A DNA stretch of 64,000 bases from Subtercola boreus (GTDB lineage: Bacteria; Actinomycetota; Actinomycetes; Actinomycetales; Microbacteriaceae), in assembly GCF_006716115.1 (NCBI RefSeq), contig NZ_VFOO01000001.1:3162001-3226000 (forward strand), given 5' to 3'. Made by a program: the position numbers and the translations under genes. Positions 1 through 64,000 of the stretch are shown one piece after another. Positions within the stretch are counted from its first letter, which is position 1; every line of letters starts with the position of its first letter. The notes beneath the pieces are model-generated. The model made no database searches, was not told the origin of the DNA, and was given only the letters and a program-made list of their open reading frames with translations.

Positions 1-8
1 CCCTCCCG

Positions 9-365
9 GTGCTGGCCAAAACCGCTCGCGTGACGACAGCAGACGAATACCGTTCTGCCGTCCGTCGCGGTGCCAGATTCTCGGGGCCGAACACGGTGAC
101 ATACGTGCACCGTGAAGATTCGGCCGGCCATCGGGATGGTTCGCCGGCACGATTCGGTTTCATCGTCTCGAAAGCGGTTGGTGTCGCAGTGACACGCAAC
201 CGCATTCGGCGACGGTTGAAGGCGGTCTGCTATTCGCTCCAGTCCACGGTCGAGCCGGGCATCGATATCGTCATCCGGGCGCTTCCGAGTGCCGCGACAT
301 CCAGTTTCGCCTCGCTCGAACGTGAAGTGACCCGTTCGTTCGCCAAGGCGAAGGTGTTGTCGTGA
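9..365 (+). CDS. rnpA: Ribonuclease P protein component
   Basis: Protein subunit of RNase P, which helps the catalytic RNA trim 5' leaders from pre-tRNAs. The 118-residue product has the usual family length and carries the family signature RNRIRRRLK at about residues 63-71. The GTG at base 9 gives an N-terminus (MLAKTARVTTADEYR) like other actinobacterial RnpA proteins, so the gene looks complete, although only eight upstream bases are visible and the ribosome binding site cannot be judged. It overlaps yidD by four bases (GTGA), the classic rpmH-rnpA-yidD-yidC order. rpmH and oriC would lie to the left, outside the window. Confidence 0.95.
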   Translation: MLAKTARVTTADEYRSAVRRGARFSGPNTVTYVHREDSAGHRDGSPARFGFIVSKAVGVAVTRNRIRRRLKAVCYSLQSTVEPGIDIVIRALPSAATSSFASLEREVTRSFAKAKVLS

Positions 366-718
366 GTTCCTTAGCGGCTGGCCAGGGCGTGTCGGCCCTG
401 TCGGTCATCCGTCTCTTGGCGATCGGCGTCTATCTCCTGCCGCGGAATGCTGCCGTTCTGCTGTTGAAGCTCTACCGGGCGGTCATCTCGCCGCTCTACG
501 GTGATGTCTGCCGGTACTACCCTTCATGTTCGTCGTATACCCTGCAAGCGATCCAACAGCGGGGAATCCTGCTGGGAATCGCCCTCGGTCTGTACCGCCT
601 CGTGCGCTGCCACCCGTGGGCGGCCGGCGGGATCGATGATGTTCCCCGCCCCCGCACGCAACACTTCCGTGTCACCAGATTCGGTTTCGTCGTAGCCAGT
701 AGCCACGGAAAGGGCTAA
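362..718 (+). CDS. yidD: YidD, membrane protein insertion efficiency factor
   Basis: Small membrane-associated protein that assists YidC/Sec-dependent insertion of inner-membrane proteins. The family core is clear: a hydrophobic helix (about residues 14-37), then YRAVISPLYG, the conserved cysteines near residues 50, 56 and 83 (DVCRYYPSCSSY, VRCHPW), and HPWAAGGIDDVP. The GTG start overlaps the rnpA stop, so translation is probably coupled, and yidC follows after 8 bases. The N-terminus is somewhat longer than in short homologues; a later start inside the hydrophobic stretch is less likely. Confidence 0.93.
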   Translation: MSSLAAGQGVSALSVIRLLAIGVYLLPRNAAVLLLKLYRAVISPLYGDVCRYYPSCSSYTLQAIQQRGILLGIALGLYRLVRCHPWAAGGIDDVPRPRTQHFRVTRFGFVVASSHGKG

Positions 719-726
719 TCCGAAGC

Positions 727-1701
727 ATGGACATCCCCGGTTTCATCAGCACCATCCTCTGGCCCATCAAGTGGGTCGTCGAGGGACTGCTCGTGCTCTT
801 CCACACCGTGCTCACAGGGCTCGGGATGGATCCTGCCGAGGGTCTCACCTGGGTTCTGTCGATCGTCGGAATGGTGTTGGTCATCCGTGCTGCCCTGATT
901 CCGATCTTCGTGCGCCAGATCAAGAGCCAGCGCAAGATGCTCGAAGTCGCGCCACAGCTGAAGAAGATCCAGGACAAGTACAAGGGCAAGAAGGACCAGT
1001 TCTCCCGCGAGGCCATGTCGCGCGAGACGATGGAGCTCTACAAGAAGACCGGTACGAACCCTCTGAGTTCGTGTCTTCCGCTGCTCCTCCAGATGCCGAT
1101 CTTCTTCTCACTGTTCTCTGTGCTGAATGACGCCCAGAAGGGCACGGCCGGCGTCTTCTGGCTGAACTCCGACCTGGCCCTGCAGTTCGGAAACGCGAAG
1201 CTCTTCGGTGTTGCACCTCTGCACGAGAGCTTCCAGCAAGCCACCGTGACGGGTGATGTCGCCGTCATGATCATCGCGGTCATCATGGTGGTCCTGATGA
1301 CCGGTTCGCAGTTCATCACGCAGCTGCAGATCATGTCGCGCAACCAGTCCCCGGAGGCCAAGAACAGCCCGATGTTCAAGCAGCAGCGCATCCTGCTGTA
1401 CATCCTTCCGCTCGTCTTCGCGTTCTCCGGCTTCAGCTTCCCGCTCGGTGTCATGTTCTACTGGCTGACCTCGAACTTCTGGACGATGGGCCAGCAGTTC
1501 CTGGTGATCCGCAACATGCCGACACCGGGCAGTGAGGCTGCCAAGGCCCGCGAAATGCGGTTGGCGAAAAAGGGTAAATTGAACATCGCGACCGCCGCTG
1601 ACGGCACCGTGAACCATGTTGTTCTCGAGGCGCCGAAGACGACGCAGCGTCAGCAGCCGGTCGGCAAGACCAGAGCGAAGAAGCAGGGTGAGAAGAAGTG
1701 A
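727..1701 (+). CDS. yidC: Membrane protein insertase YidC (Oxa1 family)
   Basis: Inserts and folds inner-membrane proteins with or without SecYEG. The 324-residue protein has the short Gram-positive-type architecture without the large proteobacterial periplasmic domain. It has several hydrophobic segments, a basic cytosolic loop (RQIKSQRKMLEVAPQLKKIQ), the family stretch NPLSSCLPLLLQMPIFFSLF, and a Lys/Arg-rich C-terminal tail (KTRAKKQGEKK) that could contact ribosomes. It lies between yidD and jag and its stop overlaps the jag start, so it is part of one operon. Confidence 0.96.
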   Translation: MDIPGFISTILWPIKWVVEGLLVLFHTVLTGLGMDPAEGLTWVLSIVGMVLVIRAALIPIFVRQIKSQRKMLEVAPQLKKIQDKYKGKKDQFSREAMSRETMELYKKTGTNPLSSCLPLLLQMPIFFSLFSVLNDAQKGTAGVFWLNSDLALQFGNAKLFGVAPLHESFQQATVTGDVAVMIIAVIMVVLMTGSQFITQLQIMSRNQSPEAKNSPMFKQQRILLYILPLVFAFSGFSFPLGVMFYWLTSNFWTMGQQFLVIRNMPTPGSEAAKAREMRLAKKGKLNIATAADGTVNHVVLEAPKTTQRQQPVGKTRAKKQGEKK

Positions 1702-2345
1702 GCGACGTGAGCGAGATCAGCACGACCGACATCGAGCAGGACGTCGTGTCCGACGGCGCTGCTGGACTGAATGACTCCGCTGTGGTGGACGGTGCGGCTG
1801 CGGTGGATGGTGCGGCTGAGTTGAATGGTACGGCTGAGCTGGACAGTGCGGCTGAGCCGGGTTCTGCGAAGTCGGATGCTGACCCGCACGCTCTCGAAGA
1901 CGAGGGCGACATCGCGGCGGACTACATCGAAGAGCTGCTCGACATCTGCGATCTCGACGGTGACATCGACATCGATGCCCGGGGCGGCAGAGCCTATGTC
2001 TCGGTCAATTCATCGGAAGACAGCAATCTCCGTCTGCTCTCCCAGCCCGACACCGTGCAGGCGCTACAGGAACTGACCCGTCTCGCAGTGCAGACTAAAA
2101 CTGGCGGCTTCTCGCGGCTGATCCTGGATGTCGGTGGGAGCCGCAAGATTCGGGAAGCAGAACTGGCGCGCCTGGTGGCCTCAGCCGTCGATCGCCTCGA
2201 AGTCGGTGGCGAGGCCAGCGTGGCACTCGACCCGATGTCCTCCTACGAGCGCAAGGTCGTTCATGACCTCGTTGCCGAGCGCGGCTTCGTGTCGAACTCG
2301 GAGGGCGAAGGTCGCGATCGCCACACGGTGATCACTGCGGCCTGA
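1698..2345 (+). CDS. jag: Jag/KhpB-like RNA-binding protein (KH and R3H domains)
   Basis: SpoIIIJ-associated (Jag/KhpB) RNA-binding protein of 215 residues. After an acidic, Ala-rich N-terminus comes a KH-type region (about residues 73-140), and the C-terminal R3H domain has the Arg-x3-His signature in SSYERKVVH. In other bacteria Jag/KhpB is linked to YidC and to cell elongation and division; that role is inferred here from family and position. The GTG start overlaps the yidC stop. Residues 30-53 consist of four near-identical hexapeptides encoded by an 18-bp tandem repeat, which sits outside the folded domains. Confidence 0.9.
   Translation: MSDVSEISTTDIEQDVVSDGAAGLNDSAVVDGAAAVDGAAELNGTAELDSAAEPGSAKSDADPHALEDEGDIAADYIEELLDICDLDGDIDIDARGGRAYVSVNSSEDSNLRLLSQPDTVQALQELTRLAVQTKTGGFSRLILDVGGSRKIREAELARLVASAVDRLEVGGEASVALDPMSSYERKVVHDLVAERGFVSNSEGEGRDRHTVITAA
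1785..1856 (+). repeat. In-frame 18-bp tandem repeat (4 copies) inside jag
   Basis: Four consecutive 18-bp units start at 1785, 1803, 1821 and 1839 and share a GGTGCGGCTGAG-like core. They encode VDGAAA, VDGAAE, LNGTAE and LDSAAE. The unit length is a multiple of three, so copy-number change would preserve the reading frame. The repeat lies in the disordered N-terminal part of Jag. Confidence 0.85.
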
Positions 2346-2362
2346 ATTGGATTTTCCAATTC
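2344..2362. other. Short perfect inverted repeat after jag
   Basis: An 8-bp arm (GAATTGGA) and its complement flank a TTT loop and overlap the jag stop codon. There is no T-run after it, so it is not a typical intrinsic terminator. It lies four bases before the first parS site. It may be a weak terminator or an RNA 3' end structure; the function is unknown. Confidence 0.4.
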
Positions 2363-2365
2363 AAT

Positions 2366-2381
2366 AGTTTCACGTGAAACA
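2366..2381. other. parS: parS centromere site 1
   Basis: AGTTTCACGTGAAACA matches the 16-bp consensus TGTTTCACGTGAAACA at 15 of 16 positions (first base differs) and keeps the CACGTG centre. ParB is known to nucleate on such sites near oriC and spread. The site lies in the 170-bp gap between jag and rsmG, about 1 kb upstream of parA. Confidence 0.9.
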
Positions 2382-2515
2382 GTCTGGCTTGCTTCAAGAA
2401 TCTGAGTCGCTTCAAAAGGCTGAGTTGATCCGAGAGACTGTGGCCCGACAGATTCTTGCCCCGACCCACCGCAGCGCCACCTGGGTCGTCAGATATGAAA
2501 GGTCGTCGGTGATCG

Positions 2516-3154
2516 ATGCCTGAGCTTCCTGAAGACCTCGAAGCAGAACCCAGCGTTGCCCCTGACCTGTTCGGTGACACGATCGCGAAGGCACGTCGTT
2601 TCACGGCAAACCTCGCTGTGCACGGGGAAGAGTACGGACTCATCGGTCCCCTGGAGCTGCCGCGTCTGTGGACCAGGCACATTCTGAATTGCGTGCTCGT
2701 GGCTCCCCTCCTCAACCCGGGTCGGGTTGGGGACATCGGCAGTGGCGCGGGTCTACCGGGTCTGGTCTTGGCAATAGCGCGACCCGATGTCGACTTTGTA
2801 CTCATCGAGCCCATGGAGCGCCGGGTCAAGTGGCTGAACGACCAATCAGCCGAACTCGAGCTGGGCAACGTGACTGTCATGCGCGGGCGGGCCGAGGATG
2901 TCGGCTTCACGGGTGGACTGGATCAGATCACTGCTCGTGCGGTCAGTGCGTTTGCGAAGCTCATCCCGATGTGCGCTCCCCTGCTCCGTCCTGACGGTGA
3001 ACTGGTGTTGATGAAGGGTGCTGGCGCTGCGGCGGAAATCGAAGCCGCCGCGAAGCAGATCAAGCGATTCAAGCTGACCGACGTCCAAGTGCGGGAACTC
3101 GGTACGGGCGTGCTCGACGATGTGACGCGGGTGATCACGGCTACGGTGCGTTGA
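2516..3154 (+). CDS. rsmG: 16S rRNA (guanine-N7) methyltransferase RsmG
   Basis: SAM-dependent enzyme that makes m7G527 in 16S rRNA (E. coli numbering); loss of it gives low-level streptomycin resistance in several species. The 212-residue protein has the RsmG fold. The SAM-binding glycine motif is VGDIGSGAGLPG (about residues 71-82), followed by the acidic ribose-binding strand VLIEPMERRVKWL and the conserved ITARAVSAFAKL stretch. The ATG at 2516 has an AAAGG 13 bases upstream, so its binding site is weak. The gene is flanked by the two parS sites, the usual position in actinobacteria. Confidence 0.95.
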   Translation: MPELPEDLEAEPSVAPDLFGDTIAKARRFTANLAVHGEEYGLIGPLELPRLWTRHILNCVLVAPLLNPGRVGDIGSGAGLPGLVLAIARPDVDFVLIEPMERRVKWLNDQSAELELGNVTVMRGRAEDVGFTGGLDQITARAVSAFAKLIPMCAPLLRPDGELVLMKGAGAAAEIEAAAKQIKRFKLTDVQVRELGTGVLDDVTRVITATVR

Positions 3155-3251
3155 CGAGTGCTTCTGCCTTCGTTGCACCGTGTGCACAGTGCGGCCAGAC
3201 ACGCCGCCCGACTACGCGTTTACGGACACAGCCGGTACCTTGGTTGAGGCA

Positions 3252-3267
3252 TGTTTCACGTGGAACA
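3252..3267. other. parS: parS centromere site 2
   Basis: TGTTTCACGTGGAACA matches the parS consensus at 15 of 16 positions (one A to G change in the right arm). It lies in the rsmG-parA gap, 92 bp before the parA start and 886 bp from site 1. ParB bound here could also influence the parA promoter; that is inference. Confidence 0.9.
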
Positions 3268-3358
3268 TAGCAACAAACCGCTTCCACCCGCTCGTCGTTA
3301 CCAATCCTCATAGCTACCACCCGTTCCATAATCACCACCCGTTCCACAGAGAGACCAC

Positions 3359-4270
3359 ATGACAAGCGAACCGATCGGCTACGACGCCTCGACACCGCTC
3401 GCGCGTGAAATCGCCGATCTCTCGCGCCGCCGTAAGGCTGCCGCAGCCGCAGAGTATCCTCTCCCCCGCCAGACTCGCGTGCTCACGATCGCGAATCAAA
3501 AGGGCGGCGTCGGTAAAACCACCACGACGGTGAATCTTGCGGCTGCAATGGCGAAATCGGGTGCGAAAGTACTGGTGGTGGATCTTGATCCTCAGGGCAA
3601 TGCTTCGACAGCTGTCGGAGCCGACCATCGCGCCGAAATACCCAGCGTGTACGACGTACTCATCCATGACACTCCGCTCGAAGATGTCGTGCAGAGAAGT
3701 GCAGAGTTCGAACGACTCTTCTGTGTGCCGGCCACGATCCACCTTGCGGGCGCCGAAATCGAGCTCGTACCCATGGTCGCCCGCGAACTGCGCCTGAGGG
3801 AGAGTCTCGATGGCTACCTCCGGCGCGCAGAAGAGGCTGGCGATCCCTACCACTACGTGTTCATCGACTGCCCGCCATCGCTCGGCCTCCTGACCATCAA
3901 TGCCTTCGTGGCCGCCCGGGAAGTGCTCATCCCGATCCAGTGCGAGTACTACGCGCTCGAAGGATTGAGCCAGCTTCTCTCCAACATCGCGCTCATCGAG
4001 AAGCACCTCAACCCGCACCTCGGGGTTTCGACCATTCTTTTGACCATGTACGACGGTCGGACCCGCCTGGCCACACAGGTTGCAGAGGATGTGCGAAATC
4101 ACTTCCCCTCCGAGACGCTCACAGCGATCATCCCCCGTACTGTGCGCATTTCGGAGGCGCCCAGCTACGGACAGACGGTCATCAGCTACGATCCGCAGTC
4201 GACAGGTGCACTCTCGTACCTCGAAGCCGCATCAGAAATTGCACGAAGAGGAGCAGAACAACATGGCTAA
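3359..4270 (+). CDS. parA: Chromosome partitioning ATPase ParA (Soj)
   Basis: Deviant Walker-type ATPase that drives origin segregation with ParB bound at parS. The 303-residue protein carries the P-loop KGGVGKTT at about residues 48-55, the Walker A' stretch VVDLDPQGNAST, and the Walker B region FIDCPPSLG. The N-terminal 40 residues are a basic, Ala-rich extension typical of actinobacterial ParA. The ATG at 3359 follows a purine-rich AGAGA. The gene overlaps parB by 8 bases. Confidence 0.97.
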   Translation: MTSEPIGYDASTPLAREIADLSRRRKAAAAAEYPLPRQTRVLTIANQKGGVGKTTTTVNLAAAMAKSGAKVLVVDLDPQGNASTAVGADHRAEIPSVYDVLIHDTPLEDVVQRSAEFERLFCVPATIHLAGAEIELVPMVARELRLRESLDGYLRRAEEAGDPYHYVFIDCPPSLGLLTINAFVAAREVLIPIQCEYYALEGLSQLLSNIALIEKHLNPHLGVSTILLTMYDGRTRLATQVAEDVRNHFPSETLTAIIPRTVRISEAPSYGQTVISYDPQSTGALSYLEAASEIARRGAEQHG

Positions 4271-5240
4271 CCCCAAAAGGACAGGACTCGGTCGGGGAAT
4301 CGGCTCCCTCATCCCCACACTCGACGAATCGCGCTCCGGAAGCCCAGTCGACGTCTTCTTCGCCGACCGGGGCGAGGCTGAGCCGGAACTGGTGTCCGTG
4401 CCGGGCGCACGCCTCGCGAGCCTCGACCCACAGAGTATCGTTCCGAATGCCAAGCAGCCCCGCACGGAATTCGACGCGGATGACCTCGCCGAGCTTGTCG
4501 CGTCCATCCGCGAGGTGGGCGTGCTCCAGCCGATCGTCGTACGCGAACTGACGAAGGTCGGCGCGGCCGAACAGCAGTACGAACTGGTCATGGGGGAGCG
4601 CCGGCTTCGGGCCAGCAAGGAACTCGGCCTCGAAACCATTCCCGCGGTGATCAAAGAGACCGCGGACGAGAACATGCTGCGGGATGCGTTGCTCGAGAAC
4701 CTACACCGGTCGCAGCTCAACCCGCTGGAAGAGGCGTCGGCCTACCAGCAGCTCCTGGCGGACTTCGACATCACGCAGGACCAGCTCGCAACGCGCATCG
4801 GACGGTCCCGCCCGCAGATCACGAACACGATCCGGCTCCTGAAGCTCCCCACCGCCGTGCAGAAGCGAGTGGCAGCGGGTGTTCTCAGCGCGGGCCATGC
4901 GCGTGCGATCCTCTCGGTGGTCGACGCCGATGAGATGAACCGTCTCGCCGAGAAGATCGTCAACGAGGATCTTTCCGTTCGTGCCGCGGAGGCCGTGGCA
5001 TCCAGAGCGCCGAAGTCGAAGCGGGTGCGCCCCACCGCCGGACGCCGCAACGATCACCTCGACGAGATCGCCGAGCGCCTCGGAGATCGCCTCAACACGC
5101 GGGTGAAAGTGAGCCTCGGGGCGACGAGGGGTCAGATTGTGATCGACTTCGCGACGATCCAGGATCTCAACCGGATCCTCGAAGAGATGGGCGAACCGAC
5201 TTTCGGAACGCAGGAACCTCGGGGACCACGCTTCCAGTAG
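4263..5240 (+). CDS. parB: Chromosome partitioning protein ParB (CTPase/DNA-binding)
   Basis: Binds parS and spreads as a CTP-dependent clamp, stimulating ParA. I chose the ATG at 4263 (MANPKRTGLGRGIGSLIP) because GAAGAGGAG ends 9 bases upstream and the N-terminus matches ParB proteins; the frame is open further upstream but that part lies within parA. The 325-residue product has the ParB/Srx box GERRLRAS (about 111-118) with the C-motif LLENLHRSQLNPLEEA, a helix-turn-helix region (QLATRIGRSRPQITN) and a C-terminal dimerisation domain. Confidence 0.97.
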   Translation: MANPKRTGLGRGIGSLIPTLDESRSGSPVDVFFADRGEAEPELVSVPGARLASLDPQSIVPNAKQPRTEFDADDLAELVASIREVGVLQPIVVRELTKVGAAEQQYELVMGERRLRASKELGLETIPAVIKETADENMLRDALLENLHRSQLNPLEEASAYQQLLADFDITQDQLATRIGRSRPQITNTIRLLKLPTAVQKRVAAGVLSAGHARAILSVVDADEMNRLAEKIVNEDLSVRAAEAVASRAPKSKRVRPTAGRRNDHLDEIAERLGDRLNTRVKVSLGATRGQIVIDFATIQDLNRILEEMGEPTFGTQEPRGPRFQ

Positions 5241-5245
5241 AGGGG

Positions 5246-6208
5246 TCAGCGGGCGTCGCGGATCGCGACCTCGCCGATCGCCTCATACACCGCGCCGAGG
5301 TCGAGCCCAGCAGCGAGGATCCCTTGCGGAACGAGAGAAGTCTCCGTCAGACCCGGGAGCACGTTCGCCTCGAGGAACCAGGGGGTACCCTCTGAATCGA
5401 TGATCAGGTCGATTCGGGAAAGGTGCCGGAGGCCGAGCGTCTGGTGGATGGCGAGGGCCGCTTCGGATGCCACTTCTGCCACCGAATCATCCAACCGCGC
5501 GGGCGTGAAGAACTGGGTCTCGCCGGCACTGTACCGCGCCTCGAAAGAGTAAACCCCTGATCGGGGCACGATTTCGACAGCAGGAAGAGCGAACGGACCC
5601 GACCCGGTGTCGATGACACCGATCGAGACTTCGGTGCCGAAGACCTTGCGTTCGATGAGCGCTGTTTCGCCGTAGGTGTAGGCGTCGACGACCGCACGCG
5701 GCAGATCTCCCGCTTCGGTGACCACGGTGACACCCTGCGCTGAACCACCCATCGCCGGCTTCACGACGACGGGTGTGCCGAGGTGCTGGAGTACCCCTTC
5801 GAGAACCTGCGTCGCACCGAGCTCGCGGAACGTCTCACGAGGAAGGGTGATCGACTCAGGCGTCTGGTACCCGGCGCGAGCCACCAGCACTTTCGCGGTT
5901 GGCTTGTGCCAAGCCAGTTGGGCGGCCGCGGCCTCAGATCCGACGTAGGCGAGGCCCTGGGCATCCAGAAGCGCTCGAAGCGACCCGTCTTCGCCGCTCG
6001 CACCGTGCAGCGCGGGCCAGACCAGGTCGGGAGACTGCGCGGCCAGCGACGCGAGGAGGGTGGAGTCGGGCTCGCGCATGGTCACCCGGTGACCACGAGA
6101 GATCAACGAATCGGCAACCCGCCGCCCGGACCGCAGCGATACGTCACGTTCGTGGGAGAGTCCCCCGGCCAGTACGACGACGGTTCGGGGTGCTGTGGTG
6201 TCGGTCAT
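5246..6208 (-). CDS. ddl: D-alanine--D-alanine ligase family protein
   Basis: ATP-grasp enzyme expected to make the D-Ala-D-Ala dipeptide of peptidoglycan. The 320-residue protein starts VVVLAGGLSHERDVSLRSG, the Ddl N-terminal motif. It continues with the ATP-binding VVKPAMGGSAQGV loop, the metal/ATP-binding stretch LIIDSEGTPWFLEANVLPG and the TSLVPQ end motif. It lies 2 bases after the upstream aminotransferase on the minus strand and converges with parB. A second, main ddl may exist elsewhere, so the substrate of this copy is inferred. Confidence 0.82.
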   Translation of the reverse strand: MTDTTAPRTVVVLAGGLSHERDVSLRSGRRVADSLISRGHRVTMREPDSTLLASLAAQSPDLVWPALHGASGEDGSLRALLDAQGLAYVGSEAAAAQLAWHKPTAKVLVARAGYQTPESITLPRETFRELGATQVLEGVLQHLGTPVVVKPAMGGSAQGVTVVTEAGDLPRAVVDAYTYGETALIERKVFGTEVSIGVIDTGSGPFALPAVEIVPRSGVYSFEARYSAGETQFFTPARLDDSVAEVASEAALAIHQTLGLRHLSRIDLIIDSEGTPWFLEANVLPGLTETSLVPQGILAAGLDLGAVYEAIGEVAIRDAR

Positions 6209-6210
6209 TG

Positions 6211-7533
6211 TCAGTCCATGTCTGGTGGTGGGGCAGAGAACGAGGGGGAAGTCCGGATGGTCGCGAGCGGACCCGTCGCGTGGAATGTCTCGAGCAGGTC
6301 GATCTCGCCGTTGATGACGGTGGTGAGCCGACGGATGCCGAGTTTGATCTGGTCGGGTGTCGGGTAGCAGTACGACAGCCGGATCTTGTTCCGCCCTCCG
6401 CCGTCTGCGTAGAACGCGGTGCCCGGCGTGTAGGCGACGAGCTCCTTCACCGCGCGGGGGAGCATCTGCTTGGTGTCGAGGTAGTCGGGCAGGGTGAGCC
6501 AGACGTAGAAACCGCCGTTGGGGTTGGTCCAGCTGAGCTCCGGCAGGTATTCGGTGAGAGCGGAGAGCATCGTGTTCTTCCGCTCTTCATAGACACCCCG
6601 GAAAGTGTTGATCTGACCTTTCCAGTCGGCCGTTTCGAGGTATTCGGAGATGACGAGCTGGCTGAAGGAGCTAGGGCAGAGGATCGCGGATTCTGCGGCC
6701 AGAACCAGCTTCTCCCGAATCGCATGCGGTGCGATTGCCCATCCGATGCGGAATCCGGGTGCCAGGGTCTTGGAAAACGAACCCAGGTAGATGACACCCT
6801 CGTCTTCGGTACTGCGGAGGGACTGGGGTGGCGGGCCATCGAAGTAGAGCAGGCCGTAGGGGTTGTCCTCGAGCACCAGGATGCCCTCCGACCGGCAGAT
6901 CTGCAGAACCTCTTCGCGGCGGGACGCGGAGAGTGTGACGCCGGCGGGGTTGTGGAAGTTGGGGATCGTGTAGAGGAACTTGATCGTACGACCGGACGCG
7001 CGCACGCGCGCGATCGCCTCCCGCAGGGCATCCGGAATCAGCCCGTCGTCGTCCATCAGCACATGCTCGATGTCGGCCTGGTACGAGCGGAAGACGCCGA
7101 TGGCCCCGACGTAGCTCGGCGCTTCGGCGAGGATCACATCGCCCGGATTGATGAAGAGCTTGGTGATCAGGTCGAGTGCCTGCTGGGAACCCGTCGTGAC
7201 GACGACATCGTCGACGCTGCCCCGGATGCCCTCCAGAGCCATCACTTCGAGGATGTGCTCGCGGAGCTTCGGTACGCCCTGCCCGGAGCCGTACTGCAGC
7301 GCGACGGGCCCCTGTTCGACCATGACACGATTCATGGCATCGATGACGAGTTCGCGGGGGAGGGCGGAGACGTAGGGCATCCCGCCGGCCAGGGAGACGA
7401 CCTCGGGCCGCGAGGCCACGGCGAACAGGGCCCGCACCTCGGAGACAGAGAGGCCGGCGGCCCGTTCTGCGTAGTTGTTGTACCAGGGATCGAGGTTGGT
7501 TCCCGATGACGACGGGGTGTTTTGGCTGCTCAC
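6211..7533 (-). CDS. PLP-dependent aminotransferase (class I/II, 2-aminoadipate/MocR-like fold)
   Basis: Fold-type I aminotransferase of about 440 residues. It has the early motif VVSLAGGMPY, the cofactor motif TTGSQQALDLI, IPNFHNPAG, and the PLP lysine in YLGSFSKTLAPGFRIGW. It resembles 2-aminoadipate and valine-pyruvate type transaminases, so the amino acid substrate cannot be assigned. I prefer the GTG at 7533 (MSSQNTPSS) because GGAAG lies 5 bases upstream and a TAGCAT -10-like hexamer sits about 28 bases upstream; the frame is open up to an ATG at 7563. It forms an operon with ddl. Confidence 0.85.
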   Translation of the reverse strand: MSSQNTPSSSGTNLDPWYNNYAERAAGLSVSEVRALFAVASRPEVVSLAGGMPYVSALPRELVIDAMNRVMVEQGPVALQYGSGQGVPKLREHILEVMALEGIRGSVDDVVVTTGSQQALDLITKLFINPGDVILAEAPSYVGAIGVFRSYQADIEHVLMDDDGLIPDALREAIARVRASGRTIKFLYTIPNFHNPAGVTLSASRREEVLQICRSEGILVLEDNPYGLLYFDGPPPQSLRSTEDEGVIYLGSFSKTLAPGFRIGWAIAPHAIREKLVLAAESAILCPSSFSQLVISEYLETADWKGQINTFRGVYEERKNTMLSALTEYLPELSWTNPNGGFYVWLTLPDYLDTKQMLPRAVKELVAYTPGTAFYADGGGRNKIRLSYCYPTPDQIKLGIRRLTTVINGEIDLLETFHATGPLATIRTSPSFSAPPPDMD

Positions 7534-7570
7534 GTGCACTTCCATCAAGAGGCGAAATTCCATGCTATCG

Positions 7571-7614
7571 AAAAAGAAAAAGGGTCCGGACCCACATCGT
7601 GTGGTCCGGACCCT
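7571..7614 (-). terminator. Intrinsic terminator of the trxB-trxA unit
   Basis: A 15-bp GC-rich stem (AGGGTCCGGACC arms, one bulged base) with a 3-base loop is followed on the minus strand by TTTTTCTTTTT. It lies between trxA and the downstream aminotransferase and should insulate the two transcription units. Confidence 0.92.
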
Positions 7615-7677
7615 GGAGCCGGGGGGAGCAGCTGTGCTGCCGGCCCCCGGGCCTGTGGTGCTGTCGTGACCCTCGCT

Positions 7678-8004
7678 CTAGGCGAGGTAGGCGGCCAGGT
7701 CGCTCTCGAGAGCGGCCTTCGGCTTGGCGCCGATGATGGTCTTGACGACCTCACCGCCGCGGTAGACCTTCATCGCGGGGATCGAGGTGATCTGGTACTT
7801 CGCCGCGGTCTGCGGGTTCTCGTCGACGTTCAGCTTGACGATCTTGATCTTGCTGGAGTGTTCGGAGGCGATCTGATCGAGGATCGGCGACACAGCGCGG
7901 CACGGGCCACACCATTCGGCCCAGAAGTCGACGAGGATCGTCTCGTCGGAGTTCAGAACGTCGGCTTCGAAGCTGGCATCGGTTACTGCGGAGGCACTTG
8001 ACAT
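7678..8004 (-). CDS. trxA: Thioredoxin
   Basis: Small redox protein that reduces protein disulfides and receives electrons from TrxB. The 108-residue protein is full length. Its active site WCGPC lies at residues 31-35, with the conserved Asp in VDFWAEWC and the cis-Pro region in TSIPAMKVY. It lies 78 bp downstream of trxB on the minus strand, the usual pairing, and is followed by a strong terminator. Confidence 0.97.
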   Translation of the reverse strand: MSSASAVTDASFEADVLNSDETILVDFWAEWCGPCRAVSPILDQIASEHSSKIKIVKLNVDENPQTAAKYQITSIPAMKVYRGGEVVKTIIGAKPKAALESDLAAYLA

Positions 8005-8082
8005 GGTGTTCTCACTTTCTTGTTGACAGAAAAAGGCTTTTGATCAGGGTTTTCAGATCAAGGTTTCAGGACTGGCGGCAGC

Positions 8083-9084
8083 TCAGGACCGAGTCGACTG
8101 CAGCGACTCGACGAGCTCGATCTCCGCCTCGGCTTCACGCAGCTCGGCGATGGCGGAAGCTTCAGCCAGACCCGCCAGGTAGTGTTCGGCGTCGAGGGCG
8201 GCCACGGTGCCGGAGGCCGCGGCAGTGGCGGCCTGGCGGTAGGTGTCGTCGATCACGTCACCGGCCGCGAAGACACCGGCGATGTTGGTCTTCGAGGAGC
8301 GACCCGCGACGGCGATGGTGCCCGAAGTGGTGAGGTCGAGCTGGCCGTGCACCAGGTGCGTGCGCGGGTCGTTGCCGATCGCGACGAAGAGGCCCTGCAC
8401 CGGCAGCTCGCTCCGTTCACCGGTGACCGTGTTCTCGAGCTTCAGGCTCTCGACCGTGTTCTCGCCGTTGATGCCGACGACGGCCGTGTTGAAGACGAAC
8501 TCGATCTTCTCGTTCGCGAAGGCGCGCTCCTGCATGATCTTGGATGCCCGCAGCGTGTCTTTGCGGTGGATGAGGTACACCTTGTCTGCGAAACGCGTCA
8601 GGAAGGTCGCCTCCTCCATCGCCGAGTCGCCACCACCGATGACGGCGATGGTCTTCTTCTTGAAGAAGAACCCGTCGCAGGTGGCGCACCAGGAGACGCC
8701 GCGGCCGCTCAGTCGCTCTTCGTCTTCGAGACCGAGCTTGCGGTAGGCGGACCCTGTGGAGAAGATGACGGCCGGGGCTTCGAAGTCACCGCTGTAACCG
8801 GTGCTCACCTTCTTGACGTCACCTGAGAAGTCGACGCTGGTCACGTCGTCGAGCAGAACCTCGGTGCCGAACTTCTCAGCCTGCTCCTGCAGTTTCGTCA
8901 TGAGGTCGGGACCCTGGATGCCCTCGGGGAAGCCCGGGAAGTTCTCGACCTCCGTGGTCTTCATCAGTTCGCCGCCGGCCTCGACACTGGAGGCGATGAG
9001 CAGGGGCTCGAGGCCCGCCCGCGCGGCGTAGATTGCGGCGGTGAACCCGGCAGGACCGGACCCGATGATGATGATCTGACGCAT
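8083..9084 (-). CDS. trxB: Thioredoxin reductase (NADPH)
   Basis: FAD enzyme that passes electrons from NADPH to thioredoxin. Starting at the ATG at 9084 (MRQIIIIGSGPAGF) the protein has 333 residues; an AAGGAG sits 7-8 bases upstream, although the frame is open to 9147. The FAD motif GSGPAG is at residues 8-13, the redox pair CATC at about 133-136, the NADPH motif VIGGGDSAMEEA follows, and the second FAD motif is GVFAAGDV. It is divergent from the hydrolase at 9226. Confidence 0.96.
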   Translation of the reverse strand: MRQIIIIGSGPAGFTAAIYAARAGLEPLLIASSVEAGGELMKTTEVENFPGFPEGIQGPDLMTKLQEQAEKFGTEVLLDDVTSVDFSGDVKKVSTGYSGDFEAPAVIFSTGSAYRKLGLEDEERLSGRGVSWCATCDGFFFKKKTIAVIGGGDSAMEEATFLTRFADKVYLIHRKDTLRASKIMQERAFANEKIEFVFNTAVVGINGENTVESLKLENTVTGERSELPVQGLFVAIGNDPRTHLVHGQLDLTTSGTIAVAGRSSKTNIAGVFAAGDVIDDTYRQAATAAASGTVAALDAEHYLAGLAEASAIAELREAEAEIELVESLQSTRS

Positions 9085-9225
9085 CGACAAGCTCCTTGGT
9101 TGCGGTGACGGCGTCACCGGCTTCTCTACTACTGAGATGTTCAACACATCCTATCCGCCGGGTATTCCAGCGCCATGGGCTTGTCCACAGGCACGGAGCA
9201 GCCGGCACAGCGGCATGATGGGAGG

Positions 9226-10020
9226 GTGAGCGAAGCCTTCAATCCCGTCGACGGTACCCGCATCGCCTACCAGGAGACCGGCACCGGCAGCCCAATCGTC
9301 CTGGTGCACGGTTCTGCCCTCTCGCGGGCCATCTGGCGGGGGTTCGGCTATGTGAAGGCGCTCCGGGACGACCACCGCCTCATCCTCGTCGACATGCGCG
9401 GCCACGGCCTGAGCGGCAAGCCTCACGGGCAGGCCGACTACGCCATGTCGCTCGTGATCGAGGATCTGCTCGCGGTCTACGAGGCGGCGGACATCCCTGC
9501 GGCCCACTTCATGGGGTACTCGTTCGGCGCGCGCGTCGGCTTCTCGCTCGCAGACTCCCACCCCGAGCGGATGCTGTCGTTCATCTCGGCCGGCGGTACC
9601 TACCGGATCGATGAGGGCGCGGTGAGTTCCCTGTTCTTCCCGGGGTACGACGAAGCCCTCGAATCGGGCGGGATGCGGGCGTTCGTGAATGGCTGGGAGG
9701 CTCAGGCGGGCGTCACCATCGATCCGGCGACGACGAACGCCTTCCTCGCGAACGACCCGGTCGCCCTCCAGGCGTATTTCCGACAGTTGGCTGTGGAACA
9801 GGGTGTGGAGGAGAAGAGGCTGACGGGCATCCGCACACCGACACTGCTGCTGGCCGGTACGGATGACCGGCAGCGCTACCTCGATTCCGAGCGTGCTGCG
9901 GGGCTGATGCCGAACGCCCGGTTCGAGCCGCTGCCCGGCCGCGGGCACGGTGACACGCTGTTCCCGTCGGGTCCGGTGCTGGAGCTCGTGAAGGGCTTTC
10001 TGGCGGAGCAGCCGGTCTAG
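9226..10020 (+). CDS. Alpha/beta hydrolase
   Basis: Soluble alpha/beta-hydrolase of about 264 residues with unknown substrate. It has the oxyanion loop LVHGSALS, the nucleophile elbow GYSFGA, an acidic residue in LLLAGTDDRQ and the catalytic His in GRGHGD, so the Ser-Asp-His triad is complete. I prefer the GTG at 9226 because CATGAT (9214-9219) lies exactly 6 bases upstream, fitting the leaderless promoters seen elsewhere in this window. An in-frame ATG at 9175 is possible. The gene converges with murJ with a 4-base overlap of the two stops. Confidence 0.85.
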   Translation: MSEAFNPVDGTRIAYQETGTGSPIVLVHGSALSRAIWRGFGYVKALRDDHRLILVDMRGHGLSGKPHGQADYAMSLVIEDLLAVYEAADIPAAHFMGYSFGARVGFSLADSHPERMLSFISAGGTYRIDEGAVSSLFFPGYDEALESGGMRAFVNGWEAQAGVTIDPATTNAFLANDPVALQAYFRQLAVEQGVEEKRLTGIRTPTLLLAGTDDRQRYLDSERAAGLMPNARFEPLPGRGHGDTLFPSGPVLELVKGFLAEQPV

Positions 10021-11630
10021 GAGCGCCGCACCCGGCGGAGGATCGGGCCGAGCGCCTCGCTCAGCTCGTTCGACCGCACCACCCGCAGGGCGACGGCGTA
10101 CACCCCGAGCATCACTGCGCCGATCAGCACCATCGAGAGGATCGCCTGCACTCGGCCCGACATGGCGAAACCGCCGTCCAGGCTGCCGCCGAGCAGGAGG
10201 AAGACCACGACGCCGGCAGCCGATGCGGGGAGGGCGGCCAGAGCATCCTTGCCGAAGCTCGAGACGGTGCGCCGGAGCCCCCCGCCGAGCCTGCGGTGCA
10301 GGAGGATGCCGACGAGCAGCGCCTGCATCACACCGGCGATCGAGAGTGTCAGGGCGACGGCCGAGCCCACCAGGTCTTTCGGCACGAACCAGAGCACGAG
10401 GAGGCAGCCGAGCGCGAACACCACAGACTGGAAGAGGTTGGTGAAGAACGGCGTGCGGGTGTCGCCCAAGGCGAAGAACGCCCGCTGGAGCACGAAGAGG
10501 ATGCTGAACGCCGGCAGCCCGATGACGAACGCGAGGAGAACGTTGCCGATCGCGAGGGCGCCCGCGTAGTCCTCGGCGAACACGCGGCCGAACGGATACG
10601 CGGCCACCAGCAGCACGACGGCGGCGAGGGCCATCACGACGGTGATCTGGCGGATGGATGCCCCGATGTCCGCCCGCACGAGGTCGAGCCGCTTGGCGCT
10701 GGCGTTCTCGCTCATCCGAGTGAAGTACGCCGTGGCGATCGAGACGGCGACGATCGAGTGCGGGAGCATGAAGATCAGCCACGCGTACTGGAGCACGGCC
10801 ACCGAGGCGTCGCTGCCCGAGGCGGTGGAGACCACGTTCGTCTCGACGAGCCCTGCCCCGGTGGTGACCAGGATCATGCCGAACGACCAGCCCGCGATGC
10901 GCCCGGTCTGCGCGAGACCGACGCCCCGCCAGCGGAAATCGGGCCGGTAGCTGAGGCCCACCCGCCGCCAGAAGGCGAAGAGGATGAGTCCCTGGATGGC
11001 GATGCCGAGGGTGGCGGAACCTGCGAGCAGGGCGATCGAGTCCGGTGTCCACCACGAGTAGGGGCGGAGACCTGCGGCATCGGAGCCGTAGATGCTGAGG
11101 AAGACGACGAGCCCGGCCAGGGCGACTACGTTGTTCACGATCGGAGCGAGGGTGAACGGGCCGAACGAATTGCGGGCGTTCAGTACCTCGCCGAGGATCG
11201 TGTAGACCCCGTAGAAGAAGATCTGCGGCAGGCACCAGTAGGCGAAGGATGTCGCGAGGGCGGCCTGCTCGGGGGCGAAGTCGTGCACCGTGATCGACAC
11301 CAGCCACGGCGCGAGCAGGGTGGCGACGAGGGCCGCGACGGCCAGCACAGCCAGGGCGATGGTGACGAGCTTGTTGATGTAGGCCCTGCCGCCGTCGAGG
11401 TGCAGGGCGCTCTGTACGATCTGAGGCACCAGCACAGCGCTGAGGGCACCGCCTGCGACGATGACGTAGATGGTGTTCGGAAGCTGGTTGGCGGCAGCGA
11501 ACGCGTCGCCGATCGCGAAGACGCCGATCGCCTGGATCAGCACGATGGTCTTCACGAAGCCGAGGATGCGGGAGACGATCGTTCCGCCGGCGAGAAGGGC
11601 GCTCGAACGGCCGATGCTGCGCTCAGCCAC
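10017..11630 (-). CDS. murJ: Lipid II flippase MurJ (MviN family)
   Basis: Polytopic membrane protein that flips the peptidoglycan precursor lipid II. The 537-residue product has about 14 hydrophobic segments and MVF-family features (GRSSALLAGGTIVSRILGFV near the N-terminus, then the FAAANQLPNTIY region). It lacks the long C-terminal pseudokinase extension found in mycobacterial MurJ. The GTG start overlaps the end of the upstream DUF6049 gene by 8 bases. The DUF6049-murJ-CCA neighbourhood is common in Micrococcales. Confidence 0.93.
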   Translation of the reverse strand: MAERSIGRSSALLAGGTIVSRILGFVKTIVLIQAIGVFAIGDAFAAANQLPNTIYVIVAGGALSAVLVPQIVQSALHLDGGRAYINKLVTIALAVLAVAALVATLLAPWLVSITVHDFAPEQAALATSFAYWCLPQIFFYGVYTILGEVLNARNSFGPFTLAPIVNNVVALAGLVVFLSIYGSDAAGLRPYSWWTPDSIALLAGSATLGIAIQGLILFAFWRRVGLSYRPDFRWRGVGLAQTGRIAGWSFGMILVTTGAGLVETNVVSTASGSDASVAVLQYAWLIFMLPHSIVAVSIATAYFTRMSENASAKRLDLVRADIGASIRQITVVMALAAVVLLVAAYPFGRVFAEDYAGALAIGNVLLAFVIGLPAFSILFVLQRAFFALGDTRTPFFTNLFQSVVFALGCLLVLWFVPKDLVGSAVALTLSIAGVMQALLVGILLHRRLGGGLRRTVSSFGKDALAALPASAAGVVVFLLLGGSLDGGFAMSGRVQAILSMVLIGAVMLGVYAVALRVVRSNELSEALGPILRRVRRS

Positions 11631-14001
11631 GGTGCTCCTCGGAGGTGTCGGTGGGGGCCGGCTCGGCAGCGGAACGATCGTCGGGGCCCGGCTCGGCAGG
11701 GGCCGGCTCGCCAGCGGCCTGCGCTGCCTTCGCCCGCCGCCGCTTCAGTACCTGGCGTACGATGCCGAAAGCCAGCAGCGCGGCCGCCAGAATGGCGATC
11801 ACGATCGTTCCGATGCCCTCCCAGTCGGCACTCACGTTGATCTGGCGCGGTGCGGCCTGGTTGATGGGGATGCCCGACGGGCTGAAGAGTTCGAGGCGCA
11901 GGTCGACCTGGCCACTCGCTACCGCCGCCTTCACCGGGACTCGCGCTGTCTTCTGCGACTTCGCCTCGACGACGACCTCGATGCGCCCGGGCTCGACGAC
12001 GAGCCGGCCGTTCGACGGGGTCACCTGCAGTTCGACGGTCACCGCCTGGTTGAGGTCGTTGCTGATCAGCACCGGAACTTCACTGCTGGTGGCGAAGAGG
12101 TTGATGTTGCTGCCGTCGATGATCTTCACCGAGTCGAGTGTCGTGCGGGTGAGGGTTGCGTAGTCGGCCTCGGCTGCGGTGCGCCCGGTCGGGTCGGCCG
12201 ACCAGGACTGGGCGAGCACGGCCAGCAGGGTCGAGCGCTGCCTGCCCGTGAGCAGATCGGGTTGCGCCAGGACCGTGGCGAACTCGCCGACCTGGCGTTC
12301 GTAGTCGAGCATCGCCATCACGGTCTGCACCCGTGCGGCCGGTTCGTCGCTGTTCTTCACGCTGACGCCGAGGGCGGGTACGCTCAGCACGTCGGCGAGG
12401 CCCCGGTCGGAGGCCCAGGGCAGGGACTCGACGAGGTCGAGGGCCCTGGCCACCCCGAACGCCGTGGCGGGAACCTCCCGGCCGAGGTCGACCACGAGGG
12501 CGGGGGCCGTGGATCCGCCCTGTGCGCTGACGATCGCGAGGATTCCCGAGACCTCGGCCAACGCGGCGGCGAGCCCCGTGTCGGTGGTCGCCGCGGTGGC
12601 CTTCTGCAGAGCATCCGAGAGCCCTGCGTCGACGATGACCGCATTTTTGTCGCCGATGGTGGCGGGGGCACTGGGCGTCAGCCCGTCTTCCGATGCCGGC
12701 AGGGCGACGTTGTCGGAGCTGAGGATGCTCGTGCTGAGCCCTCCGGCTGCGAAGAAGTTGAGGTCGTCTGTCGTCACGGTGCCGGCAGCGGGCCAGGCGA
12801 GGTCGGTCCGGGTGTAGTTCCACGCGGTCAGGGCGGCGAAGGTCGGGAGAGTGCCGGCGGTCGGGACCGTGGTCGAGGTGGGGCTCGGTGTCGGGGACGC
12901 CGCGGCGGGATCGGCGGGGGACGTCGCCGCCGTGGAGCCGGCCGCGACTCCATCCTCCGTGGTCGTGGCAGCCACCTGGCCGGGCAGGGTGAACGGATCG
13001 GGCGTCGGCAGGGTCTGGAAGTTCGCGGCCTGCAGGGCGTAGTCGAAGGAGGACGGCGTGAGCAGGGACGCTGCACCCGCCTGGCGTTCCACCGCGATGT
13101 CGGAGTCGGCGTAGGAGAGCGCGAAGGTGGGATTCGCGGCGGCCGCGAGCCGGGCCAGCCAGTCGAGCGACGACTGCGGGGCCGCGGTGCCGAGCACCCG
13201 GATCGACACGATGACCATGGGGTCGATCGCGAGCGTCACCGGTCGGTCGACGACCGATTCGAGCTTGCGGGTGAGCACTCCGCCGGCGGCCGTGTAACTC
13301 TCGAGCTGCGCCGCGGTGAGGAGGCCCTGGCTGCCGGCCGGCACGGTGAGCGGCATGATGGCGGCGACGGCTGTCTCGCGCGCGGGGGCGTCGGCCGACC
13401 ACACGATGGTGTTGCGCGCGTCGACGACGGTGGTGCCGGCGGTGTAGCCCGCCTCGATGCCGTAGGCGCCGAAGGAGCCGAGCCCGAGCTGGGCGGCAGG
13501 CAGCGACACCCGGAAGGTGCCGGTCGACCCGGGGGCGAGTGCGGGGGTCGCGACATCCGCCGCCACGGAATCGCGCGACTGCGTGGCGCCCGTCGAGGGG
13601 GTCAGCCAGTTGTCCAGGGCGTCCCGCGACCCGAGTTCGGCACGATCGAGCCAGAGGTGGATGCTCCCCGATAACAGCGCGTCGGCCGTCGTGTTGCTGA
13701 TGCTCACCGAGACGGCCAGGTCTGCGCCGGGAGCCAGCACGCCGTTGTTGTCGGGCGCGAGCGCGACGGCGACGGTGCCCGTGGCTGCGGCGGTCTCGGT
13801 GGCCGTTCCCTCGGTGACCGCGGTCTCTGTGGGTGCCGGTGCGGGGGCGGCGTCCGCCGGGCGGGTGCCGCCGAGCATCCAGAGCAGCGTGAGCAGAACG
13901 ATGGTGAGAACCGCGGCGAGACGTCGGGACCGGCCCGCCGGGGCCAGCCGGAAGTCACGTCTCGGGCTGCGGCGGACGCCCGAATCTAACGCCGCATCCA
14001 T
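11623..14001 (-). CDS. DUF6049-type large secreted membrane-anchored protein
   Basis: Protein of 792 residues of unknown function, normally encoded next to murJ in this group. It has a basic N-terminus and a hydrophobic helix (LAAVLTIVLLTLLWMLGG) as signal or anchor. A long extracellular part contains a Pro/Ser/Thr/Ala-rich linker (about residues 330-380), and a C-terminal membrane helix (IGTIVIAILAAALLAFGIV) precedes a charged cytosolic tail. I chose the ATG at 14001 because a TAGAAT hexamer lies 7 bases upstream; the frame is open to 14313 but that part would run into the divergent CCA gene. It probably acts in envelope biology with MurJ (inference). Confidence 0.8.
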   Translation of the reverse strand: MDAALDSGVRRSPRRDFRLAPAGRSRRLAAVLTIVLLTLLWMLGGTRPADAAPAPAPTETAVTEGTATETAAATGTVAVALAPDNNGVLAPGADLAVSVSISNTTADALLSGSIHLWLDRAELGSRDALDNWLTPSTGATQSRDSVAADVATPALAPGSTGTFRVSLPAAQLGLGSFGAYGIEAGYTAGTTVVDARNTIVWSADAPARETAVAAIMPLTVPAGSQGLLTAAQLESYTAAGGVLTRKLESVVDRPVTLAIDPMVIVSIRVLGTAAPQSSLDWLARLAAAANPTFALSYADSDIAVERQAGAASLLTPSSFDYALQAANFQTLPTPDPFTLPGQVAATTTEDGVAAGSTAATSPADPAAASPTPSPTSTTVPTAGTLPTFAALTAWNYTRTDLAWPAAGTVTTDDLNFFAAGGLSTSILSSDNVALPASEDGLTPSAPATIGDKNAVIVDAGLSDALQKATAATTDTGLAAALAEVSGILAIVSAQGGSTAPALVVDLGREVPATAFGVARALDLVESLPWASDRGLADVLSVPALGVSVKNSDEPAARVQTVMAMLDYERQVGEFATVLAQPDLLTGRQRSTLLAVLAQSWSADPTGRTAAEADYATLTRTTLDSVKIIDGSNINLFATSSEVPVLISNDLNQAVTVELQVTPSNGRLVVEPGRIEVVVEAKSQKTARVPVKAAVASGQVDLRLELFSPSGIPINQAAPRQINVSADWEGIGTIVIAILAAALLAFGIVRQVLKRRRAKAAQAAGEPAPAEPGPDDRSAAEPAPTDTSEEHRG

Positions 14002-14068
14002 GCCTGTGATTCTAGGGTGTCGGCCTGAAGAGGTCGGGTGCGCCTCGCTGGCCGGCAGGTTCGGCCAG

Positions 14069-14074
14069 TAGGGT
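14069..14074 (+). promoter_or_regulatory. Leaderless -10 hexamer of the CCA gene
   Basis: TAGGGT lies exactly 6 bases before the GTG at 14081. The mRNA would then begin at the start codon, and no ribosome binding site is visible. Confidence 0.6.
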
Positions 14075-14080
14075 AACGGG

Positions 14081-15511
14081 GTGCGTTCCGTGGCAGACTC
14101 CCTCAGTTTCCTGGCCGACCTGGCCGGAAGGCCGCCCATCTCCGTGCTCGCAGAGGCCTTCCACGCGGCGGGGCACGACCTCGCGCTCGTGGGCGGGCCG
14201 GTTCGCGATGCGTTCCTCGGCAGGGCCGTGCACGACCTCGACCTGACCACCGATGCGACGCCCGACGAGATCCTCCGCATCGTGAAACCGCTCGCCGACG
14301 CGCACTGGGACATCGGCCGGGCCTACGGCACGATCGGTGCCCGCATCGGCGGGGAGACCGTCGAGATCACGACGTACCGTTCGGATGTCTACGACCAGGC
14401 CAGTCGTAAACCTTCCGTCGAGTTCGGCACCTCACTCGAGGCCGACCTGCTGCGCCGCGACTTCACCGTCAACGCTCTCGCGCTGAAGCTGCCCGAGCTG
14501 GTGCTCGTCGACCCGTCGGGCGGCATGGATGACCTGCTGGCCGGTGTGCTCAGAACACCGTCGACGCCCGAAGTCTCGTTCGGCGACGACCCACTCCGCA
14601 TGCTGCGGGCCGTGCGTTTCACCGCGCAGCTCGGTTTCACGGTCGACGACGAGACCCGTTTCGCCCTCGACGAGATGGCGGGGCGCATCGAGATCATCAG
14701 CGCCGAGCGGGTGAACGAGGAGCTGAGCAAACTCCTGCTCTCCCCCGCCCCCCGCCGCGGGATCGAACTTCTGGTGGAATCGGGCCTGGCCGCCTTCGTG
14801 CTGCCCGAGATCCCGGCGCTCAGCCTGGAGATGGACGAACACCACCACCACAAAGACGTGTACCAGCACAGCCTGACCGTGCTCGACCAGGCCATCGACC
14901 TGGAGCGCTCGCGGCAGTTCGACGGCGCGCCCGACCTCGTGCTGCGGCTTGCCGCGCTGCTGCACGACATCGGCAAGCCGGCGACCCGGCGCCTCGAACC
15001 CGGTGGCGTGGTGTCGTTCCACCACCACGACCTGGTCGGGTCGAAGCTGGCGAAGAAGCGGCTGAAGGCGCTGCGGTTCGACAACGACACGATCGCGGCG
15101 GTCTCCCGCCTGATCGAGCTGCACCTGCGGTTCTTCGGCTACACCGACGGTGCGTGGACCGACTCGGCGGTGCGCCGCTACGTTCGGGATGCAGGGCCCC
15201 TGCTCGAACGCCTGCACATCCTGGTGCGGGCTGATGTGACCACCCGCAACGTGCGGAAGGCCGACCGCCTGTCATTCGCCTACGACGACCTCGAGGCGCG
15301 GATCGCCGAACTCGCCTCGCAGGAGGAGCTCGACTCCACCCGCCCCGACCTGAACGGTGAGCAGATCATGGCGATCCTCGGGCTCGCACCCGGCCGCGAG
15401 GTCGGCGAGGCCTACCGGTTCCTGCTGGAGCTGCGCCTCGAGGAGGGGCCGCTCGGTGAGGAGGAGGCGACCCGCCGCCTGCTCGCTTGGGCGAGCGCGC
15501 GACCGGCCTGA
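14081..15511 (+). CDS. cca: CCA tRNA nucleotidyltransferase
   Basis: Adds or repairs the 3'-CCA of tRNAs. The 476-residue protein has the class II nucleotidyltransferase head (LVGGPVRDAFLG, then the catalytic DLDLTTDA at about residues 49-56), the RRDFTVNAL motif, the ATP/CTP-selecting DPLRMLRAVRF region, and an HD domain (LLHDIGKP, about residue 305) as in actinobacterial PcnA/CCA proteins. Its promoter is of the leaderless type. It is divergent from DUF6049. Confidence 0.95.
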   Translation: MRSVADSLSFLADLAGRPPISVLAEAFHAAGHDLALVGGPVRDAFLGRAVHDLDLTTDATPDEILRIVKPLADAHWDIGRAYGTIGARIGGETVEITTYRSDVYDQASRKPSVEFGTSLEADLLRRDFTVNALALKLPELVLVDPSGGMDDLLAGVLRTPSTPEVSFGDDPLRMLRAVRFTAQLGFTVDDETRFALDEMAGRIEIISAERVNEELSKLLLSPAPRRGIELLVESGLAAFVLPEIPALSLEMDEHHHHKDVYQHSLTVLDQAIDLERSRQFDGAPDLVLRLAALLHDIGKPATRRLEPGGVVSFHHHDLVGSKLAKKRLKALRFDNDTIAAVSRLIELHLRFFGYTDGAWTDSAVRRYVRDAGPLLERLHILVRADVTTRNVRKADRLSFAYDDLEARIAELASQEELDSTRPDLNGEQIMAILGLAPGREVGEAYRFLLELRLEEGPLGEEEATRRLLAWASARPA

Positions 15512-15555
15512 ACGGCCGTCCGCCCCAGCGCGGCGCACACGCCAGCCGTTAGCCG

Positions 15556-16632
15556 CTAGGAGCCGGAGTTGTCGGCGATGAAGGCTTCGAGCAGGGCCCG
15601 GGCCTCGTCGTCGGGGTGCTGCACCGACGGGGACTTCATGAAGTAGGCCGACGCCGACTCGACCGGCCCGCCGAGGCCCGCATCACGCGCGATGGCCGCA
15701 GCCCGCAGGGCGTCGATGACGACGCCGGCCGAGTTCGGCGAGTCCCAGACCTCGAGCTTGTACTCGAGGCTGATCGGCGCATTGCCGAACCCGTGGCCCT
15801 CCAGCCGCACGAAGGCGAACTTGCGGTCATCCAGCCACGGCACATGGTCGCTCGGCCCGATGTGGATGTCGCGCTCCGGCAGCTCGATGTCGATGTTGCT
15901 CGTCACCGCCTGCGTCTTCGAGATCTTCTTCGACTGCAGGCGCTTGCGCTCGAGCATGTTCTTGAAGTCCATGTTGCCGCCCACGTTGAGCTGGTAGGTG
16001 TGGTCGAGTTGGATGCCGCGGCTCTCCATCAACCGTGCGAGCACCCGGTGGGTGATGGTCGCCCCGACCTGGCTCTTGATGTCGTCGCCCACGATGGGCA
16101 CGCCCGCAGCGCGGAACTTCTCGGCCCAGACCGGATCGCTCGCCACGAACACCGGCACGGCGTTCACGAACGCGACACCGGCATCGATGGCGGCCTGCGC
16201 GTAGGTCTTCACGGCGTCATCGGACCCGACCGGGAGGTAGCAGACCAGCACGTCGGCACCGCTCTCGCGAAGCGCGGCGACCACGTCGACCTCGGGCGCA
16301 TCCGACTCGTCGACCACCAGGCGGTAGTACTCCCCCAGGCCGTCGAGCGTCGGGCCTCGCTGCACGGTCACGCCCGAGGGGGCAACATCGGCGAACTTCA
16401 ACGTGTTGTTCTCGCTCGCCCAGATGGCGTCTGCGAGGTCGAGTCCGACCTTGGCCGCATCGACGTCGAACGCGGCGACGAACTCGATGTCACCGACGTG
16501 GTAGCGGCCGAACTGCACGTGCATGAGCCCGGGAACGGTCTCGTCGAAGGGGGCGTCCCGGTAGAAGGTGACGCCCTGCACCAGGGAGTTCGCGCAGTTT
16601 CCGACGCCGGCGATTGCGACTTTGATACCCAT
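15556..16632 (-). CDS. ino1: Inositol-3-phosphate synthase
   Basis: NAD-dependent enzyme that converts glucose-6-phosphate to 1D-myo-inositol-3-phosphate, the precursor of mycothiol and inositol lipids. The 358-residue protein starts [20 protein letters not shown] with the NAD-binding glycine motif. It carries family motifs [23 protein letters not shown] and [11 protein letters not shown]-like ([11 protein letters not shown]). The ATG at 16632 is preferred because the Rossmann strand begins there; the frame is open to 16719. It lies 49 bp after the MshA-like gene, which would use its product. Confidence 0.94.
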
Positions 16633-16681
16633 GGAGCCCGTACTTCTCTCGACTGTTGACGTGTGGCAAGCGCTGAACAGC

Positions 16682-17899
16682 TTAGCTTTCCGAACGGGAG
16701 GTACTCTCTCCGAGCGCATGCTGGTATGCCGCGAGGGTGAGCTCAGCCGTCAGCCGCCAGGTGTGCAGCGCCGCGTGCCGGGCTGCCGACGCCGAGAGTT
16801 CCTCCAGCTGCACGGAGTCGCCGAGCAACCGGTCGATGGTCTCGCCCCAGACGGCGGGGTCGCGGGTGCCGAGCAGCAGGCCGGTCGAGAGATGGATGAC
16901 CGAACTCCCCGTTCCGGTGCCCCGGGACGCGATGACGGGGGTGCCCGACGCCGCGGCCTCGAGCGCGACCAGCCCGAAGGTCTCGGAGTGCGACGGGATG
17001 AGCAGCAGGGCGGACTCCCTGATCAGGAGGGCCGCGACATCCCGGGCCTGGGTGCCGGCGAAGACCACGTCGTCCGCCAGCCCGAGCTCGTCGACGAGGG
17101 TGTGCAGCGACCGTTCATACTTCTTCTCCCCGGGGGTCGGCGCACCGGCGATGGTCAGGAGCGGTCGGCGCTCGGCGGGGATGGTGGCCAGGGCGCGGAT
17201 GGCGAGATCCTGCCCCTTCAGCGGCTGGATGCGGCCGAGGGTCAGGATGCGCGGGCGCGAGCCGCGCCGTCGTTCTGCCCCCTTCTCCGGCCCCGGGTGG
17301 AACAGCCCCGTGTCGACCCCGGGCGGAACCACCAGCACCCGCCCGGGCTCGGCGCCGTACGCCCGCAGGATGGCCGAGCGCTCCTCGGCGGTCGACGAGA
17401 GAGTGACTGACGACTCGAGCACCAGCCGCTGCTCGCCCCAGAGGCGCTCGGCGGGTTCCGGCCGGTCACCGGGAGCGAGGTGCTCGTTCTTCAGGGCGGC
17501 GACGGTGTGCAGGCTCTGGATGTGCGGAATGCCCTGCTCCTCGGCCACCGTCAGTGCGGCGGCACCCGACAACCAGTAGTGCGAATGGAGGAGGTCGAAG
17601 CGGGGCAGCGCCCGGAGGGCATCCCGGAACGCATACATGTGACGGGCCAGCTCGTCTTTCGGCACCGGCTCGAGTGGTCCGGCCCGCAGGAAGCGCACGG
17701 GCACCCCGGCCGCCGTGTACCCGGTCTCCGGATGATCGGGGCTGGCCGCCCGCGTGAGCAGTTCGACCTCGAGTCCGAGTCGTGCGAGCTCCTCGGCCAC
17801 CGCCACCACGTAGACGTTCAGTCCTCCGGCGTCACCCGATCCGGGCGTCTCCAGAGGAGAGGTGTGCAACGACACCAGACCTACGCGCTTGAGACCCAC
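16682..17899 (-). CDS. mshA: MshA-like D-inositol-3-phosphate glycosyltransferase (GT4)
   Basis: GT4 enzyme that would join UDP-GlcNAc to inositol-3-phosphate, the first step of mycothiol synthesis. The assignment rests on [22 protein letters not shown] (only a part quoted: DAGGLNVYV), on HSHYWLSG and [10 protein letters not shown], which closely follow known MshA proteins, and on ino1 next door. The donor-site motif is [20 protein letters not shown] prefer the GTG at 17899 (MGLKRVGLV, 405 residues) because TAGAGT lies 7 bases upstream; a GTG at 17908 overlaps that hexamer. A different GT4 role remains possible. Confidence 0.82.
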
Positions 17900-18015
17900 G
17901 GAGGTCACTCTATCGGCGACCCACCGTTCGGAGACCCGATCTGGTAGGCTCTACAGGTTGTCTACACCCAGTGGGGTTCTCCCACGCGGGTCGTGACTGC
18001 TGCACACACCCTCCT

Positions 18016-18034
18016 GCCACAGAAATTCTGTGGC
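18016..18034 (+). promoter_or_regulatory. Leader hairpin before rpsF (candidate S6:S18 site)
   Basis: A GCCACAG/CTGTGGC stem with a short AT-rich loop is directly followed by CCG and ends about 12 bases before the AAAGGAGGT ribosome binding site. S6:S18 autoregulatory leaders of other bacteria feature a hairpin with an exposed CCG. The match here is suggestive only; the asymmetric loop was not verified. Confidence 0.4.
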
Positions 18035-18060
18035 CGATCTAGTCCAAAGGAGGTGGGTTA

Positions 18061-18609
18061 GTGACGCACAAATACGAACTCATGGTCATCCTCGATCCAG
18101 AAATCGATGAGCGCACCGTGGCTCCGAGCCTCGACAAGTTCCTGAACGTCATCCGCAAGGATGGCGGCTCCGTCGACAACGTCGACATCTGGGGACGCCG
18201 TCGCCTGGCTTACGAGATCAACAAGAAGACCGAAGGTATCTACGCCGTCGTGAAGCTGACTGCAACGGCAGACTCCACCAAGGAGCTCGACCGCCAGCTG
18301 AAGCTGTCCGAAGCCGTCATGCGCACCAAGGTGCTGCGTGCCGAAGAGGCCATCGCCCAGGTCGCCGAAGCTGCGAAGCTCGCCGAGGCCAAGGCTGCCC
18401 GTGCTGCCGCGAACCCGAAGACCCCGTCGTCGGCTCCGTCTGCGTCGGCTCCCTCCGCGTCCTCGTCGTCGGCTCCCGCCGGCAAGTCCGCCGCACCTGC
18501 TGCCGCTCCGGCCGCTCGCGCTGCTGCTGCCGTCAAGGCCGCTTCGAGCAAGCCTGCCGCTGACGCGGCGCCGGCTGCTGCCCCTGCCGCTGCTGCAACC
18601 GCTGAGTAG
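18061..18609 (+). CDS. rpsF: 30S ribosomal protein S6 with long Ala/Pro-rich tail
   Basis: Small-subunit protein that pairs with S18. The first 95-100 residues are a normal S6 domain ([17 protein letters not shown], then [18 protein letters not shown]). The remaining roughly 80 residues are almost only Ala, Pro, Ser and Lys, making the protein 182 residues against the usual 95-130. The GTG start has a near-perfect AAAGGAGGT at 18046-18053. It is the first gene of the rpsF-ssb-rpsR-rplI operon. Confidence 0.95.
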
Positions 18610-18615
18610 TCGACA

Positions 18616-19137
18616 ATGGCTGGCGAAACCGTAATCACCGTGGTCGGCAACCTCACCGGCGACCCCGAGCTGCGTTACACGCAGAACGGGCTGGCGGTTG
18701 CCAACTTCACCATCGCTTCCACGCCGCGCACCTTCGACCGTGCGTCGAACGACTGGAAAGACGGCGAAGCACTGTTCCTTCGTGCAAGTGTCTGGCGTGA
18801 ATTCGCCGAGCACGTGGCCGGATCGCTGACGAAGGGTTCCCGTGTCGTCGCGACCGGTCGCCTCCGCCAGCGCTCCTACGAGACGAAAGAGGGCGAGAAG
18901 CGCACCTCCATCGAGCTCGAGGTCGACGAAATCGGTCCCAGCCTCCGTTATGCGACGGCCCAGGTCACCCGTGCCTCCTCCTCCGGCAACGCCGGTGGCG
19001 GTGGCGGCGGTCGTGGCCAGGTCGCCAGTGGCGGCGACGAGCCGTGGGCCGCAAGCGCGCCCGCTACGGCTACCTCCGGTGGCGGCGCTGATGTCTGGAA
19101 CACTCCGGGCAGCTACAGCGACGAAACCCCCTTCTAA
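18616..19137 (+). CDS. ssb: Single-stranded DNA-binding protein
   Basis: Tetrameric OB-fold protein that coats ssDNA in replication and repair. The 173-residue protein has an OB domain over about residues 1-110 ([41 protein letters not shown]). A Gly/Ala-rich linker follows, and the C-terminal acidic tip YSDETPF recruits partner proteins. It lies 6 bp after rpsF and ahead of rpsR, as in most bacteria. Confidence 0.96.
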
Positions 19138-19167
19138 ACTTCACCTTTTTCAGAAAGCAGACCAACC

Positions 19168-19431
19168 ATGGCTGGAAAGAGCAGCGGCGATCGCCGCAAG
19201 CCGATCCGCAAGGGTAAGGACGGCAAGAATGCCGCCCCCGCGAAGTCGATCCGCGTCGGCGTCATCGACTACAAAGACGTCAACACCCTTCGCAAGTTCA
19301 TCTCCGAGCGCGGAAAGATCCGTGCCCGTCGTATCACCGGCGTCTCCGTGCAGGAGCAGCGCCTCATCGCCCGTGCAGTCAAGAACGCCCGCGAGATGGC
19401 CCTGCTGCCGTACGCCGGCTCGGGCAGGTAG
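19168..19431 (+). CDS. rpsR: 30S ribosomal protein S18
   Basis: Binds 16S rRNA together with S6. The 87-residue protein shows the S18 core ([26 protein letters not shown], quoted only as [18 protein letters not shown]). No CXXC zinc motif is present, so this is the zinc-free form. It is preceded by AGAAAG and lies 9 bp before rplI. Confidence 0.97.
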
Positions 19432-19440
19432 GAATCCACA

Positions 19441-19893
19441 ATGTCGAAACTCATTCTCACGCACGAGGTCTCCGGCCTCGGTTCAGCAGGTGATGTGGTC
19501 GAGGTCAAGAACGGCTTCGCACGCAACTACCTGATCCCCCAGGGCTTCGCGGTGACGTGGAGCCGCGGTGGCGAGAAGCAGATCGAATCGATCAAGGCTG
19601 CCCGCTCCGCACGTGAACTCAAGACCATCGAAGAGGCCCAGCACCTCAAGCAGGTTCTCGAGAACAACGTCGTCAAGCTGTCCGTCAAGGCCGGCAAGGA
19701 AGGGCGCCTGTTCGGGTCCATCAAGACGAGCGCGATCGCCGACGCGGTGGCTGCTGCCGGCTTCGGATCGATTGATCGCCGCAAGGTCGAGATCACCTCG
19801 CCGATCAAGGCCACGGGCACCCACGAGGCTTCCATTCGCCTCCGTGACGACCTGAGCGCGACCATCACCATCCAGGTCGTGGCTGCAAAATAA
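19441..19893 (+). CDS. rplI: 50S ribosomal protein L9
   Basis: Elongated large-subunit protein. The 150-residue product has the N-terminal signature [20 protein letters not shown]-type loop and [12 protein letters not shown], a long connecting helix and the C-terminal domain. It is the last gene of the operon and is followed within 8 bases by a strong terminator. Confidence 0.97.
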
Positions 19894-19901
19894 GCTGTAA
19901 C

Positions 19902-19948
19902 CCAAAGGAGGGAGTCGCTGGAATGCGACTCCCTCCTTTGGCGTTTTT
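19902..19948 (+). terminator. Intrinsic terminator after rplI
   Basis: A perfect 17-bp stem (CCAAAGGAGGGAGTCGC and its complement) with a 6-base loop is followed by CGTTTTTG. It separates the ribosomal operon from dnaB. The left arm contains an AAAGGAGG sequence, like a strong ribosome binding site, buried in the stem. Confidence 0.95.
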
Positions 19949-19958
19949 GTCAAGTGTT

Positions 19959-20155
19959 TTGTACACAGGGCGTGTCGCAATCTCAACGTTCAACCGTGTG
20001 TTCAGACATCCGTCAGTCCACAGGTAGGGGAAAGACAAAATGGCTGGTCAAGAGGCTGTTGCCAAGAAAAATTAGTTTGTTGTACACAGCCGATTCCACA
20101 GGTTGTGCACAAGACGCGCCGTGTTTCCCGTCTTAATTCCACAGAGTTGTGCACA
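19959..20155 (+). promoter_or_regulatory. Row of DnaA-box-like nonamers before dnaB
   Basis: This fills most of the 380-bp gap between rplI and dnaB. Four TTGTNCACA nonamers (19959 and 20080 with A; 20103 and 20147 with G) and three NNTCCACA-type nonamers (20014, 20092, 20135) all lie on the plus strand. The actinobacterial DnaA box is TTGTCCACA, so the first class differs by one base. The stretch is more AT-rich than its surroundings. DnaA binding, perhaps controlling dnaB or titrating DnaA, is inference. Confidence 0.55.
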
Positions 20156-20273
20156 GGACGATTTGTGCCGGGTTCCGAAGGCTTCCTAGTCTTGGCCCGC
20201 AGCTCTCGCGTGTCATGTCGCCCGGATGTCAGACGGTGACGGTAAGCCTGAGACCACGAGAAGAGGAGTCCCG

Positions 20274-21650
20274 GTGTCGATAGCGCATCTCGGCCTGACC
20301 GGCGAAACGCGGTCGATCGGCGAGACCCGGGGCCACGAGCGCACTCCCCCGCACGACCTGCTCGCGGAGCAGAGTGCCCTCGGCGGAATGCTGCTCAGCA
20401 AAGACGCGGTCGCAGACGTCGTCGAAGTCGTCCGCGGTGCGGACTTCTACATTCCGAAGCACGAGTTCGTGTTCGACGCGATCCTGAACCTGTACTCGCA
20501 CGGCGAGCCCACCGACGTCATCGCGGTGACCGACGAGCTGACGAAGTCGGGCGACCTCACCCGTGCGGGCGGGGCAGAGTACCTGCACACGCTCACGAGC
20601 CTCGTGCCGACCGCGGCGAACGCGGGGTACTACGCATCCATCGTCGCCGAGAAGGCGATCCTCCGGCGCCTCGTGGAGGCCGGTACGCGCATCGTGCAGA
20701 TGGGCTACGCCAGCGAGGGCGAAGTGATGGACCTGGTGAACAACGCCCAGGCCGAGATCTACGCGGTCAACGGCAACACCGAGACCGAGGACTACGTTCC
20801 CCTGACGACCGCCGTGAACGCGGCCATCGACGAGATCGAGGCGGCCAAGGGTCGCGAGGGCCAGATGACGGGCGTGCCCACCGGCTTCGCCGAACTCGAC
20901 ATGCTGACCAACGGCCTGCACCCCGGGCAGCTCATCATCGTCGCTGCCCGCCCCGCGCTCGGAAAGTCGACGCTCGCCCTCGACTTCGCGCGCGCGGCAT
21001 CCATCAAACACGACATGCCCTCCATCTTCTTCTCGCTCGAGATGGGGCGGAGTGAGATCGCGATGCGACTGCTCTCCGCCGAGTCATCCATTCCCCTGCA
21101 GAACATGCGAAAGGGAACGGTCGAGAGCAACGACTGGACCAAGATCGCGGCCACCCGCGGGCGCATCAACGACTCGCCGCTCTACATCGACGACAGCCCC
21201 AACATGACGCTCGTCGAGATCCGGGCCAAGTGCCGGCGCCTGAAGCAGCGTGTGGGCCTCAAGATGGTCATCATCGACTACCTGCAGCTGATGACGTCGG
21301 GCAAGCGCGTCGAATCGCGTCAGCAGGAGGTCAGTGAGTTCTCCCGGGCCCTCAAGCTGATGGCCAAGGAACTCCAGGTGCCGGTCATCGCCCTGTCCCA
21401 GCTGAACCGTGGCCCCGAGCAGCGCGCCGACAAGAAGCCCGCCCTCTCCGACCTCCGTGAGTCGGGCTCCCTCGAGCAGGACGCGGACATGGTCATCCTG
21501 CTGCACCGTGAGAGCGCCTACGAGAAAGACAACCCGCGCGCCGGCGAGGCCGACCTCATCGTGGCCAAGCACCGAAACGGGCCCACCGCCACGGTCACCG
21601 TCGGCTTCCACGGCCACTTCTCGCGCTTCGCGGACATGCCGCACGCCTGA
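20274..21650 (+). CDS. dnaB: Replicative DNA helicase DnaB
   Basis: Hexameric 5'-3' helicase of the replication fork. I chose the GTG at 20274 (458 residues) because AGAGGAG sits 6 bases upstream; an in-frame ATG at 20226 has no clear site. The N-terminal domain begins DLLAEQSALGGMLLS. The RecA-like domain has Walker A PALGKSTLALD, the SLEMGRSEIAMRLL helix, Walker B VIIDYLQLM and ALSQLNRGPE. No intein interrupts it. It is transcribed away from the origin, in line with fork movement. Confidence 0.96.
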   Translation: MSIAHLGLTGETRSIGETRGHERTPPHDLLAEQSALGGMLLSKDAVADVVEVVRGADFYIPKHEFVFDAILNLYSHGEPTDVIAVTDELTKSGDLTRAGGAEYLHTLTSLVPTAANAGYYASIVAEKAILRRLVEAGTRIVQMGYASEGEVMDLVNNAQAEIYAVNGNTETEDYVPLTTAVNAAIDEIEAAKGREGQMTGVPTGFAELDMLTNGLHPGQLIIVAARPALGKSTLALDFARAASIKHDMPSIFFSLEMGRSEIAMRLLSAESSIPLQNMRKGTVESNDWTKIAATRGRINDSPLYIDDSPNMTLVEIRAKCRRLKQRVGLKMVIIDYLQLMTSGKRVESRQQEVSEFSRALKLMAKELQVPVIALSQLNRGPEQRADKKPALSDLRESGSLEQDADMVILLHRESAYEKDNPRAGEADLIVAKHRNGPTATVTVGFHGHFSRFADMPHA

Positions 21651-21734
21651 CGCGGGCCGGGTGGGCGGGCGGGGAGCTCACAGGCCGCGCGCAATACAAT
21701 GGAGGGTCAACACTTCGAGAAGAGGCCATTTCAG

Positions 21735-22382
21735 GTGAGCAGCCAGGCAGCACGCGCGGAAGGTCGATCGCCCTACTGGGGCGTACCGGTCGCCCGGGCC
21801 ATCCCTGCGCTCGTCGTGGGAGTGTTCCTCGCCTTCAGCCTCAACCACTCAGCGCAGGTGGGACTGTTCGTGTTCGGTTCCTACGCGGTGGTCTCCGGCG
21901 TGCTAGTACTGGTGCTCTCGCCGCGACAGGTGGCCGTGCGGGTCACCCGCCGGCTCTTTGTCGCGCAGGGTGTCGTCGGCATCGTGGTCGGCGTGCTCGC
22001 GCTGGTGTTCAACCAGGGCGGGGTCCCGTACTTCCTCTACCTCGTCACGCTCTTCGCGGCGCTCACCGGTTTCCTGGAGCTCTATGCGGGGCTCCGCAGC
22101 CGGCCGCGCCGCGCGGTCGTCGACCGGGGTGCGGCGGGTGGCGCGCCCGATGAGCGCGCGACCGATGCGCTCGCCTCGAAGGACTGGCTGGCCGTCGGCG
22201 GGTTCACTGCCGTGCTCGCGCTCGTGTTCCTGGTGCTCCCGCTCGACGTCGTGACCGCTGTCGGGCTGTTCGGCGGGTACGCCGTCATCCTCGCCATCTT
22301 CCTCGTGATCGGTGGGTTGTCCCTCCGCTGGGGACACCAGGTCGATCACACTGCTCCGCTGAACCAGGAAACGACCTCGTGA
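21735..22382 (+). CDS. DUF308/HdeD-like membrane protein
   Basis: Integral membrane protein of 215 residues with about six hydrophobic helices arranged as repeated hairpins, resembling the DUF308/HdeD family; the function is unknown. The GTG at 21735 is preferred, with GAGAAGAGG 10 bases upstream. An in-frame ATG at 21699 overlaps a TACAAT hexamer (21695-21700) that looks like the -10 element. The stop overlaps the start of the next small membrane gene. Confidence 0.7.
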   Translation: MSSQAARAEGRSPYWGVPVARAIPALVVGVFLAFSLNHSAQVGLFVFGSYAVVSGVLVLVLSPRQVAVRVTRRLFVAQGVVGIVVGVLALVFNQGGVPYFLYLVTLFAALTGFLELYAGLRSRPRRAVVDRGAAGGAPDERATDALASKDWLAVGGFTAVLALVFLVLPLDVVTAVGLFGGYAVILAIFLVIGGLSLRWGHQVDHTAPLNQETTS

Positions 22383-22681
22383 CTTCTGAAGATCCGAAAC
22401 CGCCCACCCGCCGCGAGATCCTGAAGCCGGTCGAGTTGGTGCTGCTGTCTGCGGGCCTCGCCGTCTTCGTGGGCGTGACCGTGCTGCTGGCGACGCGCCA
22501 ACCGCTGCTGGCCGTGGTCTTCTTCGGCATCGCGTTCATCGTCTCCCTGGTGGTGATCGCGATGTTCACGCTGACGTTCAAGCCGAACGCCGCCGAGCAG
22601 CAGGAGCTGCAGGGCGAAGACGAGGCCGGCGCCGGTGGCGTGGCCGGTCCCTACCTCGGCCCGGGGCCGAAGGGTCACTGA
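22379..22681 (+). CDS. Small two-helix membrane protein
   Basis: Unrecognised 100-residue protein with a basic N-terminus, two adjacent hydrophobic helices (VELVLLSAGLAVFVGVTVLL and LLAVVFFGIAFIVSLVVIAM) and a polar, acidic, Gly-rich tail. Its GTG overlaps the stop of the DUF308-like gene (GTGA), so the two are translated together and probably act together. No catalytic motif is visible. Confidence 0.65.
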   Translation: MTSEDPKPPTRREILKPVELVLLSAGLAVFVGVTVLLATRQPLLAVVFFGIAFIVSLVVIAMFTLTFKPNAAEQQELQGEDEAGAGGVAGPYLGPGPKGH

Positions 22682-22733
22682 CCGAGCGAATCGGCGGAGC
22701 TGGGCCGACACGACGGCGTGGACAGACGCGTGC

Positions 22734-22762
22734 CGCCTGAAGTTCGCCCGTTCGTTCAGGCG
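22734..22762. terminator. Possible terminator between convergent genes
   Basis: CGCCTGAA and TTCAGGCG form an 8-bp stem around a 13-base loop in the 74-bp gap and overlap the purB stop. There is no T-run, so it may be a processing structure rather than a terminator. Confidence 0.35.
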
Positions 22763-24138
22763 CCGAGGTAGTCGACCAGTTCGCTCGACAGACCGACGTA
22801 GGTCGCCGGAGTCAGGGCGACGAGACGGGCCTTAGCCTCCGCACCGATGTCGAGGCCGGAGACGAACGCCACGAGTTCGGCCTGCCCGATCCGCTTGCCG
22901 CGGGTGAGGTCCTTCAGCAGGGCGTAGGGGTCGGTGATCGAGCTGCGACCGGCCGCGATCTCGGCGCGCACGACAGTCTGGATCGCCTCACCCAGCACCT
23001 CCCAGTTGCCGTCGAGGTCTGCGGCGAGCAGGTCGGCGTTCAAGGAGATCTGGCCGAGGCCGCCGAGGATGTTGTCGAGCGCGAGCAGAGAGTGGCCGAG
23101 CGCGACGCCGACGTTCCGTTGCGTGCTGGAGTCGGTGAGGTCGCGCTGCAGGCGTGAGGTCACGAGGGTCTGGCTGAGGGAGTCGAGCAGCGCGCTCGAG
23201 AGCTCGAGGTTCGCTTCGGCGTTCTCGAACCGGATCGGGTTGATCTTGTGCGGCATCGTGGACGATCCCGTCGCACCTGCCACCGGGATCTGGGTGAAGT
23301 AGCCGAGGGAGATGTACGTCCAGACGTCGGTGCACAGGTTGTGCAGCACCCGGTTGGCGTGTGCGACGCGCTGGTAGAGCTCGGCCTGCCAGTCGTGCGA
23401 TTCGATCTGGGTGGTGAGCGGGTTCCAGGTGAGTCCGAGCGAGGTGACGAACTCTTCGGAGACGTGCGGCCAGTCTGTCGACTCCGACGCCGCGAGGTGC
23501 GCGGCGAACGTTCCGGTCGCCCCGCTGAACTTCGCGAGGTACTCGGTCTGTTCGAGCTGGCGGATGATGCGTTCCAGTCGGTAGACGAACACCGCCAGCT
23601 CTTTGCCCATCGTCGTGGGGGTCGCGGGCTGGCCGTGGGTGCGCGCGAGCATCGGCACGGCACGGTGCTCGAAGGCCTGGCGCCGGAGCTCGGCGACGAC
23701 GCGGCGGAGGGCGGGCATCCAGACCCCGGTGACCGCCTCGCGGATGGTGAGCGCGTAGGAGAGGTTGTTGATGTCCTCGCTGGTGCAGGCGAAGTGGGTG
23801 AGTTCTTCGACGGCGGTCAGGCCGAGCTGCTCGAGCTTGTTGCGCACGAGATATTCGACCGCTTTGACGTCGTGGCGGGTGACGGCTTCGAGTTCGGCCA
23901 GTTCGTCGATCTCGGGCTGGCCGAACGAGGTGACGAGGTCGCGGAGGGCACGGCGCTGGTCTTCGTCGAGCCTGGATGACCCGAAGAACTCATGGTCGGT
24001 GAGGTAGAGCAGCCATTCGACCTCGACTTCGACGCGGGCACGGTTGAGGCCCGCTTCGGAGAGGTACTCGCCGAGACCGGAGACGGCTTGGCGGTAGCGC
24101 CCGTCGAGGGGGCTGAGGGGCTGGAGGGGAAGCGTCAT
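22756..24138 (-). CDS. purB: Adenylosuccinate lyase
   Basis: Cleaves SAICAR and adenylosuccinate in purine synthesis. The 460-residue protein carries the fumarase/aspartase signature GSSTMPHKINP, the TRTHGQPATPTTMG-like loop (ARTHGQPATPTTMGKE) and the N-terminal LSPLDGRYR. The length is typical of the E. coli-type enzyme. Its ATG overlaps the stop of the phosphatase gene upstream (ATGA), so they share a transcript. Confidence 0.96.
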   Translation of the reverse strand: MTLPLQPLSPLDGRYRQAVSGLGEYLSEAGLNRARVEVEVEWLLYLTDHEFFGSSRLDEDQRRALRDLVTSFGQPEIDELAELEAVTRHDVKAVEYLVRNKLEQLGLTAVEELTHFACTSEDINNLSYALTIREAVTGVWMPALRRVVAELRRQAFEHRAVPMLARTHGQPATPTTMGKELAVFVYRLERIIRQLEQTEYLAKFSGATGTFAAHLAASESTDWPHVSEEFVTSLGLTWNPLTTQIESHDWQAELYQRVAHANRVLHNLCTDVWTYISLGYFTQIPVAGATGSSTMPHKINPIRFENAEANLELSSALLDSLSQTLVTSRLQRDLTDSSTQRNVGVALGHSLLALDNILGGLGQISLNADLLAADLDGNWEVLGEAIQTVVRAEIAAGRSSITDPYALLKDLTRGKRIGQAELVAFVSGLDIGAEAKARLVALTPATYVGLSSELVDYLGA

Positions 24139-24734
24139 GTTCTAGGCTCCGGGGAGGGCTGGGGCCGCGTCGGCGGCAGGGGTGGGCGTGGGGGCGTCGC
24201 AGGCATGGGCGAGTGGTGGGTGTGCCGGAGCGCCGGCTCGAGCTGGGCGAACAGCGCGCGGCAGGAACGCTCGATCGTGACGAGCACCTCGTCGAACAGC
24301 GCCGCGGTGGAATAGTACGGATCGGGCACATCGAGCTGGCCGCCCGCGTCGGGGTCGAAGCTCGCGAGCAGCCTGACCTTCGAGCGGTCGGCGTCGTTGT
24401 CGGCCCAGTCCTTCACGACGCGCTCGTGGCTGCGGTCGAGCACCACGACGAGGTCGAGGCTGTCGAACCAGGCCGGGTCGAACTGGCGGGCCCGGTGCGC
24501 CTGCCCGTCGTAGCCGCGCTGGGCGAGGGAGACCAGCGTGCGGGGGTCGGCCTGCTCGCCGACGTGCCAGTCGCCGGTTCCGGCCGAGGTGACGGCGATC
24601 CGATCATCCAGGCCGCCTTTTCGCACCAGCTCCCGCAGCACGACTTCGGCCATCGGGGAGCGGCAGATGTTGCCGGTGCAGACCATGCAGACGCGGAACA
24701 CGCCGTCGGCGGGCGGTGTGGTGTCGGCGGGCAT
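24135..24734 (-). CDS. Low-molecular-weight protein-tyrosine phosphatase
   Basis: Cysteine phosphatase of the LMW-PTP/arsenate-reductase fold. The P-loop CTGNICRS is at about residues 20-27 and the general acid Asp is in VPDPYYS. The C-terminus continues with about 30 Pro/Arg-rich residues beyond the catalytic domain, overlapping into purB. GACAAT lies exactly 6 bases before the ATG, consistent with a leaderless mRNA. Substrates are unknown; family members act on tyrosine-phosphorylated proteins, often in polysaccharide control. Confidence 0.9.
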   Translation of the reverse strand: MPADTTPPADGVFRVCMVCTGNICRSPMAEVVLRELVRKGGLDDRIAVTSAGTGDWHVGEQADPRTLVSLAQRGYDGQAHRARQFDPAWFDSLDLVVVLDRSHERVVKDWADNDADRSKVRLLASFDPDAGGQLDVPDPYYSTAALFDEVLVTIERSCRALFAQLEPALRHTHHSPMPATPPRPPLPPTRPQPSPEPRT

Positions 24735-24777
24735 GAGTCCATTGTCTCAGCCGCCGGGCAGTGCCGAGGGCGGATCT

Positions 24778-24805
24778 GCCTGAGCCGGTGGAACAGGGCT
24801 CAGGC
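24778..24805. terminator. Hairpin at the end of the holin-like gene
   Basis: A perfect 9-bp stem (GCCTGAGCC/GGCTCAGGC) with a 10-base loop overlaps the stop codon of the minus-strand membrane gene. It lacks a T-run, so termination is only possible, not shown. Confidence 0.4.
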
Positions 24806-25210
24806 GCGAGCGCCCTGACGCCCCACGCGGAAGATCGCCTTCAGGATCGCACCGATGATGGCGGAGAGCACCGCGAGCACCAGGGCACCGAGTACGGCCC
24901 ACCAGAACCCGTCGACCTCGAGGCCGAAACCGAAGAGGCTCGTGATCCAGCCGGCGAGCAGCAGCAGCACCGCGTTCACGACCAGGGAGATGAGGCCGAG
25001 GCTGAGGATGTAGAGCGGGAACGCCACCACCCTGATCGCCGTGCCGATGACCCCGTTCACGATGCCGAAGATCAGCGCCACGAAGAGATACGAGACGATC
25101 GCGGCGAACACGCCGGTGTCGTAGGCGACCAGGTTCACGCCCCCGACGATCTGCACGGTGGCCCAGAGGGCGATGGCGTTCGCCACAAGGGAGACAAGGA
25201 ATCTGCGCAT
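24800..25210 (-). CDS. Phage holin family IV-like small membrane protein
   Basis: Membrane protein of 136 residues with four hydrophobic helices (for example LFVALIFGIVNGVIGTAIRV and LGLISLVVNAVLLLLAG), fitting the 4-TM superfamily IV holin-like family that is widespread in actinobacterial chromosomes. No phage genes surround it, so lysis is not implied. I chose the ATG at 25210 because a GATAGT hexamer lies 7 bases upstream; the GTG at 25219 falls inside it. Confidence 0.8.
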   Translation of the reverse strand: MRRFLVSLVANAIALWATVQIVGGVNLVAYDTGVFAAIVSYLFVALIFGIVNGVIGTAIRVVAFPLYILSLGLISLVVNAVLLLLAGWITSLFGFGLEVDGFWWAVLGALVLAVLSAIIGAILKAIFRVGRQGARA

Positions 25211-25227
25211 GCCCCCCACTATCCCAG

Positions 25228-26562
25228 CTATTGCCGGGAGGGGGAAGCCGGGGGTGTCTGCCCGGTCAGGAAGTCGTAGGCCCGCCGGCGTCCGGGTTCG
25301 GCTCTCAGGGCTTCGCCGAGACTCTGGGCGCGGGCCGCGACAGTGCCGGCCCCGCCTTCCTCCAGGAGGTGGATGCTCGCCTCGCGCAACTCGCTGACGG
25401 TGGCGGTGTTCGGGGCGAGGGCGATCCCGACGCCCGCGTCGACGACTCCGGCAGCACCTGCGAACTGGTCGGTGGAGAAGGGCAGCACGAGCTGCGGCAC
25501 GCCCGCGGTCGCCGCCTCGGTGACGCTGTTGTTGCCGCCGTGGGTGACGATCAGGGCGGCGCCCTCGAGCAGGGTGACCTGGGGCAGGAAGCCGCGCACG
25601 AGCCAGTCCGCCGGGGCGTCGGCGAAGGCCGCGGGGTCGGACGAGCCCGTGGCGAGGGCGACCCGCACGTCGAGGGGCCGGAGGGCATCCGCGACCCGGC
25701 GGAGCACGTCAGAGCGCACTGAGAGGAAGCTGCCGAAGCTGACGTAGACGACCCGCTTGGCGCTCGCAGCGAGCCAGGCCTCCACTTCGGGGTCGGCTGG
25801 CTCTGTGCGCACCGCGGAGCCGAGGAAGACATGCGTCGGAAGGGTTGCTGTGCGGGCCGGCGGATGAAGCGCCTCGGGGTAGTTCAGCATCAGCAGGGTG
25901 CCGTGCTCGGCGAACGCGTCTTCCGAGGGCCGAGCATCCGGGTTCAGGATCGCGAGTGCGGCGTTCCATTCGGCTGTGAAACTGTCTCGCACGCTCTCGT
26001 TCAGGGCGCGGAGCGCCTCGAGATCATTCTGCGGCGGTTCGAAGGCCGCCGGCCAGAACGGTGGATGCCCGTAGACCTCGGTACCGATGGGAAGGGCGCT
26101 CGGATGCCCGAGGACCACGTCTCCGTAGGGGATGCCCGCGGAGTCGAGCCCGAGCCGCGCGCCGAACGCGAGGTGGTCGACGAGGATCTGGTCGGGGTGC
26201 GTCCTCTCCACCACAGCGAGCACTTCGCGCGCCTTCTCCACAGGTTCGTAGAGCAGGTCACTGCTGCGTGCCTCGGCCTGGAATCGTAGGGTCTCGACCA
26301 TCCCGGCACGGGTGGCGTCGAAGAAGCCCCGCAGGGCGTCGTCCTCGCCCGCCGGCTGGTCTTCCGCGCGAATGACCCCGGGGTTGGAGCCCCGGCCCAA
26401 TTGGAGGTTGACCCGTGAGAACCCGAAGTCGGCGACGATGGAGGCGGTGGCCGGGCCCGTCGCAACGATCACCTCCTCGCCGCGTTCCTGCCAGGCTGTG
26501 GCGAGAGTGGCGAGTGGCAGAAGGTGTGAGGCGTAGTCGGGGCTGATGACGAGCAGGGTCAC
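25228..26562 (-). CDS. GT1-family glycosyltransferase (UGT/macrolide-GT type)
   Basis: GT-B glycosyltransferase of 444 residues. The C-terminal donor-binding motif THGGNNSVTEAATAGVPQLVLPF-like (quoted part THGGNNSVTEAA) is diagnostic of the GT1 family, as in enzymes that decorate lipids, macrolides or carotenoids. The N-terminal half, which sets the acceptor, gives no clue. Its GTG overlaps the stop of the HEAT-GT4 gene (GTGA), so the two transferases are translationally coupled and probably act on one product. Confidence 0.85.
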   Translation of the reverse strand: MTLLVISPDYASHLLPLATLATAWQERGEEVIVATGPATASIVADFGFSRVNLQLGRGSNPGVIRAEDQPAGEDDALRGFFDATRAGMVETLRFQAEARSSDLLYEPVEKAREVLAVVERTHPDQILVDHLAFGARLGLDSAGIPYGDVVLGHPSALPIGTEVYGHPPFWPAAFEPPQNDLEALRALNESVRDSFTAEWNAALAILNPDARPSEDAFAEHGTLLMLNYPEALHPPARTATLPTHVFLGSAVRTEPADPEVEAWLAASAKRVVYVSFGSFLSVRSDVLRRVADALRPLDVRVALATGSSDPAAFADAPADWLVRGFLPQVTLLEGAALIVTHGGNNSVTEAATAGVPQLVLPFSTDQFAGAAGVVDAGVGIALAPNTATVSELREASIHLLEEGGAGTVAARAQSLGEALRAEPGRRRAYDFLTGQTPPASPSRQ

Positions 26563-28832
26563 GGAGCGTACTCCGTGACGGCGGACTCGTGGGAGCGACC
26601 GGCGACCTCGCTGTAGACCGCGGTGAGGGCGTGTGCCATCGCGCTGACGGTGAACTCGGAGTGCACCAGGTGCTGTGCACGGGAGATGCGCGCGTCATCG
26701 GCTTCACCGGGTGCGGCGGCGAGCTCACAGGCCCCGTGGAGTCCGGCGCGGATGCCGTCGGCGGAACGGGTGTCGACGAGGAACCCGGTGATGCCGTCGG
26801 CGATGTAGGTCGCGGGGCCGCCGCCGTTCGGCGCGATCACGATGAGGCCGGCGGCGAGGGCTTCGAGCAGGGCGATGCCGAACTCCTCCTTGAGGCTGCC
26901 GCACACGTAGACGCCGCGCGGTGCGACGAGGGGGCCGCCAGCCGTGGGCGCGCTTCCGAACCGCGCGACGCCGAGCCAGCGGGCAACCACGTCATTGGGC
27001 CGGTGCCCGGCGAGAATCAGGCCGTCACGCGCTTCGGGGTGCTCGAGCAGGGTGCGTTCGATCCTGTCGAGTTGGCCCTGCTCATCGGCGGACGGATGAC
27101 CGAGGTCGCCCCCGACGATGATGAGGTTGCTCGCCGTCCGGAGCGCGGGATCAGCCGCCCACGCCTCGACGATCGTGGCCATGCCCTTCACGTGGTGCAG
27201 GCGCCCCACCGTGATGGCGAGCGGGAGGCCGTGCCGGTGCGGCGGCAGTGCCGCCACGAGCTCGTCGAGCTGCTCGAAGGGGGCGGTGGATGCGGCTGCG
27301 CCGGACGACCCCTGGGCTCGTTCACGCGCCTCTCGGCTGGCGGTCTCGATCACCGAGACGTCGATCCCTTCCGGTACGACCGTGAACCGGCCGGGTTCGC
27401 CGTCGATGTCGATTCCCAGCAACTCGCGGAGGTCGTTCCGGAGGTCGGGGCGGGGGAAGAGAACCGTGTGGACCGCCTGCTCGGCGAGCCGCTGCACGAG
27501 GCGCGTGCGGAACCAGTAGTGCTCGTGCTCGTCCACGGTACCGAACGACGCGCGGGTCAGGGTGCCCGCCATGTCGAGCGCATGGATGACGCCGTGCGGG
27601 TCGGGAGCGAGCGTGAAGACGACCGGGATGCCGAGGCGCGCGGCGACGGTGGCGGCAGCCATACTGCCGACGTCCGCCATCCGGAGGTGCAGCACGTCGA
27701 CAGGGCCGAGGGCGAGGAGCGCGCGCCGGATGCCGCGTTCCGCCGCCACGCGCGCCGGCCAGGCGCTCGCGGTCGAGGTCGCCTCTGCCAGCAGCGGCAC
27801 CGGGGCGAGGATGTGCCGGGCGTCGCCGTCGGCGTCCTGCCCGTCGGAGAGCCAGGTGTGCGCCCCGGGCAGCACGGCCAGGGACGCTGCGGCACTGCCG
27901 CGGGAGAGCGTGATCACGCGGTCGATCCCGGGCTCTGCGAGCAGGGAGTCCCCGAGTCGCACCAGAAGCGTCGCGATTCCTCCGTTGTCTCCGGCACCCG
28001 CCCGGGTGAGCCCACGGTCGATGTCGGCATGCAGGAAGAGTTGCGCGACCGTCAACCCCTTCCGGCCGGCCAGGCCGGTTCCGGTGGGCCGGGCCGGCGA
28101 GACACTGGCCCAGGGCCCCGCCGGGTCGAGGGCGAGTTCGATGTCGTAGGCGGCGAGGCGTGCCACGTCACCGAGGAGCCCCGGCTGCTCGGCGTACTCC
28201 TGCACGAGCGCGAGGGCCCGGGCATCCGAGGACCGGTCGCCGAGCGCGGCCATCGCGGCGACCCGCACCACCTCGGGCTCCTGGGCATCGGCGGCCAGAG
28301 CGCAGAGGGCGCGGCCGGCGACACTGCCGGGGATCAGGCCGAGCGTCTCGGCGAGGCGCGCCCGGGCATCCGCCGGAGCACCGCCGGCGAGCGCGCCCTC
28401 GAGAGCGAGCGCGATGTGGTCGGGAGCTGTGAGCGCCCACTGTTGCAGGGTGCGCTCCGCCAGGGCGCCGGTGAAACCGCCCCCGATGACCCCTCGCACC
28501 AGACGGGAGACCGCATCGAGGCGGGGAAGCCTGGTCCAGAACGCCCAGGCGGCATGCTCGCGGAGATAGGCGCGATCGGAGGAGAGGAGCTCCGAGAGGG
28601 CGAGTTCCGCTTCCTCATCGTAGATCCGGGCGAGTGCGTGCACGGCCGTGATGGCCGTCAGGGAATCATCCGCCTCTTCGGCGATCAACCGGACGAGTGC
28701 CGGTACCGAGTCGTCGCCGAAACGATCGACCGCGTCGGCGAGGCCGTCAGCCGACCGCAGGACGTCGAGAATGAACGGGGTCTCGTGCAGCCGCGCCAGT
28801 GTCTGGTCAAGGAGTGTCTGTTCAAGATCCAT
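26559..28832 (-). CDS. HEAT-repeat protein fused to GT4 glycosyltransferase
   Basis: A 757-residue two-part protein. Residues about 20-235 are consecutive helical HEAT-like repeats (for example DSVPALVRLIAEEADDSLTA, then AEPE-type acidic turns). Residues about 260-750 are a GT4 glycosyltransferase with the N-terminal GGIATLLVRLGDSLL motif, LPLAITVGRLHHVKGM, and the donor motif EEFGIALLEALAAG. I chose the ATG at 28832 because GAGGG lies 5 bases upstream and the protein fold begins there; the frame is open much further upstream but only as an antisense shadow of hisC. The fusion suggests a scaffolded transferase; substrate unknown. Confidence 0.85.
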   Translation of the reverse strand: MDLEQTLLDQTLARLHETPFILDVLRSADGLADAVDRFGDDSVPALVRLIAEEADDSLTAITAVHALARIYDEEAELALSELLSSDRAYLREHAAWAFWTRLPRLDAVSRLVRGVIGGGFTGALAERTLQQWALTAPDHIALALEGALAGGAPADARARLAETLGLIPGSVAGRALCALAADAQEPEVVRVAAMAALGDRSSDARALALVQEYAEQPGLLGDVARLAAYDIELALDPAGPWASVSPARPTGTGLAGRKGLTVAQLFLHADIDRGLTRAGAGDNGGIATLLVRLGDSLLAEPGIDRVITLSRGSAAASLAVLPGAHTWLSDGQDADGDARHILAPVPLLAEATSTASAWPARVAAERGIRRALLALGPVDVLHLRMADVGSMAAATVAARLGIPVVFTLAPDPHGVIHALDMAGTLTRASFGTVDEHEHYWFRTRLVQRLAEQAVHTVLFPRPDLRNDLRELLGIDIDGEPGRFTVVPEGIDVSVIETASREARERAQGSSGAAASTAPFEQLDELVAALPPHRHGLPLAITVGRLHHVKGMATIVEAWAADPALRTASNLIIVGGDLGHPSADEQGQLDRIERTLLEHPEARDGLILAGHRPNDVVARWLGVARFGSAPTAGGPLVAPRGVYVCGSLKEEFGIALLEALAAGLIVIAPNGGGPATYIADGITGFLVDTRSADGIRAGLHGACELAAAPGEADDARISRAQHLVHSEFTVSAMAHALTAVYSEVAGRSHESAVTEYAP

Positions 28833-28979
28833 AGTGCCCTCGGTTCGTGCGTAAACGCACTCCAGTGAAGCGCACCCGGCAGACAACCGGCAACACCTTG
28901 ACAAGCCTCGGAATACCGACTGGATGCCCCGTTGGGGGGAAGGGGAGCTTCGAAGCGGCGTACCCAATAAACTGGCGGA

Positions 28980-30086
28980 ATGGATGTACCCGACACTTCC
29001 CCCGTGAAGCTGCGCCCGGAGATCGTCGCCCTTCCGGCCTACCGCCAGGGGAAGACGGTCGAAGGTGGCTTCAAACTGTCGTCCAACGAGAATCCGTTCC
29101 CGCCGCTCGACGGTGTGTTGAAGGCCGCTCAGGATGCCGCGGCGGTGCTTCACCGCTACCCGAACGGGCACGCACCCGAGCTCTCGGAGCGGCTGGCCGA
29201 GCGTCACGGTGTCGCCCCGGAACAGGTGATCGTCGGCGCCGGGTCGGTGGCGGTGCTCGCGCAGCTCGTCATCGCAGCCGCTGGGGCGGGCGACGAGGTG
29301 CTCTACTCGTGGCGGTCGTTCGAGGCCTACCCCCTGCTGCCGGTGATGAGCGGCGCGACCAGCGTGAAGGTGCCGAACCGGCCCGACCACGGGCATGACC
29401 TGCCCGCGATGGCCCGTGCGATCACCGGCCGAACCCGGCTGATCATCGTCTGCACGCCGAACAACCCGACGAGCACGATCGTCACGGAGACCGAGTTCGC
29501 TGAATTCATGGCCCTGGTTCCGGATGACCTGCTGGTCATTCTCGATGAGGCATATGCGGAATTCGTGACCGACCCCAATGCCGTCCGTGGTATGCCGCTG
29601 CTGGCGCGCTACCCGAACCTGGTGGTGCTCCGCACCTTCTCCAAGGCGTACGGGCTCGCGGGGCTCCGCATCGGCTACGGTGTCGGACCGGTGGCGGTCA
29701 TCGATGCCGCGCGGAGCGCGAGCATCCCGCTCTCCGTCACCCACCACGCCCAGCTTGCGGCGATGGCGTCCCTCGACCAGGAGGCGGAACTGCTCGAGAG
29801 GGTCGAGCACATCGCCACACTCCGCACCACGATCTGGAACGGCCTCCTGGCGCAGGGCTGGTCCGTTCCCGAACCCCAGGGCAACTTCGTGTGGCTGGCG
29901 ACCGGTGAGCACACCGAGGCCGCCGCGGAGATCCTCCTCGCCAACGGGATCATGGCCCGGCCCTTCCACCCGGAGGGGATCCGTATTTCCATCGGGGAGT
30001 CGGAATCTGTGGAGAAAGTCCTGACTTCCACGCAGGAGATTGTGGAATTCCTCTCAAACCGGCCCGCCACCCAGCCGATACTGTGA
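28980..30086 (+). CDS. hisC: Histidinol-phosphate/aromatic aminotransferase family
   Basis: PLP enzyme of 368 residues in the HisC subgroup: [11 protein letters not shown] near the N-terminus, [26 protein letters not shown] and the PLP lysine in [16 protein letters not shown] (about residue 222). HisC and phenylalanine aminotransferase (Pat) cannot be separated by eye. As it overlaps or abuts a 2-oxoacid dehydrogenase operon, a role in amino acid breakdown or aromatic synthesis is as likely as histidine synthesis. TAAACT lies exactly 6 bases before the ATG (leaderless). Confidence 0.85.
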
Positions 30087-30121
30087 AGCTGGCCCCACTA
30101 CAGAAGCACGAGGTAAGCCAC

Positions 30122-31243
30122 GTGGCAGAAGTCCCGCCAGCTGTACAGTTCCTCTCGGTCGAAGGCGTTTTCGCCCCGAATGAAGCCGCGGAAGAGTATC
30201 TGCCGTACCTCGAGGAGTTGACCGAACAGGATCATCGGCAGTTCTACCGGGACATGGCCGTCACCCGCCGTTTCGATGAGGAGTGCACGAACCTCCAGCG
30301 CCAGGGCCAGATGGGCCTGTGGCCGCCGAGCCACGGGCAGGAGGCCGCGCAGGTGGGTTCCGCCCGCGCTGCTCGACCGCAGGACGTGATCTTCCCGAGC
30401 TATCGCGAGCACGCCGTGGCGCTGGTGCGCGGTATCGACATCGTCGACGTCGTGAAGGTCATGCGCGGCGTCAGCATGGGTGGCTGGGATGCGACCGACC
30501 CGGCGAACGGCAACTTCCGCAACTACTGCCTGGTCATCGGCTCGCAGGCACTGCACGCCACGGGCTACGCCACCGGCGTCAAGTTCGATGGTGCCTACGC
30601 CACCGGTGACGCTGAACGGGATATAGCCGTGATGGCATATTTCGGCGACGGCGCCACGAGCCAGGGCGATGTGAGTGAGGCCTTCGTCTTCTCGGCGAGC
30701 GGCCAGAACCCGCAGGTCTTCTTCCTGCAGAACAACCACTGGGCGATCTCTGTGCCCGTCACGACGCAGTCACGCACCCCGTTGTACCTTCGCGCACAGG
30801 GGTTCGGCATCCCGAGCGTCCAGGTCGACGGCAACGACGTGCTCGCCAGCTACGCGACCTCGCGGAAGCACCTCGACGATGCCCGCGCCGGTGGTGGCCC
30901 CCAGCTGGTCGAGGCGCTCACCTACCGGATCGGTGCGCACACGACCTCTGACGACCCGACCCGGTACCAGACCCCCGAGCAGCTCGCCCACTGGGTGGCG
31001 CGCGACCCGATCATCCGGTTCGCCACCTACCTGCGCGGGCAGGGTGCCGACGATGCGTTCTTTGCCGACGTCCAGGCCGAAGCCGAGGACTTCTCTGCCG
31101 ACCTCCGACGCCGCACGCTCGAACTCGGGGCTCCCGCCCTGTCGGCCATCTTCGACCACGCCTACTCGGAACCGCATCCGCTGATGGACGAACAGAAGGC
31201 GTGGCTCGAAGCCTACGAATCCTCGCTCGTGGAAGGTGCCTGA
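30122..31243 (+). CDS. bkdA: 2-oxoacid (branched-chain/pyruvate) dehydrogenase E1 alpha subunit
   Basis: Thiamine-diphosphate-binding half of the E1 heterotetramer. The ThDP motif runs from GDGATSQGDVSEAF to LQNNHWAIS, and the acceptor-loop region YRIGAHTTSDDPTRY is conserved. I prefer the GTG at 30122 (373 residues, MAEVPPAVQFL) because GAGGT lies 7 bases upstream; a GTG at 30083 overlapping the hisC stop is also in frame. It ends on the E1 beta start (TGATG). Branched-chain versus pyruvate specificity cannot be read from the sequence. Confidence 0.9.
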   Translation: MAEVPPAVQFLSVEGVFAPNEAAEEYLPYLEELTEQDHRQFYRDMAVTRRFDEECTNLQRQGQMGLWPPSHGQEAAQVGSARAARPQDVIFPSYREHAVALVRGIDIVDVVKVMRGVSMGGWDATDPANGNFRNYCLVIGSQALHATGYATGVKFDGAYATGDAERDIAVMAYFGDGATSQGDVSEAFVFSASGQNPQVFFLQNNHWAISVPVTTQSRTPLYLRAQGFGIPSVQVDGNDVLASYATSRKHLDDARAGGGPQLVEALTYRIGAHTTSDDPTRYQTPEQLAHWVARDPIIRFATYLRGQGADDAFFADVQAEAEDFSADLRRRTLELGAPALSAIFDHAYSEPHPLMDEQKAWLEAYESSLVEGA

Positions 31244-32229
31244 TGGCCGCGGTGGCAGAAGAACTCCCCCTGGCGAAAGCCCTGAACGCCGGGCTCCGCG
31301 CCGCACTCAGAGCGGATGACCGTGTGCTGCTGATGGGCGAGGACATCGGCAAGCTCGGCGGCGTCTTCCGGGTGACGGAAGGGTTGCAGGCCGAGTTCGG
31401 CACGCAGCGCGTCATCGATACGCCCCTGGCGGAGTCCGGCATCGTCGGTACGGCCATCGGCCTTGCGATGCGCGGATACCGCCCGGTCTGCGAGATCCAG
31501 TTCGACGGCTTCATCTACCCGGCCTTCGACCAGATCACGAGCCAGCTGGCGAAGATGACGGCACGGACGGCAGGCGCCGTTCCGATGCCCGTCGTCATCC
31601 GGGTGCCCTACGGCGGGCACATCGGCGCCATCGAGCATCACCAAGAAAGCCCGGAGGCGTACTTCGCACACACCGCGGGACTCCGGGTCGTGAGCCCGAG
31701 CACCCCGAATGACGGCTACTGGATGATCCAGGAGGCCATTGCCTCGAATGACCCGATCCTCTTCTTCGAACCGAAGAGCCGGTACTGGCCGAAGGGACCC
31801 GTCGACTTCAACCTGAGTGCGGCGGCACTCCATTCGACCCGCGTGGTGCGCACCGGAACCGACGTGACCGTCATCGGTCACGGGGCCATGGTGGCGAACC
31901 TGCTCCAGGCTGCGCAGGTGGCAGCCGACGAGGGCATCAGCATCGAGGTACTCGACCTCCGCTCGCTCAGCCCGGTCGACTACGCTCCGATCATCGCTTC
32001 GGTCGAGAAGACGGGCCGGCTCGTGGTCTGCCAGGAGGCGACAGGGTTCGCGAGCGTCGGCTCCGAGATCGCCGCCACGGTCGCCGAACGGGCGTTCTAC
32101 TCGCTCGAGTCCCCCGTGCTCCGGGTGTCGGGCTTCGACACTCCCTACCCGCCGTCGAAGATCGAGTCGTTCTACCTTCCCGACGCCGACCGCGTGCTCG
32201 AGGCGGTCGACAGGGCGCTGTCGTTCTGA
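31243..32229 (+). CDS. bkdB: 2-oxoacid dehydrogenase E1 beta subunit
   Basis: Transketolase-like partner of the alpha subunit. The 328-residue protein has the N-terminal motif LLMGEDIGKLGGVFRVTEGL, ESGIVGTAIGLAMRGYRP, and EIQFDGFIYPAFDQI, and ends with the C-terminal Rossmann-like domain (VTVIGHGAMV, VCQEATGFAS). The ATG at 31243 overlaps the alpha stop by one base and has GGAAGGT upstream; the frame is open earlier but only within E1 alpha. Confidence 0.94.
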   Translation: MAAVAEELPLAKALNAGLRAALRADDRVLLMGEDIGKLGGVFRVTEGLQAEFGTQRVIDTPLAESGIVGTAIGLAMRGYRPVCEIQFDGFIYPAFDQITSQLAKMTARTAGAVPMPVVIRVPYGGHIGAIEHHQESPEAYFAHTAGLRVVSPSTPNDGYWMIQEAIASNDPILFFEPKSRYWPKGPVDFNLSAAALHSTRVVRTGTDVTVIGHGAMVANLLQAAQVAADEGISIEVLDLRSLSPVDYAPIIASVEKTGRLVVCQEATGFASVGSEIAATVAERAFYSLESPVLRVSGFDTPYPPSKIESFYLPDADRVLEAVDRALSF

Positions 32230-32274
32230 CGCCCACCCGCTGACAATCCCCACCCGCCGATCCCAGGAGTTCCC

Positions 32275-33708
32275 GTGACTGATTCACTGTTCAGGCTGCC
32301 CGATGTGGGCGAAGGCCTGACCGAGGCGGAGATCGTCTCCTGGCGCGTGGCGGCCGGTGACACCATCCAGGTCAACCAGGTCATCGTCGAGATCGAGACG
32401 GCCAAGTCGCTGGTCGAACTGCCGTCCCCGTTCGAAGGTGTCGTCGGTGAGCTCATGGTGAGCGAAGGGATGACCGTCGAGGTCGGCACCCCGATCATCC
32501 GGGTGACCGGTGCCCCCTCGGGCGCAGCGCCCCAGCAGGCGGCAGCGCCCCCGCAGGTCGCGGCCGAGACGCAGCCGGCTGCAGCAGCTCCAGCGGCAGC
32601 GGCAGCACCACCGGCTGCGGCTGCCCCGCCGGAGGAGGCCGCCGGCGCAGTGCTCGTCGGCTACGGAACGAAGGGCCAGGTCACGAGCAGGCGGAGGCCC
32701 CGCGGGACTGCCCCGGCCGTGAGTGCGCCGACTCCCCCTCCGGTCGCTGCTCCCCCGGCGGCAGCCCTGCCCCGTACCGTTGCTCCCACCAGCCCCGCGC
32801 CCGTGGCCACCCGACCCGTCGGGATCTCCTCCCCTGCTGTGACGGGCCTGCCGGTGATCGCCAAGCCGCCGATCCGGAAGCTCGCCAAAGACCTCGACGT
32901 GAACCTGAACGAGGTCACGCCCTCCGGCCTGATCGGTGACATCACCCGCGACGACGTGATCAGGCACGCCTCGCAGGCGAAGGTCTTCCACAACATCGAG
33001 ACGCCGCAGTGGGCGGACGAACGGGAGGAGCGCATTCCCGTGAAGGGCGTGCGCAAGCAGATCGCGCGCGCCATGGTCTCGAGCGCCTTCACAGCGCCGC
33101 ACGTCGGCCTCTTCGTCGATGTCGATGCCTCGCGCACGATGGAGTTCGTCAAGCGGCTGAAGGACTCGGCCGACTTCGCCGGAGTGCGCGTGTCGCCGCT
33201 GCTCATCCTCGCCAAGGCGATCATCTGGGCGGTGCGCCGCAACCCGATGGTCAACTCGGCCTGGACCGACAAAGAGATCATTGTGCGCAACTACGTGAAC
33301 CTCGGTATCGCGGCCGCGACCCCCCGGGGCCTGCTCGTACCGAACGTCAAGGAGGCGCAGTCGATGACGCTCCTCGAGCTTGCCACAGCACTCGAGAACC
33401 TCACACTGACAGCGCGCGAGGGCCGCACGAGTCCGAGCGACATGGCCAACGGCACGATCACGATCACGAACATCGGCGTGTTCGGCATGGACACGGGAAC
33501 CCCGATCCTCAACCCCGGCGAAGTCGCGATCGTCGCCCTCGGCACGATCAAGCAGAAGCCGTGGGTCGTCGACGGTGAGGTGCGCCCTCGATTCGTCACG
33601 ACCCTCGGGGCGAGCTTCGACCACCGTGTCGTCGACGGGGATGTGGCAAGCCGTTTCCTCGCGGATGTTGCGGCGATCGTCGAGGAACCGGCGCTGCTGC
33701 TCGACTGA
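32275..33708 (+). CDS. bkdC: Dihydrolipoamide acyltransferase (E2 component)
   Basis: Core enzyme of the oxoacid dehydrogenase complex. The N-terminal lipoyl domain has the modified lysine in [12 protein letters not shown] (about residue 44). An Ala/Pro-rich linker follows (about 80-195), then a peripheral-subunit-binding domain ([19 protein letters not shown]), and the catalytic domain ends with the active-site [10 protein letters not shown]. The single lipoyl domain is typical of branched-chain E2. The GTG has AGGAG upstream. No E3 (lipoamide dehydrogenase) gene follows, so E3 must come from elsewhere. Confidence 0.93.
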
Positions 33709-33750
33709 CGAACCGCCGGCGGGCTGCCAGCATCACCCCGCTATCGCTTT

Positions 33751-33765
33751 TGACAATCATTATCA
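33751..33765. promoter_or_regulatory. Zur-type box over the znuA promoter
   Basis: TGACAATCATTATCA is a 7-1-7 inverted repeat with one mismatch, of the Fur/Zur family type. It overlaps a TTGACA -35 hexamer (33750-33755), and an 18-bp spacer leads to TAGCAT (33774-33779). Repression by the Zur-like protein encoded at 36622 under zinc-replete conditions is the natural inference. Confidence 0.8.
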
Positions 33766-33785
33766 ATAAGCTCTAGCATCGGAAC

Positions 33786-34778
33786 GTGCCCGAACAGCGG
33801 TGCATCCCCTCGTCTAGATTGACTCGTTCGCCCATGCGCACCTTCCCCTCTTCCCGTCGCCTCGCTGCCGTCGCTGCGGCCGTTCTCGCATCGGTGGCGC
33901 TCGCTGGTTGCTCCTCCGGGTCATCGGCGACCTCGGCCGGCTCGAGCGGTGCTGCCGCCTCCGGGCCGATCGCCGTCGTCGCCTCCACCGACGTCTGGGG
34001 CGAGATCGCCGCAGAGGTCGGGGGAGACCTGGTCACGGTGACCTCGATCATCGACGACCCGTCGAAGGACCCGCACGAGTACGAAGCCGATGCGCAGAAC
34101 CAGCTGGCGCTCTCGAAGGCATCGGTCGTCGTGGAGAACGGTGGCGGGTACGACGACTTCGTCGACACCATGCTCTCCAGTTCGAAGAACACCGGAGCGA
34201 CCGTGGTGAACGCCTCCACCGTGTCGGGTTACGATCTGAACCCCAGCACCGGAGCCTTCAACGAGCACCTCTGGTACGACTTCCCGACCGTGAAGAAGGT
34301 CGTCGACCAGCTCGCGACCTCGTTCTCTCGCATCGACCCGGCCGAAGCCTCCACCTTCACCGCGAACGCCGCGGCCTACAACACGAAGATCGACGCCCTC
34401 ATCGCCACAGAAGCAGAACTGAAGTCGACCTTCCAGGGCGAGGGTGCGGCGATCACCGAACCCGTACCGCTCTACCTGCTGGACGCGGTCGGCCTCGTCG
34501 ACCAGACCCCGACCGAGTTCAGCGAAGCGATCGAGGGCGGCACGGATGTCGCGCCCGACGTTCTGGCCTCGACTCTCGCGCTCTTCAGCAGTGGCCAGGT
34601 GAGCGTGCTCGTCTACAACGAGCAGACCAGCGGCCCGCAGACCGAGGCCGTGCTCGCGGCGGCGAAGGCGGGGAACGTTCCCGTGGTTCCGGTGACCGAG
34701 ACGCTCGGCTCGGGTGAGAGCTACCTCGACTGGATGACGGGCAACCTGCAAGCTTTGAAAACCGCCCTTTCGCAGTAA
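33786..34778 (+). CDS. znuA: Zinc/manganese ABC transporter substrate-binding lipoprotein
   Basis: Cluster A-I metal-binding protein. It has a signal peptide with lipobox LAGC (Cys about residue 42, or 26 from the ATG at 33834), then the ZnuA/TroA fold with metal ligands likely in DPHEYEAD and NEHLWYDFP. The His-rich loop of some ZnuA proteins is absent. The GTG at 33786 lies 6 bases after TAGCAT, suggesting a leaderless start; the ATG at 33834 gives a more standard signal peptide. It heads znuA-znuC-znuB with a Zur-type box in its promoter, so zinc is the likely substrate. Confidence 0.9.
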   Translation: MPEQRCIPSSRLTRSPMRTFPSSRRLAAVAAAVLASVALAGCSSGSSATSAGSSGAAASGPIAVVASTDVWGEIAAEVGGDLVTVTSIIDDPSKDPHEYEADAQNQLALSKASVVVENGGGYDDFVDTMLSSSKNTGATVVNASTVSGYDLNPSTGAFNEHLWYDFPTVKKVVDQLATSFSRIDPAEASTFTANAAAYNTKIDALIATEAELKSTFQGEGAAITEPVPLYLLDAVGLVDQTPTEFSEAIEGGTDVAPDVLASTLALFSSGQVSVLVYNEQTSGPQTEAVLAAAKAGNVPVVPVTETLGSGESYLDWMTGNLQALKTALSQ

Positions 34779-34788
34779 TCTTCGGTAG

Positions 34789-35685
34789 ATGACTTCGCCT
34801 GATCCCCGCAGTGCACCGGCTGGCGCCCAGAAAGCGTCGGCCGGTCCGGTGTTGGCGCTCCGCGACGCGACGCTGGGCTTTGGCAGCCGCACGCTCTGGA
34901 GCGGTCTCGACCTCACGGTCTCCGCCGGGGAGTTCATCGCCGTCATCGGCGCGAACGGCTCGGGCAAGACGAGCCTGCTCAAGGTGATCCTCGGGCAACA
35001 GCGCCTGACCGGGGGAACGGCCACGTTCCTCGGGGCCCCACTCCGGCGGGGCAACCGCCGTATCGGGTACATCCCCCAGCAGAAGCTCGCAGACGACGGC
35101 ACACCGCTCCGGGCCCGCGATCTCGTCGGGCTCGGCATCAGCGGTCACCGCTTCGGTGTGCCCCTGCCCTCCGCGGCCCGTCGCCGCCACGTGGCGGACC
35201 TGCTCGAGTCCGTCGGGGCGACGCGCTACGCCGACGCTCCGATCTCCTCCCTCTCGGGCGGGGAGCAGCAGCGCCTGCGGGTGGGGCAGGCCCTAGCCGG
35301 CGATCCGAGGTTGTTGCTCTGCGACGAGCCCCTGCTCTCGCTCGACCTGAACTACCAGCGCACGGTGAGCGAGCTGATCGACGCGCAGCGACGCGCGCGC
35401 GATCTGGGCGTTCTCTTCGTGACCCATGACATCAATCCCATTCTCGACATGGTCGATCGTGTGCTCTACCTCGCGAACGGGCGCTTCCGGATCGGCACGC
35501 CCGACGAGGTGCTGCAGTCGTCTGTTCTCTCCTCGCTCTACGGGTCACCGGTCGACGTGATCCGTACGCGCGGCCGGGTGATCGTCGTCGGAACGCCCGA
35601 CGGCAGCCACGGGCATCCGGATGCCGCGGGCGACACCGCCCACCACGATGCACCGCCCGCCGCGGACCGACAGGCAGAACGATGA
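34789..35685 (+). CDS. znuC: Metal ABC transporter ATP-binding protein
   Basis: ATPase of the zinc importer. The 298-residue protein has Walker A GANGSGKTS, the Q-loop in IPQQ, the ABC signature LSGGEQQRLRVGQAL, Walker B LLLCDEPLLSLD and the H-loop VTHD. The C-terminal 40 residues are His/Asp-rich (HGHPDAAGDTAHHDA), which could bind metal. It lies 10 bp after znuA and overlaps znuB by four bases. Confidence 0.93.
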   Translation: MTSPDPRSAPAGAQKASAGPVLALRDATLGFGSRTLWSGLDLTVSAGEFIAVIGANGSGKTSLLKVILGQQRLTGGTATFLGAPLRRGNRRIGYIPQQKLADDGTPLRARDLVGLGISGHRFGVPLPSAARRRHVADLLESVGATRYADAPISSLSGGEQQRLRVGQALAGDPRLLLCDEPLLSLDLNYQRTVSELIDAQRRARDLGVLFVTHDINPILDMVDRVLYLANGRFRIGTPDEVLQSSVLSSLYGSPVDVIRTRGRVIVVGTPDGSHGHPDAAGDTAHHDAPPAADRQAER

Positions 35686-36572
35686 CGGCCGACAGCGACT
35701 TCTGGTCGCAGATCTTCAACTTCGCGAACTACGGCGACCTGCTGGTGCTGCTGCAGAACTCCATCATCGCGGGCGCTGTGCTCGGTGTCGTCGGAGGCCT
35801 GATCGGCGTCTTCGTGATGTCGCGGGACATGGCGTTCGCCGTGCACGGCATCAGTGAGCTCTCGTTCGCGGGAGCATCCGCGGGCCTGCTGTTCGGGGTC
35901 GGTGTCGTCGAAGGTTCACTGATCGGATCCCTCGTCGCCGCGGCTCTGATCGGCCTGCTCGGCACGCGCGCCAGGGACCGCAACTCGATCATCGCGGTGC
36001 TCATGCCGTTCGGCCTCGGCCTCGGTATTCTCTGCCTCGCCCTGTACCCGGGCCGCTCGGCGAACAAGTTCGGCCTGCTCACGGGCCAGATCGTCGCCGT
36101 CGACAACCCCCGGCTCGGGTCGCTGATCGCGATCTCGATCGTGGTCGTCATCGGCCTCGCCGTGGTCTGGCGGCCCCTCATGTTCGCCAGCGTCGATGTC
36201 GACGTGGCATCCGCGCGAGGCGTTCCCACGCGCTTCCTCTCGTTGTACTTCATGCTGCTCCTCGGCTTGGCAGTGGCCGTCTCCGTGCAGGTGGTCGGTT
36301 CGCTGCTGGTGTTGTCGATCCTCGTGACGCCCGCTGCCGCGGCGCTCCGGCTGTCGTCGTCACCGGTGCTGGTGCCGCTGCTCAGCTCGGTGTTCGCCGT
36401 GGTCTCGCTGGTCGGTGGCATCATGCTCGCGCTCGGCGGGTCGGTGCCGATCAGCCCCTACGTGACCACGATCTCCTTTCTGATCTACGTGGTCTGCCGC
36501 CTCATCGCTGCGGTTCGGAAGCGTCGTGGCAATAGTGGCCGCACAGCCGATCTCCTGCCGGCCCGGAGCTAA
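35682..36572 (+). CDS. znuB: Metal ABC transporter permease
   Basis: Membrane channel of the zinc importer (ABC-3 family) with about eight hydrophobic segments over 296 residues. It has the family stretch FVMSRDMAFAVHGISELSFAG near the N-terminus, with the coupling helix region around ASARGVPTRFLS. Its ATG overlaps the znuC stop (ATGA). It is followed after 49 bp by the Fur-family regulator. Confidence 0.93.
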   Translation: MTADSDFWSQIFNFANYGDLLVLLQNSIIAGAVLGVVGGLIGVFVMSRDMAFAVHGISELSFAGASAGLLFGVGVVEGSLIGSLVAAALIGLLGTRARDRNSIIAVLMPFGLGLGILCLALYPGRSANKFGLLTGQIVAVDNPRLGSLIAISIVVVIGLAVVWRPLMFASVDVDVASARGVPTRFLSLYFMLLLGLAVAVSVQVVGSLLVLSILVTPAAAALRLSSSPVLVPLLSSVFAVVSLVGGIMLALGGSVPISPYVTTISFLIYVVCRLIAAVRKRRGNSGRTADLLPARS

Positions 36573-36621
36573 AATTGTGGAGAACTGACGACGCACGGCT
36601 CTGTGCAGGAGAGGAACCCCG

Positions 36622-37011
36622 ATGAAGCGGAACACCTGGCAACGGGAAGCCGTCCGCAGCGCCCTGGGCACCCAGATGGGCTTCGTCAGTGCCCAGGACC
36701 TGCACTCGAACCTCAAGGGAACCGGCTCGCAGATCGGGCTCGCGACCGTGTACCGGGCCCTCGGAGACCTCGCGACGGAGGGCGAGGCCGACTCGCTGCA
36801 GTCCCCGGAGGGCGAGAGCCTCTACCGGGCGTGCTCGACCGGCCACCACCACCATCTGATCTGCCGCGGCTGCGGTCTCGCCGTCGAGATCGAGGCCGAC
36901 GACGTCGAGCAGTGGGCGAAGAACGTGGCGGCCCTGCACGGCTTCTCGCAGGCCGAGCATGTGGTGGATGTCTTCGGTTACTGTTCGGCGTGCGTGCCGG
37001 CGGTCGGCTGA
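36622..37011 (+). CDS. zur: Fur-family zinc regulator (Zur-like)
   Basis: Metal-responsive repressor of 129 residues. A winged-helix domain (IGLATVYRALGDLATEG) is followed by the metal-sensing part with HHHH (75-78) and two CXXC motifs (CRGC about 81-84, CSAC about 121-124) that hold the structural zinc. AGGAGAGGA precedes the ATG, and a TAAAAT hexamer lies at 36570-36575. Its place directly after znuB supports Zur rather than Fur. Its 3' end overlaps the convergent membrane gene by 34 bases. Confidence 0.9.
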   Translation: MKRNTWQREAVRSALGTQMGFVSAQDLHSNLKGTGSQIGLATVYRALGDLATEGEADSLQSPEGESLYRACSTGHHHHLICRGCGLAVEIEADDVEQWAKNVAALHGFSQAEHVVDVFGYCSACVPAVG

Positions 37012-38291
37012 GCCGGCCTCCCCTTCGGCTGGTCGTCGGCTTCGACATCCGCTTCCAGCCCGCCCGGAGTGCCGAAGAACATTCCCGGGGCGGTCGGCTC
37101 GTCGAGACCTTCACGCTGGTCGACCGGGATCGTGTGGATCGTTCCGGTGTCGGTGGTCAGCAGCCCGTGGCGTGACAGGATCTCGTCGCGCTCGCGGGTC
37201 AGGAACTCGCGGTTCGCCGTGTTCGCATCGGCGAACATGGTCGTGCGGCCGGAGATCACCCGGCGCACTCGCCGCCACTCGAGGTAGGGCTTTCCCACGA
37301 ACATGAGCACCAGGCCGACGACGGCGTAGCCCGCCATCATGATGAATCCGCGGGCGAACCCCGGTCCCACCCCGTAGAGCTCCCGCTTCAGCATCTCGGT
37401 GATCCCGCTGCCGACCACCACGTTGTTCAGCCAGGCGAACGGTTCGGGCATGAACCAGGACGGGTACGCAGCCCCCGACGACGGCATCGAGAGGAAGACG
37501 AAGATGACCATCGCAGGCACAGCGATGAATCGCCCGGCAAAGTAACTGAGGCCGTTGACGGCGAGGCCGACCGCGACGATCCAGCCCCACGCGATGAGGA
37601 AGAGTGCGCCGAAGTGCCCGTCGACAGCGCCCACCACGGGGCCGGCGAGCACGTTGGTGATGAGCGAGATCAGCGCTCCGCCGACGACGATCACGGCCAT
37701 CCGGGACCGGTGCCTGAGCGGTGCTCCCATCAGGCCGATGAACATGGCGACCATGTAGCCGCCGATGCACCAGGCGAGCATCAGGTACATCGACACCGTG
37801 CCGTACTCGTCGTACGGCGGGAGGGGGGCCAGGTCGACCGTCGTCGGAGTGATGTTCTCGGACTGCAGGGCGGGAGTGATGATCACCGGGAGCAGTGCCG
37901 CGACCTGGTACTGGTGCGCGCTCGCCTTGTAGATGGTGGATGTCGCGGGCTCGAACGCCACCGCGACGCGGCCCGAGAGCACGGCAGCCCTCGCCTCGTC
38001 GACCGTCGCCAGGCTCTCGACGGAGACGACGCCCGGCGCGGTGCGGTCGAGGTCGGACTCGAACTGCTGGGCGGAACCGACGATTCCGACGGGAACGTCG
38101 TGCGGATGCGGAGCGTGGAAAGCTGCGACGTAACAGAGGCAGAAGGCGACGATGAAGAACAGCGGCAGCCACAGTTGCAGCCCGATCAGCTGGAGCGACG
38201 GGTGCAGCGTGGAGTACCAGCGCCGGTAGGCGTTGACCTCGGGCTTCAGGGGCGTTGCCACGCCGGGGGTGTTCACGCCGGGTGTCGCCAT
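36978..38291 (-). CDS. DUF3533/YhgE-Pip-like membrane protein
   Basis: 437-residue membrane protein of the ABC-2/YhgE/DUF3533 type. One hydrophobic helix near residue 40 is followed by an extracytoplasmic domain (about 70-170), then five or six helices (for example [20 protein letters not shown]). A charged cytosolic tail of about 100 residues contains a coiled-coil-like [14 protein letters not shown] region. The function is unknown; relatives are linked to export or phage infection. It is convergent with zur. Confidence 0.7.
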
Positions 38292-38435
38292 CTGGTCACA
38301 ACTCGCTTCCCATCTCGATTACCAGAGTACGCGAGGGGGATGCTAGTGTTGGTCGCTGGTCGACGGTATCTCCGTCCGCCTTCGTGTGCGCACCGCGAGA
38401 ATTCGCAGGCGACGCATGCCGACAAGAAAACTTGG

Positions 38436-38453
38436 GTAGAGCATCCGCTCTAC
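38436..38453 (+). promoter_or_regulatory. Leader hairpin before rpmB
   Basis: GTAGAGC and GCTCTAC pair around an ATCC loop, 7 bases before the GGAGG ribosome binding site of rpmB. It might serve translational control of the L28-L33-S14 operon. No known leader family is recognised. Confidence 0.4.
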
Positions 38454-38471
38454 GGTAATTGGAGGAAAACC

Positions 38472-38708
38472 ATGGCCGCAGTGTGCCAGGTGACTGGAGC
38501 CGTTCCCGGCTTCGGACACGCAATCTCGCACTCGCACCGACGCACTAAGCGTCGTTTCGACCCGAATGTGCAGAAGAAGACCTACTACGTTCCTTCGCTG
38601 AAGCGCAACGTGAACCTGACCCTCTCGGCCAAAGGCATCAAGGTCATTGATGCCCGCGGTATCGAGTCGGTCGTCAAAGAAATCCTGGCTCGTGGGGTGA
38701 AGATCTAA
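38472..38708 (+). CDS. rpmB: 50S ribosomal protein L28
   Basis: 78-residue L28, starting [15 protein letters not shown] at an ATG with GGAGG 6 bases upstream; the frame is open far upstream but that part is an antisense shadow. Core motif: [18 protein letters not shown]. Only one Cys is present and no CXXC pair, so it is the zinc-free form. It is the first gene of rpmB-rpmG-rpsN; its stop overlaps the rpmG start (TAATG). Confidence 0.95.
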
Positions 38709-38875
38709 TGGCAAAAGCACAAGACGTACGCCCGATCATCAAGCTCCGCTCGACCGCCGGCACCGGGTACACCTACGTGACCCGCAAGAACCGCCGCAAC
38801 AACCCCGACCGCCTCGTGCTGAAGAAGTACGACCCGGTCATCCGCAAGCACGTCGACTTCAGAGAGGAGCGGTAA
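38708..38875 (+). CDS. rpmG: 50S ribosomal protein L33
   Basis: 55-residue L33, [20 protein letters not shown] followed by [14 protein letters not shown] and [14 protein letters not shown]. It has no cysteine at all, so it is the zinc-independent type. It overlaps rpmB by one base, and rpsN follows after 3 bases. Confidence 0.95.
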
Positions 38876-38878
38876 CAC

Positions 38879-39184
38879 ATGGCTAAGACAAGCAAGATCG
38901 CTAAGAACGAGCAGCGCAAGGTCATCGTCGCACGCTGGGCAACCAAGCGCCTCGAACTGAAGAAGGCCCTCGTCGACATCAACGGAACCGACGAGTCGCG
39001 CGAAGCGGCTCGCGTGGGCCTGCAGAAGCTTCCCCGCGATGCTTCGCCGGTGCGCGTGCGCAACCGCGACGCTGTCGACGGTCGCCCCCGTGGCCACCTC
39101 TCGAACTTCGGGATCTCCCGCGTCCGCTTCCGTGAAATGGCTCACCGGGGCGAATTGCCGGGCATCACGAAGTCAAGCTGGTAG
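38879..39184 (+). CDS. rpsN: 30S ribosomal protein S14 (zinc-free long form)
   Basis: 101-residue S14 of the long form that lacks the CXXC-X12-CXXC zinc site of the short form; the corresponding segment reads [15 protein letters not shown]. The C-terminus [19 protein letters not shown] is the S14 signature. A short zinc-binding S14 is expected in the main spc operon elsewhere, so this is probably the paralogue. Confidence 0.94.
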
Positions 39185-39289
39185 GTTACCCTCGCGCGTC
39201 GCTTCCGAAGCGGCGCACCCGCATGACAGTTTCATGAGATCCACACGAATTGCTGCTTCAGCAGCAGGATGGTCCGAGGAGGACACTAA

Positions 39290-39577
39290 ATGGCTGACAA
39301 GTCACTGAACAAGACCGAGCTCGTCGCTGCAGTCGCCGCATCGTCAGGCCAGACGCAGACCGCCGTCAACGAGGTGCTCGACTCCCTGTTCGCAACCCTC
39401 GCCGACTCGGTGTCGAACGGCGTCAAGGTCACGATCCCGGGCTGGATCGCCGTCGAGCGCACCTCGCGTGCCGCTCGTACCGGTCGCAACCCGCAGACGG
39501 GTGAGGCCATCGAGATCGCCGCAGGCAACTCGGTCAAGATCAGCGCCGGCAGCAAGCTGAAGGCAGCCGTCAAGTAG
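39290..39577 (+). CDS. hup: HU-family DNA-binding protein
   Basis: Nucleoid protein of 95 residues that bends DNA as a dimer. The HU fold is clear: MADKSLNKTELVAAVAASSG, then VTIPGWIAVERTSRAARTGRNPQTGE with the beta-arm motif RTGRNPQTG. It lacks the Lys-rich tail of mycobacterial HupB. GAGGAGG precedes the ATG and an intrinsic terminator follows. Confidence 0.95.
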   Translation: MADKSLNKTELVAAVAASSGQTQTAVNEVLDSLFATLADSVSNGVKVTIPGWIAVERTSRAARTGRNPQTGEAIEIAAGNSVKISAGSKLKAAVK

Positions 39578-39595
39578 TTCGTTCCACAACGACTG

Positions 39596-39628
39596 AGGGA
39601 TCCCGGTTCGCACCGGGGTCCCTTTTTC
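39596..39628 (+). terminator. Intrinsic terminator after hup
   Basis: A 12-bp stem (AGGGATCCCGGT with one T-G wobble) and a TCGC loop are followed by TTTTTCG. It closes the hup transcript. Confidence 0.92.
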
Positions 39629-39731
39629 GTTGCAGGGGCGCGTGTCGAGGGTGGCTACTCCTCCACAGTCGCCAGCTGTGAGAGAGTTCTCCACAATCCC
39701 CGGCGCGGCGGGGTTCCCAGCCGTGCTGACG

Positions 39732-39737
39732 TAGGGT
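39732..39737 (+). promoter_or_regulatory. Leaderless -10 hexamer of the CopD-CtaG gene
   Basis: TAGGGT lies exactly 6 bases before the GTG at 39744, with no ribosome binding site, fitting a leaderless mRNA. Confidence 0.6.
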
Positions 39738-39743
39738 TGACGG

Positions 39744-41702
39744 GTGCCGAAAATGATCCGTGTCGCCGGCCCGGCCGCCCTGGTCGGGGTGGCCTTCGTC
39801 GCGCTCATCGTCGGTCTCGAGTACGGGGGAGGCGCGACCGCCCTCCTGCTCTCCGACCCGGGCCCCCTGGTGCGCTTCGGCCTGCCGATCGCCACCATGC
39901 TCGTCAACCTGAGCTCGGCCCTCACCATCGGCGCGCTCGTTTTGGCGCTCTTCGCCCTGCGCTCCGACAGGCCCGAGTTCAACCGGGCCCTCGACGTTGC
40001 GGCGGCAGGTGCGGCCCTGCTGACCGTGACGGCCGCCGCCACCGGCTTCCTGAGCTTCCTCAACGTGACGTCGTCGTCGGCGAGCCTCGACTCGAAGTTC
40101 GGGGAGATCCTCGGGCAGTTCCTGGTGTCGGTGCCTCTCGGCCAGGCCTGGCTCGTGACCACCTTGCTCGCTGCGGCTGTCACGGTGCTCTGCTTCGCTG
40201 TGCGGAACCTGACCGCCCTGGTGTTCGTGGCGGTTCTTGCGGTCGTCACGCTGCTGCCGATGGCGCAGCAGGGCCATGCCGCGGGAGCCGACGGGCATGA
40301 CGCGGCGGTGACCGCCCTGTTCATCCACATCCTCTTCGCGGCGGTCTGGCTGGGCGGCCTGGTGGTGCTCGCCCTGCTCTCGAAGCAGCTCGACAACGCC
40401 CGTCTCGTCGACGTCGTCACCCGGTACTCCAGCGTGGCTCTGGTCTGCTTCATCGCGGTCGCCGCCTCCGGCTATGTGAGCGCCGAGCTTCGGGTCGGTT
40501 CACTCGACAGGCTGCTAACCCCCTACGGCGTGCTGGTGCTCATCAAAGTGGCGGCGCTGATCGTACTCGGCCTCATCGGTGCGATGTATCGCCGGATGCT
40601 CATCCGACGCCTCGCCGACGGCGCGGGCCGGCGCACCTTCTGGAAGGTGGTTGCGGCGGAGCTGGTGTTCATGGGTGTCGCTTCGGGGGTGGCCGTTGCC
40701 CTGGCGCGCACTGCGACGCCCGTTCCGGAGACCGTTCCCCCCGAGGCCACCCCCGCCCAGATCCTGACGGGTTCCCCGTTGCCGGTCGAGCTGACCTACG
40801 GCAACTTCCTCTCCGCGTGGAACTTCGACCTGCTCTGGATCCTGATCTGCGGGTTCGGCATCTTCTTCTACATCGCCGGCGTCGTCCGTCTGAAACGGCG
40901 GGGAGACTCGTGGCCGCTGCACCGCACCATCCTCTGGGTGCTCGGCATGCTGATGCTGCTCTTCGTCACCAACGGGTTCATGAACGTCTACGAGAAGTAC
41001 CTCTTCAGCATCCACATGCTGGGGCACATGATCCTCGCCATGATGATCCCGATCCTGCTGGTGTCGGCGGGCCCTGTGACGCTCGCGCTCCGCGCCATTC
41101 ACAAGCGCACGGATGGTACGCGGGGCGGCCGCGAGTGGATCCTGCTCGCGGTGCACTCGAAGATCGGCACGTTCCTGGCCAACCCCATCGTGGCCGCGGC
41201 CCTCTTCGCCACCAGCCTCCTCACCTTCTACTACACCCCGCTCTTCCGCTGGGCGACGACCGATCACCTCGGGCACGAGTGGATGATCGTGCATTTCCTG
41301 ATCGTCGGCTACCTCTTCGCCCAGGCGCTCATCGGCGTGGACCCGGTGCCGTACAAGCTGCCGTACCCGTTCCGGCTGCTGCTGCTCCTCGCCACAATGG
41401 CGTTCCACGCCTTCTTCGGCCTCACGCTGATGACGGGCTCGGGACTGCTCCTGGCCGACTGGTACGGCTCGATGGGTCGGCCGTGGGGGCTGAGCGCCAT
41501 CGCCGACCAACAGGCCGGAGGCGGCATCGCGTGGAGCATCGGCGAGATCCCGACACTGATTCTCGCCATCGTGGTCGCGATCCAGTGGGGGCGGAGCGAC
41601 ACGAAGGAGACGAAGCGGCTCGACCGGAACGCTGACCGCACGAACGACGCCGAGCTGACCGAGTACAACCGCATGTTGGAGCGATTGGGTACGAGACGGT
41701 GA
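39744..41702 (+). CDS. Copper resistance CopD / cytochrome oxidase assembly CtaG fusion
   Basis: 652-residue polytopic membrane protein. The N-terminal half (about 1-330) resembles CopD copper-transport proteins, with the histidine motif HDAAVTALFIHILFAAVWLGGL. The C-terminal half (about 350-620) is a caa3-type CtaG domain that helps insert copper into cytochrome c oxidase, with the HMLGHMILAMMIPILLV and HEWMIVHFLIVGYLF histidine helices. The two-domain form is common in actinobacteria. Its last four bases overlap the start of the helicase gene. Confidence 0.9.
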   Translation: MPKMIRVAGPAALVGVAFVALIVGLEYGGGATALLLSDPGPLVRFGLPIATMLVNLSSALTIGALVLALFALRSDRPEFNRALDVAAAGAALLTVTAAATGFLSFLNVTSSSASLDSKFGEILGQFLVSVPLGQAWLVTTLLAAAVTVLCFAVRNLTALVFVAVLAVVTLLPMAQQGHAAGADGHDAAVTALFIHILFAAVWLGGLVVLALLSKQLDNARLVDVVTRYSSVALVCFIAVAASGYVSAELRVGSLDRLLTPYGVLVLIKVAALIVLGLIGAMYRRMLIRRLADGAGRRTFWKVVAAELVFMGVASGVAVALARTATPVPETVPPEATPAQILTGSPLPVELTYGNFLSAWNFDLLWILICGFGIFFYIAGVVRLKRRGDSWPLHRTILWVLGMLMLLFVTNGFMNVYEKYLFSIHMLGHMILAMMIPILLVSAGPVTLALRAIHKRTDGTRGGREWILLAVHSKIGTFLANPIVAAALFATSLLTFYYTPLFRWATTDHLGHEWMIVHFLIVGYLFAQALIGVDPVPYKLPYPFRLLLLLATMAFHAFFGLTLMTGSGLLLADWYGSMGRPWGLSAIADQQAGGGIAWSIGEIPTLILAIVVAIQWGRSDTKETKRLDRNADRTNDAELTEYNRMLERLGTRR

Positions 41703-42973
41703 GCGGCCCGGTCGGCGCGAAGACGCTCTCGGCCGAGCAGCAGAAGGTCTTCGAGCTCATCGAGGGTACGAAGAAGCACGTGTTCGTGACGGGGCGGGCG
41801 GGAACGGGCAAGTCCACGCTGCTCAACCACCTCTCGTGGAACACCGAGAAGCAACTGGTGATCTCGGCGCCGACCGGCGTCGCCGCCCTCAACGTGGGCG
41901 GCCAGACCATCCACTCCCTGTTCCGCCTGCCGATCGGGGTGATCGCCGACCACGACATCGAGCAGAACGCCGAAGTGCGAAAACTGCTCAACACGATCGA
42001 CACCCTGGTCATCGACGAGGTGTCGATGGTGAATGCCGACCTGATGGATGCGATCGACCGCAGCCTCAGGCAGGCCAGGCAGCGTCCGCTCGAGGCCTTC
42101 GGCGGTGTACAGGTCGTGCTGTTCGGCGATCCCTACCAGCTCGCGCCGGTGCCGGGCGATTCCGACGAGCGGGCCTACTTCTCCGACCACTACGCCTCGA
42201 TGTGGTTCTTCGACGCGAAGGTCTGGAGCGAGACCCAGCTCAACATCGTCGAGCTGACGGAGATCCATCGCCAGAGCGACGACGACTTCAAGTTCATGCT
42301 GAACGCGGTGCGGCACGGCATGGTGACGAAGGAGATCGCCGACGTTCTGAACGGTGCAGGCGCCCGCACGCCACCGGACGACGGCACCATCACCCTCGCG
42401 ACGCGCAACGATTCGGTCAACCGCATCAACGCCGAGGCGCTCAAGCGGTTGAAGGGTCCGGTGAAGACGGCGCGGGCCGAGGTCTCCGGCGACTTCGCGG
42501 GCCGTACCTTCCCGGCCGACGAGAGCCTCGAGTTGAAGGCCGGCGCCCGGGTGATGTTCCTGCGGAACGACTCCGACCAGCGCTGGGTGAACGGTACGGT
42601 CGGCACGGTGACCAAGATCGCAGGCTCCGTCTGGGTCGAGGTGGACGGGGAGGTGCACGAGGTCGAGCCCGTCAGCTGGGAGAAGTACAAGTACTCCTAC
42701 TCGGCAACGAGCAAGGAGCTGACGAAAGACGTCGTGGGGGAGTTCACGCAGTTCCCCTTGCGCCTCGCGTGGGCCGTCACCATCCACAAGTCCCAGGGCA
42801 AGACCTACGACTCGGCGATCGTCGATCTCGGCTCCCGGGTGTTCAGCTCGGGCCAGACCTATGTGGCGCTCAGCAGGTTGACGTCGCTGGAGGGGCTGTA
42901 CCTCACCAGACCGCTCCGCCCGGCCGACATCATCGTCGACAGCAACGTGCAGCGCTTCATGCGCCGCGGCTGA
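41699..42973 (+). CDS. PIF1-like superfamily 1 helicase/ATPase
   Basis: 424-residue SF1B helicase-like protein. Walker A is GRAGTGKST (about residues 28-36), Walker B VIDEVSMVNADL, and motif III GDPYQLAPV. The C-terminal RecD/PIF1 signature VTIHKSQGKTYDSAIVDLG precedes TYVALSRLTSLEGL. It would unwind DNA 5'-3' in repair or at G-quadruplexes. It lacks extra domains of larger homologues. Its GTG overlaps the CopD-CtaG stop, an unexpected partner. Confidence 0.88.
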   Translation: MSGPVGAKTLSAEQQKVFELIEGTKKHVFVTGRAGTGKSTLLNHLSWNTEKQLVISAPTGVAALNVGGQTIHSLFRLPIGVIADHDIEQNAEVRKLLNTIDTLVIDEVSMVNADLMDAIDRSLRQARQRPLEAFGGVQVVLFGDPYQLAPVPGDSDERAYFSDHYASMWFFDAKVWSETQLNIVELTEIHRQSDDDFKFMLNAVRHGMVTKEIADVLNGAGARTPPDDGTITLATRNDSVNRINAEALKRLKGPVKTARAEVSGDFAGRTFPADESLELKAGARVMFLRNDSDQRWVNGTVGTVTKIAGSVWVEVDGEVHEVEPVSWEKYKYSYSATSKELTKDVVGEFTQFPLRLAWAVTIHKSQGKTYDSAIVDLGSRVFSSGQTYVALSRLTSLEGLYLTRPLRPADIIVDSNVQRFMRRG

Positions 42974-43025
42974 GCGGAACACAGCCGGGCGGTGCTCTCG
43001 CGGGCGGAGCTCCCGCGGGCGGCGA

Positions 43026-43679
43026 TCAGGCCGCGGCGGACGCCTTGGCGTGGGCGAGGTCGCGGAACAGGTCGGTGTTGTACCCGTACGCTCTGATGAC
43101 CTCGTCGATCACACGTTCGCGCTCCTCGACGCTCCAGTCCACAGCGTCGAGCTGTGCACGGTACGTCTCCTTGAACTCGCGCGGCTGGGCGATGTCTGCG
43201 AAGAGGTAGAAACCCACCCCGTTGGTCTCGAAGCCGAACTGGCGTTGCATCAGGGTGCGGATGAACTGCCCGCCCGAGAGATCGCCGAGGTAGCGCGTGT
43301 AGTGGTGGGCGACGAAGCCGCCGCTCCACGTCGCCCCGACCTCGTTGATGCGGTTCACGTACCGGGCGGTCGTCGGCAGGGGCGTGATCTGCCCGGCCCA
43401 GTCGTCGCCGATCAGAAAGCGGAGGTCTTCGGTGATCGCCGGCAGCCGGGTCAGCTTCGGCGAGAGGAAGGCGGCGGCGACGGGATCGTTCTTCATCCGC
43501 TCGGCAGCCGCCTCGATGGCGTCGTAGATGAAGTAGTGCTGGGCGACGAGCGCGATGTAGTCGTCGCGGTGGCCCTTGCCGCTCATGAGGTCGGTCATGA
43601 AACCGGCACCCTCGCTGTCGCCGTGGCCCGACCAGGTGCGCTCGCGGAGAGCCTGCGAGAAGGGGATCACATTCGTCAC
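43026..43679 (-). CDS. hmuO: Heme oxygenase (biliverdin-producing)
   Basis: Opens heme to biliverdin, CO and Fe2+, releasing iron. The 217-residue alpha-helical protein has the probable proximal His19 in WSGHGDSEGAGF (same spacing to the Phe as in HmuO of corynebacteria). The distal-helix glycines are in RYLGDLSGGQFIRTL. A DtxR-type box lies 14 bases upstream, so iron starvation probably induces it. It follows the DUF2470 gene on the same strand. Confidence 0.93.
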   Translation of the reverse strand: MTNVIPFSQALRERTWSGHGDSEGAGFMTDLMSGKGHRDDYIALVAQHYFIYDAIEAAAERMKNDPVAAAFLSPKLTRLPAITEDLRFLIGDDWAGQITPLPTTARYVNRINEVGATWSGGFVAHHYTRYLGDLSGGQFIRTLMQRQFGFETNGVGFYLFADIAQPREFKETYRAQLDAVDWSVEERERVIDEVIRAYGYNTDLFRDLAHAKASAAA

Positions 43680-43692
43680 GACGACTCCTGAG

Positions 43693-43711
43693 TTAGGTTG
43701 CCCTTACCTTA
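43693..43711. promoter_or_regulatory. DtxR/IdeR-type iron box before heme oxygenase
   Basis: TTAGGTTGCCCTTACCTTA matches the 19-bp consensus TWAGGTTAGSCTAACCTWA at 16 positions. It lies between hmuO and DUF2470, overlapping the DUF2470 stop codon. It would place hmuO under iron-dependent repression. Confidence 0.75.
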
Positions 43712-44020
43712 CCCGACGTGGTCACGCGGAGGAAGACCCAGCGCCGAGCTCGCAGCATCGTGGAGGGCGACGATCTCCCGCCGGATCTCCCCACGCGTCC
43801 CGATCGTGCCGGAGGGCCACGGGATGACCACCTGCACCGTCTCGTCTTCGGGAACCAGCCACGCCGCCCACGTTCCCCCGACCGTGTCGAGGTCGATCAT
43901 GGCGGCCCGCTCGGCATCCGGAGCACCGAAGGCGCGCACGATCACGAGGTTGTCCTCGGGGTGGTCGTCGTTCATGTGGGCGAGGATGGCGGCCACGACG
44001 TCGGGAGCGAATGCAGTCAT
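43709..44020 (-). CDS. DUF2470 domain protein (heme-utilisation associated)
   Basis: 103-residue protein of the DUF2470 family, which occurs alone or fused to pyridoxamine-phosphate-oxidase-like HugZ heme-utilisation proteins. It has the family start ILAHMNDDHPEDNLVIVRAFG. Position next to heme oxygenase supports a role with heme or iron. TACCGT lies 7 bases before the ATG, consistent with a leaderless start independent of the iron box. Confidence 0.82.
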   Translation of the reverse strand: MTAFAPDVVAAILAHMNDDHPEDNLVIVRAFGAPDAERAAMIDLDTVGGTWAAWLVPEDETVQVVIPWPSGTIGTRGEIRREIVALHDAASSALGLPPRDHVG

Positions 44021-44129
44021 GCGGGCAACGGTAGCGGAAACCGGTTGCTCGTGCGGGTTGGCAGGATGTCGTCGAGAGCTGGCTCGAACCGGGTACGCGG
44101 GGCGCCCGGCGGCTTTCTAGGATGGCGGC

Positions 44130-44648
44130 ATGGCTATCGTTCCCGACACGAAGAACTGGACCTGGGTGCTTGAACGCGAGTGCCCCGAATGCGGATTCGA
44201 CTCGGGCGCCATCGCGTTCGACGACGTACCCGGCCTGATCCGGGCGAACGCGGCGGCCTGGCCTGCCGTGCTCGCGCGGAGGGAGGCGCGCGAGCGGCCG
44301 GACGAATCGACGTGGTCGGATCTCGAGTACGCGGCGCACGTGCGCGACGTCTTCCGGATCTTCCGCACACGGCTCGAACTCATGCTGGCCGAGGACGATC
44401 CGGCCTTCCCGAACTGGGACCAGGACGCGACGGCGCTCGAGGATCGCTACAGCGAGCAGGATCCGGCGACCGTCGCGCGCGAGCTCACCGAGGCCGCCGC
44501 CGAGGCTGCCCGCGCCTTCGAGGCCGTGCCCGCCGGGAGTCGGCAGCGCACAGGCCGACGGGGCGACGGTTCCGCGTTCACCGTCGAGAGCCTCGCCTGC
44601 TACTTCATCCACGACCCGGTGCACCACCTCCACGACGTGAAGGGCTGA
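44130..44648 (+). CDS. DinB-family metal-dependent four-helix protein
   Basis: 172-residue DinB/YfiT-like protein, a four-helix-bundle family that includes bacillithiol- and mycothiol-dependent transferases. The likely metal ligands are the His in LEYAAHVRDVF and the two in HDPVHHLHD. A role as mycothiol-dependent S-transferase is possible but unproven. TAGGAT lies exactly 6 bases before the ATG. Confidence 0.8.
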   Translation: MAIVPDTKNWTWVLERECPECGFDSGAIAFDDVPGLIRANAAAWPAVLARREARERPDESTWSDLEYAAHVRDVFRIFRTRLELMLAEDDPAFPNWDQDATALEDRYSEQDPATVARELTEAAAEAARAFEAVPAGSRQRTGRRGDGSAFTVESLACYFIHDPVHHLHDVKG

Positions 44649-44657
44649 CGGCCCGTC

Positions 44658-45302
44658 TCAGTCGACCAGCTGCTCCTGCAGGAAGTTCGTCGACCGCGCG
44701 AAAGCTAGGGCGGCGGCATTCTTGTCGAGGCGTTCGACCAGGGTCGCGTTCGCGAAGATGTCGTTCGTGCCGACGTAGGTGTGCCTCGTCACCGGGGTGC
44801 CCATCTCCTTGAGCCTGCTGACGAACAGGTCGGCCTCGGTTCCGGTGCCCCAGTCGCCGAGGTCGGAGTAGTTCAGCAGCACCGGGCACGGCAGGATGCC
44901 CGGCTCGTTCTCGGTGAGACCGCCGGCGTAGGAGACGACCGCATCCGCCGACCCCGCCTGGGCGGCCTGGAGCGCGAGCCAGCCGCCGATCTCGAACCCG
45001 ATGATGCCGACCTTCGAGGTGCCGTTCCGCCCCAGGGCGATGGCGTCGTCGAGTGTTGCCAGCGCGAAACCCAGATCCATCGCGTCGCGGAGCTCGTCGG
45101 CGCTCGGGGCGTCGATCGTCGCGAGACCGTTGAAGAGGTCGGGAACGACCACGAAGAAGCCACGGCTGGCGAGTGCCGTGGCATACGACTCGAGGTACGG
45201 CAGCCGGCCGAAACGGTCGTGGATGATCACGATCGACGGGTTGCCGGCCTCGCCGAACGTGAGCGGCCAGCCGGGGGAGGGGATGTCGACGAAGGCACTC
45301 AC
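44658..45302 (-). CDS. Dienelactone-hydrolase-like protein without the catalytic nucleophile
   Basis: 214-residue alpha/beta protein of the dienelactone hydrolase family (IVIIHDRFGRLPYLESYATALASRGFFVVVPDLF; short part IVIIHDRFG). At the nucleophile elbow, where the family has G-x-C/S-x-G-G, it reads GFEIGG (about 102-107), with Glu104 in place of Cys or Ser. The expected His region reads RHTYVG. It is probably not a normal hydrolase; a binding or regulatory role is inferred. The GTG overlaps the SRPBCC stop (GTGA). Confidence 0.8.
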   Translation of the reverse strand: MSAFVDIPSPGWPLTFGEAGNPSIVIIHDRFGRLPYLESYATALASRGFFVVVPDLFNGLATIDAPSADELRDAMDLGFALATLDDAIALGRNGTSKVGIIGFEIGGWLALQAAQAGSADAVVSYAGGLTENEPGILPCPVLLNYSDLGDWGTGTEADLFVSRLKEMGTPVTRHTYVGTNDIFANATLVERLDKNAAALAFARSTNFLQEQLVD

Positions 45303-45832
45303 GACGCGCCTGGCGAGGGGCGCGACTCGGCGATGGCGGTGAGGGCGGCGGCCATGCCACGACGCATGTACTGCATCCAGAGCGGGCCGATGATGCGCTT
45401 GACGAGAAACCGTCGGCCGGGCAGCGGGCGGTAACCGTAGGTCCACATGATGTGGGTGCGGCCCGTCGAACCCGGCGCATAGGTCCACCGGGCGATGCCC
45501 TCGGAGACGATGCGGCTGAGGATGCCCGTGAACTGGGTGACGTCGTAGTCGAAGTGCCCCGGGGCATCCGGAGCCGTCTCGCCCGGGCGCTCGTAGCGCA
45601 CGATCTCTTCGCGGAACGACCCGCCGTCGGAGAGCTTCACGGTGCGCGACGCGCCCGGGTGGTCGTAGTCGCCGCCCTCGAAGTCGACCGTGTCGACGAC
45701 GGCCGGAAGCACCTTCAGGTAACCCTTGAAGAGGGTGCTGTCGTCGCGCGGGACGACGACGTCGAACGCAGTGCCGGGCGGCGAGAAGCTCACGCCCACG
45801 ACCGTGAACATGACCAGCTCTTCGCGCTCCAT
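45299..45832 (-). CDS. SRPBCC/START-like ligand-binding protein
   Basis: 177-residue protein resembling polyketide-cyclase/START-like SRPBCC proteins, which bind hydrophobic ligands. Typical features are the PPGTAFDVVVPRDD start, the SFREEIVRYERPG strand and GSTGRTHIMWTYGYRPLPG, followed by a long C-terminal helix. The ATG at 45832 (MEREELVMF) is chosen for the GGGAG just upstream. It is coupled to the nucleophile-less hydrolase homologue downstream. Ligand unknown. Confidence 0.75.
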   Translation of the reverse strand: MEREELVMFTVVGVSFSPPGTAFDVVVPRDDSTLFKGYLKVLPAVVDTVDFEGGDYDHPGASRTVKLSDGGSFREEIVRYERPGETAPDAPGHFDYDVTQFTGILSRIVSEGIARWTYAPGSTGRTHIMWTYGYRPLPGRRFLVKRIIGPLWMQYMRRGMAAALTAIAESRPSPGAS

Positions 45833-45907
45833 GAGACTCCCACCAGGCGTTGTCGGTTGATCAACTCTACTTCGCCCGCTCCCGGCCCCGACGTCTAAGC
45901 TGGTGGC

Positions 45908-45970
45908 GTGGCTCCGAGTGGCCGGCAGGCTCACCTGCCTTCGGGGCAGGGCGGTGAGGTTCGAGGGTGA
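45908..45970 (+). CDS. Possible 20-residue leader peptide before the MFS gene
   Basis: TAAGCT (45896-45901) lies exactly 6 bases before a GTG that opens a 20-codon frame ending at TGA 45968-45970. The stop overlaps the ATG of the transporter (TGATG), so a leaderless short ORF would feed ribosomes into the MFS gene. A GCAGG/CCTGC hairpin sits inside the frame. No known leader sequence is recognised. Confidence 0.4.
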   Translation: MAPSGRQAHLPSGQGGEVRG

Positions 45971-47202
45971 TGTCCTCAGCGAGCATTCCCGGTCGCACCC
46001 GCATCTTCGGGTCGTATGCAGACATTCTGGGCGTCTCGGGGGCCTGGCGGTTCACGCTCGCCGGCTGGCTCGGACGGTTCGCCCGATCGACGAGCGGTAT
46101 CGCGACGATCCTGCTGGTGTCGGCCCAGACGGGCAGCTTCACACTCGCCGGTGCGGTCGCCGGAACCATCGTGCTCGGCATCGCTGTCGGGGGCCCGCTG
46201 TGGTCGCGGGCGGCGGATGCCCGGGGCCAGGCCGTCGTGTTGCCGCTCAGTCTCGCCGCCACCCTGGTCGCGGCCGCGGCTCTCGCCCTGACGATCGTGC
46301 TCGGCGCGCCGGTGTGGAGTTGGTTCGTCTCTGCGTTCGCACTCGGAGCGGGTTCCCTCGACATGGGTTCGCTGGTGCGGGCGCGGTGGCGCGGGGTGCT
46401 CGACACGGGGGAGAAGCGCCACACGTCGCTTGCCCTCGAAGCGGTGAACGACGAGCTGGTGTTCGTGGTGGGACCGCCGGCCGTCACGCTGATAGCCGCG
46501 ACGGCGGGCCCGCTGTCCGGGTTCGCGGCCGGAGTCGTCGTGACCGTCGCCGGGGGAGTGGCCCTGTGGCTGCAGCGGAGTACCATGCCGCGCGTGGTGC
46601 GGGCCTCGCCGCCGGAAGCTGCGGCGCATCCCCGGCGGCGCTTCCGTCTCCCCGCGGGAGTGCTGGGGTTGCTCCCCGTCTACCTCGGTGTCGGCGTGGT
46701 CTTCGCCTCGTTCGATGTGGGGGCGATCAGCCTCTCCCGGCAGGCGGGCCAGCCGTGGCTGGCCGGGGTGATCCTCGGGGTCTTCGCCCTCGGCAGTGTC
46801 GTGGCGGGGTTCGCCTTCGGGCCGCTCAGCGCGCGGTGGGCTCCGGCCACCCGGGTTCTCGCGGCCTCGGTGGCCTACGCGGTCGTCGTGCCGTGTCTTC
46901 TGTTGTTGCAGACGCCGGCGGCGATCGCGAGCGCTATCTTCATCGCCGGGCTCGTCACGACGCCGGTGCTCATCTCAGGCACCTCGCTCATCGCCGGCCT
47001 GGTCGAGGATGCCCGGCTCACCGAAGCGCTGACCTGGCCGTCCATCGGACTCTCGGTCGGGGTGACGCTCGGCGGGGCGGTGACAGGCGCGGCGATCGAC
47101 CACGGCACGGCGTTCAGCGCGTTCACGGTCGCGGCCTGCGCTGCACTCGTGGTGGGCGTGTTCGGCGTGCTGTGCGCCCTGGTCGAGCGCCGCCGCCCCT
47201 AG
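45970..47202 (+). CDS. MFS transporter
   Basis: 410-residue permease with about 12 hydrophobic helices and a mid-protein cytosolic loop (RASPPEAAAHPRRRF). The substrate cannot be deduced; it resembles sugar or drug efflux-type MFS proteins. The ATG at 45970 follows GAGGG closely and overlaps the stop of the short upstream frame; a GTG at 45967 is also in frame. It converges with the phosphoketolase gene, 10 bp away. Confidence 0.85.
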   Translation: MSSASIPGRTRIFGSYADILGVSGAWRFTLAGWLGRFARSTSGIATILLVSAQTGSFTLAGAVAGTIVLGIAVGGPLWSRAADARGQAVVLPLSLAATLVAAAALALTIVLGAPVWSWFVSAFALGAGSLDMGSLVRARWRGVLDTGEKRHTSLALEAVNDELVFVVGPPAVTLIAATAGPLSGFAAGVVVTVAGGVALWLQRSTMPRVVRASPPEAAAHPRRRFRLPAGVLGLLPVYLGVGVVFASFDVGAISLSRQAGQPWLAGVILGVFALGSVVAGFAFGPLSARWAPATRVLAASVAYAVVVPCLLLLQTPAAIASAIFIAGLVTTPVLISGTSLIAGLVEDARLTEALTWPSIGLSVGVTLGGAVTGAAIDHGTAFSAFTVAACAALVVGVFGVLCALVERRRP

Positions 47203-47212
47203 GCCGCCGACC

Positions 47213-49684
47213 CTAAGCCACCGCGTTGTCCCCGCCGGTGTCGTCAGCCATCGTGCTCTGCTGCGAGATGCCCGCGCCGCCGCCGTCGTTCGTCCACGTC
47301 CAGTTCGCCACCTCGGGGATGTCCTCCCCGTGTTCGCGGGTGTATGCCCGGGCGCGCATCCGGGCATCCTGCATCTCCTGGCGGAGCGAGGCGGCGCGCA
47401 CGGCGAGCCCCGGCACCCGGTCGATCACGTCGATCACCAGGTGGTACCGGTCGAGGTCGTTCAGCATCACCATGTCGAACGGGGTCGTCGTGGTGCCCTC
47501 CTCTTTGTAGCCGCGCACATGGAGGTTGGTGTGCCCGGTGCGCCGGTAGGTCAGGCGGTGGATGAGCGACGGGTACCCGTGGTAGGCGAACACCACCGGC
47601 TTCGTCGTCGTGAAGATGGTGTCGAACTCCCGGTCAGGCAGACCGTGCGGATGCTCGGTCTCGGACTGCAGGCGCATCAGGTCGATCACGTTCACGACCC
47701 GCACCGCCAGATCGGGCAGATGCTCGCGGAGCATGGCTGCCGCCGCCAGGGTCTCGAGGGCCGGCACATCGCCCGCGCAGGCCAGCACGACGTCGGGCTC
47801 CTCGCCCGGCACCTCGGTGCCGGCCCAGTCCCAGATGCCGAGCCCGCGCGTGCAGTGTGCGACTGCTTCGTCCATCGTGAGCCAGTTGGGGGCGGGCTGT
47901 TTGCCTGCCACCACAACGTTGATGTAGTCGACCGAACGGAGGCAGTGGTCGTAGGTCGAGAGCAGGGTGTTCGCATCGACCGGGAGGTAGACCCGCACCA
48001 CATCGGCCTTCTTGTTCACCATGTGGTCGATGAACCCGGGATCCTGGTGGCTGAAGCCGTTGTGATCCTGCCGCCAGACGTGGGACGAGAGCAGATAGTT
48101 CAGCGAGGAGATCGAACGTCGCCAGGGAATCGAGCGGGAGACCTTCAGCCATTTCGCGTGCTGGTTGGCCATCGAATCGATGATGTGGATGAACGCTTCG
48201 TAACAGTTGAACAGCCCGTGCCTGCCGGTCAGCAGGTAGCCCTCGAGCCAGCCCTCGCACTGGTGCTCGGAGAGCATCTCCATGACGCGGCCGGCGCGGG
48301 CGAGGTGCTCGTCGACGGGCCAGATTGCGCTGTTCCACTGCTTGTCGGTCTCGGTGTAGACGCCCTGCAGCCGGTTCGATGCCGTCTCGTCGGGCCCGAA
48401 GATCCGGAAGTTGTCGGGGTTCTGCTCGATCACACCCGCGAGCCAGTCTCCGAGCACCTTCGTCGCCGATTCGCTGGTCGCCCCGGGGGAGGGCACGTCG
48501 ACCCCGTGTCTGCGGAAATCGGGCAGGTCGAGCTCCCGCCGCAGCACGCCTCCGTTCGCGAACGGGGTGGCGCTCATCCGCAGGTCGCCGGCTGGCGCGA
48601 GCGCGGTGATGAAGTCCCGCGGCCTGCCCGACTCGTCGAAGAGTTCATCGGGCTTGTACTTCTGCATCCAGTCTTCGAGGATGCGCGTGTGGGCTTCGGT
48701 GTCGCGGGCGTTCGCGAGCGGCACCTGGTGGGCGCGCCAGGTGTTCTCGACCGGCAGGCCGTCGATCTCGGCCGGGCAGGTCCAGCCCTTCGGAGTGCGC
48801 AGGATGATCATGGGCCAGTTCGGCGCGCCCTCGAGGGTTCCCTCGGCGGCCTGCTGCTTGATCGCGGCAATCTCATTCAGAACGAGATCGAGGGTCTCGG
48901 CCATCCGTTCGTGCACGAGCAGAGGATCTTCCCCGTCGAAACCGCCCGAGACGAAGTGCGGGTTGTGCCCGTAGCCGCGCATCAGGGCGAGCAACTGCTC
49001 CTCGGGCATCCGGGCCAGCACGGTCGGGTTCGCGATCTTGTAGCCGTTGAGGTGGAGGATCGGCAGGACGACACCGTCCTGTGCGGCATCCAGGAACGCG
49101 TTCGAGTGCCAGCTGGTGGCGAGCGGGCCGGTCTCGGCCTCCCCGTCGCCGATGACGCAGGCGACCAGAAGGTCCGGGTTGTCGAAGGCGGCACCGTAGG
49201 CGTGCGAGAGCGAGTAGCCGAGCTCGCCGCCCTCGTGGATGGAACCCGGCGTCTCCGGGGCGTTGTGACTCGGGATGCCGCCCGGGAACGAGAACTGGCG
49301 GAACAGTCGCTTCATGCCCTTCGCGTTCTGCGTGATGGGCGAGTAGACCTCGCTGTACGTGCCGTCGAGCCAGGCATTGGCGACCATCCCGGGGCCGCCG
49401 TGACCCGGGCCGGTGATGTAGAGCGTCGCCTGATCGCGCTGTTGGATGATGCGGTTGAGGTGTGCGTAGACGAAGTTCAGGCCCGGGGTGGTGCCCCAGT
49501 GGCCGAGCAGGCGCGGTTTGATGTCGTCGCGGCTGAGGGGTTCCCGCAGCAGCGGGTTGTCGAGCAGGTAGATCTGCCCGATCGAGAGGTAGTTCGCCGC
49601 GCGCCACCAGGCATTGACCCTCTGGAGTTCTTCGCCCTCGAGTTTCTGCGGGTCGAGGCGCGGCCAGGTCTTCGGGGTGTTCAT
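47213..49684 (-). CDS. xfp: Phosphoketolase (xylulose-5-P/fructose-6-P)
   Basis: ThDP enzyme that splits xylulose-5-phosphate (and often fructose-6-phosphate) to acetyl phosphate. The 823-residue protein has the family signatures [31 protein letters not shown] (ThDP binding), and the [11 protein letters not shown]-type stretch [12 protein letters not shown]. The ATG at 49684 ([15 protein letters not shown]) is chosen for AAGGAAGG upstream; the frame is open to 49768. Length and motifs are complete. Confidence 0.95.
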
Positions 49685-49730
49685 GGGAACCTTCCTTGGA
49701 GCTTCATCGGGGGAGGAGCTTCGTCGGTGT

Positions 49731-50075
49731 CTAGACCGTTGTCTGGGTTGCGGCGAGCACGAGCACACTGCCGAGCGAGACGACCGCCATCAGGATCATC
49801 AGGGCGGCGAGGATGCCGAGGCGCGGCCGGCCCCGGCGGGTGAGGAGTTGTGTGATCACCATCGCGACGTACAGCAGCACGACGACCACGAGCGCCACGG
49901 CCGCGAGGCCATGCGGGGCGAACGGCATCAGCGCGAACAGCATCACGGCTGCGATCAGCGCGAAGAGCCCGCCGACGACGAGCCAGATCCGACCCGTCGA
50001 GGTGGTCAGTGAGGGTTGGTTGGTGACTCTGGTGGGGTCGGATTCGGGCTGACTGTCGGAACCGGGGTTCGTCAT
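49731..50075 (-). CDS. Small three-helix membrane protein
   Basis: Unrecognised 114-residue protein with a polar N-terminus of about 30 residues and three hydrophobic helices ([55 protein letters not shown]). It lies 46 bp upstream of the phosphoketolase gene on the same strand and may share a transcript. GGAGGA sits right before the ATG. Confidence 0.6.
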
Positions 50076-50184
50076 TCCTCCGGTCTATCCCACTGGCGGG
50101 CCGGGCGTAACCCCTTTCACCTTCTTCGGCGCCCAGGGTTCATCGCACGCTCATAAGTGAAGTATTCTCATGTACAGTTGCGGG

Positions 50185-51753
50185 ATGCGCTTTCACCTTG
50201 CTGCTCGAATCAGTACCGGAGTTGTTCTCGCCGCGCTGGCCGGCGGAACATTGGCAGCCCCCGGAGCCCTGGCTGAGTCGCCCGGTGTCTCCCTTGGGCT
50301 CCACGCGTCGGCGATCAGTGTGGATTCCGGTCTTGGCCGGGTGTATGTCACAAGCGACCACGACAATCTCGTGACCTCGTTCGATGAGGCCGCGCCCGAA
50401 GGGTCGACCCGAACGGTGACCGTCGGCGCTGAGCCGATCGGGGTGGCTGTCGACTCGGTGACGCATCGAGTGTTCGTGGCCAACGCGGCATCGAAGACTA
50501 TTTCAGCATTCGACGGCACGGTCGGCAGCCCGGTCGTCGCGACAATCCCGCTCCGCTCAATTCCGACGGGAATAGCCGTCGATCCGGTCACGCACACTGT
50601 TCTCGTGACCAGTCAGACAACGGACACGGTCTACTCATTCGACGGCACCTTGGTGAATCCGACCCTGTCTGCCCTGGCAGTTCCTGCTGGCCCCTCGTCG
50701 ATAGCTATAGATCCGGGAGCAGGCGCGGCCTTCGTGGGCAATGTTCAGTCGAACACAGTCAGTCGTATTGACCTGGCCAGCGGACGCGTGACGGCCACCG
50801 TGGCAACGGCCTACTACCCGGACAACATCGCCATCGATACGTCGACCCACATCGTCTTCGTGGCGAGCCGGAACGACGGAAGTATCCACTCCTTCGATGG
50901 GCGGGATCCAGTTCCGACTTCAAAGAAGGTAGTCAGTGTCAGGGGGGCACTCAGCCTCACGGTCGACCCCATCGACCACCTCGTCTACGTGGCCGACGGA
51001 TACACCGTGCGATATTTCGACGGCCGAGCTGACGCCCCGTTGCTGCTGGACGGGACAGCCGATCCGTACCCCGTGCGATACCTCCACCTTGTGGCCGCAG
51101 ATCCGAAGGGCGGTCACGTCTACGCGATCCGATCTGAGCCGATGACCTCCTTCGACACTATCTGGAAGGTTGTACCGCTCCCTGCCACGTCCCCGGCGAT
51201 CATGCCAGTCGGTGTGAACATCTATGCTGTCGGGTCGTGGGTCGATCTCTACTTTTCGGGAACCGGCAACCCCCTGCCTTCGCTTTCCTTCGGGGGCACC
51301 CTGCCTCCGGGTCTCGCTTGGAGTGCAGGTACGCTCAGCGGACGGGTGACGACTGTCGGGCACAGCACCTTCACGCTGACGGCGTCAAACGGGGTCGGGC
51401 CGGGTGTGGTTCGTTCGTACGACTTCGTCGTGACCCCGCCGCCCCCTTCCCTGGTGACCTCTGATGAACTGCCGGTTGCCAGAGTCGGGACGTACTATCG
51501 CTTCAACCCGGTCGGAGTTTCTCCGCTGGGTGTGACCTGCTCCGTTACGAGTGGCCGGTTGCCAGCCGGAATCGTACTGGCTTCCGCTGGCTGCGCGCTC
51601 ACCGGGAAGCCGACTACCCCAGGCCCGTTCAGCTTCAGGCTCACCGCTACGAACGAGGGTGGCAGCAGTAGCGTCGAGTACATGCTGACGGTCAGCCCAG
51701 TCGGAACTTCCCCGTGTCTTCGTTCGGAAATCGCCGGTCGGCAGGCCTGTTAG
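50185..51753 (+). CDS. Secreted beta-propeller protein with two Ig-like (He_PIG) domains
   Basis: 522-residue exported protein. It has a signal peptide (hydrophobic about 12-30, then AAPGALAESPG). Residues about 40-330 are YncE/NHL-like propeller blades with repeats such as PIGVAVDSVTHRVFVANAAS and PTGIAVDPVTHTVLVTSQ. Two putative Ig-like (He_PIG) modules follow (LPPGLAWSAGTLSG and RLPAGIVLASAGCALTG). No sortase motif or membrane anchor ends it. TACAGT lies exactly 6 bases before the ATG at 50185. Base composition and codons look less GC-rich than the neighbours. Function unknown, probably cell-surface binding. Confidence 0.8.
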   Translation: MRFHLAARISTGVVLAALAGGTLAAPGALAESPGVSLGLHASAISVDSGLGRVYVTSDHDNLVTSFDEAAPEGSTRTVTVGAEPIGVAVDSVTHRVFVANAASKTISAFDGTVGSPVVATIPLRSIPTGIAVDPVTHTVLVTSQTTDTVYSFDGTLVNPTLSALAVPAGPSSIAIDPGAGAAFVGNVQSNTVSRIDLASGRVTATVATAYYPDNIAIDTSTHIVFVASRNDGSIHSFDGRDPVPTSKKVVSVRGALSLTVDPIDHLVYVADGYTVRYFDGRADAPLLLDGTADPYPVRYLHLVAADPKGGHVYAIRSEPMTSFDTIWKVVPLPATSPAIMPVGVNIYAVGSWVDLYFSGTGNPLPSLSFGGTLPPGLAWSAGTLSGRVTTVGHSTFTLTASNGVGPGVVRSYDFVVTPPPPSLVTSDELPVARVGTYYRFNPVGVSPLGVTCSVTSGRLPAGIVLASAGCALTGKPTTPGPFSFRLTATNEGGSSSVEYMLTVSPVGTSPCLRSEIAGRQAC

Positions 51754-51761
51754 GAGTTCTG

Positions 51762-51777
51762 TAGAACATATGTTCGA
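51762..51777. promoter_or_regulatory. LexA (SOS) box before alkB
   Basis: TAGAACATATGTTCGA matches the actinobacterial SOS box TCGAACNNNNGTTCGA with one mismatch and contains a perfect GAACATATGTTC palindrome. It overlaps the -35 position of the alkB promoter, whose -10 is TAGGCT at 51785-51790. Confidence 0.75.
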
Positions 51778-51796
51778 ATGTCGGTAGGCTCGACGT

Positions 51797-52438
51797 ATGA
51801 GCATCGCATTCCAGACCTCTCTCTTCGACGACATCGACGCCGAGCCCGAACTCGAGCCCCTGGGTTCCTCGGTGCACCGCATCGAGTTGGGCGAGGGCGC
51901 GTGGCTCGACATCCGGCCGGGGTGGGTGACCAACTCCGACGCGCTGTTCGAGAGGCTCGCCCAGAATGTTCCGTGGCAGGCCGACAAGCGGGAGATGTAC
52001 GACAGGGTGGTCGAGGTGCCCCGGCTCGTGTCGTGGTTTGGACCGGAGGCGAGGTACCCCGACCCGGTGCTGGAGCAGGCGCAGAACGACCTGAACGATC
52101 ACTACGCCCGCCCGAGAGACCAGGTCTTCGAGACGGCCGGTCTCTGCTTCTACCGCACCGGCGACGACAGCGTGGCCTGGCACGGTGACCGGGTGGGGAG
52201 GGCGATCGACCGCGACACGATGGTGGCGATCGTGTCTGTCGGGGCCGCCCGAACGCTCTCGCTCCGGCCGAAGGGCGGGGGAGACGTGCAACGGTTCCCG
52301 GTGGGCCACGGGGACCTCCTGGTGATGGGTGGCAGCTGTCAGCGCACGCACGAGCACGCGATCCTGAAGACGAAGCAGGCCGTCGGCCCGCGCATCAGCT
52401 TCCAGTTCAGGCCGCACTGGAAGCGCCTGTCGGCGTGA
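51797..52438 (+). CDS. alkB: AlkB-like 2-oxoglutarate/Fe(II) DNA dealkylase
   Basis: Oxidative demethylase that repairs alkylated bases (1-meA, 3-meC). The 213-residue protein has the Fe(II) ligands H129-x-D131 in AWHGDRV and a His in QRTHEHAIL, and the 2-oxoglutarate-binding Arg pair in GPRISFQFRP (about 199 and 205). TAGGCT lies exactly 6 bases before the ATG, and an SOS-type box overlaps the -35. It converges with and overlaps the next gene by 32 bases. Confidence 0.92.
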   Translation: MSIAFQTSLFDDIDAEPELEPLGSSVHRIELGEGAWLDIRPGWVTNSDALFERLAQNVPWQADKREMYDRVVEVPRLVSWFGPEARYPDPVLEQAQNDLNDHYARPRDQVFETAGLCFYRTGDDSVAWHGDRVGRAIDRDTMVAIVSVGAARTLSLRPKGGGDVQRFPVGHGDLLVMGGSCQRTHEHAILKTKQAVGPRISFQFRPHWKRLSA

Positions 52439-52856
52439 CGGCGTAGTCCGCGGGGTCGAGGATCGTCACGCCGCGCGTGTGACTGAGCAGCTGCGCGCGG
52501 AGGCGAACGCCCCGGCGGGCACAGTTCAGGGCGATGGCACTCGCCCACGCCCGGTCGGGTTCGGTCAGCTTCCCCTTTCCGGGGCGTTCCCACACCAGCA
52601 CGAGTTGCACGGCTGCGACCTGCTGGAGGATGCCGGCGAGGTGCCCGACCAGCACGTCGGTCTCGGCGCGATCCGGTTGCCGGGGCAGGTCGTCGAGCGG
52701 GATGACCACCGGCAGCTGGTCGTCGTCGTTGTCGAGGAACATCAGCCAGAGCTGGCGGTGACCGGCGGTGCCGATCAGCGCGAGCACGCGGTCTTCGAGT
52801 TGTGCATCAGTGGTCAGCGGGGTGTGGGTGGCCGTGGCGGCCAGGAGAGTGTTCAT
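52407..52856 (-). CDS. Conserved hypothetical protein next to alkB
   Basis: 149-residue protein that I do not recognise. It has alternating hydrophobic strands (HRQLWLMFLDNDDDQLPVVI, VAAVQLVLVWERPG) and a middle acidic DDLPRQPDRAE part, consistent with a small alpha/beta fold, possibly of a JAB/RadC-like size but without its metal motif. The ATG at 52856 (MNTLLAATAT) is preferred over one at 52883. Its 3' end overlaps alkB. Confidence 0.6.
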   Translation of the reverse strand: MNTLLAATATHTPLTTDAQLEDRVLALIGTAGHRQLWLMFLDNDDDQLPVVIPLDDLPRQPDRAETDVLVGHLAGILQQVAAVQLVLVWERPGKGKLTEPDRAWASAIALNCARRGVRLRAQLLSHTRGVTILDPADYAVTPTGASSAA

Positions 52857-52922
52857 ACCGAGAAGGATGCCCCGGTCATCCACCGTCCGAAGGGCCGCGC
52901 GGAGGATCTGTGGACAACCGGG

Positions 52923-53510
52923 TCAGGACGCGCTCTGGGGAGGAGAAGTGCGGAACGACGGCCGCACCGCCGGGCGCCCGGCCGCCGTGATGACGAATTC
53001 GTCGAGCATCTGCCGACCGTCGGGCCAGGCACCCAGCCCGCTCGACGCATTGATGTGGCCCAGGGCACCCAGTACCCGCGGAACCGCCCTCCACGCACGA
53101 GCGAGTTTCAGGGCACGCTCACTCGAACAGTACGGATCGTCGGTGCTGATCAGCACTTCCGCCGGCACGTCGAGCCGGATGTCATCGGTGTGGTCGAGGC
53201 CCGCGATCATGTCGCGGGCGATTCCGCGCCGGTCGGGCGGTGCCACGAGAAACAGCCCGGCCACGCGGGAGGAGTTCCGCACGGCCCAGTCCACCGCCAC
53301 GAGGCAGCCGAAGCTGTGCGCGACCAGCACCGCGCGCTCGCTGCCGTGGGCGTCGGCCGCGACGTCGAGGGAGCGGCTCCAGTCCGCCGGGTCGTGATCG
53401 TCCCAGGAGGGCGGCGCGATGCGCACGGCGACGGGCAGCTCTGCCTCCCAGAGCGTCTGCCAATGGTCGGGGCCAGAGCCCCCGCTGCCGGGAACGATGG
53501 TGAACAGCAT
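52923..53510 (-). CDS. RBBP9/YdeN-like serine hydrolase
   Basis: 195-residue alpha/beta hydrolase of the RBBP9/YdeN type. It starts MLFTIVPGSGGSGPDHWQ, with the nucleophile in VAHSFG, the Asp in STDDPY and the His in GALGHINASSG; the complete triad is visible. The ATG at 53510 has GGAGAGG 6 bases upstream; an ATG at 53531 lies before that site. Substrate unknown. Confidence 0.85.
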   Translation of the reverse strand: MLFTIVPGSGGSGPDHWQTLWEAELPVAVRIAPPSWDDHDPADWSRSLDVAADAHGSERAVLVAHSFGCLVAVDWAVRNSSRVAGLFLVAPPDRRGIARDMIAGLDHTDDIRLDVPAEVLISTDDPYCSSERALKLARAWRAVPRVLGALGHINASSGLGAWPDGRQMLDEFVITAAGRPAVRPSFRTSPPQSAS

Positions 53511-53641
53511 CCGCAACCTCTCCGTGAACATCTCGTCGAGAGGCGACGCTACACGAGCGACCCGGTCACGCCCACCTCTGCCACCCCTCGTAGGGCGCCA
53601 GGAGCGTGACCGGGCTCAGCTTGCACAAGGCTGCCGGGCGG

Positions 53642-54208
53642 TTACGCAGCAGCCTTCTCGGAGACGGCCGCGACGACGCCCTGCACGACGGCTTCGAGCT
53701 GGCCGACGACCTCTGCGTCGTCCTTCGGGTGGATCTCAGCGAAGCGCACGACGGAGCCGGGGATCGCGAGCTTGATCTCTTCGAGCACCGAGGCGCCGGC
53801 GATGGTCAGGGCCTTGCGGGCCTCGTCCTGGGCCCAGACGCCACCGAACTGGCCGTAGGCGCTGCCGATCGCGGCCAGCGGCTTGCCTGTGATGGGGCTC
53901 GCACCGAAGGGACGCGAGGCCCAGTCGATGGCGTTCTTCAGCACGGCGGGGATGGTTCCGTTGTGCTCGGGGGTGACGACGAGCACGGCGTCGGCTGCGG
54001 CGAGAGCGTCGCGGAAGGCCGTGGCGGCGGCGGGAACCGAGCCCTCAACGTCGATGTCCTCGTTGTAGAAGGGGATGTCGGCGAGGCCTTCGTAGATGGT
54101 CAGGTCGACGCCCGCGGGTGCGACGCCGATGGCGGCCTCGGCGAGCTGGCGGTTGGTGGAGCCGGCGCGGAGGCTACCGACGAGAACGAGGATCGAGGTG
54201 TCTGACAT
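53642..54208 (-). CDS. NADPH-dependent FMN reductase family protein
   Basis: 188-residue flavodoxin-like oxidoreductase (FMN_red family). It has the phosphate-binding start VGSLRAGSTNRQLAEA and the VVTPEHNGTIPAVLKNAIDW signature, as in chromate or azo reductases and flavin reductases. AGGAGAAACC precedes the ATG. It is divergent from a TetR gene, with a palindrome in between, so it is probably that regulator's target. Confidence 0.9.
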   Translation of the reverse strand: MSDTSILVLVGSLRAGSTNRQLAEAAIGVAPAGVDLTIYEGLADIPFYNEDIDVEGSVPAAATAFRDALAAADAVLVVTPEHNGTIPAVLKNAIDWASRPFGASPITGKPLAAIGSAYGQFGGVWAQDEARKALTIAGASVLEEIKLAIPGSVVRFAEIHPKDDAEVVGQLEAVVQGVVAAVSEKAAA

Positions 54209-54253
54209 GGTTTCTCCTGAGAGGTCGGGGGTGTTGCTGTCAGGAGATGCAAC

Positions 54254-54267
54254 CGGACCGTGGTCCG
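54254..54267. promoter_or_regulatory. Palindrome between the FMN reductase and tetR (operator)
   Basis: CGGACC and GGTCCG arms flank a GT centre. The site overlaps the expected -35 of the tetR promoter (its -10 is TACGGT at 54284-54289) and lies upstream of the divergent reductase. It is a likely TetR operator for both genes. Confidence 0.6.
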
Positions 54268-54295
54268 TTTATTCCCGCAGTGCTACGGTCGGGGG

Positions 54296-54919
54296 ATGGA
54301 TGCCCGGCCACACCCGCCTCGGCCTCTGCTGTTGGGTGCACCTGCGGGGCCGCCCCGCGCCGACGCCGAGCGGAACCACGCCCTCATCCTGGCCGCCGCG
54401 CGCCGGCTCCTCGAAGGCCGCGGGGTCGACGGGCTGACGATGGACCTGGTCGCGGCCGAGGCCGGTGTCGGCAAGGGAACGGTCTTCCGGCGGTTCGGAA
54501 CTCGCACCGGGCTGATGCTCGCCCTCGTCAACGACATTGAGACCGACTTCCAGCGACGGTTCATGAGCGGCCCGCCGCCGCTCGGGCCGGGGGCACCGGC
54601 GACCGACCGGCTGGTCGCGTTCGGCCGGGAGCGCATCGCGATGCTCGAGCTGCAGGGCGACCTGCTGCGTGCGGCCGAGGACCGACCTGACGAACGCTAC
54701 GCCTCGGCCCCGCGCGCGGCGAGTGCGCTGCACCTCCACATCCTGCTGAACCAGGCCGGCTACGACGGGGACACCCCGGTGCTGGTGTTCACCCTGCTCG
54801 CCAGTCTCGATGCGACCCTCGTGCTCTACGAGAACCGCAGCCAGAACGTGACGATGGAGCGGGTGGCGAATGCCTGGGAGGACCTGGTCCGACGGGTGAC
54901 GGCACCGCGGGCATCCTGA
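54296..54919 (+). CDS. TetR-family regulator
   Basis: 207-residue repressor. The HTH is in the first 60 residues (LILAAARRLLEGRGVDGLTM, then GVGKGTVFRRFG). The ligand domain is unremarkable. I chose the ATG at 54296 because TACGGT lies exactly 6 bases upstream (leaderless); an in-frame ATG at 54260 sits in the operator. It probably represses the divergent reductase. Confidence 0.85.
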   Translation: MDARPHPPRPLLLGAPAGPPRADAERNHALILAAARRLLEGRGVDGLTMDLVAAEAGVGKGTVFRRFGTRTGLMLALVNDIETDFQRRFMSGPPPLGPGAPATDRLVAFGRERIAMLELQGDLLRAAEDRPDERYASAPRAASALHLHILLNQAGYDGDTPVLVFTLLASLDATLVLYENRSQNVTMERVANAWEDLVRRVTAPRAS

Positions 54920-54935
54920 GCCGCCGCCGCCCGCG

Positions 54936-55148
54936 TCACTCCGTCTCGGGCACGTAGCTCAGGATGTCGCCCGGCTGGCAGCCGAGCACGCTGCAGATGG
55001 CGTCGAGCGTCGAGAACCGCACCGCTTTGGCTCGCCCGTTCTTCAGGATCGACACGTTCGCCACGGCGAGGTCGATCGCCGAGGCCAGGTCGGTGACGCT
55101 CATCTTCTTCTTCGCAAGCTCCACGTCGAGGTTGATCACGATCGGCAT
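54936..55148 (-). CDS. Xre-family small HTH regulator (YozG type)
   Basis: 70-residue helix-turn-helix protein (ELAKKKMSVTDLASAIDLAV then NVSILKNGRAKAVRFSTLDA), the single-domain type commonly paired with DUF2975 membrane proteins. Its ATG overlaps the DUF2975 stop (ATGA). It probably regulates its own operon through the palindrome at 55658. Confidence 0.88.
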   Translation of the reverse strand: MPIVINLDVELAKKKMSVTDLASAIDLAVANVSILKNGRAKAVRFSTLDAICSVLGCQPGDILSYVPETE

Positions 55149-55627
55149 CAGATCACCTCGGCGAGTTCGCTCTGCAGGCGGATGGCCGTGTGCAGCAGTC
55201 GGCGCATCACGCCGACGAGCAGGGCGAGGGCGGCGCCGACGCCCGCCGCAGCGCCGCACAAGACGAGGAGGGACGGTCCGGCGGAGATCGGAGCCACCCC
55301 CTGCAGGGCGGCGAAGAACACGAAGCCCGCGGCTCCGAGCGCCGCGCCGACCACGAGTGCGCCGACAGCGATCCTCACCCAGGGGTCGGTTCGGCCCTGG
55401 TCGTCGAAGATGGCGTCACCCGGAACGAGGGCCACGAGCATCCACGCGCTCAGCAGGACGACTTCGACCGCGACCGCTCCCGCGATGATGAGTGCGGCCA
55501 GCACGCCGGCTGGAAGGCCTTCCAGGGTCTCCGAAGCGAGCGCGACCGAGGTGACCTGAGCGGCCAGGGCACCGGCGAAGAGCAGGACCAGCAGCACCCG
55601 CAGCGTGAGCAGACTCGAACGGGACAT
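55148..55627 (-). CDS. DUF2975 membrane protein
   Basis: 159-residue protein with four hydrophobic helices (LRVLLVLLFAGALAAQV, GVLAALIIAGAVAVEVVLLS, IAVGALVVGAALGAAGFVFF, LLVLCGAAAGVGAALALLVG), fitting DUF2975. The conserved pairing with the Xre protein suggests a membrane sensor or regulator pair; function unknown. The ATG at 55627 has GGAG 5-6 bases upstream. Confidence 0.85.
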   Translation of the reverse strand: MSRSSLLTLRVLLVLLFAGALAAQVTSVALASETLEGLPAGVLAALIIAGAVAVEVVLLSAWMLVALVPGDAIFDDQGRTDPWVRIAVGALVVGAALGAAGFVFFAALQGVAPISAGPSLLVLCGAAAGVGAALALLVGVMRRLLHTAIRLQSELAEVI

Positions 55628-55657
55628 CGGCACTCCATATCGAAAAGCGTGCAATAG

Positions 55658-55674
55658 GTATCGATATTCGATAC
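55658..55674. promoter_or_regulatory. Palindrome before the DUF2975-Xre operon
   Basis: GTATCGATATTCGATAC is a perfect 7-bp inverted repeat around TAT, lying in the promoter region between the DUF2975 gene and the divergent ferritin-like gene. A half-site-like ATATCGAAA follows at 55638. Candidate operator of the Xre protein. Confidence 0.6.
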
Positions 55675-55710
55675 GTTAACGATCGCAAGACTACCGCAAA
55701 GAGAGATCGG

Positions 55711-56526
55711 ATGCCCATGCCAACACCGCAGAACCCGGATTTCGCCGTCTGGGACGCCTACTTCGAAGCCAATACGGCGCGCCACACGCGCCTCGACGCG
55801 ATGATCCCGTGGCAGTCGGTCTGCCTCCTCCCACCCGCCGACGTCGTCGCGATCGCGCGTTCGCTGCAACGTTTCGAACTCGGCGAGAGCGGCGAGGGCA
55901 AGGGCCTGCTCGGCAAGGCGGCGCGACGGAACGACCCCGCCTACGACTCGGCCCTGGTGCGTTTCATCGGGGAGGAGCAGAAGCATTCCGCCCTCTTCGC
56001 CGCCGCCCTCGAACGGTTCGGCGAGAGCCGGCTGACCTCGCACTGGTCGGATGTCGCGTTTGTCGTACTGCGCCGGATGCTCGGGCTCCGCACCGAGGTG
56101 ATGCTCTTCCTCATCGCGGAGACGACGGCGATGGAGTACTTCGGCGCTCTCAGCCGGTCGGCCGACCCGGTCATCCACGGGGTGGCCCGGCGGGTGCTGA
56201 CCGACGAGGTCGAGCACGTGAAGTTCCAGGTCGACCAGCTGCGGGCCGGCTTCGAACACACGCCCCGGGCGGGACGGATGCTCGCGGCGGGCGCCGCCTG
56301 GCTGGTCGCTGTAGGAGCGGCCACTGTGCTCGCGCTCGATCACGGGCCGGCGATGCGCTCCCTCGGGCTCCCTCCCGCCGTGTTCTGGCGGCGGGCGCTC
56401 CGCCAGTTCGGGCGCGCGGTGCCTGCGGCGTTCCGGCTGGGCGCGGAGGCGGTGCCGTTCGGGCCGGCCGTCGACTCGATCGAGTACTTCTCGGGCGAGT
56501 ACGAGCGTCAGGCGCCGCGGGTGTAG
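55711..56526 (+). CDS. Ferritin-like diiron domain protein
   Basis: 271-residue helical protein with a ferritin-like fold. The metal ligands are likely in IGEEQKHSALF and LTDEVEHVKFQ (two E-x-x-H motifs), with further Glu in IAETTAMEYF. The C-terminal third has a hydrophobic segment (LAAGAAWLVAVGAATVLAL) and an amphipathic tail. It may be a diiron oxygenase or desaturase-like protein. GAGAGA precedes the ATG at 55711. Its end overlaps the convergent SDR gene by 19 bases. Confidence 0.7.
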   Translation: MPMPTPQNPDFAVWDAYFEANTARHTRLDAMIPWQSVCLLPPADVVAIARSLQRFELGESGEGKGLLGKAARRNDPAYDSALVRFIGEEQKHSALFAAALERFGESRLTSHWSDVAFVVLRRMLGLRTEVMLFLIAETTAMEYFGALSRSADPVIHGVARRVLTDEVEHVKFQVDQLRAGFEHTPRAGRMLAAGAAWLVAVGAATVLALDHGPAMRSLGLPPAVFWRRALRQFGRAVPAAFRLGAEAVPFGPAVDSIEYFSGEYERQAPRV

Positions 56527-57407
56527 TACCCCGCGGCGAGGTCTTCCCGGAGTCCCGGGTGGGTCGGCGTCCAGCCGTACCGTTCCTGGGTGAGGGCGCT
56601 CGACGCGGACATGTCGAAGCCGAAGAACATGCCGATCCAGCCGAAGTGGTCGGCCGCGGCATCCGGAGCCACCGACTCTGTCGGAACACTGAGGGCGTCG
56701 CCGATGGCCGCCGCGATCTCGCGGGTGCTGATGCCTTCCTCGCCGACCGCGTGCACGATCGCGCCGGCTTCGGCCTGCTCCAGTGCCAGCCGCACGAGCC
56801 GGGCGGCGTCGGCGCGGTTCACGGCTGCCCAGCGGTTGGCGCCGTCCCCGACGTACCCCGAGACGCCGCGGTCACGGGCGACTCCGGCGATCGTCGAGAT
56901 GAAGCCATGGTCACCCTCGCCGTGCACGGTGGGCGCGAAGCGGAGGGCGACGGGGCGCACTCCGCGGGAGGCGTATTCGAACGCGAAGTTCTCCCCGCCC
57001 CCGCGGGGGGCATCGGGGCCGACCGCCGGTGAGGCGTCGTTCTCGGTGACGGCGCGGCCCGGGGTGAGCCCGGCGACGCCGGCCGCGAACAGCAGCGGGC
57101 GGTCGGAGCCCGCGAGCGTGTCGCCGAGGGCGGCGACGGCGGCCCGTTCGGTGCGCCCGGCCCCGGCCATGTCGCTGAAGTCGTGCTTGAAGCCGAGGTG
57201 GATCACTCCGTCGGAGGCGGCGGCCCCCGCCCTCAGGCTGTCGAGGTCGTCGAGACTGCCCGCGAGCGGGGTGACGCCTGCGGCGGTGAGGGCGTCGGCC
57301 GACGCCTGGCTGCGGGCGAGACCGGTCACGCGGTGACCGGCATCCAGAAGTTCGGGGATGACGGCCGAGCCGATCCAGCCGGAAGCGCCGGTGACGAATA
57401 CATGCAT
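56508..57407 (-). CDS. NAD(P)-dependent epimerase/SDR protein
   Basis: Extended short-chain dehydrogenase of 299 residues. It has the NAD(P) motif VTGASGWIGSAV at the N-terminus and SLDDLDSLRAG. Where classical SDRs have YxxxK it reads FEYASRGV, so the catalytic Lys is not obvious. The ATG at 57407 is the natural start of the Rossmann strand. It is divergent from a TetR gene, with two matching operators in between. Confidence 0.85.
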   Translation of the reverse strand: MHVFVTGASGWIGSAVIPELLDAGHRVTGLARSQASADALTAAGVTPLAGSLDDLDSLRAGAAASDGVIHLGFKHDFSDMAGAGRTERAAVAALGDTLAGSDRPLLFAAGVAGLTPGRAVTENDASPAVGPDAPRGGGENFAFEYASRGVRPVALRFAPTVHGEGDHGFISTIAGVARDRGVSGYVGDGANRWAAVNRADAARLVRLALEQAEAGAIVHAVGEEGISTREIAAAIGDALSVPTESVAPDAAADHFGWIGMFFGFDMSASSALTQERYGWTPTHPGLREDLAAGYYTRGA

Positions 57408-57449
57408 GATGCAGAGCTCCATTCCTCCGGCTCGTGGGCCGGAGCATCC

Positions 57450-57466
57450 ATGTCAGTTGCTGACAT
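57450..57466. promoter_or_regulatory. TetR operator copy 1
   Basis: ATGTCAGTTGCTGACAT, an inverted repeat (ATGTCAG/CTGACAT), lies upstream of the SDR gene. Its centre is 34 bp from the second copy. Confidence 0.75.
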
Positions 57467-57483
57467 CAAAACCGTAGCACACC

Positions 57484-57500
57484 ATGTCAGTCACCGACAT
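57484..57500. promoter_or_regulatory. TetR operator copy 2
   Basis: ATGTCAGTCACCGACAT repeats the same motif with changes only in the centre. It overlaps the -35 of the tetR promoter whose -10 is TAGAAT at 57519-57524. Confidence 0.75.
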
Positions 57501-57530
57501 CACTTTCTCCGCCCTCGCTAGAATGGGCAC

Positions 57531-58097
57531 ATGGGACGATGGGAACCGGGCGCCGAGGGCCGCCTGATGCAGAGTGCCATGGAGCTCTATGTGGAGCGAG
57601 GGTTCGAGCAGACCACGGCCGCGGAGATCGCCGAGCGGGCCGGCGTGACCGAACGCACGTTCTTCCGCTACTTCACCGACAAGCGCGAGGTGCTCTTCGG
57701 CGGTGCGGTGGAGCTCAGGCGGGTCGTTCTCGAGGCGATTGTGGATGCGCCGACCACGGCTCCGCCCCTCGACGCCGTTCTCGCGGGGATGTTCGCGGGC
57801 GCCGCCCTGATCGGCGTCAACCGGGGCTGGTCGCGGCAGCGCGCTGCCCTGCTCGCGGCGAACCCCAGCCTGATGGAGCGCGAACTGCTGAAACTCTCGG
57901 CGCTCGGGGAGTCGGCCGCCGACGCGCTCCGGCAACGCGGAGTCGCTCCTCTCACCGCGCGGCTGGCCGGGCACACGGGGGTCAGCGTGTTCTCGATCGG
58001 CTTCGACACCTGGGTGGGCGACGACTCGCCGGGCGACTTTCCCGCGTGCATCCGTCTCGCCCTGGCCGAGCTTCGGGAGCTGACCGCCGACGCTTGA
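57531..58097 (+). CDS. TetR-family regulator of the divergent SDR gene
   Basis: 188-residue repressor with an N-terminal HTH (AMELYVERGFEQTTAAEIAE then GVTERTFFRYFTDK). TAGAAT lies exactly 6 bases before its ATG (leaderless). Twin 17-bp operators sit between it and the SDR gene, so it probably controls both. A ligand cannot be guessed. Confidence 0.9.
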   Translation: MGRWEPGAEGRLMQSAMELYVERGFEQTTAAEIAERAGVTERTFFRYFTDKREVLFGGAVELRRVVLEAIVDAPTTAPPLDAVLAGMFAGAALIGVNRGWSRQRAALLAANPSLMERELLKLSALGESAADALRQRGVAPLTARLAGHTGVSVFSIGFDTWVGDDSPGDFPACIRLALAELRELTADA

Positions 58098-58184
58098 GAC
58101 TTTCTGCAGCGCGCGCAAGCCCTGTCGGAGTTCCTGTGTGCCGGGTGAGACTACTGACCCGCCCCTCTTCCGGAAGGACCGCTC

Positions 58185-59513
58185 ATGGAGCTCACCCGCC
58201 GCCAGATCCTCATCGGAGCGGGAGCCGCCTCGCTGCCGCTCCTGCTCGCCGGTTGCGGCTTCGCGCCGCCCGCCACGACCTCCGGAGGCGGTGCGACCGG
58301 CTCGTCCGGCGGCGCAGCCACCGGCACCCTCACGTTCACGACCTGGGGCACCGACGCCGAACTCGCGGGCTTCCGCTCGGCGATCGACCGCTTCCAGCAG
58401 GCGAACGCCGGGGCGACGGTGAACCTCAACGCGGTGCCCTACGCCCAGATGTTCACGAACATCGACGCCCAGCTGCAGGCGGGGAACCCGCCCGACATCT
58501 TCCGGGTTCCGTACTACACGTTCGGCAGCTATGCGGGGCGCGGGCAGCTGCTCGATCTCAGCACCTACCTGCCCTCCGGCTTCAGCGACACCTTCACCCC
58601 GGCCGCCTGGGCCGCTGTACAGAACAAGAGCACGCCCTACGGTGTTCCCCACCACACCGACACCTCGGTCATCCTGTACAACAAGGCGGCCCTCGAGACG
58701 GCCGGCGTCACCAGTGTGCCGACCACTCTCGACGACGCGTGGAGCTGGGACGAGTTCGAGGGTGTGCTGCAGAAGCTCCGCACGTCGCTGCCGGCCGACA
58801 AGTACCCGTACGCCGCCAACTGGCAGGGGAACGGGGTCACCCGCTGGCTCAGCTGGCTGTTCGAATCCGATGGCCGGTTCCTGGCCGAAGACCTGGTCGC
58901 ACCGGCGATCGACTCGGATGCGGGCCGCCAGGCTGTCGACTTCACGAAGAACTTCTTCAGCGCCAACTTCGTGCCGCAGAACAACTCGGTGAAGTCGACG
59001 ACCCTCGCCAGCGACATCTGGTACGCGCAGACCTCGGCGATGGTGTCGGCGGGTGCGTTCCTCATTCCGGATGCCGCGTCGACGCTCGACTTCGAATGGG
59101 GCGCCACTTTCTCCCCCCGCAACGTGCGTTCGGCCGGGGACTTCGGTGGAAACGCCCTCGTCGCGACCAAGGCCACCGCCAACCCGGACCTCGCCAGTGC
59201 CTTCCTGCAGTTCGTCACCCAGGAGGACGAGATGCGGCAGTTCTGCGCCGGGGCCTCGCTGCTGCCGACCCGGGCGGACCTCACCGCGAGCGGCATCGAC
59301 TTCGCCGTGCGCCCCGAGCTCTCACCGGTGTTCGTCGGGCAGGCGTCGAGCGTGCAGGCTAAGGATTCGGGCCAGGTCACCTCGCCGTCGATGTCGAAGA
59401 TCATCACGGTGCTGCAGGACCAGCTCGAGCAGGCCTTCGTCGGCGGACAGAGCACCACGGACACGCTCTCGGCGATGACGACAGGGATCGCAGCCGCGAC
59501 GGCCGGGTCATGA
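58185..59513 (+). CDS. Sugar ABC transporter substrate-binding lipoprotein
   Basis: 442-residue family 1 solute-binding protein. The signal peptide ends at lipobox LLAGC (Cys24) and starts with twin Arg (LTRRQILIGAG), so Tat export is possible. The mature part has LTFTTWGTDAEL and the aromatic sugar-site regions (ASLETAGVTS-like, WSWDEFEGVLQKL). GGAAGGA precedes the ATG. It heads a transporter operon and overlaps the first permease by four bases. Confidence 0.92.
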   Translation: MELTRRQILIGAGAASLPLLLAGCGFAPPATTSGGGATGSSGGAATGTLTFTTWGTDAELAGFRSAIDRFQQANAGATVNLNAVPYAQMFTNIDAQLQAGNPPDIFRVPYYTFGSYAGRGQLLDLSTYLPSGFSDTFTPAAWAAVQNKSTPYGVPHHTDTSVILYNKAALETAGVTSVPTTLDDAWSWDEFEGVLQKLRTSLPADKYPYAANWQGNGVTRWLSWLFESDGRFLAEDLVAPAIDSDAGRQAVDFTKNFFSANFVPQNNSVKSTTLASDIWYAQTSAMVSAGAFLIPDAASTLDFEWGATFSPRNVRSAGDFGGNALVATKATANPDLASAFLQFVTQEDEMRQFCAGASLLPTRADLTASGIDFAVRPELSPVFVGQASSVQAKDSGQVTSPSMSKIITVLQDQLEQAFVGGQSTTDTLSAMTTGIAAATAGS

Positions 59514-60487
59514 CCGCGGCCGTGGGCCTGGGCGCGGGCGCAGCCGCCGCTGCGGCCGTGTCTGGCGCGCCTTCCGCATCGGACGCGCGCACGGCGAGCC
59601 CCCGCCACCGCGGCCGCAGCCGTGCCCGCGAATCGCTGGCCGGGTACGCCTTCCTCACCCCGAACCTCCTGCTGCTCGGCGTCTTCGTCATCGTGCCGCT
59701 GGTGTCGGCAGTGGTCATCAGCTTCCAGCGCACCGACGGTTTCGGCGCCGGCACGTTCACCGGCATCGACAACTACGCGCGGCTCGCCACGGACCCGGTG
59801 TTCTGGCGGTCCACCCTCAACACGGCACTGTTCACCGCGATCGTCACCCCTCTGTCGATGCTGCTGGGCCTCGGAGCGGCCGTGCTGATGAACTCGGTGC
59901 TTCCGGCGCGTGGGTTGTTCCGCAGCATCCTGATCCTGCCGATGGCGATCTCAGGGGTCGCGACGGCGCTCATCGGCGTGCTGGTGTTCGACCAGAACAA
60001 CGGCGTGCTCGACAAGCTGCTGAAGGCCGTGGGGCTGCCGGCCGTGGAGTGGCAGTCGGGCGGCGCGGCGGCATTCGCCTCCGTCGTCATCGTGACGCTG
60101 TGGTGGCGGGTCGGCTTCAACATGCTGATCTACCTGGCCGGCCTCCAGGGCATCAGCCCGGAGCTGTACGAGGCGGCGCGACTCGACGGCGCCGGCGGAT
60201 GGCAGCGTTTCCGGTTCGTGACCGTCCCGCTGGTCGGCCCCTCGTCGTTCTTCCTGCTCATCATGAACGTCATCTACTCGTTCCAGGTGTTCGACATCGT
60301 CTTCGTGCTCACCGGCGGGGGGCCCCAGAACGCGACATCCGTTCTCGTCACCTACGCCTACAACAACGGCTTCGTCACTCGCGATCAGGGCTACGCCGCC
60401 GCGATCGGTGTCGTGCTGCTGGTGCTGACGCTCGTCTTCACCGCCGTGCAGTGGCGGGTCAGCCGCACCCGTGACCTGGTCGACTAG
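59510..60487 (+). CDS. Sugar ABC transporter permease (MalF/UgpA type)
   Basis: 325-residue permease with six hydrophobic helices and a 45-residue Ala/Arg-rich N-terminal extension. The coupling (EAA) loop is in ELYEAARLDGAGGWQRFRFVTVPLVGP. It belongs with the next permease; the ATPase is missing from the cluster and may be a shared MsiK-like protein elsewhere. Confidence 0.93.
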   Translation: MTAAVGLGAGAAAAAAVSGAPSASDARTASPRHRGRSRARESLAGYAFLTPNLLLLGVFVIVPLVSAVVISFQRTDGFGAGTFTGIDNYARLATDPVFWRSTLNTALFTAIVTPLSMLLGLGAAVLMNSVLPARGLFRSILILPMAISGVATALIGVLVFDQNNGVLDKLLKAVGLPAVEWQSGGAAAFASVVIVTLWWRVGFNMLIYLAGLQGISPELYEAARLDGAGGWQRFRFVTVPLVGPSSFFLLIMNVIYSFQVFDIVFVLTGGGPQNATSVLVTYAYNNGFVTRDQGYAAAIGVVLLVLTLVFTAVQWRVSRTRDLVD

Positions 60488-60496
60488 GAGCATCCT

Positions 60497-61318
60497 GTGA
60501 CCGAGACCCTCCGCTGGCGCGTGATGCGCCTCGCCCTTGCCGTCGTCATCTCGATCATCGTGATCTTCCCGCTGTACTGGATGATCGTGGTGGCCTTCTC
60601 GACCCGCGCCGACCTGCTCGGCGGCGAGCTCCGCCTCTGGCCCGAAACACTCACACTGGCGAACTTCGAGCGGGTGTTCGCGGCGTTCCCTGTGGCGACC
60701 TGGTTCGGCAACTCGGCCGCCATCGCGATCACGGTTTCGCTCATCACGGTCGCGGTGAACCTCCTGGGCGGGTACGCGCTCGCCCACCTGCGGTTCCGCG
60801 GGTCGACGGTGCTCTTCCTGATCGCTCTGGCGACGCTGATGATCCCCGTGCAGGTGATCATGGTGCCGCTCTTCGGGCTGGTCACCGGGCTCGGGCTCTA
60901 CGGAACCTACTGGGCGGTCATCCTGCCGACGGCCGCCTCGGCGTTCGGACTGTTCCTCGCCCGGCAGTTCATCCTCGCGATCCCCCGGGACCTGATCGAG
61001 GCAGCGCGGATGGACGGGGCCGGCAACTGGAGGGTGTTCACCCGCATCATCCTGCCGCTCTCGAAACCCCTGATCGCGGTGCTGTTCTTCATGAGCCTGC
61101 TGCAGACCTGGAACGACTTCGCCTGGCCGCTGATCGCCCTGAAGCAGAATGCGCTGTTCACGTTGCCGATCGGGCTGCTCTACCTGCAGGGCCAGTTCGG
61201 CGCGGACTACGGCGGCACGATGGCCTTCGCGATCATCAACGTGCTGCCGATGGTGGTGCTGTTCCTGGTGTTCCAGCGGTACTTCGTGCAGGGCTTCGCG
61301 CGGAGCGGGATCCGCTGA
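60497..61318 (+). CDS. Sugar ABC transporter permease (MalG/UgpE type)
   Basis: 273-residue second permease. The EAA loop is in DLIEAARMDGAGNWRVFTRIILPLSKP, and six helices span the protein. It starts with GTG 9 bp after the first permease. Sugar specificity is unknown; no sugar-acting enzyme or LacI regulator accompanies it. Confidence 0.93.
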   Translation: MTETLRWRVMRLALAVVISIIVIFPLYWMIVVAFSTRADLLGGELRLWPETLTLANFERVFAAFPVATWFGNSAAIAITVSLITVAVNLLGGYALAHLRFRGSTVLFLIALATLMIPVQVIMVPLFGLVTGLGLYGTYWAVILPTAASAFGLFLARQFILAIPRDLIEAARMDGAGNWRVFTRIILPLSKPLIAVLFFMSLLQTWNDFAWPLIALKQNALFTLPIGLLYLQGQFGADYGGTMAFAIINVLPMVVLFLVFQRYFVQGFARSGIR

Positions 61319-61357
61319 CCCGGGCCTGACCCGGCCGCTGACCCGGCCCGTCGCTGG

Positions 61358-61909
61358 TCAGAGCGGCTTCCGCATCTCCATCTCCTGCTGGTGCGGGTTC
61401 AGGATGTACGGGAACAGCATCCCCGTGGCGACATACCCGCGGCTCTCGTACGCCGCGATGGCCCGCGCGTTCCCGGTGTGCACGTGGAGGTAGAGCGCAT
61501 CGGCCTCGCCGCGCGCCCATTCCTCGACCCCCGCGAGCAGCAGATCGGTGACCCCCGACGCCCGTCCACGGTACGCGGGGGAGACGAAGACGCCCACCAG
61601 CATCGGACCCGTCGGGTCGAGGTAGCCGCCCATCGTGCCGACCCAGCGTCCGCCCGCCCCGTTGGTCGCGCCCGAGCCCGCTCTCTCGCTCTCGCTCGCG
61701 CTCTCGTCGATCGCGGCGAGGGCCGTGCCGCGCGGATTCTCGCCGCGACGTGCGCGTTCACGCCAGACGCGCTCACTGTGCCCCTCCGCCGCGGCGAGCG
61801 TCTCGCCGAACGCGATCGGAGTGTCGGCCAGCATCTCGAGCCGGAGGGCCCGCACTGCGGCCCAATCGGACTCCCTGGTGCGGCGGACGCTGATCGACGG
61901 GCTGTTCAC
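61358..61909 (-). CDS. GNAT-family N-acetyltransferase
   Basis: 183-residue acetyltransferase. The acetyl-CoA loop is in VSPAYRGRASGVTDLLL, and the C-terminal NARAIAAYESRGYVATG is typical of GNATs. TAGGCT lies exactly 6 bases before the GTG (leaderless). A Ser/Glu/Ala-rich insert (about 70-85) is polar. Substrate unknown. Confidence 0.88.
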   Translation of the reverse strand: MNSPSISVRRTRESDWAAVRALRLEMLADTPIAFGETLAAAEGHSERVWRERARRGENPRGTALAAIDESASESERAGSGATNGAGGRWVGTMGGYLDPTGPMLVGVFVSPAYRGRASGVTDLLLAGVEEWARGEADALYLHVHTGNARAIAAYESRGYVATGMLFPYILNPHQQEMEMRKPL

Positions 61910-61973
61910 TCTCCCAGCCTAGGGTGACGGCGTTCGGCGCGGGTGACCTCTGCGGTGCGCGAAAATGGATCCT

Positions 61974-62513
61974 GTGACCGTGACGATTCTGCCCGCCGAC
62001 TGGAACCACCCCGACAGTGAGCGTCTTCGACGCGCCCAGCGGGACGAACTCGACACCCGGTATGGCGCAGACACCGAACCGGGAGTGAAACCGTCCGCCG
62101 ACGACATCGCCGTGTTCCTCATGGCACGTGACGAGAACGGTGAGGCGGTCGGGTGCGGCGCGCTCCGGATGCTCGGCCCGTCCGAAGCGGAAGTGAAACG
62201 GATGTTCGTGGCGCAGCCGGCCCGGGGCAGCGGTGTCTCCACGGCGATCCTCCGCGCCCTCGAAGCGGAGGCCACCGCGCGCGGAATCACGACGCTCAAA
62301 CTCGAGACGGGCCCCGCGCAGCCCGACGCCGTGCGCTTCTACACGCGGGAAGGGTACACACGCATCCCCCTCTTCGGTCACTACGTGCACTCGGAGGGCT
62401 CGCTCTGTTTCGCCCGCGACCTCGCCGCCGACTCGGCCGCCGACTCGGCCGCAGACGTGGCCGCCGACTCGGCCGCCGCGGCCGCCGCGGGTTCGGCAAC
62501 TCCTCCCGCCTGA
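61974..62513 (+). CDS. GNAT-family N-acetyltransferase with Ala/Asp repeat tail
   Basis: 179-residue acetyltransferase. The CoA loop is in MFVAQPARGSGVSTAIL, followed by PDAVRFYTREGYTRIP. The last 30 residues are low-complexity AADS repeats from a 12-bp tandem repeat. I prefer the GTG at 61974, which lies 7 bases after GAAAAT; an ATG at 61965 overlaps that hexamer. Confidence 0.85.
   Translation: MTVTILPADWNHPDSERLRRAQRDELDTRYGADTEPGVKPSADDIAVFLMARDENGEAVGCGALRMLGPSEAEVKRMFVAQPARGSGVSTAILRALEAEATARGITTLKLETGPAQPDAVRFYTREGYTRIPLFGHYVHSEGSLCFARDLAADSAADSAADVAADSAAAAAAGSATPPA
62424..62471 (+). repeat. 12-bp tandem repeat in the GNAT tail
   Basis: Four GCCGCCGACTCG-like units (62424, 62436, 62448 imperfect, 62460) encode AADS-type tetrapeptides in frame. 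Confidence 0.8.
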
Positions 62514-62524
62514 TCTGCTGCGTC

Positions 62525-62588
62525 TGACCTGCTAGTACCGATGTGCTGCTCCTGACCTGCTAGTACCGATGTGCTGCTCCTGACCTGC
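62525..62588. repeat. 28-bp direct tandem repeat (2.3 copies)
   Basis: Two identical 28-bp copies (62525-62552 and 62553-62580) starting TGACCTGCTAGTACCG are followed by the first 8 bases of a third. They lie in the gap after the GNAT gene. No protein or hairpin explains them. Confidence 0.85.
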
Positions 62589-62600
62589 CGCGTCGTGCGG

Positions 62601-62618
62601 CGTTCGTTCGTTCGTTCG
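62601..62618. repeat. CGTT tetranucleotide run
   Basis: Four CGTT units in a row between the tandem repeat and the end of the HNH gene. Such a short microsatellite is prone to slippage but lies outside any gene. Confidence 0.7.
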
Positions 62619-62671
62619 TCCGTCGAGCTCTCGTTTCTGCTGGTCGCATCCAAGGTCTGATCCGGAAGCCC

Positions 62672-64000
62672 TCAGAAGGGTGCTGGTGTGTCGGGTCCGT
62701 TGTCGAATCGGACTTGGGGTGGGGCGAGGGGTGTGGGGTCGACGGTGTATTGGTGGCCGGCGGGTGAGGTCCAGGTGATGGTGCCGTCGGGGGTCTGTTC
62801 GATTGTCCATTCGGTGTGGTGTTTGACTTTGTGGTGGCTGCTGCAGAGGGGGCTGAGGTTGCGAAGTTCTGTGGTGCCTTCGTTGTTCCAGGGGATGGTG
62901 TGGTCGAGGTCTGCGGTCGCTGAAGGTTCGGGGCAGTGGGGGAAGGTGCAGTGGGTGTGGGTGAGGCGGATGAGTTCGTCGAGGTCAGCGGGTGGTTTGT
63001 ATTTCTGTCGTCCGTAGGCGAGGGCGCAGCCGGTGGCGGGGTCGGTGAGCACGCGGGTGAAGCTGGGTGCGTTGCGGGTGAGGTGGAGGGCGGTGAGCTG
63101 GTCGATGGGTCCGTAGCCTTCGAGGTTCGCCCAGCCGTGCCCGCCGGCACCGTTGCGGAGGTCGTCGAGGTCTGCGTCGGTGAGAGCGGTGTCGGTCGCG
63201 CCGGTGTTGGCGGTGTCGCTGCCGCTGCCGGGGCCCGGGGTGGCGTCGCTGCCGGTGCTGGAGTGGGCGTGATCGCGATTCCTACTGCTGCTGTCATTGT
63301 CACGTCCATCGCCACTGTCGCGGCTACTGCTGCTGCCCTCGCTGTTGCTGACCGTCGGTGCGGGGCCTGTTCCGGTGCCGGGGATTGGGGCGCGGCTGCT
63401 CGCCCTGAGGCTGCTGGGGCTGGTGGTGCTGCTCGCCCGGGGGCTGTCGGGGGTGCCGCTGTGGAGGAGGGTGAGGGCGGGGACGGTGACGTGGATTCGG
63501 GCGCGGATGCCGGGGGTGGTGCCGGGGGTGGTGGGTTCGGCGTTGAGGAGGAGGTCGGTGAGGGTGTCGACGCGGAGGTGGGTGATCGTGCGGGGGTCGC
63601 CGGATTGTTTGGTGGAGCGGGCGAGGTCGGTGGCGCGGTTGTGGATCGCGACGGCTTCGACGGCGGGGATGTAGAGGGTGAGGTAGGCCATGCCGTCGGT
63701 GGCGGGGTCAAGGTCCAGGCGTCGCCGGTTGGCGGCGTCGAGGTGGCGTTGCACGGCGGTCGTGGGTTGCGCGGTTTCGGTGGCGGCGCGGGCGAGCGTG
63801 TCGAGGCGTTGCACGGTGACTGTCCGGGCGTGCGGGAGCAGGGCGTGTTCGTACGCCGGGAACGAGGCGACAGGCAACGTGTGGCTGTGGTGCACGATCT
63901 TCTCGGCGTGCCGGTAGGAGATCGCACCGGAGTGGAGGGCTGCCCGGGTGGCGGTGAACGGGCCGGCCAATCCTTCGCTGGTGTGCAGGAGCCGGCGGGT
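62672..64000 (-). CDS. DUF222/HNH endonuclease domain protein, 5' end beyond the window
   Basis: Partial gene; the frame is open to the right edge, so the N-terminus of the DUF222 domain is missing. The visible part has DUF222 helices (FTATRAALHSGAISYRHAEK), a Ser/Gly/Asp-rich linker of about 80 residues, and a C-terminal HNH nuclease motif (CTFPHCPEPSATADLDHTIP then LSPLCSSHHKVKHH) with the zinc cysteines and catalytic His. Many paralogues of this family occur in Microbacteriaceae, often linked to 13E12-type repeats. A TTG at 63970 is in frame but is probably not the start. Confidence 0.9.
   Translation of the reverse strand, partial: TRRLLHTSEGLAGPFTATRAALHSGAISYRHAEKIVHHSHTLPVASFPAYEHALLPHARTVTVQRLDTLARAATETAQPTTAVQRHLDAANRRRLDLDPATDGMAYLTLYIPAVEAVAIHNRATDLARSTKQSGDPRTITHLRVDTLTDLLLNAEPTTPGTTPGIRARIHVTVPALTLLHSGTPDSPRASSTTSPSSLRASSRAPIPGTGTGPAPTVSNSEGSSSSRDSGDGRDNDSSSRNRDHAHSSTGSDATPGPGSGSDTANTGATDTALTDADLDDLRNGAGGHGWANLEGYGPIDQLTALHLTRNAPSFTRVLTDPATGCALAYGRQKYKPPADLDELIRLTHTHCTFPHCPEPSATADLDHTIPWNNEGTTELRNLSPLCSSHHKVKHHTEWTIEQTPDGTITWTSPAGHQYTVDPTPLAPPQVRFDNGPDTPAPF

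Follow-up and report, generated by a model that had tools for sequence, protein, structure and literature searches.

Conserved, ordered array of seven predicted DnaA boxes upstream of dnaB in Subtercola boreus and other Microbacteriaceae

In mycobacteria, DnaA has been found bound, in vitro and in vivo, to DNA upstream of dnaB, in Mycobacterium tuberculosis by IDAP-seq and in M. smegmatis by ChIP-seq, and the M. tuberculosis I282T mutant combines weaker binding at this position with lower dnaB expression (PMC7738170, as excerpted). Caulobacter dnaB belongs to the DnaA regulon and has predicted DnaA boxes upstream (Hottes 2005, as recounted in the excerpted text of PMC8203912), and in E. coli, DnaA prefers boxes set 2 or 3 bp apart, where altering either box or inserting one base weakens binding (PMC11317965, in part). 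Here we describe an array of seven predicted DnaA boxes between rplI and dnaB of the actinobacterium Subtercola boreus (Microbacteriaceae). Like the Rv0057-region site of mycobacteria, which is DnaA-bound and linked to dnaB expression, the array is actinobacterial DNA upstream of dnaB; it differs in that Rv0057 lies upstream of dnaB there and the rplI-dnaB gap here, and in that DnaA binding is predicted here, the likeness drawn from the excerpted account being one of position rather than of box layout (PMC7738170). Caulobacter shares the predicted boxes upstream of dnaB but belongs to a distant phylum, and it too is likened by position and not by layout (PMC8203912, as excerpted). With the E. 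coli promoters that carry double DnaA boxes, purH and polA among them, the array shares the 2 or 3 bp spacing upstream of regulated genes, whereas the array consists of a triple (boxes 3-4-5), a double (boxes 6-7) and two outlying boxes, in fixed order and beside dnaB (PMC11317965, in part). Among the matches listed for open-licence PMC text, we found no description of a conserved array of several boxes ahead of dnaB in Microbacteriaceae; a DnaA-bound dnaB promoter is already known as a kind, and the ordered seven-box architecture is without an account among those matches.

The window, meaning the whole stretch of DNA analysed, is 64 kb long and covers bases 3162001-3226000 of the main contig, and positions given below are window positions unless called genomic. 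Seven DnaA-type nonamers, all ending in CACA and all on the + strand, occupy positions 19959-20155 (197 bp) of the rplI-dnaB gap, with starts at 19959, 20014, 20080, 20092, 20103, 20135 and 20147 and start-to-start steps of 55, 66, 12, 11, 32 and 12 bp. The preliminary description had reported seven same-strand nonamers of this type within 197 bp, and every one of them was located. Predicted boxes 1 (19959..19967) and 3 (20080..20088) read TTGTACACA, box 2 (20014..20022) reads CAGTCCACA, box 4 (20092..20100, 3 bp past box 3) reads GATTCCACA, box 6 (20135..20143) reads AATTCCACA, and boxes 5 (20103..20111, 2 bp past box 4) and 7 (20147..20155, 3 bp past box 6) both read TTGTGCACA. The copy at 20103 can also be read on the - strand, shifted by one base, TGTGCACA being a palindrome. 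A double-box test found E. coli-type spacing on the same strand for boxes 3-4 (3 bp), 4-5 (2 bp) and 6-7 (3 bp). Four of the boxes depart from TTRTCCACA at position 5, and three depart from it within positions 1-3; because of these mismatches the affinity of the boxes is uncertain. The DnaA DNA-binding domain encoded by this genome matches the solved structures 3pvp/3pvv (3pvp E 6e-29), which we take to be the corresponding domain of M. tuberculosis DnaA.

The flanks of the array agree with those given in the preliminary description. The array is bordered upstream by an intrinsic terminator (19902..19941, + strand) with a 17-pair stem and a T run, the predicted end of the rplI transcript; the chance expectation of the terminator scan is 0.8 sites of this kind in the region, though apparently not of 17-pair length. 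The neighbouring genes, rplI (19441-19893) and the replicative helicase gene dnaB (whole listed ORF 20226..21650, + strand; PF00772 and PF03796), have their identities from Pfam, and the RplI protein is 88-97% identical to that of eleven genomes of the genus and 92-97% identical to that of six Subtercola loci. The ATG listed as the dnaB start (20226) probably lies too far upstream: the GTG at 20274..20276 (+ strand), the likely true start, follows a good ribosome-binding site (AGAAGAGGAG, 20259-20268), and in tblastn searches the alignments with many relatives start around residue 13-17 of the long ORF.

Such a density of boxes had been called improbable by chance, and the counts agree. The window holds seven matches to TTGTNCACA where 0.43 are expected and where 100 dinucleotide shuffles yield at most 2, and five of the seven fall in the rplI-dnaB gap; genome-wide, these five belong to a total of 36 matches, against 18 for a reversed-pattern control. 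A genome-wide comparison of box density with oriC also placed the array first, since of the 47 matches to TTRTNCACA the densest group is the array itself, with five in 197 bp as against four in 181 bp in the dnaA-dnaN gap.

The preliminary description had made its reading hinge on the conservation of these nonamers in related genomes, and the boxes are kept: at least five of the seven stand in register upstream of dnaB in 92 of 110 Microbacteriaceae loci, and all seven do so in 37. The loci are the DNA upstream of dnaB from 110 of 120 genomes of the family, our own genome and two congeners included; the ten genomes left out (G016, G022, G023, G071, G094, G098, G114, G116, G121 and G133) are mostly fragmented or most divergent. 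A box was counted if it had T or C at position 4 and CACA at its end, and the register allows steps of 54-57, 64-68, 10-13, 10-13, 31-33 and 11-13 bp. Because these steps and tolerances were derived from the same 110 loci, the weight of the result rests on the other-strand and shuffle controls: on the opposite strand none of the 110 loci reaches five boxes, the best being four, once, and of 330 dinucleotide shuffles none reaches five, none exceeds three and four attain three. The remaining 18 loci fall short of five boxes in register, and nine of these 18 also fall short of four. In the same 110 loci, the coding strand has 350 copies of TCCACA and the other strand 58, and the common inter-box steps of the family (55, 12, 67, 44, 32, 43, 23, 11 and 65 bp) are the steps of the window or sums of them, a 2-bp step in this tally being an artefact of CACACA. 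Across 12 Subtercola genomes, conservation is 0.931 in the box cores (42 columns) versus 0.740 between them (155 columns; p = 4e-8, with neighbouring columns not independent).

Among the 92 family loci with at least five boxes, boxes 1, 2, 4 and 6 are each in register in 81, box 3 in 79 and box 5 in 78. Box 7 is the best kept, being present with T at position 4 in all 92, and its family consensus, TTRTCCACAGG, is the closest to TT(A/G)TCCACAGG; boxes 1 and 5 prefer TTGTGCACA, and those other than 1, 5 and 7 are looser. A scan of 404 kb of our own genome gives a register score of 7 at the dnaB array only, the next-best score being 4, within the dnaA-dnaN gap, and the other strand reaching no more than 3. 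In 29 dnaA-dnaN gaps of the family, the register reaches 4 boxes in 4 gaps on the forward strand and 11 on the reverse, and 5 boxes in one gap (reverse); the register is not wholly peculiar to dnaB among DnaA-rich regions. Taken as a sequence comparison, these results indicate that the DnaA-type regulatory array of dnaB is real and conserved.

Conserved elements other than DnaA boxes also occur inside the array. Between boxes 5 and 6, 61 of 81 family loci carry GGCGTTTC, which is absent from this genome, where the linker (20112..20134, + strand) contains CGTGTTTCCC, a related sequence, instead; the interval from box 2 to box 3 carries CTG(G/A)TCA in 44 of 81 loci and in this genome too (CTGGTCA, 20044..20050, + strand). 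A loosely defined inverted partner of box 2 is found in 45 of 81 loci and is absent here, and the family consensus has further conserved bases between boxes 1 and 2. These motifs would suit an array made of the sites of another protein, and two sub-threshold Rfam miRNA matches on the terminator would suit a structured RNA. No Rfam family reaches its gathering score, however, a fold analysis of the alignment (60 of 76 rows) gave no consensus fold, a weak test because the column-shuffled control was also at zero, and the strand and shuffle controls speak against a chance grouping; we regard chance, a structured RNA and the sites of another protein as very improbable explanations of the array.

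Comparison of the family loci points to a putative promoter immediately downstream of box 7, with a -35 element (TTGTGC, 20163..20168, + strand) 7 bp past the box and a -10 element (TAGTCT, 20187..20192, + strand) after a spacer of 18. A TTG 7-8 bp past box 7 with TANNNT downstream is present in 76 of the 92 loci versus 0.4% in shuffled sequence. The TTG lies 7 bp past box 7 in 65 of these 76 loci and 8 bp past it in 11, and the spacer from the -35 hexamer to TANNNT is 18 nt in 47, 17 in 28 and 16 in 1. A generic promoter scan of the region found no promoter, so it is from this comparison alone that the putative promoter is drawn. If transcription starts ~7 nt past the -10, the array would span about -240 to about -45, with the centre of box 7 near -48.

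This arrangement bears on the direction of control. Since the boxes lie upstream of the putative promoter and do not cover it, DnaA would most likely activate dnaB, and we give even odds to activation through the array. That DnaA binds the boxes and instead represses dnaB appears rather unlikely: DnaA does repress some promoters, its own included (PMC8203912, as excerpted), but no box overlaps the putative -35 or -10, and the mycobacterial mutant with weaker binding has less rather than more dnaB expression, though that mutant may act otherwise (PMC7738170, in part).

Rearranged genomes separate dnaB from its usual neighbours, and their comparison indicates that the array goes with dnaB, not with rplI, and mostly persists when dnaB is far from the origin. 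Of 29 rplI loci without dnaB in reach, two have no usable downstream DNA; a box group directly behind rplI is absent from all of the remaining 27, on which ground an rplI-linked element was rejected. In three loci (L026, L041 and L045), boxes 1.3-2.2 kb downstream of rplI are those upstream of dnaB on the same contigs (L184, L206 and L205). Of 11 listed dnaB loci that have no rplI in reach, eight retain five or more of the seven boxes; L255 and L258 have three, and L267 has one.

Where dnaB and dnaN share a contig they mostly lie tens of kb apart (20 kb in G061, 53 kb in G027), and the genomes in which dnaB has moved far off largely retain the array. In G012, dnaB is 454 kb from dnaN and keeps six of seven boxes; in G013, G118 and G119, the two genes are on different contigs, with dnaB at least ~100 kb from the contig ends and seven of seven boxes each; and in G066, whose dnaB and dnaN are likewise on separate contigs, dnaB is at least 90 kb from the contig end and at least four boxes remain. 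The register is lost in G103 (L258; dnaB 114 kb from dnaN, three of seven) and in G025 (L267; dnaB ~77 kb from dnaN if the 0.93-Mb contig is circular, one of seven), so that four or more boxes stay in register at five of the seven far-moved dnaB genes and fewer at two. L258 instead carries boxes on both strands, and no box of the counted type occurs in L267. G041 has a second, distant dnaB-like gene, L296.

This linkage also bears on whether the array is a DnaA titration site, or a datA/DARS-like site changing the nucleotide state of DnaA, that stands beside dnaB by happenstance. The E. coli elements datA and DARS carry helper-protein sites, and Streptomyces has DnaA-box clusters outside oriC; none of datA, DARS1, DARS2 and the Streptomyces clusters is known to be tied to dnaB. 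The array resembles them as a cluster of DnaA boxes off the origin, some of these clusters having helper-protein sites, whereas what defines datA, DARS and titration sites is that they change the nucleotide state of DnaA or the amount of free DnaA. Its rank as the densest TTRTNCACA group of the genome, its extra conserved motifs, which recall the helper-protein sites of datA and DARS, and its place ~22 kb from dnaA-dnaN would all suit such a role, given that E. coli DnaA boxes cluster near the origin and that titration has been argued there (PMC12371093, as excerpted). A pure titration site, however, needs neither linkage to dnaB nor a promoter, and both the tracking of dnaB when rplI or the origin is elsewhere and the promoter-like pair locked to box 7 therefore count against this role, which we judge unlikely, although titration may be an additional effect of the array.

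The preliminary description had placed the origin some 20 kb away, outside the window, and an oriC-like dnaA-dnaN gap does lie ~22 kb to the left of the array, beyond the window, with dnaA and dnaN on the other strand. Cumulative GC skew over 404 kb of our own genome has its minimum at ~3152 kb (genomic), beside dnaN at 3158.6 kb, while the array is at 3182 kb and does not coincide with the skew switch. Thirty dnaN loci, one of them (L138) without dnaA in reach, gave the 29 gaps counted above, most of which have boxes on both strands, and of the 11 gaps whose sequences were printed, 10 show tandem boxes followed by GTTAA and AT-rich DNA, the exception being L153. The array is like this actinobacterial oriC in having many DnaA boxes in a short, lower-GC gap; it differs in strand use, the boxes lying on both strands of the dnaA-dnaN gap and on one strand of the array, and in having a putative promoter in place of an AT-rich stretch. 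Inspection by eye of our own sequence and the family consensus found no AT-rich unwinding stretch past box 7, where a promoter-like stretch stands instead.

These observations leave little room for the array as a second replication origin, an unwinding element or the real oriC. Its box number equals that of the dnaA-dnaN gap, the rplI-dnaB gap has a GC content of 0.53, below that of the genome, and the array is near the origin, but the sequences of the dnaA-dnaN gaps, the skew minimum beside dnaN and the putative promoter past box 7 all oppose an origin role. So does G012, whose distant dnaB keeps its boxes and whose skew samples, though noisy and weak as evidence, change sign at dnaN and not at dnaB. 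We consider an origin role highly implausible, and the rplI-dnaB gap as oriC was rejected on GC skew and the dnaA-dnaN sequences.

Beyond the family, the order, class and phylum sets comprised loci from the best 30 matches per search, after six loci without the dnaB N-terminus, two without a dnaB match and three with short upstream DNA had been dropped; L298 was counted in both wider sets. Among these best matches, a register of at least three boxes is reached by 19 of the 24 loci that represent further families of the class (opposite strand, 1 of 24) and by 18 of 50 loci in the order-plus-phylum set (opposite strand, 4 of 50); these 18 come from the order (14 of 22 loci), the wider phylum (3 of 27) and the class (one locus). 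Single-base shuffles of the wider sets reach three boxes in 0 of 148 cases, and the full seven-box form was found in no locus outside the family among the best 30 matches per search. L304 and L315, from another family of the phylum (f29), have same-strand DnaA-box pairs upstream of dnaB.

Boxes occur at other sites as well. The gap between a rhomboid gene and crgA, the latter named from its translation, contains TTATACACA and TTATCCACA (L001:6140-6245; genomic 3148140-3148245). DNA downstream of the rhomboid gene was examined in 20 relatives (L372-L391) of 38 with a match, crgA adjacency being established only in our own genome: 19 of the 20 (the exception is L375) carry one or more boxes, and in 12 two boxes share a strand and stand 11-13 bp apart; the pairs of L390 are on the opposite strand. 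Because Rv0011c is crgA, this site may by analogy correspond to the DnaA site that mycobacteria have at Rv0010c-Rv0011c. The longest dnaA ORF is preceded by a copy of TTATCCACA 94 bp upstream, the true dnaA start being maybe ~30 codons further in, and an inverted pair of perfect TTATCCACA, 89 bp apart, is found far from the origin (G000:C1:2527801-2527898).

We put the probability that the rplI-dnaB array is a DnaA-bound element regulating dnaB at about 70%. Of the three readings offered in the preliminary description, namely a titration site, a DnaA-controlled dnaB promoter and an unwinding element, the promoter is well supported because the array tracks dnaB, because the promoter-like pair is fixed to box 7 and because mycobacterial DnaA is found upstream of dnaB, whereas the unwinding element finds no support, given the oriC-like dnaA-dnaN gap, the skew minimum and the array's retention at most far-moved dnaB genes. 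We propose that the ordered same-strand array would serve the dnaB promoter: DnaA would bind cooperatively, as a short oligomer, to boxes 3-4-5 and 6-7, whose close spacing amounts to about one helical turn; this oligomer would sit upstream of the putative promoter, whose -35 starts 7-8 bp past box 7; and helicase supply would thereby follow active DnaA. For S. boreus itself, we infer the binding of DnaA, activation over repression and the role of boxes 1 and 2.

A broader proposal, which we hold as doubtful though worth stating, is that the array may be an ancient actinobacterial module in which an oligomer of active DnaA on phased boxes, together with a second factor that owns GGCGTTTC and CTGRTCA, would couple helicase supply to initiator level and feed back on DnaA in the manner of datA and DARS. 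Together with oriC and the dnaA-upstream and crgA sites, it might then form a core DnaA regulon inherited by Micrococcales and Mycobacteriales from a common ancestor. We know of no DnaC-like loader in actinobacteria, nor of a counterpart of datA or DARS.

Our findings bear on how actinobacteria match helicase supply to initiation, and the conserved, ordered set of boxes suggests that the initiator DnaA controls the amount of helicase made. They further suggest that the mycobacterial ChIP site has counterparts across a wide group. The array would offer a long natural site for a DnaA oligomer outside an origin, and as this fixed seven-box set persists across most of the family, the predicted link from DnaA to dnaB could be tested by point mutation.
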